DNA of 43,732 nt from an uncultured Pseudomonadota bacterium. GTDB taxonomy: Bacteria; Myxococcota_A; UBA796; SXON01. Under the pieces are notes generated by a model. It saw nothing but the letters and a program-made list of their open reading frames with translations. It was not told the DNA's origin and searched no databases. Below, one piece after another: positions 1 through 43,732 of this stretch. Both the position numbers and the translations under genes were made by a program. Every line of letters starts with the position of its first letter. Position 1 is the first letter of the stretch. The DNA is taken from NCBI GenBank assembly GCA_903844155.1, contig CAIMSU010000047.1, forward strand, positions 1 to 43,732. The letters are read 5' to 3'.

Positions 1-1
1 C

Positions 2-202
2 AAAGCCATGGATCGCATCATCAATGAGATTAGGTTGGAACCGGGGAAAGCAACGATCCACTACTCGTGGAAGGTGGAGCCGGAGGCTTATACCTACCAG
101 GATCCATTAGGCCCGCCTGAGGGGTCAGCCCCGATAAACCGAGGCTGGGTCTCCTGCGGGGACGTGTCGAGGCCGAAGTTCCACATGACAGCGGCATTGT
201 AG
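2..202 (+). CDS. C-terminal fragment of a serine-recombinase-like protein (5' end outside window)
   Basis: The frame is open from the left edge to a TAG at 200-202, so this is the end of a gene that starts outside the window. The residues MDRIINEIRLEPGKATIHY, ending a few residues later in DPLGPPEG, match in spacing the C-terminal tail of the intact large serine recombinase at 30701-32332 (RLVEKITLSDGGAHVDYRV, then DPSGPP). That tail follows the coiled-coil region of large serine recombinases. The last 25 residues look unrelated and may be read-through after decay. Only the tail is visible, so activity cannot be judged. Confidence 0.5.
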   Translation, partial: KAMDRIINEIRLEPGKATIHYSWKVEPEAYTYQDPLGPPEGSAPINRGWVSCGDVSRPKFHMTAAL

Positions 203-266
203 CCGGTCCATCGCTCCCCGACCCGCCCCCGGTGGTGCCGCTGACGGCATCGGGGTAGCCACCGCT

Positions 267-548
267 ATGCTCCTCTTCCTCGCCGCCTGCGCCCATGAGC
301 CGGACCCCGCCGCCGGAGCCGACAAGTACGACCTGTTCTGCTCATCGTGCCACGGCGCTGACGGCACCGCTGGAGTCCAGGTCGACGGGATCGCGGCGAC
401 GGACCTATCGACCGTCGTCCCCACACTTTCGGACAACACGCTCACGACGGTCATCCAGGACGGCTACCTCAAGATGCCCAAGCAGGACCTCGACGACGAC
501 GAGACGGCCGACGTGATCGCCTACCTGCGGGAGACCTTCGGCGGCTGA
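267..548 (+). CDS. small c-type cytochrome lipoprotein
   Basis: A 93-residue protein with a very short signal ending in the lipobox LAAC (Cys at about residue 8), followed by one CSSCH heme motif near residues 26-30 and a likely axial Met in LKMPKQ near residue 70. It ends in a helix typical of class I cytochromes c (ADVIAYLRETFGG). It should be a lipid-anchored, periplasm-facing electron carrier. The stop lies 10 nt from that of the convergent lipoprotein gene. A small CTCGT/ACGAG hairpin at 551-564 sits between them but lacks a T-tract. The redox partner is unknown; nearby heme enzymes are candidates. Confidence 0.85.
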   Translation: MLLFLAACAHEPDPAAGADKYDLFCSSCHGADGTAGVQVDGIAATDLSTVVPTLSDNTLTTVIQDGYLKMPKQDLDDDETADVIAYLRETFGG

Positions 549-557
549 TCCTCGTTC

Positions 558-953
558 CTACGAGCAGACCGAATCATCCACCGTGATGTAGATCGTGACG
601 CCGACATAGGGGATCAACGCCGAATGGTCCGCCAGCGCGAGGTCCACCGCGAGCTGGTAGTCCGCCTCGGCCACGTCGCTGATCTCGACGGTCTCCTGGT
701 CCGACTGCGCCACCTCCTGCCCGTTCAGGTAGACATGCATGTGCCCGGTGTTCGGTGGCGGATCCTCGATCGTCTCGTTGGTGAGCGTGAAGTTCTGGAC
801 ATCGGTGACGACGACCAACGGGTTCCCGCACACCGTGTCCCCGTCCGAAGGGCTGACGAGCGTGAGCGAGGGGTCACCAGAAGTCGCCGCGGCGGCGTCG
901 TCGTTCGAGACCGGACGACAGCCGAAGGGAAGGAGAAGGGCGAGAAGAATCAC
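558..953 (-). CDS. lipoprotein, beta-rich family with a TLVSPSDGDTV opening
   Basis: A GTG start at 953 gives 131 residues beginning VILLALLLPFGC, a good lipoprotein signal; the reverse frame stays open further upstream but turns into Arg/Gly-rich shadow sequence. The mature part starts after an Asp/Ala linker with LTLVSPSDGDTV, then GHMHVYLNGQ, and ends in VTIYITVDDSVC. The opening (L-SP-x-x-G-x-T-V) and the final beta-strand pattern recur in the lipoproteins at 4244-4669 and 6166-6648, which I take as paralogues. The GHMHVYL segment recalls DUF4399-like domains, but that is tentative. It is divergent from the regB-like gene across about 100 bp. Confidence 0.78.
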   Translation of the reverse strand: MILLALLLPFGCRPVSNDDAAAATSGDPSLTLVSPSDGDTVCGNPLVVVTDVQNFTLTNETIEDPPPNTGHMHVYLNGQEVAQSDQETVEISDVAEADYQLAVDLALADHSALIPYVGVTIYITVDDSVCS

Positions 954-1052
954 GGTGCATCCAGACAGCGCATCGTATCGTGGCGCAGGCGCGCGACATC
1001 CGCGACCCCGGAACGGGCGGGGGGCGAGAGGTGGAACGGTTAGAACCATGCG

Positions 1053-2288
1053 GTGATCCTCCCGTCGCCCTCCGATCCCATCTTCGCCCAGTCCTGGCTG
1101 GTCCGCCTCCGCTGGGGCGCAACGCTCGGCCAGATCGCCGCCGTCGGATTCGCCGGCTTCGTGGCGCATGCAGCGGTGCCAGTCCTGCCCGTCACCGGAG
1201 TCGTGCTCACGACGACGGTGTCGAATCTCGCGCTTTCCCGTGCCCGGCACGCGATCGCCGTCCCGGTCGCCGTCATCCTCGATCTCGCGCTGCTGACCGT
1301 GCTGCTCGCGCTGACCGGAGGGGCGTCCAACCCCTTCAGCGTCCTCTACCTCCTGCACGTCGCGCTCGCCGCCGTCCTGCTCGGTCCCCGGTGGACGTGG
1401 TTCGTGACGGGCCTCGCAAGCCTCGGTTTCGCGGTGTTGTTCCCCTTCACCGACATGCACGCGATGCACTCCCAGGGGATGGACGGGGTCAACACCCACC
1501 TGTGGGGGATGTGGCTCGCACTCGGGGTGACCGGCGCGGGTATCGCCTGGTTCGTGGCCAGCCTTGCCTCAGCGCTTCGGGACCGGGAGGCGGAATTGGC
1601 GAGGTTGCGACGGACGGCCGAGCGTCAGGAGCGGATCGTGTCTCTGGCGACGCTCGCGGCCGGAGCCGCCCATGAGCTGGGCTCGCCGCTCGCGGTGATC
1701 GCCGTGACCGCCCGCGAAGTGGAACGGATGGCCGACGAGCTTCCGCACCCCGACATCGCGGGGGACGCGCGGGAGATGCGCGCCCAGGTCGAGCGGTGCA
1801 AGGAGATCGTGAGCCGGCTGACCCAACGTGCGGGCGCCTCGCAGGGCGACGTGGTGACGACGACGGCCATTCCAGAAGTCTGGTCCGAGCTGCGTCATCG
1901 GCTGCCCGTGCCAGATGCGGGTCGCGTCGTGTGGCCGCCATCGGAGGGCGACGCGGGGGTTCGTGCGCCTCGCGCGGCGCTGCTGGAGGCGCTCACGTCG
2001 CTGCTGCGGAACGCCCTGCAAGCCGGACCGGGGACCGTTCGAATCCGTGCCGATCGCGCCGGTGCGGCCCTTCGGTTCGTGGTCGAGGACGATGGCGCCG
2101 GCATCGCGCCGGAGACGATTGAACGGGTCGGCGAGCCGTTCTTCACGACGCGTCCGGCGGGCGAGGGCATGGGTCTCGGGGTGTTCATCGCGCGTCGCTT
2201 CGCCGAGGGGCTCGGGGGTGGCGTGGATGTCGCGTCCGAGGTGGGGCGCGGCACACGGGTCACGCTCACCGTCCCGGCGGCGGCGTGA
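1053..2288 (+). CDS. regB: RegB/PrrB-type redox-sensing histidine kinase (copy 1)
   Basis: A 411-residue membrane kinase from a GTG start (an upstream ATG at 1048 hits a stop at once). The N-terminal half has about five to six membrane spans and contains LTGGASNPF (87-95), matching the RegB quinone-binding loop. The H-box AAHELGSPL has His207 with the usual following Glu. Cys249, in ERCKEIV, lies 42 residues later, where RegB has its redox-active cysteine. The N-box LLRNALQAG, DDGAGI and GMGLGVF complete the ATPase domain. It overlaps the regulator gene by 4 nt (GTGA). It probably senses quinone or redox state and phosphorylates the downstream RegA-like protein. Confidence 0.92.
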   Translation: MILPSPSDPIFAQSWLVRLRWGATLGQIAAVGFAGFVAHAAVPVLPVTGVVLTTTVSNLALSRARHAIAVPVAVILDLALLTVLLALTGGASNPFSVLYLLHVALAAVLLGPRWTWFVTGLASLGFAVLFPFTDMHAMHSQGMDGVNTHLWGMWLALGVTGAGIAWFVASLASALRDREAELARLRRTAERQERIVSLATLAAGAAHELGSPLAVIAVTAREVERMADELPHPDIAGDAREMRAQVERCKEIVSRLTQRAGASQGDVVTTTAIPEVWSELRHRLPVPDAGRVVWPPSEGDAGVRAPRAALLEALTSLLRNALQAGPGTVRIRADRAGAALRFVVEDDGAGIAPETIERVGEPFFTTRPAGEGMGLGVFIARRFAEGLGGGVDVASEVGRGTRVTLTVPAAA

Positions 2289-2869
2289 GCGCGCCCGGCG
2301 ACGGACGAACGCTCCTGCTCGTCGAGGACGATGAGGCGCTCCAGGTGCGCCTCGGGGCGGCGTTGCGCCGGCGCGGGTTCGAGGTGATCGCCGCCCGCAG
2401 CGCCGAGGAAGCCGTGCGCGCCTCCCGAACGGACAGCCCGGAGCTGGCCCTCGTCGATCTCCGGCTGCCGGACGGGGACGGGATCGGCGTCGTCCGCCGC
2501 ATCCACGAAGCCGATCCCACCACGAACATCGTCGTATTCACCGGCTACGGGAGCATCGCGACCGCGCTGGAGGCGGTGAAGGTCGGAGCGAGCTGGTTCC
2601 TCACCAAGCCGGCCGACGCGGACGAGATCCTCGCGGCTTTCGCGCGGGGGGACGAGACGCTTCGGGAGGCGCTCGGTCTCCCGGCATTCGACGCCCCGAA
2701 CGACAACCCGCCTGCCCATTCGCCGCCTTCGCTCGCCCGCGTGGAGTGGGAGCACATCCAGCGGGTGATGGCCGACTGCGGCGGGAACGTCAGCCATGCG
2801 GCGAAGGCGCTCGGCATCCATCGGCGATCTCTACAGCGCAAGCTCGGGCGAAAGCCGAACCTTCGTTGA
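2285..2869 (+). CDS. regA: RegA/PrrA/ActR-type response regulator (copy 1)
   Basis: A 194-residue regulator with a GTG start overlapping the kinase stop. The receiver domain has acidic residues LVEDDE (12-17), phosphoacceptor Asp58 in LVDLRLPDGDG, Thr86 and Lys108. After a proline-rich linker there is a Fis-type helix-turn-helix with GGNVSHAAKALGIHRRSLQR, the hallmark of RegA/PrrA/ActR. Family members bind two-block GCGNC/GNCGC palindromes; similar palindromes occur at 3027, 5174, 17521 and 23621. The linker is longer than in copy 2 (16980-17498). Confidence 0.93.
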   Translation: MSAPGDGRTLLLVEDDEALQVRLGAALRRRGFEVIAARSAEEAVRASRTDSPELALVDLRLPDGDGIGVVRRIHEADPTTNIVVFTGYGSIATALEAVKVGASWFLTKPADADEILAAFARGDETLREALGLPAFDAPNDNPPAHSPPSLARVEWEHIQRVMADCGGNVSHAAKALGIHRRSLQRKLGRKPNLR

Positions 2870-3026
2870 TTCGACTACGTCGCATCAATGACGACGACGG
2901 GTCCGGCGTCGTCTACCTCTCGGCGGTGGTGGACGGCGGGGTGGACGAGACGTTCTCCGCGACAGTGACCACCAGCGAGGGGTAGGTCTTTGCGGCGGGC
3001 CAGCGCGGCTCGTCGTCGGTTTACGC

Positions 3027-3043
3027 CGCGACAACTCGCCGCA
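3027..3043. promoter_or_regulatory. putative RegA-type operator CGCGAC-N5-GCCGCA
   Basis: CGCGAC, spacer aactc, GCCGCA: an imperfect inverted repeat with the same geometry as sites at 5174, 17521 and 23621. It lies 45 bp before the start of the YtkA-like lipoprotein gene at 3089 and downstream of a regA-like gene. The binding protein is inferred from the known GCGNC/GNCGC preference of RegA/PrrA. Confidence 0.5.
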
Positions 3044-3088
3044 CTGGTGGGCACGGCGCTCTTCCGCGGCCCCGGATAGCCCGACGCC

Positions 3089-3451
3089 GTGCTGATCCTG
3101 CTCTTCGCCTGCGCTGGTGCATCGCCTCTGGTCGGGGACACCCTCAGCGAGGGTGGATCCTGGCACCTGACGCTCGACACCACCGAGCTCGACCGCGGTG
3201 CCACAGACGTCGTGATCACGGTCGGGAACGCAGCGACGGACGAGCCCGCAGTCGGGCTTTCCCTCGTCGCGCGCCCCGGCATGGACGAGATGTCCCACGC
3301 GATGGACCTGGCCGAGTTCACTGAGGGCGACGCCGGCAACTACACTGCCCGCTTGACCTTCGACATGGCGGGCGTCTGGGACCTCGTCGGCTACGCGGCG
3401 GACACCGACGACGCGGAGGCGTTTTCCTTCGTCGTCGAGGTGCTCCAGTGA
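3089..3451 (+). CDS. YtkA/FixH-like lipoprotein
   Basis: A 120-residue protein from a GTG start with signal and lipobox LLFACAG (Cys about residue 8). The mature part resembles the single immunoglobulin-like YtkA/FixH domain: residues PGMDEMSHAMD near the middle and the closing MAGVWDLVGYA. Such domains often carry Met/His pairs and occur beside copper or cytochrome oxidase genes. It overlaps the next gene by 4 nt (GTGA), so the two are probably cotranslated. Two further lipoproteins at 4673-5122 and 5240-5803 share the same fold signature (M-SGVWNVT and SGEWTVRF). A putative RegA operator lies just upstream. Confidence 0.78.
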   Translation: MLILLFACAGASPLVGDTLSEGGSWHLTLDTTELDRGATDVVITVGNAATDEPAVGLSLVARPGMDEMSHAMDLAEFTEGDAGNYTARLTFDMAGVWDLVGYAADTDDAEAFSFVVEVLQ

Positions 3452-4254
3452 TCCTCGCGCTCCTCTTGCCCGTCGCACACGCCGCGTCGTGCTGCTCGAC
3501 CGTCGGCGCGCAGGCGACCACGCTCGCGTCCTGCGACACGTTGGGCGTCGTGATCGGCGGCGGTGGGTCCGCCGATTTCGGGGGTTGGGGCTGGGACGGC
3601 GGGTGGACGCCGGTCGGCGACGACGGCGGCGGCTCGGCGTCGGTCTCGTTCGCCGTCATGGGCCGGTTCACCCCGTGGCTTCAGGGCGGCTTCCGGTTCC
3701 CGGTGACGATGCTGGTCGATCGACTCGACGGCGTTTCGACAACGGACTTCGGGGTCGGTGAGGGGCTGGCCTGGGTGGATTTGGAGACGCCCGCGGGGTG
3801 GCCGGGCACCCGAACGCCCCGGCTCGCGCTGGAGGTCGGGCTTGGGACCGAAGGGCCGTCGGGAATGTCGCCCGGCGCCAAGGTGGCGCAGGTGGCCTTG
3901 CGGGCGTCCAAGGTCGCCGGAGCTTGGGGCGGCTGGGCGACGGCGTCGGGAAGGGTCGCGATCATCGGCGTGGCGACCCCTGACGGAGACGCCTCGCTCG
4001 TCGTCGATCGGGCCCTTGGCGCGCGCACCCGGTTGGGCGTGGGACTGGCCGCCCAGGCAACGGCCGGAGCGCTACCCGCACTCGCAACCTCATTCGGTCC
4101 GACGCTGACGCTGTCCCCGACGGCTTCCGACACCGTCATGCTCTCGGTGCGAACGGCGCTTCCCGTGGGCGATCTCGGCCGGAACACGGCGTCGAGCTTC
4201 GTCGCCACGCTCGACTGGCAGCACGTCATCGATCGGCGCTCCGATGGCGGGTGA
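3448..4254 (+). CDS. outer-membrane beta-barrel-like protein, Gly-rich
   Basis: A 268-residue protein from a GTG start with a signal peptide cleaved near PVAHAASCC. The mature N-terminus has a Cys-Cys pair and a glycine-rich stretch (IGGGGSADFGGWGWDGG). The rest alternates polar and hydrophobic residues in strand-sized runs (RFTPWLQGGFRFPV, TRLGVGLAAQA, DTVMLSVRTALPVG) ending in DWQHV, as in small outer-membrane barrels. It overlaps the genes on both sides, so it belongs to a 3089-4669 operon. I cannot name a transported substrate; a metal-related role is suggested only by context. Confidence 0.72.
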   Translation: MILALLLPVAHAASCCSTVGAQATTLASCDTLGVVIGGGGSADFGGWGWDGGWTPVGDDGGGSASVSFAVMGRFTPWLQGGFRFPVTMLVDRLDGVSTTDFGVGEGLAWVDLETPAGWPGTRTPRLALEVGLGTEGPSGMSPGAKVAQVALRASKVAGAWGGWATASGRVAIIGVATPDGDASLVVDRALGARTRLGVGLAAQATAGALPALATSFGPTLTLSPTASDTVMLSVRTALPVGDLGRNTASSFVATLDWQHVIDRRSDGG

Positions 4255-4669
4255 TGCCTGGGTGGCAACGCTGTTCCTCCCGCTCCTGGCCTGCGCCGGA
4301 ACGGCGACGGACACCAGCATTCCCGCTTCCACCCTCGAATGGCTCTCCCCGTCCGGTGGCGAGACGGTGGCCGCCGGGGATGTCTCCTGCTCCATCGTGA
4401 TCGACCACTTCACGTTGTGGAGCCCCGCGAAGGGCAACGAGGGCGAGCCAATCGGCTACTTTGCGGTGAGGGTGGACGATGCGGCCGCCATCGAGTCGGC
4501 GTCGACGGTCTTCTCGCTGACCATCGACGCCGGAGCCCACGACCTCACGGCGCAGCTCTACTACGCAGACGGCGACCCGGTGCTCACCGCCGACGACGCG
4601 GTCTGCGACGCCACCTCCGATGCCACCTGCGACCCGGTCGTCAGCACCATCCACGTCACTGCGGAGTAG
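4244..4669 (+). CDS. lipoprotein, same family as 558-953 and 6166-6648
   Basis: A 141-residue protein starting at an ATG that overlaps the previous gene by 11 nt. The signal ends in lipobox LLAC. The mature part begins LEWLSPSGGETVAAGDV and continues through FTLWSP, YFAVRVDD, AGAHDLTAQLYYADGDPVL to a final strand VSTIHVTAE. The order L-SP-x-GGET, then GxHxLxAxLxYADGxPL, is shared strongly with the lipoprotein at 6166-6648. Two Cys (VCDATSDATC) may form a disulfide. Function unknown; probably an exported beta-sandwich. Confidence 0.78.
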   Translation: MAGDAWVATLFLPLLACAGTATDTSIPASTLEWLSPSGGETVAAGDVSCSIVIDHFTLWSPAKGNEGEPIGYFAVRVDDAAAIESASTVFSLTIDAGAHDLTAQLYYADGDPVLTADDAVCDATSDATCDPVVSTIHVTAE

Positions 4670-4685
4670 GGCTCAGCCTACGCAG
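4659..4685. terminator. possible bidirectional hairpin between convergent genes
   Basis: CTGCG (4659-4663) pairs with CGCAG (4681-4685) and TAGG (4667-4670) with CCTA (4677-4680), with a 3-nt bulge and a 6-nt loop. It covers both stop codons of the convergent lipoprotein genes. There is no clear T-tract, so intrinsic termination is uncertain. Confidence 0.35.
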
Positions 4686-5122
4686 AAGGTGAACACGGCC
4701 TGATCGGACACGTCACCCTCCTCAGCCGTCAAGGTGACGTTCCAGACGCCGGACATGAACAGGTAGACCGGGCTGATGTCGTAGTCGTCGCCGTTCCGAG
4801 TCGTCACGGGCGTCGCGCTGGTGCCGTGCCCCATGTCGGGCATGAACGGCACGGCGGTGAGCGTGGCGTCCGTGACGGCCCCCGCTGAATCGGCGAGGGA
4901 GATCGTCCAGTCGTTCGTGCCCTGAACCGGCGGCGCGGGATCGCTGGAGACGAGGGTGAACGTGTAGATTCCGGAGTCGCCGTCGTGGATCAGATCGGGT
5001 GCGTAGCTGTCGATGCGCGGGTCGGACGCGCAGGCGGGCGGGGACGTGTCAACGGTGCTCGCGGCGGTGTCGCCACCCGAGCCCGAAGAGCATGCGAAAA
5101 GGAGGAGGCCGAGGAGCGTCAT
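4673..5122 (-). CDS. YtkA/FixH-like lipoprotein
   Basis: An ATG at 5122 gives 149 residues with signal MTLLGLLLFAC (lipobox LFAC) and a Ser/Gly/Asp/Thr linker. The open frame continues upstream, but that part is Gly/Arg/Val-rich shadow of the opposite gene. The mature domain contains FMPDMGHGT, where Met-x-x-Met-x-His could bind copper, and the closing strand FMSGVWNVTLTA typical of YtkA-like domains. It is divergent from the lipoprotein at 5240; a RegA-type palindrome lies between them at 5174-5190. Confidence 0.82.
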   Translation of the reverse strand: MTLLGLLLFACSSGSGGDTAASTVDTSPPACASDPRIDSYAPDLIHDGDSGIYTFTLVSSDPAPPVQGTNDWTISLADSAGAVTDATLTAVPFMPDMGHGTSATPVTTRNGDDYDISPVYLFMSGVWNVTLTAEEGDVSDQAVFTFCVG

Positions 5123-5173
5123 GGCGCACCAGTCTACTTCGGTCGAACGCGGGAAGACGCCCCATTGCGGCAG

Positions 5174-5190
5174 TGCGACACCTTGCCGCA
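5174..5190. promoter_or_regulatory. putative RegA-type operator TGCGAC-N5-GCCGCA
   Basis: TGCGAC, spacer acctt, GCCGCA. It sits between divergent YtkA-like lipoprotein genes, 51 bp from one start and 49 bp from the other, so one site could control both. The geometry equals that of the sites at 3027, 17521 and 23621. Confidence 0.55.
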
Positions 5191-5239
5191 TCGACGGCGA
5201 CGGGAAGCCAGCTACATCGTGGGCGACCTGGAGGTCCGC

Positions 5240-5803
5240 TTGCGTCTTTCGTCCCTCATCCTCATTTCCTCGCTTCTCACCGCTTGCACCGGCAAGTCCG
5301 ACGACACCGGCACCTGCGACTCGCCCGGCGGGCCCGCCGACGGCACGCCCGACGCCCACTGCACGGCCGCCGACTACGTCACCGTGGACCCGACCGACTG
5401 CCAGACCGCCACGGACACCGGGGGCATGGCCGACTACGGGGACACCATGTACGGCTACTCGGGTGACGACGACGACTGCAAGTACGCCGTCACCTGGTCG
5501 TCCACGGACATCTGCGAGGGCACCGGGGTGACGTTCACTGTCAACGTGAACTACCTCGCCGACGGGACCGCCACGACGGGGGCCGACCCGCAGATCGAGG
5601 GCTACCTCACCTCCGACACTACACATGTCCTCCCGAATTCCGGCGTCCAGACGACCGAGGTTGGCGGCGGCCAGTACACGGTCGGCCCGATCGACTTCGA
5701 CGCGAGCGGCGAGTGGACCGTGCGCTTCCACTTCTTCGAGACGTGCGCCGACACCGAGACCGGGCCACATGGCCACGCCGCGTTCGCGGTCGACGTCCCC
5801 TGA
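5240..5803 (+). CDS. YtkA/FixH-like lipoprotein, larger variant
   Basis: I choose the TTG at 5240 because GGAGG lies at 5230-5234 with good spacing and gives RLSSLILISSLLTAC, a clean lipoprotein signal; a GTG at 5219 is the alternative. The 187-residue product has a DDTGT linker, several Cys and a domain ending SGEWTVRFHFFETC then GPHGHAAFAVDVP, comparable to the two smaller YtkA-like lipoproteins. Asp/His-rich parts suggest possible metal binding. It starts a rightward series that runs through the cytochrome, lipoprotein and MbnP genes to 7457. Confidence 0.82.
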   Translation: MRLSSLILISSLLTACTGKSDDTGTCDSPGGPADGTPDAHCTAADYVTVDPTDCQTATDTGGMADYGDTMYGYSGDDDDCKYAVTWSSTDICEGTGVTFTVNVNYLADGTATTGADPQIEGYLTSDTTHVLPNSGVQTTEVGGGQYTVGPIDFDASGEWTVRFHFFETCADTETGPHGHAAFAVDVP

Positions 5804-6150
5804 TCGCGTGCCTGTGGCTCCTCGCCGCGTGCTCGGGCACGCCGGACTCGTCCGACACGGGGACCGGGTGCCCGAACGATCTGCCGGCCGACTGCCCGGC
5901 CGACGTCCCCGACTACAACGCAGATGTCGCGCCGATCATCGCGGATCGGTGCCTCTCGTGCCACTCCCCGGGCGGTGCGGGCGAGGCCGGGCATGATTTT
6001 ACAACCTGGGACACGTTGAACGCGCAGCAGACGACGGTGCTCACGCAGGTCTATGCGTGCAAGATGCCGCCGGAAGGGGCTCCCCCGCTCACGTCCGCCG
6101 AACGGGGGACGCTGCTGGACTGGCTCGTGTGCGGCGCACCGGGCGATTAA
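5800..6150 (+). CDS. monoheme cytochrome lipoprotein, homologous to the third heme domain of MbnH
   Basis: Placed from CTG at 5800, which overlaps the upstream TGA (CTGA) and directly begins the signal LIACLWLLAAC. No ATG/GTG/TTG is close; GTG 5743 or ATG 5713 would add an Arg-rich leader. The mature part has a SSDTGT linker, CP-x-D-x-P motifs, YNADVAPIIADRCLSCH with one heme motif, a Met in CKMPPEG, and ends RGTLLDWLVCGAP. Nearly the same pattern forms the C-terminal domain (about residues 376-468) of the diheme enzyme at 7473-8879. It is probably an electron donor or acceptor for the MbnH-type enzyme. Confidence 0.78.
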   Translation: MIACLWLLAACSGTPDSSDTGTGCPNDLPADCPADVPDYNADVAPIIADRCLSCHSPGGAGEAGHDFTTWDTLNAQQTTVLTQVYACKMPPEGAPPLTSAERGTLLDWLVCGAPGD

Positions 6151-6165
6151 GGCAGGGGATTGACC

Positions 6166-6648
6166 ATGTACCGATTTACACCCATCGCCCTCCTCGCCGC
6201 CTGCGTCGGCCTCGTCGCCTGCTCTGGCTCCGGCGACTCGTCGGACACTGCGCCCGTGTTCCACCCGTCGCTCACGTTCCTGACGCCGCTCGACGGCGAG
6301 ACCGAGCCGACGGGCGATCTTGGCGTGTCGATGGTGATCTCGGAGTTCAACCTCGTCGACCCGTCCACGGCTCGTGCCGACGAGCTGGTGCCCGCAGGAG
6401 CGCCGCTCACGCTGACCTTGCTGAGCGGCACGGCGTGGGCACACAACGCCGCCGGAACACCCGCAGGCTACTGCGAATTGACCTACGACGGCACGTTGTT
6501 CGCCGATCTCGCCGCGACCACCACCACCCTGCCGGGTGTGACTGCCGGCCCGCATACGCTGGAAGCGCACCTCCTCTACGCTGACGGTCACCCCCTCGAC
6601 CCCGACATCGACGTGAGCATCGCGTTCACGGCGGCGGCGACGCCGTGA
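6166..6648 (+). CDS. lipoprotein, same family as 4244-4669
   Basis: The ATG at 6166 follows AGGGGA at 6154-6159; a TTG at 6160 is less likely. The 160-residue product has signal and lipobox LVACSG and a SGDSSDT linker. The domain starts LTFLTPLDGETEPTGD and ends with GPHTLEAHLLYADGHPLD and a last strand VSIAFTAAA. The motif YADG-x-PL is shared with 4244-4669. It overlaps the MbnP start (TGATG), so it is probably cotranslated with MbnP. Function unknown; close coupling hints at copper handling. Confidence 0.82.
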   Translation: MYRFTPIALLAACVGLVACSGSGDSSDTAPVFHPSLTFLTPLDGETEPTGDLGVSMVISEFNLVDPSTARADELVPAGAPLTLTLLSGTAWAHNAAGTPAGYCELTYDGTLFADLAATTTTLPGVTAGPHTLEAHLLYADGHPLDPDIDVSIAFTAAATP

Positions 6649-7457
6649 TGCTGCTCGTCCTCGGCCTGTTCGCCTGCGCCCAGACGCAAACCGTCACGGT
6701 GCCCTTCATCGCCACAGTCAACGGCGATGCGTTCGCCTGCGGCCAGACCTACCCGGACGTGGGCTCCCCTGGCGACACCATCGACCCCATCGACCTCCGC
6801 CTGTTCGTCCACGACGTCGGCCTTGTCGATGACTCCGGCGCGACGGTCCCCATCGACCTCGACCAGGACGGCACCTGGCAGTACCAGAACGTCGCGCTCC
6901 TCGACTTCGAGGACGGCACGGGCGCATGCGAGACCGGCAGCCCGGACATGCACACCGAGCTGACCGGGACGGTCCCGAAAGGCACCTACGCCGGGCTTTC
7001 GTTCACGCTCGGCGTCCCCGACGACCTGAACCACATCGACGCCTCGACGGCGGATGCGCCGTTGAACGACACCGGGCTCTGGTGGGGTTGGCTCGGGGGC
7101 TACAAGTATGCCGCCATCGACGTCTCCACGCCGGTGAACCCCGAGTTCTACCTCCACCTCGGCGCGACGGACTGCACCGACGCGGGCGGCGGGTCCTATG
7201 CTTGTACGCTCGACAACCTCTCCGCGATCACATTGCCGGACTTCACGCCGGACAGCGACGCCATCAACCTCGATCTGTCGAGGCTCTACGCTGCGAGTGA
7301 CCTCGACGCGATCCCGGACGGGGTGACGGACTCGGTCTCCGGCTGCATGACGCTGGCCGGCGATCCCGAGTGCGGGCCGCTGTTGGCTGCGCTGGGATTG
7401 CCGTGGGACGACCAGGCCGCCGTGGAGCAGACCTTCTTCGAGGTACAAAGCCAGTAG
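6648..7457 (+). CDS. mbnP: MbnP-family copper-binding lipoprotein
   Basis: ATG at 6648 overlaps the preceding TGA (GTG at 6645 also possible); about 269 residues with lipobox LFAC. Features of the MbnP/four-Cys metallo-mystery-pair family are visible: VPFIATVNGDAFACG, then LRLFVHDVGLVDDSG, VALLDFEDGTGAC, the core GLSFTLGVPDDLNH, LWWGWLGGYKYA and FYLHLGATDC. In characterised MbnP a tryptophan is oxidised to kynurenine by the partner MbnH and helps bind copper; the W-W-x-W cluster near residue 146 is the obvious candidate here. The partner gene is convergent, stopping 15 nt beyond this stop. Confidence 0.9.
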   Translation: MLLVLGLFACAQTQTVTVPFIATVNGDAFACGQTYPDVGSPGDTIDPIDLRLFVHDVGLVDDSGATVPIDLDQDGTWQYQNVALLDFEDGTGACETGSPDMHTELTGTVPKGTYAGLSFTLGVPDDLNHIDASTADAPLNDTGLWWGWLGGYKYAAIDVSTPVNPEFYLHLGATDCTDAGGGSYACTLDNLSAITLPDFTPDSDAINLDLSRLYAASDLDAIPDGVTDSVSGCMTLAGDPECGPLLAALGLPWDDQAAVEQTFFEVQSQ

Positions 7458-7472
7458 TTGCCGTCTACCTGC

Positions 7473-8879
7473 TCAGTTGTCGGGCGAGCCGCACACCAGC
7501 CACGCGAGCAACGTCGCCCGCTGCTCGTCGGTGAGCTGGGGCGAGACCGCCGGGGGCATGTGGCAGGTGCTCATGGCGTCGAGGATGGCGCTCTCGTTGG
7601 CGGCCACGCTGGCGTAGGACTCGAAGTCGTAGGAGGCGTAGGCGGACCCGCCTGAGACGTGGCACGGCGCGCACACGGACGTCAATATCGGCGCGACATC
7701 GGCGGCGTAGCTGGGGACGGTGCTTGGGCAGGAGCCCGGGATGTCGTCCGGGCAGCTCGCGCTCGGTGGGGCGAGGTAGTCGGTGTTCGACAAGAACGTC
7801 TGGTCGGTGAGCGACTCCATGAAGGCGACGAGGTCCGCCTTGTCCTGGTCGGAGAGGTTGAGCGCGCGCACGAGGTTGTTCTTGTAAGGGTTGGTCGCCC
7901 CGTCCCCGGTGTAGGGTCCGCTCGTCACGTCGCGGCCGCCGCGGTTGTAGATGTCCACGACGTCTTCGAGGGTGGCCACGCTGCCGTCGTGCATGTAGGG
8001 GGCGGTCAATGCGATGTTCCGTAGGGTCGGGGCGCGGAACCGGCCCATGTCGCTCGCGATGCCCGTGATGGCGTAGAGCCCCTGGTTGTCCGGCGGGTAT
8101 GCGCCGTTCCCGTCGGTGTTGTAGAGTCCTGTGTTGAAGAAGGCGTCCTGCGCGCCGGCCGACTCCTGGCTCGTGTACGAGACGGTGAAGTTCGGGGCCT
8201 GATGGCAGTGGTAGCAGTCCGCGGTCTCGCCGAAGAACAGGCCCTCGCCCCGTCGCGCGCTGTCGCTCATGCCACTCGCATCGCCTGTCGAGGTGAAGCG
8301 GTCGTAAGGGCTGTCTGAGGAGATCAGCCCGCGGATGTAGGTGGCCAGCGTCTTGATCAGGCTGTCGTCGCTGAACGGGTCGTCGTCGGGGAAGGCTGCG
8401 GCCCCGAGGCTCACGAGGGTCGGGTCCGCCTTCAAGCGGGTGACGATCTCATCCTCGTGACCGGTCATGTCGAGTTCAGCCGGGTTCGAGCCGAACATCG
8501 GCGCCTTCACCTGATCCTCCAGCGTCGTCAGCAGCGGGTCCGGCCATGTGTACGTCTCCTCCCACGCGGTGTTGACGAGCGCGAGGGAGTTGCGCGGAAC
8601 CGCGTCGCCGCTCGATCCCGTCGGCGTGACGAGGCCGTCGCTGAAGGAGAGCGAGGCGATGTGACAGTCCGAGCAGGACTGCGTCGCGTTGCCGGAGAGG
8701 CGGGCGTCGTAGAAGAGGTAGCGGCCGAAGTCGAACTTCTCGGGCGTCGCGTCGTTGTCGATCGGCACCTTGGGCGTGGGAAAGCCGGCCGGCAACGGCA
8801 GCAGCCACGCGCCGTAGTCAGTGGCTGCGGAGTCGCCGTCCTTGTGGCCGGCGCAGGCGAGGAGGAGGGAGAGGATCAT
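7473..8879 (-). CDS. mbnH: MbnH-family diheme enzyme with an extra C-terminal third heme domain
   Basis: A 468-residue lipoprotein (lipobox LLLAC). Residues about 25-365 form a MauG/cytochrome c peroxidase-like diheme fold: CSDCH (69-73), CYHCH (222-226) and APYMHDGSVATLEDVV near 293-308. In the MbnPH system such enzymes install an oxidised Trp in MbnP. Unusually, residues about 376-468 add a third domain with CAPCH (403-407) and CHMPP, ending LLAWLVCGSP, clearly homologous to the separate cytochrome at 5800-6150. That domain may feed or drain electrons within one chain. The gene faces mbnP and is divergent from the barrel gene at 8990. Confidence 0.92.
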   Translation of the reverse strand: MILSLLLACAGHKDGDSAATDYGAWLLPLPAGFPTPKVPIDNDATPEKFDFGRYLFYDARLSGNATQSCSDCHIASLSFSDGLVTPTGSSGDAVPRNSLALVNTAWEETYTWPDPLLTTLEDQVKAPMFGSNPAELDMTGHEDEIVTRLKADPTLVSLGAAAFPDDDPFSDDSLIKTLATYIRGLISSDSPYDRFTSTGDASGMSDSARRGEGLFFGETADCYHCHQAPNFTVSYTSQESAGAQDAFFNTGLYNTDGNGAYPPDNQGLYAITGIASDMGRFRAPTLRNIALTAPYMHDGSVATLEDVVDIYNRGGRDVTSGPYTGDGATNPYKNNLVRALNLSDQDKADLVAFMESLTDQTFLSNTDYLAPPSASCPDDIPGSCPSTVPSYAADVAPILTSVCAPCHVSGGSAYASYDFESYASVAANESAILDAMSTCHMPPAVSPQLTDEQRATLLAWLVCGSPDN

Positions 8880-8937
8880 GGAAGTGGCGGCTTCACCGGC
8901 GGGTTCAGGCGGGGCTAGGATAGCTCGGGATCGGCGC

Positions 8938-8958
8938 GGATGCGGCGTCAGCGCATCC
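8938..8958. promoter_or_regulatory. inverted repeat GGATGCG-N7-CGCATCC in a divergent promoter region
   Basis: Perfect 7-bp arms separated by gcgtcag, between divergent mbnH (start 8879) and the barrel gene (start 8990). It could be an operator for either gene. It is not the TGCGAC-N5 pattern of the putative RegA sites. Confidence 0.4.
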
Positions 8959-8989
8959 CCCGGTTGGCGGTCGGGATAACGGATCAGCC

Positions 8990-9712
8990 ATGTTCACCCT
9001 CGCGCTGCTCCTGGCCCCGATCGCCCATGCCGCCGACCCCGGGTTCCTGTACCTGACCGCCGCGGTCCCCCAATCCAACGTCAACGTGGTGGTGGCCGTC
9101 GGCGGGCGCACGAACGGTGCCGATCGCTTCGTGGACCCGGGCGTCGGCCGAGCGGGCTTCGTGCAGCAGGTGGACGGGACCTGGGCCGTGAAACCCTGGC
9201 TTGCTGTCGGTGCCGACGCTCTGATGTCCGTGGCCAACCCCGAGGATCGGCCGGTCAGCGGGGCCGGCGGGGCGTTCGTGCAGGTGGCGTCGCCCTCGGA
9301 CCGCGGACCCCGCTTCGGCGGGGAGCTTGGCGGGCACCGCGAGTTCAGCGGGGCGTGGGCGCTGACCTTCTCAGGCAGCCTCGAAGTCCCGCTGGGCGCC
9401 GTGCGACTCGGGATCGCGCCCAAGATCGAGCACCGGTTCGACGCCGACGCCGATCCCATCGACCTCATGCTGCCGTTTGCTGCCGACGTCGGGGTGGGCG
9501 AGAAGTGGCGGTTTGGAGCCGAGGCCGTCGGTGAAGACCTCGAAGCCTACGCGGACGACGATGACGACGCCGAGGGCGGCGCGACCTGGCTCGCGGCCGG
9601 GACGGCTCAATGGCAGACCGGGCACGCGCACATCGCGCTCGCGCCGGGCGTGGGAATCACGCCCCTGGGCGTTGGATTTGCCGGCCGGGCGCTCGCCGGC
9701 TGGACGTTTTGA
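8990..9712 (+). CDS. outer-membrane beta-barrel-like protein
   Basis: A 240-residue protein with signal peptide cleaved after IAHAA. The sequence is made of alternating short strands rich in Gly and aromatics (FLYLTAAV, WAVKPWLAVGADALM, WALTFSGSLEVPLG, VRLGIAPKIEHRF) and ends in AGWTF, a terminal aromatic residue typical of Bam-inserted barrels. An acidic stretch (YADDDDDAEGG) may be a surface loop. It overlaps the next small membrane gene by a few bases. No substrate can be assigned; a role with MbnPH is only suggested by position. Confidence 0.75.
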   Translation: MFTLALLLAPIAHAADPGFLYLTAAVPQSNVNVVVAVGGRTNGADRFVDPGVGRAGFVQQVDGTWAVKPWLAVGADALMSVANPEDRPVSGAGGAFVQVASPSDRGPRFGGELGGHREFSGAWALTFSGSLEVPLGAVRLGIAPKIEHRFDADADPIDLMLPFAADVGVGEKWRFGAEAVGEDLEAYADDDDDAEGGATWLAAGTAQWQTGHAHIALAPGVGITPLGVGFAGRALAGWTF

Positions 9713-10010
9713 GTGTCCCGCGCGCCGCGTGGCTTCCGCTCGCGCTCACGGTGGCGAATGCCGGGGTCGTCGCCGCTACCGTCTGGGCGTTGATGTGCGT
9801 GACGCTCGGAGACGACAGCGGCGGTGCCGGAGCGATCGTGGCATGGCGGCGCTCTTTGTGTTCACCGCGTTCGGCGGGGCCGCGGTCTACGGCGCGATCC
9901 GGACCGTCGAAGCCTGGCACGGGATCACCGTCGTGCCACGCACGGCGGCGCTCCTCCTCGCTCCGTTTGGGCTGAGTCTGCTGTTCCTGGCGTTGGCGCT
10001 GGCGACATGA
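9709..10010 (+). CDS. small membrane protein, apparently split by a frameshift near 9840
   Basis: Frame 1 from TTG 9709 (overlapping the preceding TGA) encodes PRAAWLPLALTVANAGVV and a hydrophobic span up to GGAGAIV near 9840. The next frame from ATG 9843 encodes ALFVFTAFGGAAVYGAIR, WHGITVVPRTAALL and a final span ending LALALAT at 10010. Joined, they would make one roughly 100-residue protein with three membrane segments. A genuine frameshift, a sequencing indel, or two overlapping small genes are all possible. Function unknown. Confidence 0.45.
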
Positions 10011-10021
10011 CCGCCGCGTTG

Positions 10022-11206
10022 TCAAAACGCCCACCCCACCCCCGCATCCCACCGCAGCTCGTCATCCCCCAGCTTCCGGTCGCGCAGGACGATGTCGGCC
10101 TTGACGACGACGTCCCCGCCCGGACCCCAGGTGAGCCCGAACGTGCCTTCGTCCACGGTGCGCTCTGGGTTCGCGGTGTAGCCATCGGGAACGGCGAACT
10201 GGGAGTCGTAGTGCTCCAACCGGCCGAAGGCATCGAGCCGGCCGGGGACGTGCAGCGGCCCGAACAGGTCCACGGACCCTTCGACGTACCCGCCGATCAT
10301 CGCCGTGGGGACAACCCCGCTGCCGTCCGGGAAGTACGGGCTGCCGTCGATCTTGTCGGCTTCCATCAGGTCATCCGACTGCGGGAGGGACCAGTAGACG
10401 CCCTCGGTCTTGAGCGTGAATGGCCCAATCGATCCGTGCGCGTCCAGCTCTGCCCCGAACACCGGGAGCGAGAGCCGGAGCGAGTTGCCCGTGCCGTCGT
10501 ACCAATCACCGGCACCACCTGCGTCGCTCGCGTACCCGGACGCGCCGACCAGCCCGTCCCTCCACGGCTTCACCTCCGCCCGCCCGACGAAGCCGATCGC
10601 CATCCCAGGCGAGCTTGACCCGAGCGTTCGACCATTCACCACCCCGGCGTCGTCGAAGTTGGCGGGGTCAAAGGCGGTGGTTGCGTAGAGCGAGTAGCGC
10701 CACCGGCCGGTCTCCCCGCCCACGCCAGCGCCGAGCTCGCGCCACGTCGTCGGCACGAGGATCGTGTCGATGGTCGGCCGCTCGACCCCGTTGAAGTCGC
10801 CGGGGTGATGATGCTCGTTGATCCACCCGAACGGCATCTCCAACAGGCCCGCCCGAGCCTCCACGGCCTCGCCGACGACGTGCCATTCCAGCTCGGCCTC
10901 TTCAACCTCCACTCTGCCGAGCGAGCCGGTGGACGAAACCGCGTCCTCCACCTCCAGCTCCATCTCGGCCTCGGCGGGGATCTTCGGACCGAGATCCTGC
11001 TTGATCTCCAGCGCTGCACGCCGCAGGGACACCACGCCGGTCGGCTTCGTCGCCGCGCCGACGAGCGCCCAGTTCGCGTTCGCCTCGACGTACCCGCCGA
11101 GGTCGGTGTGGTTCCAGACGAGGTCGTGCTTGCTGTCGTCGTCTCCGTCGCCGTCGTCATCGGTTTCGGGAGTCGCGGCCAGCGCGGCGTGGATCTGGAA
11201 AAGCAA
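10022..11206 (-). CDS. porin-like outer-membrane protein
   Basis: A 394-residue protein from TTG 11206 with short signal LFQIHAALAAT, then an Asp/Gly-rich patch (DDDGDGDDDSKHD) and a long strand-rich region: LGGYVEANANWALVG, RRAALEIKQDLGP, EAELEWHVVGEAVEARAG, then EMPFGWINEHHHPGDFNG and a final strand WDAGVGWAF ending in Phe. The order strand-loop-MPFGW-x-NEHH resembles phosphate-selective-porin (OprO/P) and other 16-18-stranded barrels. It is last in the leftward operon that begins at 14134 under a Fur box, so it may admit a metal or heme-related substrate; that is inference. Confidence 0.8.
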   Translation of the reverse strand: MLFQIHAALAATPETDDDGDGDDDSKHDLVWNHTDLGGYVEANANWALVGAATKPTGVVSLRRAALEIKQDLGPKIPAEAEMELEVEDAVSSTGSLGRVEVEEAELEWHVVGEAVEARAGLLEMPFGWINEHHHPGDFNGVERPTIDTILVPTTWRELGAGVGGETGRWRYSLYATTAFDPANFDDAGVVNGRTLGSSSPGMAIGFVGRAEVKPWRDGLVGASGYASDAGGAGDWYDGTGNSLRLSLPVFGAELDAHGSIGPFTLKTEGVYWSLPQSDDLMEADKIDGSPYFPDGSGVVPTAMIGGYVEGSVDLFGPLHVPGRLDAFGRLEHYDSQFAVPDGYTANPERTVDEGTFGLTWGPGGDVVVKADIVLRDRKLGDDELRWDAGVGWAF

Positions 11207-11215
11207 AGGTTCCGC

Positions 11216-11731
11216 CTATAGGGGGATGGTGTGGACGTAGTCGTTGGCCCCGGCTTCCGCGCCGTGGCAGGTGTTGCAGTCGCCGGTGACGGTCACGCCG
11301 CTGTCCTGGCTCATGCCGGGGATCTGCTGGTACTGCTCCCCGGCGGGCGGGGCCTCGCCGCGCCACTTGATCACCGGCGTGTCCCCGGAGAGCGTCAGCT
11401 CGAACCACTCCCAGCCCAGGGCGCCGTCCGGGTTGTAGTCGCCGCCTCGCTTGACCATCGCGTGGATGTCGGTGCCACCGGACCAGTCGATGGTCTTCAC
11501 GATCATCGTGCCGACCGGGAAGCTCGTGGCGTCCGCGGCCGGGAGCGCGTTCACGTAGACGGTGCGGTCGCCCGCAACGTGCCCGGTGTCCTGCTGCGCC
11601 ACGTCGGTGTTGGACCACGTCGAAAACTCTGCGAAGTCCGCCTGCATTGCGATGAACGTGTCGCCCCCGCCGGGGAGCGGATCGTTGTCGAGGCAGCCGG
11701 CGAGTCCGCCAAGCACCAGCATCGCGAGCAT
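11216..11731 (-). CDS. cytochrome P460-like lipoprotein
   Basis: ATG at 11731 overlaps the imelysin stop (TGATG); 171 residues with lipobox LAGC. The body has TVYVNALPA, SFPVGTMIVKTIDW, AMVKRGGDYNP and GWEWFEL, matching the order of conserved segments in cytochrome P460 domains, and ends with one heme motif CNTCHG followed by NDYVHTIPL. In P460 enzymes a lysine cross-links to the heme; the Lys in IVKTIDW or VKRGG is the candidate. Known P460 proteins oxidise hydroxylamine or detoxify NO; related CxxCH-bearing proteins lack assigned function. Placement in an imelysin operon is unusual. Confidence 0.83.
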   Translation of the reverse strand: MLAMLVLGGLAGCLDNDPLPGGGDTFIAMQADFAEFSTWSNTDVAQQDTGHVAGDRTVYVNALPAADATSFPVGTMIVKTIDWSGGTDIHAMVKRGGDYNPDGALGWEWFELTLSGDTPVIKWRGEAPPAGEQYQQIPGMSQDSGVTVTGDCNTCHGAEAGANDYVHTIPL

Positions 11732-12726
11732 CAAATCTCCGGGATGCCGAGCAGATCGGCCGCCGAGGTCATCGACGCGACGAGCGAGGTGGGATCGGCG
11801 GGATCGACCTCGCCGGAGAGGAGCGTCCAGAGCTGGCCGTAGGGGGTCGCGAGGTCTTCCTCGCTCGGATCGTCGGGGTTCCAGTCGGCCGGGACCGCTG
11901 GGATCGCGTCGCCGTCGATATTGTCGTAGGCCGCGACAACCGTGGCCTGCCCGTCGGTGATGTCCGCATCGAGCGTGTCACCGCCGTCCACGGTCAGCAG
12001 CCAGGGCTGGAAAGCCGCGTAGATCGCCTGCCCGCCCGCGAGGTTCGCGCGCATGTCGGCGAGCGTGCGCTGGGCGTAGCGCGATTCATCCTGACCGGTA
12101 GACGCGAGGTTCACCTTCTCGTATTGCTCGGACATCGACGAGATGACGCCTCGGAAGGCCGCTGCGGAGTCCAACGCGAGCGGGGAGAACTGATCCTCCA
12201 TCGACGCGGTGTCATCGACGAAGCCCTGGCACAGCTCATCGTGGAATTCGGTGGCGTCCGCCTCGTTCGAAGGGAACGCCGCTGGCGAGTAGTACGGGAG
12301 CGACGACTCGTAGGCGACGACGTCCGCCGGGATGCGGTCCGCCCAGACGATGCGCTCGATCGCGTGATCCCCAGTGACACCCTCGTTGTCGAACAGGTCG
12401 TCGTCCGGCCCGTTCGCGATGAAGTAGTCGTAGCGCTGGTCGGTCGTGACGTCGAGATCGGGAAAGAGCACGGCGATGGCGGCTTCTACTCGCTCGTAGC
12501 CGTCGCGTGCCTCGCCCCAGGGCGCCTCCATCCCCGCCGTCTCGCCTGTCCCCCAGCCGTCCGCATCGGGCTGTGGCGCAGCGTCCTGGATCGCCACGGC
12601 GGCGTCCGCCACGCTCCCGAGCTGCTCCGCCACGTAGGTCTTGACGTCGGCCTGGGCTTGACCTTCAAGGTCCGTGGCCTTGTCGTTGTCGTAGGTGCAG
12701 GCGAGGAGGGAGAGGGCGAGGATCAT
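11731..12726 (-). CDS. imelysin/EfeO-like (M75) lipoprotein
   Basis: A 331-residue protein starting at ATG 12726; upstream in the same frame is only shadow sequence. Signal MILALSLLAC. Imelysin signatures are VKTYVAEQLGSVADAAVAI near the start, PDLDVTTDQRYDYFI, and GVTGDHAIERIVWADR, the family GxHxxE motif with the W that follows. Imelysins form a helical bundle and bind metal or heme in iron uptake; no protease activity is needed. It follows the diheme oxidoreductase by 7 nt and precedes the P460-like gene. Paired imelysin plus diheme oxidoreductase genes are a known iron-responsive arrangement. Confidence 0.9.
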   Translation of the reverse strand: MILALSLLACTYDNDKATDLEGQAQADVKTYVAEQLGSVADAAVAIQDAAPQPDADGWGTGETAGMEAPWGEARDGYERVEAAIAVLFPDLDVTTDQRYDYFIANGPDDDLFDNEGVTGDHAIERIVWADRIPADVVAYESSLPYYSPAAFPSNEADATEFHDELCQGFVDDTASMEDQFSPLALDSAAAFRGVISSMSEQYEKVNLASTGQDESRYAQRTLADMRANLAGGQAIYAAFQPWLLTVDGGDTLDADITDGQATVVAAYDNIDGDAIPAVPADWNPDDPSEEDLATPYGQLWTLLSGEVDPADPTSLVASMTSAADLLGIPEI

Positions 12727-12733
12727 GGGGTTC

Positions 12734-13924
12734 TCACAGGGTTTGGAGCCAGTCGAGCAGCGCTTGCTGATCGTCAGCCGACAGGGCGTAGAAGTTGGCG
12801 ACGGAGAAGGCGGACTCGGAGTCGTCGCCGGAATGGGTGTCGATGGCCTGCGCCAGCGTGGTCGCGCGCCCGTCGTGCATGTACGAGCCGAGGAAGCGGA
12901 GGCCGATGAGCGGGGCCGTTCGCCACTCCCGGCCGGAGGCGTCGCCCTGCTCGATGCCGTCGGCCATGGCGGCCCCGCGGTCGTGGAGGAGCAGATCCGA
13001 GTAGATCGGGGCGTCGATGTCGGCGAGTTCGGGGATCGGGTAGTCGGCGCGGGTGTGCATGGTCGGCACATGGCAGTCCGCGCAGCCGACCGCCGCGAAG
13101 AGGACCGGGCCGTTGTTGTCGGGCGAGTCGCGGTGCGGGATGTCGAGCAGGCGGACGTAGTCGGACAGCTCGTAGACGGCGTCGGTGTCGGTGTCGATGC
13201 CCGGGAAGTCGTCGTCACTGAGATCGTCGGGGTTCGGAAGCTCGTCGGGCAGGAGCGGCGTGGTGATCGAGATGTCGCCCTGGAGCGCGCCGGCCACAAA
13301 GCGGTCCAGCGTTGGGATGCTGGCCTTCATCCCGAAGCGGCCGATGAGGTTCACGTCGCCGGGGGCGTAGACGTAGAAGCGGGGGTCGGATGGGACTGCT
13401 GCGTCCCAGGTCACCCGGTTGATGCGCCCGCTGACGATGCCGGCTTCAGCTTCGTCCGCCTCCATCCGTTCGATCTCGGCGTCGTCGATCGCGTCGATGT
13501 AGCCGCGTCCGAACACGGCGGGGCCGATCCGGTTGGTGACGAGCAGGTTGGCCACGTCATCGGGAGCCGTCACGCCCTCGTTCGCCCCGCCCGCGACGTA
13601 AGGACGCACGAGGTTCCCGTAGGGCAACGCCGATTGGTCGGCGGACGGCGTGATGCCGTCGTCCTCGGTCACGACCATGCGGGTCTGGGCACCGGGGCCG
13701 CGGGCGTCCTCGTTGTGGCACGACGAGCAGGCGGTGCGGATGTAGGCGGGGCCGAGGCCCTGCGACTCGCGGAAGGCCGAGGCGAAGCGCGCGTCCCCGG
13801 CGTTGAAGCGCGTCGTCCAGTCGGCTGAGATGCCGGGGAGTGGGATCTCGGACGGGTCCGCGGAGACGACGGTAAGGCCGGTGTCGTCGGAGGGCGCGGC
13901 GCAGGCGAGGAGGAGGGCGAGCAT
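12734..13924 (-). CDS. diheme oxidoreductase (DHOR, DUF1111-type) lipoprotein
   Basis: A 396-residue lipoprotein with signal MLALLLACAA and a SDDTG linker. Heme motifs CSSCH (66-70) and CADCH (281-285), with the conserved RIGPAVFGRGYIDAI, DVNLIGRFGMKASIP and a late FLGSYMHDGRATTL, identify the family formerly called thiol oxidoreductase. These proteins often accompany imelysin lipoproteins, probably moving electrons during metal capture. The start directly abuts the stop of the small Cys-containing gene (TAG then ATG). A Fur-like box lies upstream of that leader gene. Confidence 0.92.
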   Translation of the reverse strand: MLALLLACAAPSDDTGLTVVSADPSEIPLPGISADWTTRFNAGDARFASAFRESQGLGPAYIRTACSSCHNEDARGPGAQTRMVVTEDDGITPSADQSALPYGNLVRPYVAGGANEGVTAPDDVANLLVTNRIGPAVFGRGYIDAIDDAEIERMEADEAEAGIVSGRINRVTWDAAVPSDPRFYVYAPGDVNLIGRFGMKASIPTLDRFVAGALQGDISITTPLLPDELPNPDDLSDDDFPGIDTDTDAVYELSDYVRLLDIPHRDSPDNNGPVLFAAVGCADCHVPTMHTRADYPIPELADIDAPIYSDLLLHDRGAAMADGIEQGDASGREWRTAPLIGLRFLGSYMHDGRATTLAQAIDTHSGDDSESAFSVANFYALSADDQQALLDWLQTL

Positions 13925-14134
13925 CTATGCGTCGCCGCGGGCGGGGAGCGTTGCGGGGTGGGCGTCGGTAAGGCGGCGGTCAGCAACGGCGACGAGCGCG
14001 GCGAGCGCGCGGAACGCCGGAGGCTCGATCCGCCGCGTGAGCGGGCCGATGCCGAGGTGGAGCGAGCCGCAGGAGCAGAGATCGACGAAGCCGACGGGGG
14101 AGCAGGCGAGGGAGGTGCGGGCGCAGGGGGGCAT
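13925..14134 (-). CDS. small Cys-containing leader protein of a Fur-controlled operon
   Basis: 69 residues from ATG 14134. Five cysteines, including the CSC in VDLCSCGSLHLGIGP, followed by LTRRIEPPAFRALAALV, an amphipathic helix. No signal peptide, so probably cytoplasmic. The C-x-CGSLHLxxGPLTxR segment resembles short uncharacterised proteins next to iron-regulated genes, but I cannot name a family. First gene of the operon, 18 bp from the Fur box, so it may sense or buffer metal. The gene abuts the DHOR start. Confidence 0.62.
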   Translation of the reverse strand: MPPCARTSLACSPVGFVDLCSCGSLHLGIGPLTRRIEPPAFRALAALVAVADRRLTDAHPATLPARGDA

Positions 14135-14151
14135 GACGCGCAGTTGATATT

Positions 14152-14170
14152 GATAATGAAAGTCATTGTC
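14152..14170 (-). promoter_or_regulatory. Fur box
   Basis: GATAATGAAAGTCATTGTC matches the 19-bp Escherichia coli Fur consensus GATAATGATAATCATTATC at 16 of 19 positions and is strikingly AT-rich for this DNA. It lies 18 bp upstream of the ATG at 14134. Iron control of the leftward operon 14134-10022 is inferred. Confidence 0.75.
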
Positions 14171-14240
14171 AACATGAAAGCGTGAGCAAAGTGGACTCCG
14201 AGACCCGAGACCGGCTCCGGCCTGATTCGCGTGCTCCTGG

Positions 14241-14348
14241 ATTCCCGGATTCCGATTCTGGAATCGGCCGCTGGATTCCATATATTCCATGGAATCACAT
14301 GGAATATTCTGGAATCACGTTTATCCCGGAATCAGTGGAATATGGAAT
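14241..14348. repeat. dense ATTCC/GGAAT array
   Basis: Eleven copies of the pentamer in about 108 bp: ATTCC at 14241, 14249, 14275 and 14284; GGAAT at 14260, 14291, 14301, 14311, 14328, 14337 and 14344. The left half is mainly ATTCC and the right half GGAAT, meeting at the palindrome ATTCCATGGAAT (14284-14295), so the whole can fold as a branched hairpin or offer many sites to a dimeric protein. It fills the gap between the Fur box and the NYN promoter; 14350-14465 holds nothing else I can identify. Confidence 0.65.
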
Positions 14349-14468
14349 CCGGCTTCCGGCTTCGCCCCGTGAGCCGCGGCGGGCACCGGCTGCGGCTCGG
14401 CGCTCGGCGTGTGGATGCGGATGCGGGCGGCAGCGTGAGCGAGTCGGCCGGGTGGCAGGCGAGAGGCA

Positions 14469-14497
14469 TTGACGCCGCTCCTTTCGTGCCGTATACA
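14469..14497 (+). promoter_or_regulatory. sigma-70-type promoter of the NYN gene
   Basis: TTGACG (14469-14474), a 17-bp spacer and TATACA (14492-14497). Transcription would start near 14504, just before the leader hairpin at 14511. Confidence 0.6.
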
Positions 14498-14510
14498 GTG
14501 CGCATCTGCT

Positions 14511-14555
14511 CCCCGCCCGACACGCCGAAAGGCCTCGGGCGGGGTTATTCCTTTT
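14511..14555 (+). terminator. terminator-like leader hairpin before the NYN gene
   Basis: CCCCGCCCGA (14511-14520) pairs perfectly with TCGGGCGGGG (14535-14544); the 14-nt loop can form a smaller GGCC-based stem. T-rich TTATTCCTTTTT (14545-14556) follows. It lies wholly in the predicted leader, between the promoter and the ATG at 14559, so it looks like an attenuator or an RNA processing site rather than an end-of-gene terminator. Confidence 0.6.
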
Positions 14556-14558
14556 TGG

Positions 14559-15185
14559 ATGCCGCAGGAACCCGTCAACAAGCGCGCCGTCGTGTTCATC
14601 GACGGCCAGAACCTGTTCCACGCTGCCCGCGAGGCGTTCGGGTACTCGTTCCCGAACTTCGACCCCGGGCGGTTGGCTGAGGAGGCCTGCCGGTCGCGCG
14701 GATGGACGCTGGCGCAGACTCGCTTCTACACCGGCGTGCCCAGCGCCGAGGACGACGCCCGCTGGAGCCACTTCTGGACCGCGAAGCTGGCACAGATGGG
14801 GCGGCAGGGCGTCTGGACCTACCAGCGCCCACTCAGATACCGGAACATGACATTCACGCTCCCTGGCGGCGGCGAGATCACGCGCCTGGTCGGGCAGGAG
14901 AAGGGCATTGACGTGCGCATCGCCCTCGACATCGTCGGGCAGGGCGTCGAGCGAAATTACGACGTCGCCGTTGTGTTCAGCCAGGACCAGGATCTGTCCG
15001 AGGTTGCGGACGAGCTGAGGCAACTCGCGACGCGCCAGGACCGGTGGATCAAAATCGCCTCAGCGTTTCCGAGGAGCCCAACGAGTCGCAACCGGCGGGG
15101 GGTGAACGGTACCGACTGGCTGCCGATCGACCGCACCCTGTACGACGGCTGCCTCGATGCCCGGGACTACCGGCCGAAGCGGTAG
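14559..15185 (+). CDS. NYN-domain (LabA/DUF88-like) putative RNase
   Basis: ATG 14559, 208 residues. The PIN-like NYN fold is recognised from RAVVFIDGQNLFHAA (first acidic residue), a central DVRIALDIVGQGVERNYDVAVV and FSQDQDLSEVADELRQLA, giving the Asp residues that coordinate metal in these RNases. NYN/LabA proteins cut structured RNA or are toxin-like nucleases. The upstream codons of the same frame lie in the leader hairpin and are unlikely to be translated. The gene stands alone behind its own promoter; the next gene begins 48 bp later. Confidence 0.86.
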   Translation: MPQEPVNKRAVVFIDGQNLFHAAREAFGYSFPNFDPGRLAEEACRSRGWTLAQTRFYTGVPSAEDDARWSHFWTAKLAQMGRQGVWTYQRPLRYRNMTFTLPGGGEITRLVGQEKGIDVRIALDIVGQGVERNYDVAVVFSQDQDLSEVADELRQLATRQDRWIKIASAFPRSPTSRNRRGVNGTDWLPIDRTLYDGCLDARDYRPKR

Positions 15186-15233
15186 GCCAAGCAAGCGCGG
15201 ACCTCCCACCGCCGGAGAGACTATGATCCCAAC

Positions 15234-15650
15234 GTGCGCGCTCAACCCCTCATCAATTGCCGCGACGTTCAGGCGTCCAGCCGCTGGTATCAACGACTCC
15301 TCGGGTGCGTGGGCGGTCACGGCGGGACCGAGTACGAGCGGCTGTGGGATCCGAGGCTCCACACGAGCAAGTGGGGCTCGGACGGCCTGATCCTCCAGTT
15401 GCACGCCTGGGAGGTCGATCACCACCACGGCCCGATGGGTGACGCGTCACGCGCCGTCGGCAACGGCATCCTGCTCTGGTTCGAGGTCGACGACTTCGAC
15501 GCCACGGTGGCGCGTGCGCGCGATCTGGAAGCGCCCATCCTGCTCGATGTTCACCGCAACCCGAACGCGAACCACCGCGAGCTCTGGATCCGCGATCCGG
15601 ACGGCTATACCGTGGTCCTCGCGTCGCCCGACGGCGACGCGGAGGGGTAG
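15234..15650 (+). CDS. VOC-superfamily (glyoxalase-fold) protein
   Basis: GTG start at 15234, 138 residues, one VOC module: LINCRDVQASSRWYQRLLG at the start, LQLHAWEVDHHHG in the middle with possible metal His, FEVDDFDATVARARDLEAPIL and the closing ELWIRDPDGYTVVLASP, which is typical. Family members bind a divalent metal and act as glyoxalases, dioxygenases or antibiotic-resistance proteins; none can be chosen here. Stands between the NYN gene and the second regB-like gene, about 118 bp from the latter. Confidence 0.86.
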   Translation: MRAQPLINCRDVQASSRWYQRLLGCVGGHGGTEYERLWDPRLHTSKWGSDGLILQLHAWEVDHHHGPMGDASRAVGNGILLWFEVDDFDATVARARDLEAPILLDVHRNPNANHRELWIRDPDGYTVVLASPDGDAEG

Positions 15651-15768
15651 CTCCCGGATCGTTCGGGTGAGGCTTCGGATGCCGCTCGATCGGCGGGCCG
15701 GCAGCCCGCAGCACCCCGAGTACGCGTCCAGGACGGCGGCGTGCGCCGGGCTGGAGTAGAGGTGCGCG

Positions 15769-16983
15769 GTGTCCTTCCCCTCCACCAACGACCCCCGCCT
15801 CGCCCTCCGCTGGCTCGCCCAGGCGCGACGTGGCCTCGTCGTCGGGCAAGGGCTCCTGCTCCTGCTGGCCGAGTTCGGCTCGCCCGTCCGCGTCCCCTAC
15901 GCCGCCGTCGTGGGCCTGCTCGCGGCGATCATCGTCGTCGATGCCGTCGAATCCCTGCGCCTCGCTCGGCGGCCGCCCGGGTGGTGGACCGTCCCCCTCC
16001 ACATCGCCTTCGACCTCGCGGCGCTCACTGGCATCCTCGCGCTCACGGGCGGCGCGGAGAACCCCTTGCAGGCGTTTTACCTCGTGGACGTCGCGCTCGT
16101 CGCCATCGTGCTCCCGGCGCGGGCGGCGTGGCTGACAACGGGCGCCGCGATGGTCCTGCAAGCCGGGGTCGTCCTGGCCGCTCACGACCTCCCGGGCCTC
16201 GACGAGGTGCCCCACGAGCACATCTCCCACCTGCTCGGGCACGTCCTCGCGTTCGACATCGCCGCGGTCGCCGTCACTGGCTTCGTCGGGCGGCTGTCCG
16301 CGGCGTTGCGGGCGTCGGAGGCGGATCGCGCGCGGAATGAGAAGCTGGCCGCGCTGGGCACGCTCGCCGCCGGGACCGCGCACGCCCTGGCGACGCCGCT
16401 CGGCGCCATCGAACTGCTGGCGGAGGAGGCGGCGTTGGATGGGCCCGGCGCGACGGCCGGCTCGGATGCGCTGACGGCCCTGCGCGGCGAGGTTCGGCGT
16501 TGCCGGGTCATCCTCGACCGGATGCTGGCCGGGGAGGAGGGGGCGGACGGGATGACGGACGCCATCGCGACGCGGGTGCGGGAGTGGGTCGGCGAATGGC
16601 GGCAGGCGCAGCCCGTCGAGGTCCGCCTCGATGTCGCGCTGGATGCACCCGAACTGACCATCCACGGGGGCGAGGATGGCTGGCGCGACGCCCTCTGGAC
16701 CGTGCTCGACAACGCGCTGACGGCGGGTGAACCCATCGCCATGCGCCTTGTGACCACCGGCCCCTCCCAAATGAGGCTCGTCGTCGACGACAGCGGCGCG
16801 CCCGTGTCGCCGGACGACCTCGCGCGGGCGGGGCAGCCGTTCTTCAGCGGCTGGCAGGGACGAAAGGGGACGGGACTCGGGCTTTTCGTCGCGCGCACCT
16901 ACGCGCAGGCAGCGGGCGGTGATCTGCTCCTCACGCCCGGCGAAAAGGGTGCGCGGGCCACGCTGATCATGGTGCGCGCATGA
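15769..16983 (+). CDS. RegB-type histidine kinase (copy 2) with an altered H-box
   Basis: GTG start, 404 residues. Membrane half with LTGGAENPLQAFYLVDV, the RegB quinone-site region (91-107). The H-box is TAHALATPL: His205 is kept, but the acidic residue normally after it is Ala. Cys245 in RRCRVIL lies exactly 40 residues after the His, as the redox Cys265 does after His225 in RegB. The N-box is LDNALTAGE; the G1 box is degenerate (DDSGAPVS), and GTGLGLFVAR is intact. It overlaps its regulator by 4 nt. Loss of the H+1 acid often alters kinase or phosphatase activity, so output may differ from copy 1. Confidence 0.9.
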   Translation: MSFPSTNDPRLALRWLAQARRGLVVGQGLLLLLAEFGSPVRVPYAAVVGLLAAIIVVDAVESLRLARRPPGWWTVPLHIAFDLAALTGILALTGGAENPLQAFYLVDVALVAIVLPARAAWLTTGAAMVLQAGVVLAAHDLPGLDEVPHEHISHLLGHVLAFDIAAVAVTGFVGRLSAALRASEADRARNEKLAALGTLAAGTAHALATPLGAIELLAEEAALDGPGATAGSDALTALRGEVRRCRVILDRMLAGEEGADGMTDAIATRVREWVGEWRQAQPVEVRLDVALDAPELTIHGGEDGWRDALWTVLDNALTAGEPIAMRLVTTGPSQMRLVVDDSGAPVSPDDLARAGQPFFSGWQGRKGTGLGLFVARTYAQAAGGDLLLTPGEKGARATLIMVRA

Positions 16984-17498
16984 CCACCGTCCTCGTAGTG
17001 GAGGACGACGCGACCTACCGGGGTGCCCTCGCCCGTGCCCTGAAGCGCGAGGGCTTCGACCCGTACGAGGCCGACGGTGTCGAGTCCGCCTGCGCCTTCG
17101 CCGCCACCGGAAAGCCCGCCTTCGCGGTCATCGACCTCCGCCTCGGGGACGGCTCCGGGATCGATGTGGTCCGCGAGCTCGCCCGCGCGGTGCCCGACTG
17201 CCGATCCATCCTGCTGACGGGCCACGGGACGATCCCGGCGGCCGTCGAGGCGATGCGCGCAGGCGCGTCCGACTTCCGAACCAAGCCCATCTCGACGGCC
17301 GAATTGGTGGACACCCTGCGTCGGTCCGCAGAAGCCGCCGGCTCGGGAACGCCAGACCCGCTGGATCGCGCCGAGCGCGAGCACATCCTCAAGATGCTGG
17401 ACGCCTGTGGCGGGAACATCTCGGAGGCGGCGCGGCGGCTGAAACTTCATCGCCGAACGCTCCAGCGAAAGCTGCAAAAGCTGCCGACGACGGGCTGA
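16980..17498 (+). CDS. regA: RegA/PrrA-type response regulator (copy 2)
   Basis: ATG overlapping the kinase stop; 172 residues. Receiver with VVEDDA, phosphoacceptor Asp52 in IDLRLGDGSG, Thr80 and Lys102, and a Fis-type HTH GGNISEAARRLKLHRRTLQR, almost the textbook RegA sequence. The HTH is nearly the same as in copy 1, so both regulators could bind the same TGCGAC-N5-GYCGCA sites. One such site (17521) lies 22 bp after this stop, in front of the TonB receptor. Confidence 0.93.
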   Translation: MTTVLVVEDDATYRGALARALKREGFDPYEADGVESACAFAATGKPAFAVIDLRLGDGSGIDVVRELARAVPDCRSILLTGHGTIPAAVEAMRAGASDFRTKPISTAELVDTLRRSAEAAGSGTPDPLDRAEREHILKMLDACGGNISEAARRLKLHRRTLQRKLQKLPTTG

Positions 17499-17520
17499 AA
17501 GGCACATCACCGCAGGCGGA

Positions 17521-17537
17521 TGCGACAACGTGTCACA
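17521..17537. promoter_or_regulatory. putative RegA-type operator TGCGAC-N5-GTCACA
   Basis: TGCGAC, spacer aacgt, GTCACA (one mismatch to the full palindrome). It lies between the second regA-like gene and the TonB receptor start at 17590. Confidence 0.5.
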
Positions 17538-17589
17538 TGGCCGGCGCAGGGATCTTGGTCGTACCTCGGCAAACCCGCCGAGGAAGCTC

Positions 17590-19677
17590 ATGGACCCCGC
17601 CGCCGACCCCGCTCCTGTTGCCGATCACGCGGCCGCTCCCCCCGACGCCACGCCGCCGGCGCCCGCCGACCCGGTCCCACCCGCTGAGATGCCCGCCGCC
17701 GACGCGGAGACCACCCGCGGCGAGGACGGCACCCAGATCGAGACCGTGACTGTCACGGCGTCCAAGCCCATCTCCGCCGCCTCGGCCGTCACGGCCGGCT
17801 CGCGCGATCTGGAGCTTCGCCCTTTGACCCGCCCCGGCGACGTGGCCGAGATCATGCCTGGCCTCTTCGCCGTCCAGCACGCGGGCGGAGGCAAGGCGAA
17901 CCAGTATTTTGTCCGAGGCTTCGACGCAGATCACGGCACCGACGTGGCCATCAACATCGACGGCGTGCCCGTCAACATGGTCTCCCACGCGCACGGGCAG
18001 GGCTACGCCGACCTGAACATGCTCATCCCCGAGCTGGTCTCCTCGGTGGATGCGCGCAAGGGCCCCTACGAGGTCACGGACGGCGATCTGGCGACGGCCG
18101 GCGCCCTCGACATGCACCTCGTGGACGAGGTCACGGAGTCGCGGGCGACCGCCACCTATGGCAGCTTCGACAGCGCCCGCGGCCTTGTAATCGGCGGCGT
18201 CAACAAGGACGACACCCACGGCGTCGTCGGGGCCGCCGTGGACTTCACGAACGGCCCGTTCGACCACCCCGAGAACTTCCTTCGGTACAACGCCTACTCG
18301 AAGGTGAGCACGACCATCGGCCCCGCGCGATTCTCGGTCGCAGGCTCTGCCTATGGCGGGAGCTGGGACGCATCCGGCGAAAACCCGCTCCGCGCCGTGA
18401 GCGACGGCAGCCTGAGCTACTGGGGGACCGAAGACACCTCCCAAGGCGGCCAGTCCGAACGCCGGCAGCTCTGGGGCCGCGCCGACATCGGGGGCGACCA
18501 CAACGCCTTCACCGCGCTCGTCTGGGTCGGCAGCTACAAGCTCAACCTGTTCTCCAATTTCACCTTCTACGAGGTCGATCCCGTCCACGGCGACGAGATC
18601 GAGCAGGCCGACGATCGGACCTTTTCGGGCTTCGACGCGAGCTGGCGGGACCTGGCGTTCGTCGGGCCGTTCACGTTCGTCACCGCCGTCGGCACCCAGG
18701 GCCGCCACGACGCCGCTGCGAGCGACCTCTACCGCGACGAGGCCCGCGAGCGCCTCTCGACGACTGTGGACGACAACGTGGACGAGGCGCGCATCGGCGT
18801 CTACGCGCGGGGGGAGATCTCGTGGTCGCACTGGGTCCGGCTCGTGGGCGGTGCCCGGCTTGACAGCTTCGACTTCGCGGTGGTGGACAACCTGGACGTC
18901 CCGGGCGATGGCGTGGTGAACGGCGGGGAGAAGGTGGCGATGATCGTGTCACCGAAGGCCAACCTCATCGTCACGCCGGTCGGCTGGATCGACCTGTTCC
19001 TGAACTACGGGCGGGGTTTTCATTCGAACGATGCGCGCGGCGTTGTGGAGGAGGCCGACCCGGTGACGCCGCTGACGGCAGCGACCGGGTACGAAGCTGG
19101 CACGCGTTTTCACAATGACCGCTGGGGACAGGTGGCCGTGGCGGCGTGGGGGCTGGATCTCGATCAGGAGACGGTCTGGGCCGGCGACGAAGGGACGACC
19201 GAGCTGAACGGGCCGACGCACCGGCAGGGCCTCGACGTCTCCGTCCGCGCAACGCCGCTCCCGTGGATCCTCGTGGACGCCGACTTGAACGTGTGTAAAG
19301 CGATCTACACCGAGGATCCCGGCAACGCGAACCAGGTCGCCCTCGCTCCGCCGCTGACGTTCTCGGGCGGCGTCGAGGTGGACTCGCCGATCGGGGTGAC
19401 GGGCGGTTTCCGAGTCCGCTCGCTCGCGGATCGCCCGGCGACCGAGGACGGCTCACTCGTCGCAGAGGGGTGGACCATCGTGGACGCCGAGGCCGGGTAC
19501 AAGTGGCATTTCATCCAGGCGGGCGTGCAGGTCAACAACGTGCTGAACACGCCGTGGAAGGAGGTCCAGTTCGCGAGCACCACGCAGCTCAAGGACGAGA
19601 GCGCGCCGGTGGACGACATCACGTTCACGCCCGGCTGGCCGCGGACGATCCTCGGGACGTTGACGGTGTACCGGTGA
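17590..19677 (+). CDS. TonB-dependent outer-membrane receptor
   Basis: ATG 17590 follows GAGGAAG; 695 residues. After a Pro/Ala-rich stretch of about 45 residues comes IETVTVTASK (TonB-box-like), then the plug with QYFVRGFDADHGTDVAINI, DGVPVNMVSHAHGQGYADLN and RKGPYEVTDGDLATAGAL. The barrel follows, ending GTLTVYR. No signal peptide is visible from this or the upstream in-frame start, which is odd for an exported receptor. Next to a Ni/Co importer it probably takes up a metal complex or cobalamin-like ligand; substrate unproven. Confidence 0.9.
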   Translation: MDPAADPAPVADHAAAPPDATPPAPADPVPPAEMPAADAETTRGEDGTQIETVTVTASKPISAASAVTAGSRDLELRPLTRPGDVAEIMPGLFAVQHAGGGKANQYFVRGFDADHGTDVAINIDGVPVNMVSHAHGQGYADLNMLIPELVSSVDARKGPYEVTDGDLATAGALDMHLVDEVTESRATATYGSFDSARGLVIGGVNKDDTHGVVGAAVDFTNGPFDHPENFLRYNAYSKVSTTIGPARFSVAGSAYGGSWDASGENPLRAVSDGSLSYWGTEDTSQGGQSERRQLWGRADIGGDHNAFTALVWVGSYKLNLFSNFTFYEVDPVHGDEIEQADDRTFSGFDASWRDLAFVGPFTFVTAVGTQGRHDAAASDLYRDEARERLSTTVDDNVDEARIGVYARGEISWSHWVRLVGGARLDSFDFAVVDNLDVPGDGVVNGGEKVAMIVSPKANLIVTPVGWIDLFLNYGRGFHSNDARGVVEEADPVTPLTAATGYEAGTRFHNDRWGQVAVAAWGLDLDQETVWAGDEGTTELNGPTHRQGLDVSVRATPLPWILVDADLNVCKAIYTEDPGNANQVALAPPLTFSGGVEVDSPIGVTGGFRVRSLADRPATEDGSLVAEGWTIVDAEAGYKWHFIQAGVQVNNVLNTPWKEVQFASTTQLKDESAPVDDITFTPGWPRTILGTLTVYR

Positions 19678-19686
19678 GGCCAGCGA

Positions 19687-20409
19687 CTACAAGACCCCGT
19701 GCTTCCGAAGCAGCTTGCCGTCCGCCAGGATCACGTCCGCCGGCCCATCCGCGACGATCCTCCCGTCATCAAGGACCACCACCCGGCTACAGGTCGCCCG
19801 CACCAGCTCCAGGTCATGCGATGCCACGAGGATCGTCTGACTCAGCCGGGTGAGCACGTCCACGACAGCGCGTCGCCCACGAGCATCGAGGTTCGACGTG
19901 GGTTCGTCGAGGACCAGCACCTCCACGTCCATCGACAGGACCGTGGCGATCGCCACCCGACGGCGCTCCCCGCCCGAGAGCGACCCGTGCGCGCGATCCA
20001 TGAGCGCGAGTGCCCCCACCCGCTCCAGCGCGCCGACCACGCGCTCGGCCACCGCCGCCCCGACCATCCCGGCGTTCAGCGGCCCGAACGCCACGTCCTC
20101 GCCGACGGTGGGCATGAACAACTGGTCGTCCGTTTCCTGCTGGACCACGCCGACCGTGCGCCGGATCTCGGCGAGGTGTGCGCGATCGACCGGGATTCCC
20201 CCGATTCGGAGCGGGGGCGTCGCCAGCAAAGCGCCGTTCAGGTGGGCCAGCAACGTCGACTTCCCCGCACCGTTCGGCCCGACCAGCCCGATGCGCTCAC
20301 CTGCCGCGACCTCCAGCGAGACCCCGCGCAGCGCCGGTTCCGAAGCGCCTTTCCAGCGGTACGCGAGCCCGGCGATGGTGATGGCGGGGGGCTGGGTCAA
20401 CGCATCCAC
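19687..20409 (-). CDS. cbiO: CbiO-type ECF transporter ATPase (nickel/cobalt)
   Basis: GTG 20409, overlapping cbiQ by 13 nt; 240 residues. Walker A GLVGPNGAGKST, a Q-loop in VGVVQQETDDQLF, signature LSGGERRR, Walker B VLVLDEPTSNLD and switch His in ASHDLEL. It energises uptake with CbiQ, CbiM and the CbiN-like protein. The open frame upstream of 20409 is shadow sequence over cbiQ. Last gene of the leftward operon starting at 23595; it converges with the TonB receptor gene with a 9-bp gap. Confidence 0.94.
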   Translation of the reverse strand: MDALTQPPAITIAGLAYRWKGASEPALRGVSLEVAAGERIGLVGPNGAGKSTLLAHLNGALLATPPLRIGGIPVDRAHLAEIRRTVGVVQQETDDQLFMPTVGEDVAFGPLNAGMVGAAVAERVVGALERVGALALMDRAHGSLSGGERRRVAIATVLSMDVEVLVLDEPTSNLDARGRRAVVDVLTRLSQTILVASHDLELVRATCSRVVVLDDGRIVADGPADVILADGKLLRKHGVL

Positions 20410-21125
20410 GCGAGGCTCGCCCCCACGCTCCCGACGAGCAGCGCCGCCACTGCCCAGTCGACCCCTTGCATCTGCATCGCCCGCGCGATGGGAAAACGCC
20501 CGGTGTACCCCCGCGCGAGCATCGACCGATGGACCCGCTCGGCGCGGTCCAGGCTGCCGAGGAGCAGCGCCCCGAGCATGTTCCCGGCGACCGTCACCCG
20601 GTTCGGGGATGCCGTGCCGTACCCCCGTGCCCGCGCGCTCCCCATCATCGCCGCGCCACGTTCGCGCAGCACAATCAGGTACCGGTAGACGAGGGCGGTC
20701 GTCTGCACGAGCAGATCCGGGACGCCCAACGCCGAAGCCGCCGCCAGGATCGACGGGAACGGGGTGACGCTGATCAGCAACGTCGCGACCATCGCTGCGG
20801 TGTACCCGCGGGCCGCCATGCCGAGCACCGCACGGAGGTCGAAGCTGCCGGTCATCCAGCGCAGCAGCCCCGGGACCAGCACGAACGGGAGCGCGCCTGC
20901 CGCCCGCACGATGAGCGTTGCTGGCGGGATCTGCGCGAGGCCAGCGACCACCACGAGTCCGACGCCGAGGAAGGCCAGCAGCGGCTCCTTGCCGGCGGGG
21001 ACGAGGCCGATCCACAGGGCGAGGGCCACGGTGCCGACGACCTTCACCCGCGGGTCCAGCGACTCGATGAGCGTGCCGTGATCGTGGCCGTGCTCGGCGG
21101 TGTCGCCGAAGTGGAAGAGGCTCAC
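20397..21125 (-). CDS. cbiQ: CbiQ-type ECF transporter T component
   Basis: 242 residues beginning MSLFHFGDTAEHGHDHG, with a His-rich N-terminus, then five or so membrane spans and two coupling motifs (GSARARGYG and MLARGYTGRFP) that contact the ATPase. DPRVKVVGTVALAL near the start is typical of CbiQ. It overlaps the preceding PDGLE gene and the following cbiO, showing tight translational coupling. Confidence 0.93.
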   Translation of the reverse strand: MSLFHFGDTAEHGHDHGTLIESLDPRVKVVGTVALALWIGLVPAGKEPLLAFLGVGLVVVAGLAQIPPATLIVRAAGALPFVLVPGLLRWMTGSFDLRAVLGMAARGYTAAMVATLLISVTPFPSILAAASALGVPDLLVQTTALVYRYLIVLRERGAAMMGSARARGYGTASPNRVTVAGNMLGALLLGSLDRAERVHRSMLARGYTGRFPIARAMQMQGVDWAVAALLVGSVGASLAWMR

Positions 21126-21403
21126 GGGCGGGAGGGCCGGGCGAGCAGCTTCCCGGCGGCAAATGCCACGCCGCCAACCGCCGCAGTTCCGAGCAGCCCC
21201 GCGGCCACCCCCGATAGCGACGACGGGACCAGGGGCACCGAGTACCCGGCGAGCGGTGCCTGGTAGAGCGTCGCTTGTCGGCCGGAGAATCCAAGGTCCG
21301 CGGCCACCCGGTTGAGTCCGTCCGGGGAGGACGACGCGATGAGCGACGCGACCGAGGCAAGCGCACCGATCGCGGCCAGCAGCACCACGGTAGAGCGCTT
21401 CAT
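21122..21403 (-). CDS. PDGLE-domain protein (CbiN/NikN-like accessory subunit)
   Basis: 93 residues, a membrane helix at each end and the diagnostic SSPDGLNRVAADLGF in the loop, found in the PDGLE family that replaces or accompanies CbiN in nickel/cobalt ECF transporters. The order cbiM, PDGLE, cbiQ, cbiO and 4-nt overlaps on both sides are canonical. Confidence 0.88.
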   Translation of the reverse strand: MKRSTVVLLAAIGALASVASLIASSSPDGLNRVAADLGFSGRQATLYQAPLAGYSVPLVPSSLSGVAAGLLGTAAVGGVAFAAGKLLARPSRP

Positions 21404-22056
21404 GCCGCTACCCGCGCCGGGCGTTCCAGGACCGTCCCTTCCAGCGCCTCCGGCCTCACGCGCTCGACAAAGCGCACGACCGCGACCGTGATCGCGCCTT
21501 CAACCAGCCCGATCAGCGAGTGTACGCCCGCCATCGCGACGAGCGACGGCACCAGCGGCACCGTGCCGGACGCCGCCAGCTCCAGGCTGACCAGCGCGGA
21601 CGAGCCGACGACGGTGAACCACGCCGCCGCGAACACCGCGCCGTCCCGCCATCGGGCAGGGAACAAGCGAAGAAGTCCCCGCATCAGCAGGTAGCCGCCG
21701 ATCGTCCCGGAGAGCCCCATGTTCACGATGTTCCCACCGAGCGCGAGGATCCCGCCGTCCTGGAACAACAGGCATTGGATGACGAACACCGACGCCATCA
21801 CCAGCGTCGCCGCCTCGGGTCCGACCATCGAGGCGACGAGCACGCCGCCGAGCAGGTGCCCGGAGGTGCCGGCTGCGACCGGGACGTTGACCATCTGGGC
21901 CGCGAACACGAACGCGCCGAGCATTCCCATCCGCGGCACCGTCTCCTCGGGCAGGTTGCGGCGCAGTCGAAGGATGCAGCCGCCAAGGGTCGTGACGGCG
22001 AGCGCGTCGAGCGTGCCCCAGACCGGGGGCGAGAGGAAGCCGTCAGGCAGGTGCAT
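21400..22056 (-). CDS. cbiM: CbiM-type substrate-binding membrane component
   Basis: 218 residues beginning MHLPDGFLSPPVWG, the conserved N-terminus whose amino group and His2 hold the Ni/Co ion. Later GTSGHLLGGVLVA, FQDGGILALGGNIVNMG and a run of about six to seven membrane spans fit CbiM. Starts 13 nt after the NicO-like gene. No cobalamin or NiCo riboswitch is seen upstream. The metal (Ni or Co) cannot be decided from sequence. Confidence 0.94.
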   Translation of the reverse strand: MHLPDGFLSPPVWGTLDALAVTTLGGCILRLRRNLPEETVPRMGMLGAFVFAAQMVNVPVAAGTSGHLLGGVLVASMVGPEAATLVMASVFVIQCLLFQDGGILALGGNIVNMGLSGTIGGYLLMRGLLRLFPARWRDGAVFAAAWFTVVGSSALVSLELAASGTVPLVPSLVAMAGVHSLIGLVEGAITVAVVRFVERVRPEALEGTVLERPARVAA

Positions 22057-22068
22057 GGGCGCGATCCT

Positions 22069-23595
22069 TCAGATGAGCCCGCCCTCGCGGGCGGATTGGA
22101 ATGCGATGCCGAAGCCGAGCAGCATGACGACGCAGGCGCTCGCCACCGGGAGCCAGGCGGCGGCCTTGTTCGCGCCGCTCAATCGGGAGAGCAGCCCCTG
22201 GGCGCGGACGACGAGCACCCCGATCGCCATGAGCACTGCGGCGAGGCCGACGGAGAACGAGATGATCAGCAGCATCCCGAACAGGATGCGGTGGAGCGCG
22301 ATGGCTGCGAGCAGAACGACGAGCGCCGACGGACAGGGCACCGCACCGCCGGTGATCCCGAGCATCAGGAGTCGCTGCAGGGAGACGGGCTCGCCCGCGT
22401 CATCGACGTGGATGTGCTCGTGGCCGTCGGGACCGTGGGAGTGGTCGAGCCAACCGCCGTTATCGACGGGCAAAGGGGTCGGCGAGCTGCCAGGACCGTG
22501 GCCGGTTTCGTGCCCGTGGGCGCGCCCATGGTGGTGGTGCCGGTCGTCGGTGATCGCAGCTGCGGCGAGTTCGACGGCGCGGGCTTTGTAGGCGCGCCAC
22601 GTCTTCCACCGTGACCGCAGCAGTCCCCCGCCCACCGCGATGACGCCCGCTCCAGAAGCGACCCCGATCCACGGGTACAACTCGGCCGCCACGACGTACT
22701 GCGAGAGCCAGAGCGTGACCGCGCCAAGCAGAAGCACGCTGGAGACATGCGTTGCAGTGACCGTCAACCCGAGCAGGAGCGCCTGGAGCACCGTCCCGCG
22801 CGAGCCGACGAGGTAGGCGGCCACGACGGTCTTTCCGTGACCGGGTGACAGGGCGTGGCCCGCTCCGAGGACCAGCGCCGAGAGGAGCGCGAGGCCGATG
22901 AAGCGGCTGGACAGGTCGGTAGCGCTGACGAGCGCGGCGAGCGGATCCGGCGCCCTTGTCGCGGCGGTTCCCGAGCCGGTGACGACGGTCGCGGCATCGG
23001 AGACCCCCGCCGTGGCCTCCACCGAGGTGCGCGTCATCTCCTCGGTCGTCCCACCGAAGGGCAGCGGGGTGTCCCCCTCGCCCACCGCCTCCGCGGGGTC
23101 GCCCCGCCCGACATCGACCCCGTTGCCGAGCACGCGCATCTCGCGCCAGCCGGGGGACCCCGCAAAGTTGTCGTCCTCCAGGCGCACGCGACCGGCGTGG
23201 ATCGCGTCAGCGCACAGCTCGCAGATGAGCAGGACGGTTGGAAGCCCGCCTTCGCCCCTGCCGCCGGACTCGAAGCAGCGGTTCACGGTGAGGGGCTGGT
23301 CGGCCCCGTCGACGCTCAGGTGCAGGGCGGGGAGCAACTCGCTCATCCGGGCGGCGGCGTAGGCGTCCGCGCCCAACGAAGAGGCGCGCTCCGTCTCGGC
23401 GACGGACGGCACCTCGGCGAAGTCGATCGTGTAGCGGAGGGCGGTCTCGGTCGGGCGGAGGACGAGGAGCGCGGAGCGGTTGGTGGAGAGCGTGCCCATC
23501 GGGTGGGCGGACGCGAGCGTGGGAGCGAGCGCGAGCAGCGCGACGGTGATGCCTCGGAGCAGGCGTTGGCGCAGGTCCTTCATCGTCCTGGCCAT
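22069..23595 (-). CDS. NicO-family nickel/cobalt transporter with large N-terminal periplasmic domain and His-rich loop
   Basis: 508 residues; ATG 23595 (second ATG 23583 also fits) with signal cleaved before HPMGTLSTNR, the usual HP-x-G mature start. Residues about 30-220 form an exported domain with Cys pairs (CFESGG, CELCAD). The membrane part starts GAGHALSPGHGKTVVAAYLVGSRGT, the NicO signature. A cytoplasmic loop holds DDRHHHHGRAHGHETGHG and HSHGPDGHEHIH, a metal-binding stretch. NicO proteins (RcnA) may export or import Ni/Co; lying first in a CbiMNQO operon supports uptake or balancing efflux. Confidence 0.9.
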   Translation of the reverse strand: MARTMKDLRQRLLRGITVALLALAPTLASAHPMGTLSTNRSALLVLRPTETALRYTIDFAEVPSVAETERASSLGADAYAAARMSELLPALHLSVDGADQPLTVNRCFESGGRGEGGLPTVLLICELCADAIHAGRVRLEDDNFAGSPGWREMRVLGNGVDVGRGDPAEAVGEGDTPLPFGGTTEEMTRTSVEATAGVSDAATVVTGSGTAATRAPDPLAALVSATDLSSRFIGLALLSALVLGAGHALSPGHGKTVVAAYLVGSRGTVLQALLLGLTVTATHVSSVLLLGAVTLWLSQYVVAAELYPWIGVASGAGVIAVGGGLLRSRWKTWRAYKARAVELAAAAITDDRHHHHGRAHGHETGHGPGSSPTPLPVDNGGWLDHSHGPDGHEHIHVDDAGEPVSLQRLLMLGITGGAVPCPSALVVLLAAIALHRILFGMLLIISFSVGLAAVLMAIGVLVVRAQGLLSRLSGANKAAAWLPVASACVVMLLGFGIAFQSAREGGLI

Positions 23596-23620
23596 TACCC
23601 CGGCTCGGGGTGCGCGCGGC

Positions 23621-23637
23621 TGCGACCTGTTGTCGCA
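23621..23637. promoter_or_regulatory. putative RegA-type operator TGCGAC-N5-GTCGCA (perfect palindrome)
   Basis: TGCGAC, spacer ctgtt, GTCGCA: perfect arms (even CTGCGAC/GTCGCAG), followed by an extra half-site GTCGCA at 23644-23649. It is 26 bp from the NicO start on one side and 85 bp from the barrel gene start on the other. Best of the four sites of this kind in the window. Confidence 0.6.
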
Positions 23638-23721
23638 GGGGGTGTCGCAGGGCGCGCCAATCGCGCTCGGTCGATTGACGCCCTCACGCCGCCCGCCCTA
23701 CCGCGTGCTACCGGGAACCTC

Positions 23722-24474
23722 ATGCGTCTCCTCCTCCCGGTCCTCTTGGCCGTATCGCCCGCCCTCGCCCAGGCTGCGGACCCGGCCCCCCCGTTGCTCC
23801 CGTTGACCACGGCGACGGTCGTTTCCGCGACCCCGCTTCGACTTGCGCTGGGCGGCGACGTGGTTTCCGGGTCGACCACGCAAGCGACGGGCTCCGCGAC
23901 TGCGGAGGTCGCCATCGCAGCCCGGGTCGCGATCTCCGTCCAGGGCCAGCTCACCACCGGCGACGACGCGCCCGTACTCGGCGCGCAAGCGCGCGGACAG
24001 ATCCTGAAGCAGGCCGATGTCGGCGTGGATCTCGGGGCGTTGGTCCGCTACAAGCGCGACGGGTTCGACGCGGGCGCGGGCGAGGTCGAGGGGGCGATCA
24101 CCGCCGGACGAGCGCTCGGGTCGACCAACCTCTACGTCAACGCGGTCCTCGGAGCCGAGTTGGACCGCCCCGAACGCGACGCTGAGGTCGCCGTGGCGCT
24201 GCTCACGCCCATCCTGCCATCGCTCCCCGTCAGCGTGAACATCGGCGCCGATACGCGCGCCCGCTTTCGGCTCGGCGATCCCGGCGAAGGCGACGACGCG
24301 GACGCCGCTGCGGGAGAGGCGGAGCACGACGTCGACGCGACTGCGCTGGGCGTCGCGTCCGTCGGCGCCGCACGCTGGACGATCGGCGTGCATGCCGGGG
24401 CTGAGTACCTGGCGGCGGCCTCGTTCGCGTACGTTCAGGGTGTGGGTGGGCTGGCGGCGCAGGTGGTGTTCTGA
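23722..24474 (+). CDS. outer-membrane barrel-like exported protein
   Basis: ATG 23722, 250 residues; signal RLLLPVLLAVSPALAQAAD. Mature strands alternate (TPLRLALGGDVVSG, AEVAIAARVAISVQGQL, ADVGVDLGALVRYKRDG, STNLYVNAVLGAELDRPERDA) and it ends AAQVVF with a terminal Phe. An acidic loop DDADAAAGEAEHDVDA is present. The long open frame upstream of 23722 is antisense to NicO. Divergent from the Ni/Co operon, sharing the palindrome at 23621, so it may be the matching outer-membrane part; no proof. Confidence 0.75.
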   Translation: MRLLLPVLLAVSPALAQAADPAPPLLPLTTATVVSATPLRLALGGDVVSGSTTQATGSATAEVAIAARVAISVQGQLTTGDDAPVLGAQARGQILKQADVGVDLGALVRYKRDGFDAGAGEVEGAITAGRALGSTNLYVNAVLGAELDRPERDAEVAVALLTPILPSLPVSVNIGADTRARFRLGDPGEGDDADAAAGEAEHDVDATALGVASVGAARWTIGVHAGAEYLAAASFAYVQGVGGLAAQVVF

Positions 24475-24521
24475 CACCGGAGGCGCTCCCTGACGTCGCA
24501 CCGTCCGCGCTCCGCGCCGGC

Positions 24522-24827
24522 ATGATCGACACCCCCGTCACCTCGTACTCCGAGGACATCGTCGGCGACCGGTTCATCACCCCCTCGTTCGGCGAGCAGA
24601 TCGGCTGGCTGCACCCCGCCGATCTCGGTATCGGCGTGCCCGACTACGTCTGGGTCTACCCTCCAGAGGGCATGAGCGTGTACGGCCCAGGGGACGGGCT
24701 GAATCCCATCTCGCCGGCGGAACTTTTCGTGGATGCGCTCCGGTGCTCTCGGGGTGATCACGACCCCCGGGCGATTGCGGCGGCCTTCGACAGCAAGCAC
24801 TTCCTGAAAGTCCTCGTGAGCGTGTAG
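24522..24827 (+). CDS. hypothetical protein
   Basis: 101 residues from ATG 24522, no known motif. The composition looks protein-like (VGDRFITPSFGEQIGWLHP, PDYVWVYPPEGMS) rather than shadow. The same frame reads sensibly upstream (LTPEALPDVAPSALRAG) back to a CTG at 24471 that overlaps the barrel gene stop as CTGA, so the true start may be there. No membrane segment. It may be cotranscribed with the barrel gene. Confidence 0.5.
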   Translation: MIDTPVTSYSEDIVGDRFITPSFGEQIGWLHPADLGIGVPDYVWVYPPEGMSVYGPGDGLNPISPAELFVDALRCSRGDHDPRAIAAAFDSKHFLKVLVSV

Positions 24828-25177
24828 ACGGGGGGCCCCTGCGACGAGGCGACTCCTTCGACTCGGCGGCGTCGCGGCATCGCTCTTCGTAGGCGAGGCT
24901 GACCTCGGACTGCCACCGCCCGTCCCGGCGAGAGGTGCGAGCGGGAGGGCGGAGGGCGGACCGCGGAGGGCTGCTGGTCTCTTACGTCGCCGACGGTCGC
25001 GACGGTCTCCGGATCGATGATCGTTGATCGGTGATGCGTAGACCCGACCCGGCCGCGCGCGGGGCGATGACGGATCGGGTTCTGCGAGGCCCGCGAGGGG
25101 GCGATGACAAAATTGTGGGCGTGATTCCGTGTCATCATGACCATCGGGGGGTTGTCATCGGGGGCGCGGGGCGGGGT

Positions 25178-25220
25178 CGTCATCGGTCGCCGGTCGCCCG
25201 TCATCGGTCGCTCGTCATCA
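25178..25220. repeat. short direct repeats cGTCATCGGTCGC
   Basis: Two exact copies of CGTCATCGGTCGC (25178-25190 and 25199-25211) and a truncated third CGTCATCA (25213-25220), with further GTCATC motifs nearby at 25131 and 25154. They lie in the 24828-25230 gap, where I see no gene; long open frames there have shadow-like composition. The role is unknown. Confidence 0.45.
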
Positions 25221-25230
25221 GCCCTACGAC

Positions 25231-25782
25231 TCACGGCGAACAGCTACACCCGCGCGGCGTCGCCGTGACCACCGCCCCGCGCGCATCGCGCTCCAGCTCG
25301 CAGCACAGCTCGAACGCCTCGCGCATCCGCCTACGGCCGCGCTGCACTCTCGCCTTCATGGTCGCGATCGGCACGCCCAAGCGTTCGGCCGCAGCCACCT
25401 GCGTCATCCCGCCAAGATCGGTGAGTCGCAATGCCTCGGCCTGTTCCGGCGGCAGCCCCTCCAGGAACGGCGCGACGCAGGCCGCCAACATGACGCGCAC
25501 GTCGGCCTGGGGCTCCTCGGGAATCTCCGTGTCGTCGTCGTCCCCGAGCTTTTCACCGGGACGGGACCGCCGATGATGGTCGATGATCGCGCTCAAGGCG
25601 ACCCGATACACCCAGGCGGCGAGGCGATCCGTCGAGCGTAGCGAAACGACGCCGAGGTGGATGCGGAGCAGGGCGTCCTGGAGCACGTCGTCTGCGTCAG
25701 GCCCGGGAACTCGCCGGATCACGAACCGGCGCAGCTCGCCCTCGAACCGCGCAACGGCCTCGGCCGGAACGCCGGCCGTTAC
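25231..25782 (-). CDS. SigZ-like ECF sigma factor with Cys-rich tail
   Basis: Region 2 is seen in [20 protein letters not shown] and [19 protein letters not shown]; region 4 in [20 protein letters not shown] then [14 protein letters not shown]. The C-terminus carries LCCELERD and GCSCSP, four Cys in a pattern known from SigZ-type factors. The start is unclear: 25782 is the first codon after the arsM stop, but no ATG/GTG/TTG is near. ATG 25917 would overlap arsM by 139 nt, and GTG 25722 would clip region 2. It follows arsM in one operon, so the Cys tail may sense arsenite; that is inference. Confidence 0.72.
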
Positions 25783-26567
25783 GGCTTGCGCGCCTCGATC
25801 GTCGCGGACATCACCTGTCGCCCGGCGGGGTGGCCGGGCGCCCAGGAGTCCACCAGCTCGGCGGAGCCCGGCTTCTCGCGAATGGCGATGTCCACGAACC
25901 CGGCGTCGCGCAGCCATCCGTCGACATCGGCGACGGTCGCCGCGCCCGCGATGCAGCCCACGAGCAGCGCGAGGTCGGCCTGATGCTCGGGCGAGAGCCG
26001 TTGCCGCGCGACGACATCGGCGATTGCGACCCGGCCGCCCGGTGCGAGGACGCGGAACGCCTCGCGGAACACGGCGGGCTTGTCAGGCGAGAGGTTGACG
26101 ACGCAGTTTGAGATGACCACGTCCACCGTGGCGTCAGGAAGCGGGAGGTGCTCGATCTCGCCGAGGCGGAACGCCACGTTGGTGAACCCTGACTTCTTCG
26201 CGTTCTCCCTGGCCCGCACGAGCATGTCGTGGGTCATGTCGACACCGATGACCGATCCCGTCGGACCGACTGCGCGCGCGGCGAGGAACGAGTCGAACCC
26301 GGCCCCGCTCCCGAGGTCGAGCACGCGCTCGCCGGGCTTCAGCGCGGCGATGGCCTGGGGATTCCCACAGCCGAGGCCGAGATTGGCCCCGTCGGGTGCG
26401 GCGGCCTGCTCGTCGGTCGAGTAGCCAAGGATGCCGGCGTCCACGGCGACGGCGGGCGAGCAGCAGGCGGGCGCGCGACAGCTCCCACCCTCGCGGGCGA
26501 TGCTGCCGTAGCGTTCGCGGACCGTCTCCCGCACGGTCTCGGGCGAGTTGGCGGGGACTTCGGGCAC
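25779..26567 (-). CDS. arsM: arsenite S-adenosylmethionine methyltransferase
   Basis: 262 residues from GTG 26567. SAM motif [17 protein letters not shown], then [21 protein letters not shown]. As(III)-binding cysteines expected in ArsM are present: SCRAPACC (30-36), [12 protein letters not shown] and LVGCIAGAA. It adds methyl groups to As(III), giving methylated or volatile species. The frame is open further upstream and encodes a second Cys-rich segment ([17 protein letters not shown]), but no standard start codon is there. Divergent from arsR. Confidence 0.93.
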
Positions 26568-26792
26568 GGCGAGCGCCGGGGCTTCCGGCGTGGTCGCGGC
26601 GGGCGAGCAGCACGAGGGGGCGCAGCAGCTTGCGCCTTCCGCGGGATCAGGGAGGATGGTGAGGCCGGTCGGGGTGATGAGGTTCTCCAGGGGCCGGGGT
26701 AGATGGCCCGCACTTCTACAGACGTGACGGTTCGGAAAAGGATGCAGGGGAGCGGTCCCGACTTAAGTAATCGCGCATATGCTGAAGTGCGC

Positions 26793-27158
26793 ATGACCGA
26801 AGCTCCGTCCCCCCTCGACGTTCGACCGACCAGCGGGCTCCTCAAGGCGCTCGCCGACGACACCCGCCTGCGGATCGTCGCGCTGCTGTCGCGCGGGGAG
26901 TTGTGCGTCTGCCACATCGCATCGGGCCTGGACTTGAGCCAGCCGAACGCCAGCCAGCACCTCACGATCTTGCGAAACGCCGGGGTTGTGGAGAGTCGCC
27001 GCAAGGGAAGCTGGATCTACTACCGCATGAGCGGCGAGCAGGATCCCGTGCGCGCCCGCATCCTGCGCGCGGTGCTCGACGGGTTCGCGGAGCTGGAGGC
27101 CGCCGCGGAGGACCGCCGACGGCTCGCTGCGACCCGGGAGGGCGTGTCATGCGAGTGA
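26793..27158 (+). CDS. arsR: ArsR/SmtB-family arsenic repressor
   Basis: ATG 26793, 121 residues; the frame is open from 26703, but that part covers the promoter. Winged helix with LLKALADDTRLRIVALLSRG, the metal-site ELCVCHI, recognition helix LSQPNASQHLTILRNAGVV and wing RRKGSWIYYRMS. Cys in CVC (and the terminal Cys in GVSCE) would bind As(III) and release DNA. It sits between arsM (leftward) and aquaporin-arsC (rightward), so one operator can control both arms. A GCATATGC palindrome at 26776-26783 in the promoter is a possible operator. Confidence 0.94.
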   Translation: MTEAPSPLDVRPTSGLLKALADDTRLRIVALLSRGELCVCHIASGLDLSQPNASQHLTILRNAGVVESRRKGSWIYYRMSGEQDPVRARILRAVLDGFAELEAAAEDRRRLAATREGVSCE

Positions 27159-27847
27159 CGCCGCTTCCCCGCCGCCTCGTCGCCGAAGCTCTGGGCACCG
27201 CGCTGCTCCTGTCGACCGTTGTCGGGTCCGGGATCATGGCGGACAAGCTCTGTGCGGGGAACGTGGGGCTCGCGTTGCTCTGCAATTCGCTCGCGACCGG
27301 GGGCGGGCTGATCGCGTTGATCCTAACGTTCGGCCCGGTGTCCGGGGCGCACTTCAACCCTGCGGTCACCCTCGCCGACGCAACGGTCGGCGGGACGCGA
27401 TGGGAAGATGTACCGGGCTACCTCGTTGCCCAGGTGCTCGGCGGCGTGTTCGGGGTGGCGGTCGCCGACCTGATGTTCGAGCTGCCTGCGTTTACGGCGT
27501 CGACGCGCATGCGAACCGGCCCAGCGCAGTGGCTCGCCGAATTCGTCGCGACGTTCGGCCTGCTGGCCACGATCTTCGGCGTCTCCCGACGGACGCCCGC
27601 AGCAACGCCGTTTGCTGTCGCCGCCTACATCGTCGCCGCGTACTGGTTCACCGCGTCGACCTCGTTCGCCAATCCGGCCGTCACCATCGCCCGCGCGCTC
27701 ACGGACACCTTCGCGGGCATTCGGCCGGTGGACGTGCCCGGCTTCATCATCGCTCAGCTCCTCGGGGCTGCCGCCGCGACTGCGACGTTCGCCTGGCTCG
27801 TCCCGGCTGTCGCCGAACCTCCCACCGCTGATCGGAGCGCCGCGTGA
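27149..27847 (+). CDS. aquaporin-family (MIP) channel, probable arsenite channel
   Basis: ATG 27149 overlaps the arsR end by 10 nt; 232 residues, six membrane spans and both NPA boxes (SGAHFNPAVTLAD and FANPAVTIARAL). Lying between arsR and arsC, and with no arsB/acr3 efflux gene in the window, it matches the Sinorhizobium AqpS arrangement, where arsenite made by ArsC leaves down its gradient through the channel. Role inferred from context. Confidence 0.93.
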   Translation: MRVTPLPRRLVAEALGTALLLSTVVGSGIMADKLCAGNVGLALLCNSLATGGGLIALILTFGPVSGAHFNPAVTLADATVGGTRWEDVPGYLVAQVLGGVFGVAVADLMFELPAFTASTRMRTGPAQWLAEFVATFGLLATIFGVSRRTPAATPFAVAAYIVAAYWFTASTSFANPAVTIARALTDTFAGIRPVDVPGFIIAQLLGAAAATATFAWLVPAVAEPPTADRSAA

Positions 27848-28254
27848 TCACGGTCATCTTCGCCTGCGTCCACAACGCTGGCCGCTCGCAGATGGCGGCG
27901 GCGTTCTTCAACCAGCTCGCCGATCCGACCAGGGCGCGGGGGGTGTCGGCGGGCACCCAGCCGGGGGAGCGCGTTCACCCCGAGGTGCTCGACGCGATGC
28001 GGGAGGTGGGCATCGATCTGGCCGGCGTCAAGCCGCAGAAGTTGACCGCGAAGATGGTCGCTGAGTGTCGTTGGCTGATGACCATGGGGTGCGGGGACGA
28101 GTGCCCCATCGCCCCGTTCTTCGTCCAGAAGCGCGACTGGCCGCTGGAGGACCCGAAGGGCAAGCCGGTCGAGCGGGTGCGCGAGATCCGAGATGATGTG
28201 CGCGCCCGGGTGGCCGTGTTCATCGCGGAGAATGGGTGGGGTGGGGCGGAGTAG
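27844..28254 (+). CDS. arsC: arsenate reductase, low-molecular-weight phosphatase type
   Basis: 136 residues overlapping the aquaporin stop by 4 nt. Active-site loop FACVHNAGRSQMA (Cys8, C-x5-R-S), then VSAGTQPGERVHPEV, the second and third redox Cys in MGCGDECP (83, 87) and DWPLEDPKGKP with the acid. Reduces As(V) to As(III), probably recycled by thioredoxin. The product feeds ArsM and the aquaporin. Confidence 0.94.
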   Translation: MITVIFACVHNAGRSQMAAAFFNQLADPTRARGVSAGTQPGERVHPEVLDAMREVGIDLAGVKPQKLTAKMVAECRWLMTMGCGDECPIAPFFVQKRDWPLEDPKGKPVERVREIRDDVRARVAVFIAENGWGGAE

Positions 28255-28311
28255 AGCGGCGCTCGCGACCACTTGCAGCGTAGGCAACGGCGGCGATCAC
28301 GGAACCTACAG

Positions 28312-28360
28312 CGCCAACCGCGCAACCTACAGCCGCCAACCACGCCAACCGCGCAACCTA
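28312..28360. repeat. 18-bp direct repeats at the left side of the recombinase region
   Basis: CGCCAACCGCGCAACCTA occurs at 28312-28329 and exactly again at 28343-28360, in a run of AACCTA/GCCAACC motifs from 28302 to 28365. It fills part of the 306-bp gap between arsC and the acidic gene. It could mark a recombination junction or be a simple duplication. Confidence 0.65.
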
Positions 28361-28560
28361 AAGCGGTCAAACAGAGGAATGCCCGAATTCGGGGCTCCCG
28401 GAACGCAATGATCGGCGTCGGTCCTTCCTGACCGCACTTTCAGCACCTCTGCTGTAGGATGCGGTAAACGATTCCAGCTACTTGGAGCGGATCTGGGAGC
28501 TACTCATGGGGGGCGGACACCCGCACCTGACCGAGCAACACCCAACCCCCAGGAGCCGCC

Positions 28561-28950
28561 ATGAGCTTCCTATTTGACGACGACAACGAGTTCGAAGAAG
28601 TAGACGAAGAAGAGACCGACGAGGAGTCGGAAGACGACGAGGAGTCCGACGACGACGAGTCCGACGACGACGAGTCCGACGACGACGAGTCCGACGACGA
28701 CCAGGACGACGGCGAAGAGGACGAGGAAGCAGCGAAGCTCGAACGCATCGAGAAGGCGTTCCGTACCGAGCGGACGCGGGTTCGCGCCTGCGACGACATC
28801 GCCGAGCTGCGCACCATGCGCCATGACTACCAGGACATCTTGTCCCGGGCGACAGGCGTCGGCCGGCTTCGCATGCACGACCTCATCGAGCTTGTCGACG
28901 AGCAGGTGACCAACCTCAAGGCCAAGCGGTTCGCCGCCGGGAGGCCGTGA
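28561..28950 (+). CDS. hypothetical protein with very acidic N-terminus
   Basis: 129 residues behind AGGAG at 28552. Residues 6-57 are almost all Asp/Glu/Ser, coded by a tandem TCCGACGACGACGAG repeat (28648-28700). Residues 58-129 form a helical domain with RVRACDDIAELRTMRHDYQ and MHDLIELVDEQVTNLKAKR that is also present at the start of the next protein. The acidic tail may mimic DNA or be a flexible spacer. Overlaps the next gene by 1 nt. Confidence 0.75.
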   Translation: MSFLFDDDNEFEEVDEEETDEESEDDEESDDDESDDDESDDDESDDDQDDGEEDEEAAKLERIEKAFRTERTRVRACDDIAELRTMRHDYQDILSRATGVGRLRMHDLIELVDEQVTNLKAKRFAAGRP

Positions 28951-30158
28951 TGGGCGCGACCGACCGCGAATTCCAGGCGCAGAGCGCGTTCATCGCCGCG
29001 TGCGACGACCCGAACACGCTCCTCGACTGGATGCGCGAGTACCGCGACAGCGAGCGCGCTGCGGTCGGTCGCGGGGACGACGAGGCCGCCCGCCAGATGG
29101 ACGATCTGGCCGAGCTGGCCGAGGACAGAGCGATCGAGCTGAAGGCGGCGCAGATCGTTGCTTCGAGGCGCAAGCCTCGCGCGTCGGAGACGCCCGTGTC
29201 CGCGCCGGCGGCGGCGCCCCTGCCACCGTCGATCCTGGTGGACGACTCCGCGGCCGAGCTGCGGAGGGTGAAGGAGGAGCTTGCGGCGAGCCGGGAGGCG
29301 CAGGGGAAGGCAGAGCGCGAGCAAGCCCGAGCCGAGCGTGAGCGCATCGCGGCGATTGAGGCCGGGAAGGAGCGTGAGCGCGAGGCCGCTTCGGCGAAGG
29401 CCGCCGCGGAACAGGCGGCGTGGGCGTCAGCGCCTGCCGTGAACGCGCAGCCGGTGCCGTTCAACAGATCACCGGAGCGCGTGGCTCACCGCGAGCTTGT
29501 CAGGGAGAACGAGCGTCTCCGCCTCGCTGCCGCGCGGGCGCTCGCAGCCCAGAAGTCTGCCTCCCCCGCGCAGCCGCTCGCCGGTTTACCGACAGGGGCC
29601 TCCCGGCCCGCGCAAGCCTTGCCGCTGGCACCACTTGGTCGGGCAGCGCCGACGGATGCGCGGGCGTCGGCAGCTACGACGGTCCGGCCGGCGGTGGCGA
29701 CGCAACCGCCTACGCAGTCGCGCCCCGCTCCCACGACCGCGATGGCCAGCCCGCGAGTCGCCGCAAGTGCAGAGTTGACCCCGCTCGCCCGCCTCTTCCA
29801 ACAGAGGCTCACCGAGACCACGCCGACCACGCCGACCACGCCGACCACGCCGACCGCGCAGGGGGAGCCCCCGCGGCCACGGGCAACGGCTCCCCCGCCG
29901 CGGGCGCCGGACGCTCCCGTCGCGCCGCCCGCCGTTGACCCCGTGGACGATCTCCCGCAGCACACCGGCGCGGACCTCCTCGCCTACCGAACCTGGCTCG
30001 GCGTCGATCAGCGTGCGCTCGCCGCCAAGTTCGGCGTCGGGCAGGGCACGATCTCCAAGGGCGAGAGCCGGCCGACTACCCTGCTCGGCCCCGCGTTGCG
30101 GAAGGCCCTCCACGAGGCGATGAGTGAGCCCAGGCCGGACGTTGGAGGTGCGCCGTGA
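28950..30158 (+). CDS. coiled-coil protein with C-terminal XRE-like HTH
   Basis: ATG 28950 overlaps the previous TGA. About 402 residues: an N-terminal domain (FIAACDDPNTLLDWMREY, MDDLAELAEDRAIELKAAQ) shared with 28561-28950, a coiled-coil rich in Glu/Ala/Arg (about 85-160), a Pro/Ala/Thr spacer with a TPT repeat (DNA accacgccg units near 29818-29855), and residues about 340-392 an HTH: LGVDQRALAAKFGVGQGTIS. Probably a DNA-binding regulator or element maintenance protein. Overlaps the next gene by 4 nt. Confidence 0.75.
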   Translation: MGATDREFQAQSAFIAACDDPNTLLDWMREYRDSERAAVGRGDDEAARQMDDLAELAEDRAIELKAAQIVASRRKPRASETPVSAPAAAPLPPSILVDDSAAELRRVKEELAASREAQGKAEREQARAERERIAAIEAGKEREREAASAKAAAEQAAWASAPAVNAQPVPFNRSPERVAHRELVRENERLRLAAARALAAQKSASPAQPLAGLPTGASRPAQALPLAPLGRAAPTDARASAATTVRPAVATQPPTQSRPAPTTAMASPRVAASAELTPLARLFQQRLTETTPTTPTTPTTPTAQGEPPRPRATAPPPRAPDAPVAPPAVDPVDDLPQHTGADLLAYRTWLGVDQRALAAKFGVGQGTISKGESRPTTLLGPALRKALHEAMSEPRPDVGGAP

Positions 30159-30655
30159 AGCTCGCATCCCAGCTCGCCGCCCAGCACGAGCGGCTCGTCT
30201 CCCGCGCGGTAGAGCCTGTCCGCGCAGCGGTGCGCGAGGGCCGTTCGATGCTCTGCTGCTTCGATCACCCGACCGGCACAACACGTCTCGATCTGCTCGG
30301 CCCGAACGGCATGATCGGCGGGGCAGACGACGGCTTCCTGTGCGCCCCGGTCCCCACCCTCCGGCTCTGGTCTCCCACCGCGACGACGCGCCCGATCGCC
30401 CTGGCCGCCGCGAACAAGGACTTCCCCGCTGGGCTCGACGCCATCGCCCGCCGCGCCGCTCCCTTGATCGGCGACGAGTTGCCGCTGCTCCTCGCCATGC
30501 TCGCCGCCATCCAAGAGGAGGCGGCCGGGATGCGCTTCCGCTCGCCCAACGTCGGCGACCTGATCACCAGTTCTGGGCGCCCCACCGCTGCGGCTTGGAT
30601 GTCCGCTTTGTCCCTCGCGGACATTCAGGCGGCGGTCTTCAAGGCAGTTGCGTAG
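30155..30655 (+). CDS. hypothetical protein of the recombinase element
   Basis: GTG start overlapping the previous stop; 166 residues. It begins with an amphipathic helix (LASQLAAQHERLVSRAVEP), has CCFDHPTGTTRLDLLGPNG and later DELPLLLAMLAAIQEEAAG. No signal peptide and no family recognised. Position in a three-gene overlap set just before the recombinase suggests an element-borne accessory gene. Confidence 0.7.
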   Translation: MKLASQLAAQHERLVSRAVEPVRAAVREGRSMLCCFDHPTGTTRLDLLGPNGMIGGADDGFLCAPVPTLRLWSPTATTRPIALAAANKDFPAGLDAIARRAAPLIGDELPLLLAMLAAIQEEAAGMRFRSPNVGDLITSSGRPTAAAWMSALSLADIQAAVFKAVA

Positions 30656-30700
30656 CGACCGAAAACTATGTCAAGTAGAACCGGCACTCTGGAGCCCCCC

Positions 30701-32332
30701 ATGACCCTGATCGGAGCCGCGTATCTGCGGTGCAGTGACCCCCGGCAAGACAAATCGGTCCAACAACAAAAAGACGAGATTGAACGCCGTGCTGCTGCCG
30801 ACGGCGTGGTCATCCCGGCCTCCAACTGGTTCGTTGACGAAGGGATCAGCGGGCGCAACGCCAAGAAGCGGGCCGCCTACCAGTCGCTCCTGCGCGCCGC
30901 CGAGGGCCAGCGTGATTCTCGCCTCGGCCGCCGGGCCGTTCGCGTGCAGGGAATTGACCGGCTTTACGTCTGGGCTTTCTCGCGCGTCGCGCGCAACATG
31001 TTCGATTGCCTCAAGGCATTGGCCACGCTCGACGAGGCCGACATCGACGTGATCTCGCTCTCAGAGCCCGACGCCGGAGACAAGTCTTTCCGTAAGTTGA
31101 TCCGACCGATCCTCGCGTGGCTGGCCGAGCGTTACAGCGAGGAGCTGTCGCACAATGTGAAGCGCGGAATGCAATCGCAAGCAGCGAAGGGCTTCTGGCA
31201 GAACGGGCACGCGCCCCACGGCTACGCGCTCCAGAAGGTCGAGGGCGGGACGCGCCTCGCCGTCACCGACGAGACCCGGGCCGACTTCGAGACGGTCCAG
31301 CGCATCTTCCGCGAGTACCTCGTGGGCAAAGACGGTCAGAAGCGGCTCACCGAAAAGCTTACCCGCGAGGGTGTCCGACCGCCGAGTCGCGAGGTCGCCC
31401 GTGAGCGGTTCGCCGGAACGTGGCGGCCAAAGCATGTTCAGCAGATCCTCACGAACGTGACGTACTGCGGGCACCTCGTCCAGAACGGAACGACGGTCGC
31501 GCGCAACTGCCATGAGGCTGCGGTTTCCGACGAGGACTTCGCTCGCGTCGCCGCCCTGCGCAAACTCAAGGATCGGAACAAGCACGAGGGCGGGAACGGC
31601 AACCACGCGATCCACATGAGCGAACGCGGCGTCCTGACGCCGTGGCTGCGCTGCGGGAGCTGCGGCGGGACCATCGCGGTGACGGGCGGCGGGCATTCCG
31701 GAAACGTGCGCCACTACTACACCTGCTCCACGCGCACCGAGAACAAGGCGCTTTGCACCGGCCTGTCAGTGCGCGTCGAGAAGCTGGATGCGGCCGTGCT
31801 CGACTTCATCCACGAGGAGGCGCTCTCCCCCGAGAGCGTCCGCGAGATGATCGACCAGGGCGTGGTCGCGCTCGCCGACCAGCCCGACGAGGTTCAGGCC
31901 GAGCGCGCCCGGCTCGCCAACGACATCGCCGAGTTGGACCAGCGCATCCGCAAGATCGGCCTCCAGGTCGCGGACGACATCCTCACCGGTGACGACGCCA
32001 AGGCGATCAACGCGCCGCTGATCACGCGGCGGGAGTCGCTCAAGTTGCGCCTCGCCAACCTCCCCGTGCGCAAGGCGGTCCCCACGCCCGACCGGATGGA
32101 CCCGACCAAGTTCCGCGCCGCCGTGTTGGAGGCGTGGAGCACCCGCCCCCTCGTGGAGCGCCGCGAAGCGTTGGATCGCCTCGTCGAAAAGATCACCCTG
32201 TCAGACGGCGGCGCCCATGTCGACTACCGCGTCAAGGACGAACAGATCGCGTTTCACCAGCCTGACCCCTCAGGCCCGCCAAACCACCCCAAGTCATCAG
32301 GGCGATTCCGACTGAATTCCCGCGAAATATAG
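30701..32332 (+). CDS. large serine recombinase
   Basis: ATG 30701 with GGAG at 30692 (ATG 30668 is possible); 543 residues. Catalytic domain: AAYLRCSDPRQDKSVQQQ with Ser12, then WAFSRVARN and helix E. Recombinase domain: GFWQNGHAPHGYALQ to KHVQQILTNVTYCGHLVQNG. Zinc ribbon: LRCGSCGGT and YYTCSTRTENKALCTG. A coiled-coil (about 400-445) follows, and a tail LVEKITLSDGGAHVDYRV. It integrates or excises an element at att sites. The gene is intact; flanking repeats may mark ends. Confidence 0.95.
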   Translation: MTLIGAAYLRCSDPRQDKSVQQQKDEIERRAAADGVVIPASNWFVDEGISGRNAKKRAAYQSLLRAAEGQRDSRLGRRAVRVQGIDRLYVWAFSRVARNMFDCLKALATLDEADIDVISLSEPDAGDKSFRKLIRPILAWLAERYSEELSHNVKRGMQSQAAKGFWQNGHAPHGYALQKVEGGTRLAVTDETRADFETVQRIFREYLVGKDGQKRLTEKLTREGVRPPSREVARERFAGTWRPKHVQQILTNVTYCGHLVQNGTTVARNCHEAAVSDEDFARVAALRKLKDRNKHEGGNGNHAIHMSERGVLTPWLRCGSCGGTIAVTGGGHSGNVRHYYTCSTRTENKALCTGLSVRVEKLDAAVLDFIHEEALSPESVREMIDQGVVALADQPDEVQAERARLANDIAELDQRIRKIGLQVADDILTGDDAKAINAPLITRRESLKLRLANLPVRKAVPTPDRMDPTKFRAAVLEAWSTRPLVERREALDRLVEKITLSDGGAHVDYRVKDEQIAFHQPDPSGPPNHPKSSGRFRLNSREI

Positions 32333-32367
32333 GTTTCAGCTATAGTTTTCGTCGGCGCTCGAAACCT
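32331..32367. repeat. inverted repeat AGGTTTC/GAAACCT after the recombinase
   Basis: AGGTTTC (32331-32337) and GAAACCT (32361-32367) flank an AT-rich 23-bp middle. It starts inside the stop codon of the recombinase; it could be part of an attachment site or a terminator stem without a T-run. Confidence 0.35.
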
Positions 32368-32386
32368 GCCTCGTGCCCCGTACTCG

Positions 32387-32470
32387 GTGCTCCGTGCTCC
32401 GTGCTCCGTGCTCCGTGCTCCGTGCTCCGTGCTCCGTGCTCCGTGCTCCGTGCTCCGTGCTCCGTGCTTC
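32387..32470. repeat. heptamer tandem array GTGCTCC x11
   Basis: Eleven perfect copies of GTGCTCC from 32387 to 32463, with a twelfth degenerate copy GTGCTTC (32464-32470). Seven is not a multiple of three, so no protein use is likely. It lies between the recombinase and the palindrome. Copy number probably varies by slippage. Confidence 0.95.
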
Positions 32471-32506
32471 GCGGCGCACCAGGCTAAGAACAGCGCTGTC
32501 CGCTGG

Positions 32507-32532
32507 ACGAGATAGGAGCGCTCCTATCTCGT
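32507..32532. promoter_or_regulatory. 26-bp perfect palindrome
   Basis: Both arms of 13 bp are perfect complements: ACGAGATAGGAGC then GCTCCTATCTCGT. No spacer. Such a site can be an operator, a resolution or attachment core, or extrude as a cruciform. It lies 175 bp after the recombinase gene, directly before the small open frame at 32531. Function is not known. Confidence 0.85.
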
Positions 32533-32686
32533 GCAGTGGTGTGTTCTGCACAGCATCGACCAACTGTTGATCAGCGTCGCGCACCACGAGCAGGCCGTGA
32601 TGGATGCGCCGCGCTGGCTGAAGATCCGAGTGCCCGCCAACGGCGAGAAGGGGTGGGAGCCGCTTGCGCTGCCGTTTCCGAACTAG
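32531..32686 (+). CDS. possible 51-residue small protein
   Basis: GTG 32531 to TAG 32684-32686: VQWCVLHSIDQLLISVAHH, then DAPRWLKIRVPANGEKGWE and LPFPN. The composition is protein-like (Trp, His, aliphatic helix), unlike shadows in this DNA. In-frame stop at 32513 excludes a long upstream extension. It may be a decayed fragment of a bigger gene. No family known. Confidence 0.38.
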   Translation: MQWCVLHSIDQLLISVAHHEQAVMDAPRWLKIRVPANGEKGWEPLALPFPN

Positions 32687-32750
32687 CCCGCACCGACTGC
32701 ACGCGAGCGTGCGCGGGTTGGTGCACGGGAGGGTGCTCGCAGATACCAGC

Positions 32751-34976
32751 CTACGCGAGCACGTCCACCGCGATCTCCTTCGCCCTCACGAGCCGCCAGC
32801 CGGGCTGCAACGCTCGGGTCGCCCGGATCATTGCGTCCGCCATCCCACGCCCCACGATGAGCCAGCGCTTCTCCTCCCTCGCCCGCGCCGCGGTCACGTA
32901 GTACCCCCGCATCTCAGGTCCCTGCTGGGGCGCCACGGGGGCCATCCCCGCATCAAGTTTCGCGGGAACACCATCAGTGAACGCGCGGGCCGACAGGGGC
33001 TCAGGCACGCTCACGGCGTCCGGGTCGGCCGCCCCGGTCAGTGGGGCGGAGGCGGCAGCAAGCGCTGCAGGCGCGCTCGCCGCCACCGGCTCCGGCACCG
33101 CGATGGCCCTGACTTCCGGGGCCGCGGGGATGGCCGGCTCCTTGATGTTCCGCCTGACTCGGGCGCGCGGAGGCGCTGCCGCAATGCCACGTTTGACCCT
33201 GTACTTTGCGACCCCGTCGGGGGTGTACCCGGCCTTTGCCGCCACCCCTGCGTCAGAGAGCACGCCGATGATGTCGAGGTAGGCGTCAAGGCGTGACGCC
33301 TTCCTCCGTCTCGCCGGGTCCTCGGAGACCGAGGGCACTGGCGTGGCGGCGGTGGTCGCAGGCTGCTCGACATCCGCACCACCACCTTCAGCGGCGACGA
33401 CGACCGCAGCCGCTGAAATGAAGCCTGCGTCGGGCGGGGGCGTCGCAGCGCTCGCGGGCTCGTCCGCGGCTTGAGCGATCGACAGAGGCACCTGCACCGC
33501 CTTCGTGCGCTTCTTCCAGGTGGCTTCAATCCCGTTCCGAGCCCGGTACTGCCGTACCGCCTCGACCGTGACGCCAGCCCGCGTGGCCACCACGCTGTCG
33601 CGCTCCACCCCGAGGATGCCCCTGAACGTGTCCAGCTTCGACGACCGGGGCGGTCGGGCGTTCGGACCTGCCACCGGGGCCGCATCAGGCGCGACATCCA
33701 AGCGCCCAGGAGACAGCGCCAACCCCGCGTCAGAACCGGCCGCCGCGATGGATGGGACGTCGTTTTTCCGCCGGGAGGCTACGACATCCTCACGCGCCAC
33801 GCCCGCGACTTGCCTTACGGCTAGGTCGGCGAGTTGTCCCGGAACATCCCTGTGAGGGTCGGGATTCAAGGCTCGATCGGAGCGGGCCGTCCACGGACTC
33901 GGGGCTCCGGTGACTGGCTCGTCAACAGGAGCAGGCGAGCGCGTGGCGGGCCGCCCACGCGGGCGCGCCGGGATGTCGTGATGCTGCCGATACAGCATCA
34001 CGGTCTTTCGACTGAGAGCAGACAAGGCGGCGATCTCGCCGTCTGACAACACGCCCAGCACGTCGTGGAGCGTGTCCAGCTTCGAGGTCCGTGGGCGGGA
34101 CGCGACGACATCGCCAGTCGCTTTGGCCGCGGATCGCTCTGCCGGAGCGTCCGGGGCGGTCGCCGTCCGCCCGCGTGGGCAAGCCGCGATGCCATGCGCC
34201 TGCCTGTACATCAGGACGGTCTTGCGATTTACAGCGGCCAATCCAGCGACTTCTCGGTCCGGGAGGGTCCCGAGGAGGTGACGGAAGGCGTCCAGCTTCG
34301 ACGTGCGTGGTACCGGTTCTTCCTTCGAGATGGGCAGCCCGACCATAGGGGCACCCTTTCCTATCGGTGTCGGCATTGCTGCCTTCGGCGCCTTGGTCGC
34401 CGTCGATTTCTCCATGCTCAACCTGTACTCTCGCACGTAGTTCTCCGTCACATGAGCCCTTTTGGCGATGTAGCCGTCTGAAGCAGAGCCGAGCAGGTCG
34501 CGGTAGGCGTCCATCCGCTCACGGCGCGTGCCCTCGACCCCGGGCTCGACGGGCGGCGGGGGCGCGCTCGCGGGGACCACGCGCCTCACGGGTTCGCGAG
34601 GGCGGTCGTCCCCCGGACGGGGAGCAGGGCGAGCGAGGCGAGGTTCTGGATCCCTCTGCATCGACGCGAACGGGTATTCAGGCGCTCGCACCGGGCGTTC
34701 GAGCCGGATGGGGGCTGTCGGGAGTGCTGGGGCGGGCGGGACGGGCGCGCCGACCGGCCGGAGGGAGCGGCCGGAGGCCTTCTCCACCGCGGCCATCGCT
34801 TCAGCCTCGGTGCGGAACGTGGGCTCGCCGTCGGCGAGGATGGAGGATGGCCAGATGTACCTGTTGACGCGCCAAAGGCCATCACCGGTACGCAGGACCT
34901 CGATGGTCTTGATCCCGAGTTGGAACGTGCGGGTGGCAGGCGGAGCGGTGTCGTCGGGGTGAGCGGTGGAGGGCAT
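32751..34976 (-). CDS. HTH-module array protein A (six helix-turn-helix repeats)
   Basis: 741 residues. N-terminal domain about 16-70 (TIEVLRTGDGLWRVNRYIW). Then about 40-residue modules starting LDAFRHLLG-type: residues 151-187, 224-266, 296-338, 368-410 (degenerate), 444-486 and 559-603. Each reads LD-x-x-x-x-x-LG-x-x-x-D-x-x-[IV]A-x-x-A-x-V-x-x-x-x-V-x-x-YR and ends in basic PRGR-like residues. The first five start every 72-76 residues. The C-terminal domain 689-741 (RGYYVTAARAR, IRATRALQPGWRLVRA) is shared with the gene at 42176. Probably a modular DNA-binding protein; target unknown. Confidence 0.8.
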   Translation of the reverse strand: MPSTAHPDDTAPPATRTFQLGIKTIEVLRTGDGLWRVNRYIWPSSILADGEPTFRTEAEAMAAVEKASGRSLRPVGAPVPPAPALPTAPIRLERPVRAPEYPFASMQRDPEPRLARPAPRPGDDRPREPVRRVVPASAPPPPVEPGVEGTRRERMDAYRDLLGSASDGYIAKRAHVTENYVREYRLSMEKSTATKAPKAAMPTPIGKGAPMVGLPISKEEPVPRTSKLDAFRHLLGTLPDREVAGLAAVNRKTVLMYRQAHGIAACPRGRTATAPDAPAERSAAKATGDVVASRPRTSKLDTLHDVLGVLSDGEIAALSALSRKTVMLYRQHHDIPARPRGRPATRSPAPVDEPVTGAPSPWTARSDRALNPDPHRDVPGQLADLAVRQVAGVAREDVVASRRKNDVPSIAAAGSDAGLALSPGRLDVAPDAAPVAGPNARPPRSSKLDTFRGILGVERDSVVATRAGVTVEAVRQYRARNGIEATWKKRTKAVQVPLSIAQAADEPASAATPPPDAGFISAAAVVVAAEGGGADVEQPATTAATPVPSVSEDPARRRKASRLDAYLDIIGVLSDAGVAAKAGYTPDGVAKYRVKRGIAAAPPRARVRRNIKEPAIPAAPEVRAIAVPEPVAASAPAALAAASAPLTGAADPDAVSVPEPLSARAFTDGVPAKLDAGMAPVAPQQGPEMRGYYVTAARAREEKRWLIVGRGMADAMIRATRALQPGWRLVRAKEIAVDVLA

Positions 34977-35679
34977 GTGGCGGCGCCGCTATCCCGGATG
35001 CGGCCGGGCTCGGACATTTGCGGCTCAACGGCCGCGACCAGTGCTTGAGCCGGTAGCCGCCGCGGATCACGCGGCGTTCGACGAGCTTGTGCTCCTCGAA
35101 GGCCGAGAGGAACGCGGGCCCAAGCTGGCCGGAAAACCGTCCGGCCTTCACGATCGTGCCGACCCAACGCCACAGGTCGTCGAGCGCAGGGATCGGGTGG
35201 GTCGACCAGCTCTCCGCGTCCAGATCGATCTCGTGGAACCCGACGACGCCACCGGGCCGCACGAGCCGGATGAGTTGGGCGACAGCGGCCGCAGGATCCG
35301 GCTGATGGATGATGACGAGCCGTCCGATGACGGCGTCGAAGCGGCGCTCGCCGGCCAGGACTTCGAGCGAGTCGAGGTCGCCTTGGACGAAGCGCACGTC
35401 GGCGAGCTGCTTCTGGTGCGCGCCCGCCATCGCGAGGGAGAGAGCATCTGCGCCGTGATCGACGCCGATCACCCCGCCGGAGGGCCCGATCAGGTCGGCC
35501 GCGACGAACAAGACGTCGCCGGCCCCGGCGCCGATGTCGAGCACACGCATGCCCGGCTCAAGCCCCGCGCCCTGCAGGAAGTGGCGGGTGGAAGGCCGAA
35601 GGAACGCGCCCTGGGCCTCCAGACGCCGTAGCTCCGCCTCTGAGTGTTGCAGGACGTAGCGGTCGCCGGGGTTGGACAT
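34882..35679 (-). CDS. SAM-dependent methyltransferase, C-terminus replaced
   Basis: ATG 35679 with GGAG just upstream; 265 residues. Class I SAM fold: MRVLDIGAGAGDVLFVAADL, GVIGVDHGADAL, VRFVQGDLDSL, FDAVIGRLVIIHQPDP and VRPGGVVGFHEIDLD. After RGGYRLKHWSRPL the sequence becomes Pro/His/Arg-rich junk and runs 95 nt into gene A, so the native C-terminal part was probably lost when gene A DNA arrived. It may be inactive. Substrate unknown. Confidence 0.75.
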   Translation of the reverse strand: MSNPGDRYVLQHSEAELRRLEAQGAFLRPSTRHFLQGAGLEPGMRVLDIGAGAGDVLFVAADLIGPSGGVIGVDHGADALSLAMAGAHQKQLADVRFVQGDLDSLEVLAGERRFDAVIGRLVIIHQPDPAAAVAQLIRLVRPGGVVGFHEIDLDAESWSTHPIPALDDLWRWVGTIVKAGRFSGQLGPAFLSAFEEHKLVERRVIRGGYRLKHWSRPLSRKCPSPAASGIAAPPHALHRSPRRHRSACHPHVPTRDQDHRGPAYR

Positions 35680-35934
35680 GGGGAACTCCAAGACGCAGTA
35701 CGGAGAGCGCTGACGGAAGCTACCGTCATCGGTCGGACGAAGGACAGCGTCCGGCGGCGTCGCCAGTGGGGGGCACGAGGGCAGCTCGTGCGCGGATGCA
35801 CACGCTCTGCTCGCGACGTCCTGCTCCTCGCGGCGGGATCCCGACTGGCCACGGAATGCAGCGGGATGCCGTTGGCACGCGACCCCTTATCGGGTGACGG
35901 GCCTTGATGCCGTGGGCGGGGATTACAGGGCGAG

Positions 35935-37065
35935 ATGCCGATTACCGAGCGTCGCGCGCCTCTCACCCCGAGCGAACGTGCCCTGTTGCGCCGCCGTGCG
36001 CTGGTCGCGGTGCCGGTGGGGTTGCTGATCGGGGCGGCGGTAGTGTGGATGCTCGGATCCGCGATGGCCGGGTTCGCCCTCGCGATCCGCGTGATTTTCG
36101 GCCTGCTCTTCGGCGGCATCCTGGCGTTCATCCTGGGTGTGTACGTGCGAAGCGCGTTCGAGCGGGAAAAGCTCGTTCGCACCGGCGTCGTCACCGGCAA
36201 GCGAGTCGGGATCATCGGCCCTTCGGTGAGCTCGCAGACCCGCGCATCGCCGCGCTACCACGTCAGCCTGGACGGGGAGGAGTTCCAGGTAGAGCAATGG
36301 GTTTACCAGCGGGTGCGGGTCGGGCAGACCGTCGATCTCGTGTACACGGCGAAGCTCCGGAACCTGTTTGCCGTGACGGTGGTGGCGGACCCGACCTCGG
36401 AGATCGGGTCGGCCCCCGCCTCCCGGCCCTTCGAGCCGAGCGAGATGGCCCACGAGGAGGCCGTGACGGAGGCCGACCGCGGCGTGCTTCGGGCGCTCGT
36501 CGCGCAGGCCTTGGTGCGCCGGGTGGCCGGAGGGCTGCTGCTCGGAGGTGTTGCGGGGTCGGCCGTCGTCGTGGCATGGGTGATGGTGCGCGCGACTCAG
36601 ACCGGCGGCGACGCGGATCAGGCCGTCATCCGGCTGTTGACGCCGGGGGCGGCGCTGTGCGCCTTCTCCGTGCTGAATCGGCGGACCTACCTTCTGGTGC
36701 GTGACCTGGTCGGTGGGTCCCGGCACGTCCAGACCGAGCATATGAAGGACCTCGTCCGAAGCAACACCCCGCTGCTCTCGCCCACCACGGTGGTCACGGG
36801 GACCGGGCTGGCCGGGGACTATGCGTGGGCGCAAACGGAAGAGCGATGGGTCCCGCTCGACGCCTCGCTGATCGACGGGCTCTCCGCAGGCGCGCCGCTG
36901 CAAATCGCGACGGGGCCGCGCTCGGGCGCCGTGCTCGCTGTCGGCGGGTTTCCGGCGGCGAAGGCGCGATTCGGCGTCATCGATTTGGTGGTCGGCGCGC
37001 TGGCCATCGGGGGAACGGGCTGCTTGTACAGCGTTCTTTCGGGTGCTGGCGGTGCCGCGAAGTAG
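35935..37065 (+). CDS. integral membrane protein, unknown
   Basis: 376 residues, no signal peptide. Two membrane spans near 25-70 (VAVPVGLLIGAAVVWMLG, VIFGLLFGGILAFILG), a soluble middle with DGEEFQVEQWVYQRVRVGQ and a beta-rich core (TVDLVYTAKLRNLFAV), more spans near 200-240 and a last span (VIDLVVGALAIGGTG). DUF3592-like organisation (membrane helix, beta domain, helix) is possible. It stands alone between the methyltransferase and a gap; no partner. Confidence 0.7.
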   Translation: MPITERRAPLTPSERALLRRRALVAVPVGLLIGAAVVWMLGSAMAGFALAIRVIFGLLFGGILAFILGVYVRSAFEREKLVRTGVVTGKRVGIIGPSVSSQTRASPRYHVSLDGEEFQVEQWVYQRVRVGQTVDLVYTAKLRNLFAVTVVADPTSEIGSAPASRPFEPSEMAHEEAVTEADRGVLRALVAQALVRRVAGGLLLGGVAGSAVVVAWVMVRATQTGGDADQAVIRLLTPGAALCAFSVLNRRTYLLVRDLVGGSRHVQTEHMKDLVRSNTPLLSPTTVVTGTGLAGDYAWAQTEERWVPLDASLIDGLSAGAPLQIATGPRSGAVLAVGGFPAAKARFGVIDLVVGALAIGGTGCLYSVLSGAGGAAK

Positions 37066-37155
37066 GCCGAGGTGAGGGTCGGAGTCGAAAATTCGGAGCG
37101 TTGTCTTGTGTTCCAGATGCCCGCCCGCCGATGATGGGGATCGCGGGAGATCGGT

Positions 37156-37225
37156 CTACTGCTGCAACGTGATGTTGGCGTCGATCGTACAGGCGTGATC
37201 GCAGCTCGTGCCCTCGATGTGGGCC
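37156..37225 (-). pseudogene. possible remnant of a small exported protein
   Basis: The reverse strand reads REAHIEGTSCDHACTIDAN then ITLQQ to TAG (37156-37158), and just upstream, beyond an in-frame stop, LVDSLATDDCSMSATHA. Both parts look like coding sequence with paired Cys, yet are separated by a stop. The rest of the 37066-37362 gap shows nothing else. Confidence 0.22.
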
Positions 37226-37362
37226 TCCCTCTACGCATGGGTGGCCGACATGGAGCAGTCATCCGTCGCGAGGGAGTCCACGAGGGTTTCCGTCGCCCGC
37301 CAACGTCAGCCGTCGGAATGGTCGAAGTCCTTGAGCCCCCCGACACCATGCTCGCAACTCGC

Positions 37363-38487
37363 TCAGCCAGATGGCTGCGGCCAGAGCAGATGAACAAGGA
37401 CCCGGACGCCGAGGACTTGCTCGCCAGGGCGCACCACCACGACCTTCTCGATGCGAGGCTCGACCCCAGCCACGTTCAAGGCGTCGGCGGCGAGCGCGGC
37501 GAGCGCGCGGACAGGGGCGACTGCGGAGATGTCATCTTCCGGGAGCCACTTCTTCCGATTCACGGCGGCGAGGTCAAGATCGGCGTGCCCGATCACATCG
37601 CGGTCCGCGGGGGCGTCGAGAAGCGGGTGCGGCCCGTTGTAGATGTGGATTCTGGCGCCGTCGAGGCTGGTTACCTTGATGGGAAGCGGCGCGAAGGGCC
37701 GAACGCGCTCGACGCCCAGCGCGCGCCGCACGTCCTCGACAGTCAGCCCGCCGCGCTCGCGGGTGCTTCCCGGCATTGCGCTCTTGAGGCCTTTCGCGGA
37801 GACGCCAAAAAGCCGGGGAACGTCTTCCAGCCTGACGTGATGAGTGCCGCCGAAGGTCAACGCGTGGGCGACGGCGTTGGCCCGCTCACGCCGCGGGCCC
37901 TGCAACCGATCCGCCTCCGCCGTGAACGCCGAGAAGTAGCCCGCCCACATCGATCGCGAGCTCGTGTGCGGCGGCTGGGCGTCGTGCCGCGAGTCGATCA
38001 CGTTTCCCCTTCCGTCGAGGACGTCCCAGACCGCATCCGATCCGTCGAGCGGGCCTCCGGACTCGATGCAGGCACGAGCAGCGTCCAGAACCGCCAGCAG
38101 ACGGGGGCTCGGCGCCCGATGCACCCCCAGCCACGCCGCCGCTGAGCCCCAGGCGATGGCTTCGAACTCGTCCCGCCTCGCCCGAGCAGGTGCGGCAAGG
38201 GCGCCGAGGAACCCCTCCTTGACACTCGCGACGGCGCTGCTCTGCGCGGTCGCGGCGGCGCTGACCCGCGCGAGGTCGCGATCTACCCCCTCCGCCCAGG
38301 CCGCGAACTCCGCGTCCATCGCGAGAAGCGCGGACGCGGCGTCGTCCGCTGCCCGGCGCGCGAGGGCTTCGGCCTTCGCGTCCTGCCCTCGGCCGTAGGG
38401 CCCGGCGTGCTTCGCCAGGACCCGGGTGAGGGCCAGCAGCACGTAGGCCTGCCGAAAGACCGTCTGGTCGTCAGAGAGGTCGGTCAT
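37363..38487 (-). CDS. hypothetical protein divergent from an XRE regulator
   Basis: ATG 38487, 374 residues. Helical N-terminal half (VFRQAYVLLALTRVLAKHAG, AKAEALARRAADDAASALL) and a possible HTH in the middle (VRLEDVPRLFGVSAKGLKSA, then GLTVEDVRRALGV). The last part is beta-rich with IHIYNGPHPLLDAP and EKVVVVRPGEQVLGVRVLV. No family recognised. The promoter contains the inverted repeat at 38518, so it is probably controlled by the XRE protein. Confidence 0.7.
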   Translation of the reverse strand: MTDLSDDQTVFRQAYVLLALTRVLAKHAGPYGRGQDAKAEALARRAADDAASALLAMDAEFAAWAEGVDRDLARVSAAATAQSSAVASVKEGFLGALAAPARARRDEFEAIAWGSAAAWLGVHRAPSPRLLAVLDAARACIESGGPLDGSDAVWDVLDGRGNVIDSRHDAQPPHTSSRSMWAGYFSAFTAEADRLQGPRRERANAVAHALTFGGTHHVRLEDVPRLFGVSAKGLKSAMPGSTRERGGLTVEDVRRALGVERVRPFAPLPIKVTSLDGARIHIYNGPHPLLDAPADRDVIGHADLDLAAVNRKKWLPEDDISAVAPVRALAALAADALNVAGVEPRIEKVVVVRPGEQVLGVRVLVHLLWPQPSG

Positions 38488-38517
38488 GGCTCGGTTGCCG
38501 GGTGGACCCGAAATGTA

Positions 38518-38551
38518 GTCTAAGCTGGTCATATTTGCAACCGGCTTAGAC
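38518..38551. promoter_or_regulatory. operator-like inverted repeat GTCTAAGCTGGT-N10-ACCGGCTTAGAC
   Basis: 12-bp arms with 11 of 12 pairs matching, AT-rich 10-bp spacer (catatttgca). It lies between the divergent starts at 38487 and 38577, the natural place for an XRE autoregulatory operator. Confidence 0.65.
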
Positions 38552-38576
38552 GTGGCATCAGGCGAGCGAGATCGGC

Positions 38577-38960
38577 ATGGTGCCTGCCATGTCCTCACGC
38601 AGCGTCGAGAGCCCAGAAGCCAGAAAGCTCGTCGGAGCCCGAATCGCGCAGGCCCGGAAGGCGTTGGGCTGGTCTCAGGAAAAGCTGGCGGAAGCCCTGG
38701 GGCTGGACACGATCACGGTCAGTCGGATCGAGACCGGGAGGCGCCAGCTCACCGCGGTTCTCGTGATGCAGCTCGCGGACGTGCTCGGGATCTCCCTCGG
38801 CCGGGTCCTCGGCAAGCAAGCAGCTCCGCCGGACCTCGTCGAGGAGGTGACGTCTCTGCTCGGCCAGATGACGCCCGAGAGGCAGGCCACGGCGCTGGAA
38901 GTCCTCCGAGTCCTGGCCCGAGAGTCGGTAGGAGATCGCGCAGGAGCGGAGGCGGGATGA
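38577..38960 (+). CDS. XRE-family (Cro/cI-like) transcriptional regulator
   Basis: 127 residues from ATG 38577 (ATG 38589 also possible). HTH: KLVGARIAQARKALGWSQEKL then LGLDTITVSRIETGRRQLTA, followed by VLVMQLADVLGISLGRVLG. The C-terminal tail has no enzymatic motif. It probably binds the inverted repeat at 38518-38551 and controls itself and the divergent gene. The genes 38960-39059 converge. Confidence 0.9.
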   Translation: MVPAMSSRSVESPEARKLVGARIAQARKALGWSQEKLAEALGLDTITVSRIETGRRQLTAVLVMQLADVLGISLGRVLGKQAAPPDLVEEVTSLLGQMTPERQATALEVLRVLARESVGDRAGAEAG

Positions 38961-39058
38961 CGATATCGACGACACCATCGAGGGCGCCGCCCACGTTGCG
39001 GTCACCGAACGGGGCGCGCGGCGGCGCAGGGGTGTGAACCTGCGGCAGGCACGCCCGT

Positions 39059-40477
39059 TCACCCCGCGATTCGACAAAACTCCCCAACATCCACCCCAAT
39101 CGCCTTGAGCATGGCCGTCACCGTCCTCGCATGGAAGTGTGTGTTGCGCTCGTGCCCCGGCAGGGTGAACTTGCGCCCACCCTTTCGATAGACCGTGACC
39201 TCGCTCCCCTTCGACGACTGGATCTCGCACTGAAAGTGCCTTTCCAGCAGGGCAAACAGCGTCACCCGCCGAACCTGGGGTACGCGCACCCGAGGGTCGC
39301 GCCCGACATCTGCGAGGGCGACACGCTCGCATGCGGCCGCCACTGCCTCCCCACCGTCGCTCTGGTCCGACCCGGTCACCGCCTCAACCGTCGCCTCCGC
39401 TGGTCGATCGGCCGCATCCCACAGCCACAGCATGTGACGATGCAGAGGCCGTAGTAACCCGACTGCCCAGGGGACGACCTCGGGGCCGACAGGCAGCCAC
39501 GGCATCGACGGATGACGGGGCATCCCGTCGAGCGCGATCTCCACCGCGGGGTCTCCCGGCCGGTTGACCACATGGTCGCGAACGCCAGCCTCGCTGGGCT
39601 GGATCACGATGACGCCTGCGACGTGCGCGGTCTCCCAGATCCACGTCGCCCAGATCCCAGGACCAACCTCCACGATGTGGTCCTCCGGTCGATACGTGCG
39701 GGCGAGCAGCGCCTTCACCTCCGTCAGGTCGCTGCCCATTCCTCGCAGCTCCGCAGCCAGCAACGCCGGCTCACCGCGCACCGTCAGCCCGGGCGTCCGC
39801 GTGATAACGTCGGCGATCCGGCGTTCGTCGCCCCAACTTCCAGTCTGCCACATCCGCTGGCAAAACTCGGCGTCCTCCCGACTCGGCGCGAGGATGCGGC
39901 GAGGCACCCCATCTTCGTCCCGTTCTACGTAGACAAACCACGTCTTGCTGGCGAGGAGCCATCCCAGCCAGTGGTCCAGGCCGACCAGCGCGACGGCGTG
40001 ACCAGTCCCTTCCCGGTGGACGAAGTCGTCCAGCCATTCGCCAAACTCACCATGCAACCGGACGAACTTGTCAACTGGCCGGCCGTCGTCACGGGACGGG
40101 CGCTTGTTGGCACGCGTGGCTGCGTGGGTCGACAGCCACTCTTGAAAACCCTCGCGGATCAGCAGGGCGTAGGCGTCGCCGTTGTAGAGGGCCTCGGCGG
40201 CGGTGCCGGGGAGGCCCACCATCTGTTCCCGGAGGGCGCGCAGGTGGCCGAGCAGGTCGCGCAGCCTGGCGAGGTGCTTCGCGTCGACGGTCTTCGTGAA
40301 GTGCGAGGGGAGTGCGTAGTCAGCGTCTTTCGGCACCGTGATCGGGCGTTCTCGCGCCGCCATCCCCTGGATGACTGCCTCTTCCGGCGTGCCCGTTCGT
40401 GCGTTGGGCGCGAGCGCGCGTCGCAGGCGCTCACGCTGCTCGGCATGAAACGCCACGGTGTCGTCCGTACCGCTCAC
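39059..40477 (-). CDS. large protein with C-terminal HicA-like domain
   Basis: GTG 40477 overlapping the upstream gene by 4 nt; 472 residues. The long N-terminal part is unrecognised (LVGLDHWLGWLLASKTWFV, EVGPGIWATWIWETAHVAG). Residues about 398-472 read LFALLERHFQCEIQSSKGSE, YRKGGRKFTLPGHERN and TVTAMLKAIGVDVGEF, matching the dsRBD-like HicA/YcfA toxin fold. The catalytic His after KGS is Glu here, so RNA binding rather than cleavage is likely. No hicB gene is adjacent. Confidence 0.72.
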   Translation of the reverse strand: MSGTDDTVAFHAEQRERLRRALAPNARTGTPEEAVIQGMAARERPITVPKDADYALPSHFTKTVDAKHLARLRDLLGHLRALREQMVGLPGTAAEALYNGDAYALLIREGFQEWLSTHAATRANKRPSRDDGRPVDKFVRLHGEFGEWLDDFVHREGTGHAVALVGLDHWLGWLLASKTWFVYVERDEDGVPRRILAPSREDAEFCQRMWQTGSWGDERRIADVITRTPGLTVRGEPALLAAELRGMGSDLTEVKALLARTYRPEDHIVEVGPGIWATWIWETAHVAGVIVIQPSEAGVRDHVVNRPGDPAVEIALDGMPRHPSMPWLPVGPEVVPWAVGLLRPLHRHMLWLWDAADRPAEATVEAVTGSDQSDGGEAVAAACERVALADVGRDPRVRVPQVRRVTLFALLERHFQCEIQSSKGSEVTVYRKGGRKFTLPGHERNTHFHARTVTAMLKAIGVDVGEFCRIAG

Positions 40478-42036
40478 GTCGCCAGCACCGGGCCGAACGT
40501 CTGATTCGCGGGCTGCGCCCCGCCCGCCGCCTTGCGGACTCGCTTCACCATCCACTCAAAGTGGTCGGCGTCGAGGTCGCGTCCGGCGATGTCATTCGTC
40601 CATCCGATGCCCCCGTCGTGCAGTAGAGGCGTGCGCCCGAGATCGTCAAAAGCCCGATACGCCGGAGTCTCCCACGCATACCGCCCGCTGATGTAGGGGT
40701 TGCTGCCGATCCAGAACTGGGTCGCCTCGATGGCGTTTCGCCGCCTCGCGTCATTACGGTTGAGGTCCTCGTCCAGAGTGACCGGGTCCAGCACGGCCAG
40801 GGTCCCTTCGCCGACGAGGCTGAAGCCGCCGCTTCCGGCGTCGCCCGTCTGCTCGCTGCCTTCGTCGCGGACAAACGCGGGGCAGACTCCGCCGTGCTCA
40901 CCGACGAGGCGCACCCGGCGGGTGAAGCCGTAGCACTCCCAGCCAGTCGGAATCGGCGCGGCGGGTGGGAGAAAGACAGCGATGGCAGGGACGTTCTCGG
41001 GGCACGGCTCCGGCCAGTCCAGAACGACGCGCGGGGCAATCGCGATGTGCATCGTGCCGGTGCTGATGCGCGTGACCCCCGTCTCCTTGTCGTGATCGGC
41101 GGAGGGCAGCGTGTCCGGCTCCTCCGGCGGTGGCGCGGCGGGCGCGTCATGGGGCGGCAGGGGCTGCGTTGTCCGGACGCGCGCCTGCCAGGATGCGAAC
41201 GCCGCCGAGAGCGTCGGCCCCACCGCGATCACGGTGCGCGTCCAGGCGTCGGCGACGACCCAGCCGGACTCGTCCTCGCCGATGCGCCCCTCCCACAGCG
41301 CCTCGCGGAGCCGCCAGAGTCCGCGCATCCAGGCACCGCCCGCGCCGCCGGGCATCACGCATGGCATGTAGACGCGCCCCTTCACGAGCTTCGCCGGGTC
41401 CATCTCGGCGAGCATGCCGGCGAGGGCTTCGGTGTCATGCCCGTCGGGATCCAGGTCGGGACGGCAGTAGAAACGGATGGGCGGCGTCTGAGCGGGCTTG
41501 GCGTAGGGGTCCACGGCGAACGGAAGGTCGGGTTGGTGACGGCCCCACGTCCACAGGTCGCCAGTGGTTTGACAGGCCTCGACGCGCGTACCGTCGTCGC
41601 CGTAGGTGATGTCGACGTAGGCGGGGCCTTCTGAGATGCGGAGCTTGCCCGGAAACCGGTGCGGTCCCGGCATGATCCTCGGCTCTGTATCTGGCCATTT
41701 CGGCTCCATGACGCGCAGATGTTCCGGCATGTCGGGGAACTCGAATTGCGGGGGTGGCCCGCCGTTCACGTCCAGCGACCAGACGGGGTGGGAGATGAGA
41801 AACGTCGGGTTCTCCTGGTCACGCAGGTAGAGGAGGCTGTTGCCGGGTCCAGCGGTGACGTCCGCGACAAGCTGGCCGCCGAGGATCTCGCGGACCTTCT
41901 CGGTGAGCCGCATCGCGTCGCTGATCCGCGGGAGGGAGCGGGCGAGGGCGTTCTGGGCGTCAACCTGGGGGACGACGCCGAGGGTGACCATGCCCTCGCG
42001 GGCGGCGTAGGCGTCGGGCGGTTCGGGGTTGGGCAT
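40474..42036 (-). CDS. hypothetical protein coupled to the HicA-domain gene
   Basis: ATG 42036, 520 residues; the upstream open frame is shadow. N-terminal third with LTEKVREILGGQLVADVTA, GNSLLYLRDQENPTFLIS and VWSLDVNGGPPPQFEFPDMP; later DESGWVVADAWTRTVIAVGP and TGTMHIAIAPRVVLDWPEPC, and an end VKRVRKAAGGAQPANQTFG. No signal, no membrane span, no known motif. The 4-nt overlap with the HicA-like gene and the same direction as array gene B suggest a three-gene unit. Confidence 0.68.
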   Translation of the reverse strand: MPNPEPPDAYAAREGMVTLGVVPQVDAQNALARSLPRISDAMRLTEKVREILGGQLVADVTAGPGNSLLYLRDQENPTFLISHPVWSLDVNGGPPPQFEFPDMPEHLRVMEPKWPDTEPRIMPGPHRFPGKLRISEGPAYVDITYGDDGTRVEACQTTGDLWTWGRHQPDLPFAVDPYAKPAQTPPIRFYCRPDLDPDGHDTEALAGMLAEMDPAKLVKGRVYMPCVMPGGAGGAWMRGLWRLREALWEGRIGEDESGWVVADAWTRTVIAVGPTLSAAFASWQARVRTTQPLPPHDAPAAPPPEEPDTLPSADHDKETGVTRISTGTMHIAIAPRVVLDWPEPCPENVPAIAVFLPPAAPIPTGWECYGFTRRVRLVGEHGGVCPAFVRDEGSEQTGDAGSGGFSLVGEGTLAVLDPVTLDEDLNRNDARRRNAIEATQFWIGSNPYISGRYAWETPAYRAFDDLGRTPLLHDGGIGWTNDIAGRDLDADHFEWMVKRVRKAAGGAQPANQTFGPVLAT

Positions 42037-42175
42037 GTGGGCTCCGAACCCGGAATGTAGCGGACCGAGGGACGGGGCGACGGTCGAGGAGCGCGTGAGC
42101 GATGAAGCGCGGCTGGGCAAACTCTGCGCGTGCAACGCCCATGGGCGGACGCGGGTCGGACGTGACCGAAGCCGG

Positions 42176-43732
42176 TCAGTCGGACGAAGCCTCCGTCAAG
42201 ACCTCCCCCGCGTCCCACCCCCGGATGATCCGCCAGCCAGCGTCCTCGACCAACGACCGCGTCGCCGTTCGCATCGCCTCCGCGATGTCCGCGGCGAGGA
42301 CGACGTGCCGCACCCGCTGGCCGTCGCGCTCGGCGAGGATGTAGTAGCCGCGCGTCACGAGTCGGCCTGTGGCGGCAACGCCGAGCCCGGCGCGGACCGT
42401 GACCGTCGACAGCGTCGGCGACTCATCAGCGCCCACGACCGCAGCGGCTTCCAGCGGTGCCGGGGCGCGGGCTTCGCGGGACCGAGGACGTCGTGGCCGC
42501 CCGGGTTGCACCGGCGCCCTCGGAATCCCAAGCCTCGTTCGGTACTTTTGGACGACGGTGGTGCTGACGCCGGCCAAATCGGCGATGTCGGTGTCGAGGA
42601 GGACGCCAAGATCGGACCGGAAGGGGTCCACGCGAGACGGTATCTTCGGCTTCGCGGGCGGTGGCGGGGCATGCACGGGCTTCGCGCGCGCTGGACGGGG
42701 CGGAGCGGGGATGCGCCGGAGCGCCCGGTACTGCGCCACCGCCTGACGGGTCACCCCGACACGCACCGCAACCTCGTCGTCGCTCAGCACGCCGACGATG
42801 TCACGGTGATCGTCGAGGACGGACCCGCGTCCGCGTGGCGGCACCTCGGCGAAGGTCGGCGGAGGGTCCGGTTCGCCGACCGGCGGCCTGACATTCGGCG
42901 GCGACGACGCGACAACCGGTGAGGCGACGCCCCTCGCCTTCCGATGCGCGACCACGGCCGCGACCCCGACGCCCGCCAGCGTCGCGGCGATGTGGTCCGG
43001 CTCGACACCGATCAAGTGGGCGTGCGGGGCGAGCTTTGATGGCCTCCCGCGAGGAGGGGCTGGATGACCCGCGCCTCGCCGCTCGTGGGTACCCACCCCA
43101 ACGCGCCCGCTGACGTCGGCGTCAGCCGGGACGTCGGGACGGTGGACAGGGGCCGAAAGCCCCGAGCAAGGTCCCTCGGCGACCTCAGACGACACGGACC
43201 CAGTCTCCAATGGCGCTGGTGTCGACGTGTTCGTCGTGGCCGGTAGGCTGACGGCGGCGGCGACCGCCTCCGGGGTCTCTGCCGGTACCTGCTTCTGAGG
43301 CTCCACCGTCTCGCTCACGTCCACCCCCGGCCCGCTCTCCGTCACCACCCGTTCCGACGCTGCCCTCGTCACCCGCCCCGACGCCGAGATCCCTCGCGCA
43401 ACACGATACTCGACGACCGACTTGCGATTCATCCCCGCCATCGTCGCGATCTCGTGATCCGGACGGGTCCCCATGACAGAGAGGAAGGCGTCAAGCTTCG
43501 ACCGTCGCAGGCGACGACCCGTAGGGGTCCGAGGCTCCGGTGCCTCGCCCACAGCGCGCTCAGCCGGTCGGGCGTTGCGCTCGGGCTGCGGCCCGGCCAG
43601 GGACGGCCGCCGCCGGGGCGTCCCGGAGGTCGTCGGTCGGCTCAACGGAGGTGGAACCGGGATCGCGCGGGTCTGCCGATAGGCGATCACGCTCGACCGG
43701 GTCACCCCGGCGAGCCGCGCCACTTCTGCGTC
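42176..43732 (-). CDS. HTH-module array protein B (partial, continues beyond the window)
   Basis: The frame is open to the right edge; 518 residues visible. Modules (numbered from the GTG codon at 43723): edge to 25, 74-116, 228-270, 300-342 and 362-404, each with LDAFLSVMG-like start, then D-x-x-[IV]A-x-x-A-G-[VM] and a second helix ending in YR or HR plus GI. Proline/Arg/Ala-rich linkers separate them. The C-terminal domain (RGYYILAERDGQ, AMRTATRSLVEDAGWRII) matches that of gene A, so the two are paralogues with different repeat counts. Likely modular DNA-binding protein. Confidence 0.8.
   Translation of the reverse strand, partial: DAEVARLAGVTRSSVIAYRQTRAIPVPPPLSRPTTSGTPRRRPSLAGPQPERNARPAERAVGEAPEPRTPTGRRLRRSKLDAFLSVMGTRPDHEIATMAGMNRKSVVEYRVARGISASGRVTRAASERVVTESGPGVDVSETVEPQKQVPAETPEAVAAAVSLPATTNTSTPAPLETGSVSSEVAEGPCSGLSAPVHRPDVPADADVSGRVGVGTHERRGAGHPAPPRGRPSKLAPHAHLIGVEPDHIAATLAGVGVAAVVAHRKARGVASPVVASSPPNVRPPVGEPDPPPTFAEVPPRGRGSVLDDHRDIVGVLSDDEVAVRVGVTRQAVAQYRALRRIPAPPRPARAKPVHAPPPPAKPKIPSRVDPFRSDLGVLLDTDIADLAGVSTTVVQKYRTRLGIPRAPVQPGRPRRPRSREARAPAPLEAAAVVGADESPTLSTVTVRAGLGVAATGRLVTRGYYILAERDGQRVRHVVLAADIAEAMRTATRSLVEDAGWRIIRGWDAGEVLTEASSD

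Follow-up and report, generated by a model that had tools for sequence, protein, structure and literature searches.

For homing endonucleases in general it is established that tethered modules read the target (PMC3943268, PMC1564403), and the targets contacted by such modules are long, up to about 30 bp (PMC3943268). NUMOD modules, known from I-TevI and I-HmuI, are small, loosely tethered DNA-binding modules, often of the helix-turn-helix (HTH) type, features which the modules described here appear to share. Myb proteins (R1R2R3) are built from tandem HTH repeats, each with a recognition helix of its own, and one composite site is read by them. TALE and zinc-finger arrays are further cases of several DNA-reading repeats placed in one chain, and a comparable layout is predicted for a bacterial gene found in the stretch of 43,732 nucleotides analysed here (the window). 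Its parts are the following:

32751-34976, minus strand: array gene, 741 aa, with an N-terminal domain, six HTH modules and a C-terminal domain
34752-34928, minus strand: N-terminal domain, residues 17-75
34422-34526, minus strand: HTH module 1, residues 151-185, recognition helix TENYVREYR, ends early after helix 3
34182-34307, minus strand: HTH module 2, residues 224-265, recognition helix NRKTVLMYR
33966-34091, minus strand: HTH module 3, residues 296-337, recognition helix SRKTVMLYR
33753-33860, minus strand: HTH module 4, degenerate, residues 373-408
33522-33647, minus strand: HTH module 5, residues 444-485, recognition helix TVEAVRQYR
33177-33302, minus strand: HTH module 6, residues 559-600, recognition helix TPDGVAKYR
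32769-32939, minus strand: C-terminal beta-beta-alpha-beta domain, common to the array family

An independent HMM, prepared from 178 modules which all came from other genomes, matched the protein at residues 153-185 (34.0 bits), 224-265 (63.8), 296-337 (45.4), 373-408 (15.4), 444-485 (58.0) and 560-600 (52.9), while the best domain score across 2000 shuffles of the 741-aa protein was 10.4 bits. Among the 441 ORFs of the window only this gene and a second one at 42176-43732 were matched. In a whole-genome search with a 28-module alignment the six modules were recovered at identical places (module 4 with E=1.8e-4). The six HTH copies and their residue positions, reported earlier in the first-pass annotation, were thus all found again by both searches, and the regular spacing of 72-76 residues noticed there for the first five modules was measured as 73, 72, 72 and 76 residues, followed by 115 residues to the sixth. 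No curated family was found above the cut-off for the window array proteins in Pfam, NCBIfam or PHROGs, a Pfam scan detected no nuclease domain in either of them, and the viral contigs searched contained no close relative of the whole 741-aa protein. AT-hook-like motifs (PRGRP/PRGRT) follow modules in the linkers of the window arrays, for example at residues 266-272 and 337-345 of the 741-aa protein, and Pfam AT_hook gave weak matches in two members of the array family.

The modules follow the pattern R-x-S-[KR]-L-D-x-[FYH]-x4-G-x3-D-x2-[IV]-A-x2-A-G-V-x4-V-x2-[YWF]-R-x3-G-I, in which G13, D17, A21, V31 and R35 are near-invariant; the shorter signature read beforehand (LD-x5-LG ... D-x-x-[IV]A ... 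V-x-x-YR) proved correct in the module alignment. AlphaFold2, applied to 37 natural modules, predicted a tri-helical fold (helices 8-12, 21-28 and 32-42; mean pLDDT 81) in which a turn joins the second helix to the third, which is the HTH arrangement. Foldseek matches of the module were mostly DNA-binding HTHs (FapR, NarL, DosR, Fis), none of them significant (E 0.56), and Pfam searches with single modules gave mostly weak matches to HTH families (HTH_17/MerR/HTH_23). In a profile search of PDB sequences parts of the module aligned with TFE-alpha, and helix 3 aligned with VARRTVAKYREMLGIPSS of the sigma54 RpoN box (2o8k, E=0.024), a similarity that is marginal but suggestive; Pfam gave no match to a sigma54 family, and the resemblance is confined to helix 3. 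The HTH fold was therefore obtained in the models, and no known non-DNA-binding repeat family was encountered.

NUMOD modules and Myb repeats are the fitting analogues, because the array consists of 42-aa modules joined by disordered-looking linkers of about 30-75 aa. The likeness to NUMOD extends to the finding that the array-type module itself occurs behind HNH-intein and GIY-YIG nucleases. In contrast to NUMOD, array modules carry another sequence signature, and the arrays of the window and of its bacterial class are nuclease-free and end in a conserved C-terminal domain, whereas their phage relatives do have a nuclease; NUMOD was not among the Pfam matches listed for window proteins, phage relatives or single modules. 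Unlike Myb, the array is bacterial, its linkers are much longer and it holds 1 to 6 copies, and no Myb match was found for the array modules. TALE proteins differ in their contiguous superhelical repeats of 33-35 residues and in their two base-reading residues, where the array has HTH modules on long linkers with several variable helix-3 positions each. Across 59 aligned modules no conserved Cys/His ligand pattern of C2H2 zinc fingers was present.

The reading preferred here, to which a probability of about 0.62 is given, is that of a lineage-specific family of arrays which bind DNA sequence-specifically, most likely in transcription control, recognise a composite site and contact a partner with their tail. 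Five working HTH modules and one decayed module, strung on flexible linkers, would bind DNA in a sequence-specific manner, and, due to the different recognition helix of each module, a long composite or bipartite site would be read jointly. The array would fix the position on DNA, and the tail would contact a partner, possibly RNA polymerase. We infer DNA binding, composite-site reading and a transcriptional role for the array, while contact of the tail with RNA polymerase is speculative. A long composite site is probably read by the chain, since phage homing enzymes share the module as a putative target reader; on the other hand, the long linkers weaken the notion of one fixed composite site, and phylogenetic footprinting upstream of three orthogroups gave no convincing composite operator. 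If true, bacteria would possess a natural system of modular DNA recognition, made of HTH arrays whose reading helices are conserved one by one.

The array family is large, lineage-specific and undescribed. Its members carry at least one module together with the conserved C-terminal domain and are found in one bacterial class: of its 71 genomes, 60 had modules at E<=1e-8 and 63 at E<=1e-3, and at the stricter threshold none were detected in 308 genomes belonging to the phylum's other classes. The family collection comprises 108 ORFs (a few duplicate records included), which hold 1 to 6 modules each and 270 in all. Named relatives of the module come from MAGs labelled Deltaproteobacteria bacterium or uncultured proteobacterium. 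Many members with two or three modules are chromosomal and syntenic, and in 10 genomes chromosomal orthologs are located beside what we take, from its sequence, to be a dprA-like gene. In the source genome alone, about ten genes with a total of 48 modules are spread over contigs C47 (two), C39, C358 (two), C116, C307, C341, C113, C6 and C198. A full-text search of the literature on tandem or multiple HTH repeats, of incomplete coverage, returned no paper describing the array family. The second array gene, the conserved C-terminal domain and the membership in a large family were all absent from the first-pass annotation. For this family, which lacks annotation, occurs in most genomes of one class and is related to proteins of many Pseudomonas plasmids, the present reading would be a first functional lead.

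For the array gene 32751-34976, dN/dS was calculated against its paralog from contig C39, with which it shares 74% aa identity. Values of 0.20 were obtained for the five intact modules, 0.57 for the linkers and 0.71 for module 4, as well as 0.10 for the N-terminal domain (residues 17-75, known only from the close paralogs on C39 and C358) and 0.20 for the C-terminal domain. Selection acts on the encoded protein and is more strongly purifying in modules than in linkers, and module 4 is decaying, as it evolves like a linker. Recognition helices were compared with modules grouped by synteny and position. At the exposed helix-3 positions (28, 29, 30, 32, 33, 36 and 37) identity reached 69% within syntenic orthologous modules vs 14% between modules, while at exposed positions of helices 1-2 it was 54% within orthologous groups vs 21% between them. 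In an exact permutation the helix-3 contrast was significant (p=1.9e-4), only 0.02% of position subsets exceeding it. Such a contrast is typical of specificity-determining residues; the variability of helix 3 could alternatively reflect protein contacts. The earlier picture of HTH modules strung like beads, with a separately conserved recognition helix in each of them and a decaying fourth copy, was borne out by the AlphaFold2 models, the helix-3 comparison and the dN/dS of module 4. Its analogy with TALE arrays found no support in the sense of a base-per-repeat code: the 42-aa HTH modules on linkers bear no sign of a per-repeat base code.

The same helix-3 residues bear on the idea of an architectural nucleoid-associated protein, in which many HTHs would give high avidity with little sequence preference and the chain would bridge or coat the chromosome. 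Many modules per chain, long linkers with AT-hook-like PRGRP motifs, up to ten genes per genome and chromosomal members of conserved position are in agreement with it. We nevertheless consider it unlikely, because module-specific recognition residues are conserved across orthologs, which is unexpected for non-specific binding, and because the module is used by homing endonucleases, which need a defined site.

Module relatives in phages were sought in IMG/VR contigs with a narrower module alignment. The closest ones lie within an intein of a phage family-A DNA polymerase (PolA), together with an HNH motif. Three modules are present in the alleles L094 and L095 of this intein and one in L093; the alleles are otherwise alike and differ by 96 residues between near-identical modules, so that array length varies within one homing element. 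A second PolA intein, with two modules, was found in a genome of the class (L099) and was supported by matches to Intein_splicing (7.2e-12), HNH_3 (2.6e-4), TIGR01443 and the intein C-terminal region; it is inserted at the identical place of PolA (...YA / S[LQ]YM...) as the phage intein. In Vibrio phages about 3-4 modules stand behind the nuclease of GIY-YIG homing endonucleases (PHROG E 2e-24), whose genes adjoin pieces of a split terminase gene in three of the phages. Across the phage HNH-intein and GIY-YIG homing endonucleases the module is present in 1-5 copies and, judging from its position and homology, is the putative target-reading region of these enzymes. The insertion sites in PolA and terminase should be the targets that these module arrays help to find. 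Natural pairs of module and target are thereby given, which makes module-wise DNA reading testable, and module-by-module reading could be worked out because the related homing enzymes reveal their target at the insertion site. Pseudomonas plasmids and pSB102 (L177-L181) encode free proteins made of almost nothing but 3-4 modules; the annotation given to them is hypothetical or AsnC family, and repA, relaxase or repair genes are their neighbours. The phage family phrog_12058 (768 positions, unknown function) was matched by module proteins at 55-181, 407-524, 497-620 and 587-632, and due to matches at so many different offsets it probably consists of a long row of these modules.

These relatives in phage inteins, phage GIY-YIG enzymes and conjugative plasmids suit a further explanation, namely that the array is an accessory of mobile elements, a nuclease-free derivative of a homing-endonuclease target reader which marks or protects phage, plasmid or integrative-element sites. 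The expanded copies of the source genome are often on small contigs, and the array gene 32751-34976 is situated beside the following gene:

30668-32332, downstream of the array gene: large serine recombinase (Resolvase, Recombinase, Zn ribbon)

Orthologs in conserved chromosomal neighbourhoods throughout the class argue instead for a resident cellular role, and no nuclease domain was found in the free arrays scanned; the accessory role is thus regarded as improbable. DNA similarity between the array gene and its C39 copy ends about 20 bp outside the gene, and no repeats or cassette signals that would make it mobile as a unit were established.

The reading as a DNA-binding transcriptional array depends for its second half on the tail. 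The C-terminal domain was present in 85 of 100 tails after the last module (among those without it are the phage inteins and ORFs interrupted where a contig ends), and in the source genome all ten matches of the domain fell at array genes and none elsewhere; array and tail are therefore tightly coupled. AlphaFold2 predicted a beta-beta-alpha-beta domain with a core of high confidence. Its top Foldseek match in the PDB was T7 Gp2 (4lk0; prob 1.00, E 0.11; TM 0.81 normalised by target, rmsd 1.5), followed by RNAP epsilon/YkzG (prob up to 0.82, E 1.3); ribosomal proteins of similar simple fold also matched, and the top viral fold match was a putative host RNA polymerase inhibitor (E 0.006). A structural relationship links Gp2 with epsilon, and each of them binds RNA polymerase at a site of its own (PMC7722741). 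When the tail was used in profile searches, neither Gp2 nor epsilon sequences were hit; in view of this and of the simple fold, the predicted likeness is taken as a weak lead. The array tail differs from both in being fused to an HTH array. Prohibitin-2, initially a match of the tail, was discarded as it disappeared once a broader alignment was used.

A bolder form of the preferred reading would see here a new class of modular transcription factors, with interchangeable HTH modules shared with phages, shifting specificities and a Gp2/epsilon-like tail brought to RNA polymerase where a long composite site is bound; in such a class specificities would shift by module gain, module loss or helix-3 replacement. 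It is offered tentatively and is doubtful at present. Some HTH repeats are known to serve protein contacts, and proteins that bind other proteins head the fold matches of the tail, so RNA or proteins may also be considered, in place of DNA, as ligands of the array. The nuclease fusions of the module, its weak matches mainly to DNA-binding HTH families and the resemblance of helix 3 to the RpoN box make this highly improbable.

A change of specificity may be seen in the second array gene of the window:

42176-43732, minus strand: second array gene with 5 or more modules, running off the end of the window and of the contig
43658-43732 (cut), 43382-43507, 42923-43045, 42704-42829 and 42521-42640, minus strand: its modules
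42197-42379, minus strand: its C-terminal domain, the same as in the array gene 32751-34976
40474-42135, minus strand: gene downstream of the second array, without a Pfam match

Compared with its counterpart on C116, core and tail are conserved and the reading helices strongly different, with helix-3 positions just 40% identical; dN/dS was 0.58 at helix 3, 0.26 at other exposed positions and 0.10 in the core, for 35 codons only. One C116 module lacks a recognisable counterpart in the window array. The diverged helix-3 positions and this unmatched module suggest that specificity changed after duplication.

The gene 40474-42135 also adjoins the array gene on C116 (about 80% DNA identity) and is elsewhere not linked to arrays; as a functional partner it was dropped, being array-adjacent at only two loci, and no close relative of it was found in the viral contigs searched. 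A methyltransferase-like ORF (34882-35691), on the same strand as the array gene 32751-34976, overlaps the start of this gene with its final 95 bases and may be truncated at the C-terminus. The interval that separates the serine recombinase from the array gene's 3' end contains, at 32372-32468, about 14 tandem copies of the 7-bp unit CGTGCTC, and the 28-bp pattern occurs nowhere else in the source genome. One family member (L098:1921-4431) carries an XRE-like HTH (GVxQGTIS) ahead of modules and tail, and a similar HTH is encoded in the window by a separate gene upstream of the recombinase (28947-30158). Close to the recombinase, a 15-bp coding repeat rich in Asp/Glu/Ser is located at 28617-28719 within the small ORF 28561-28950.
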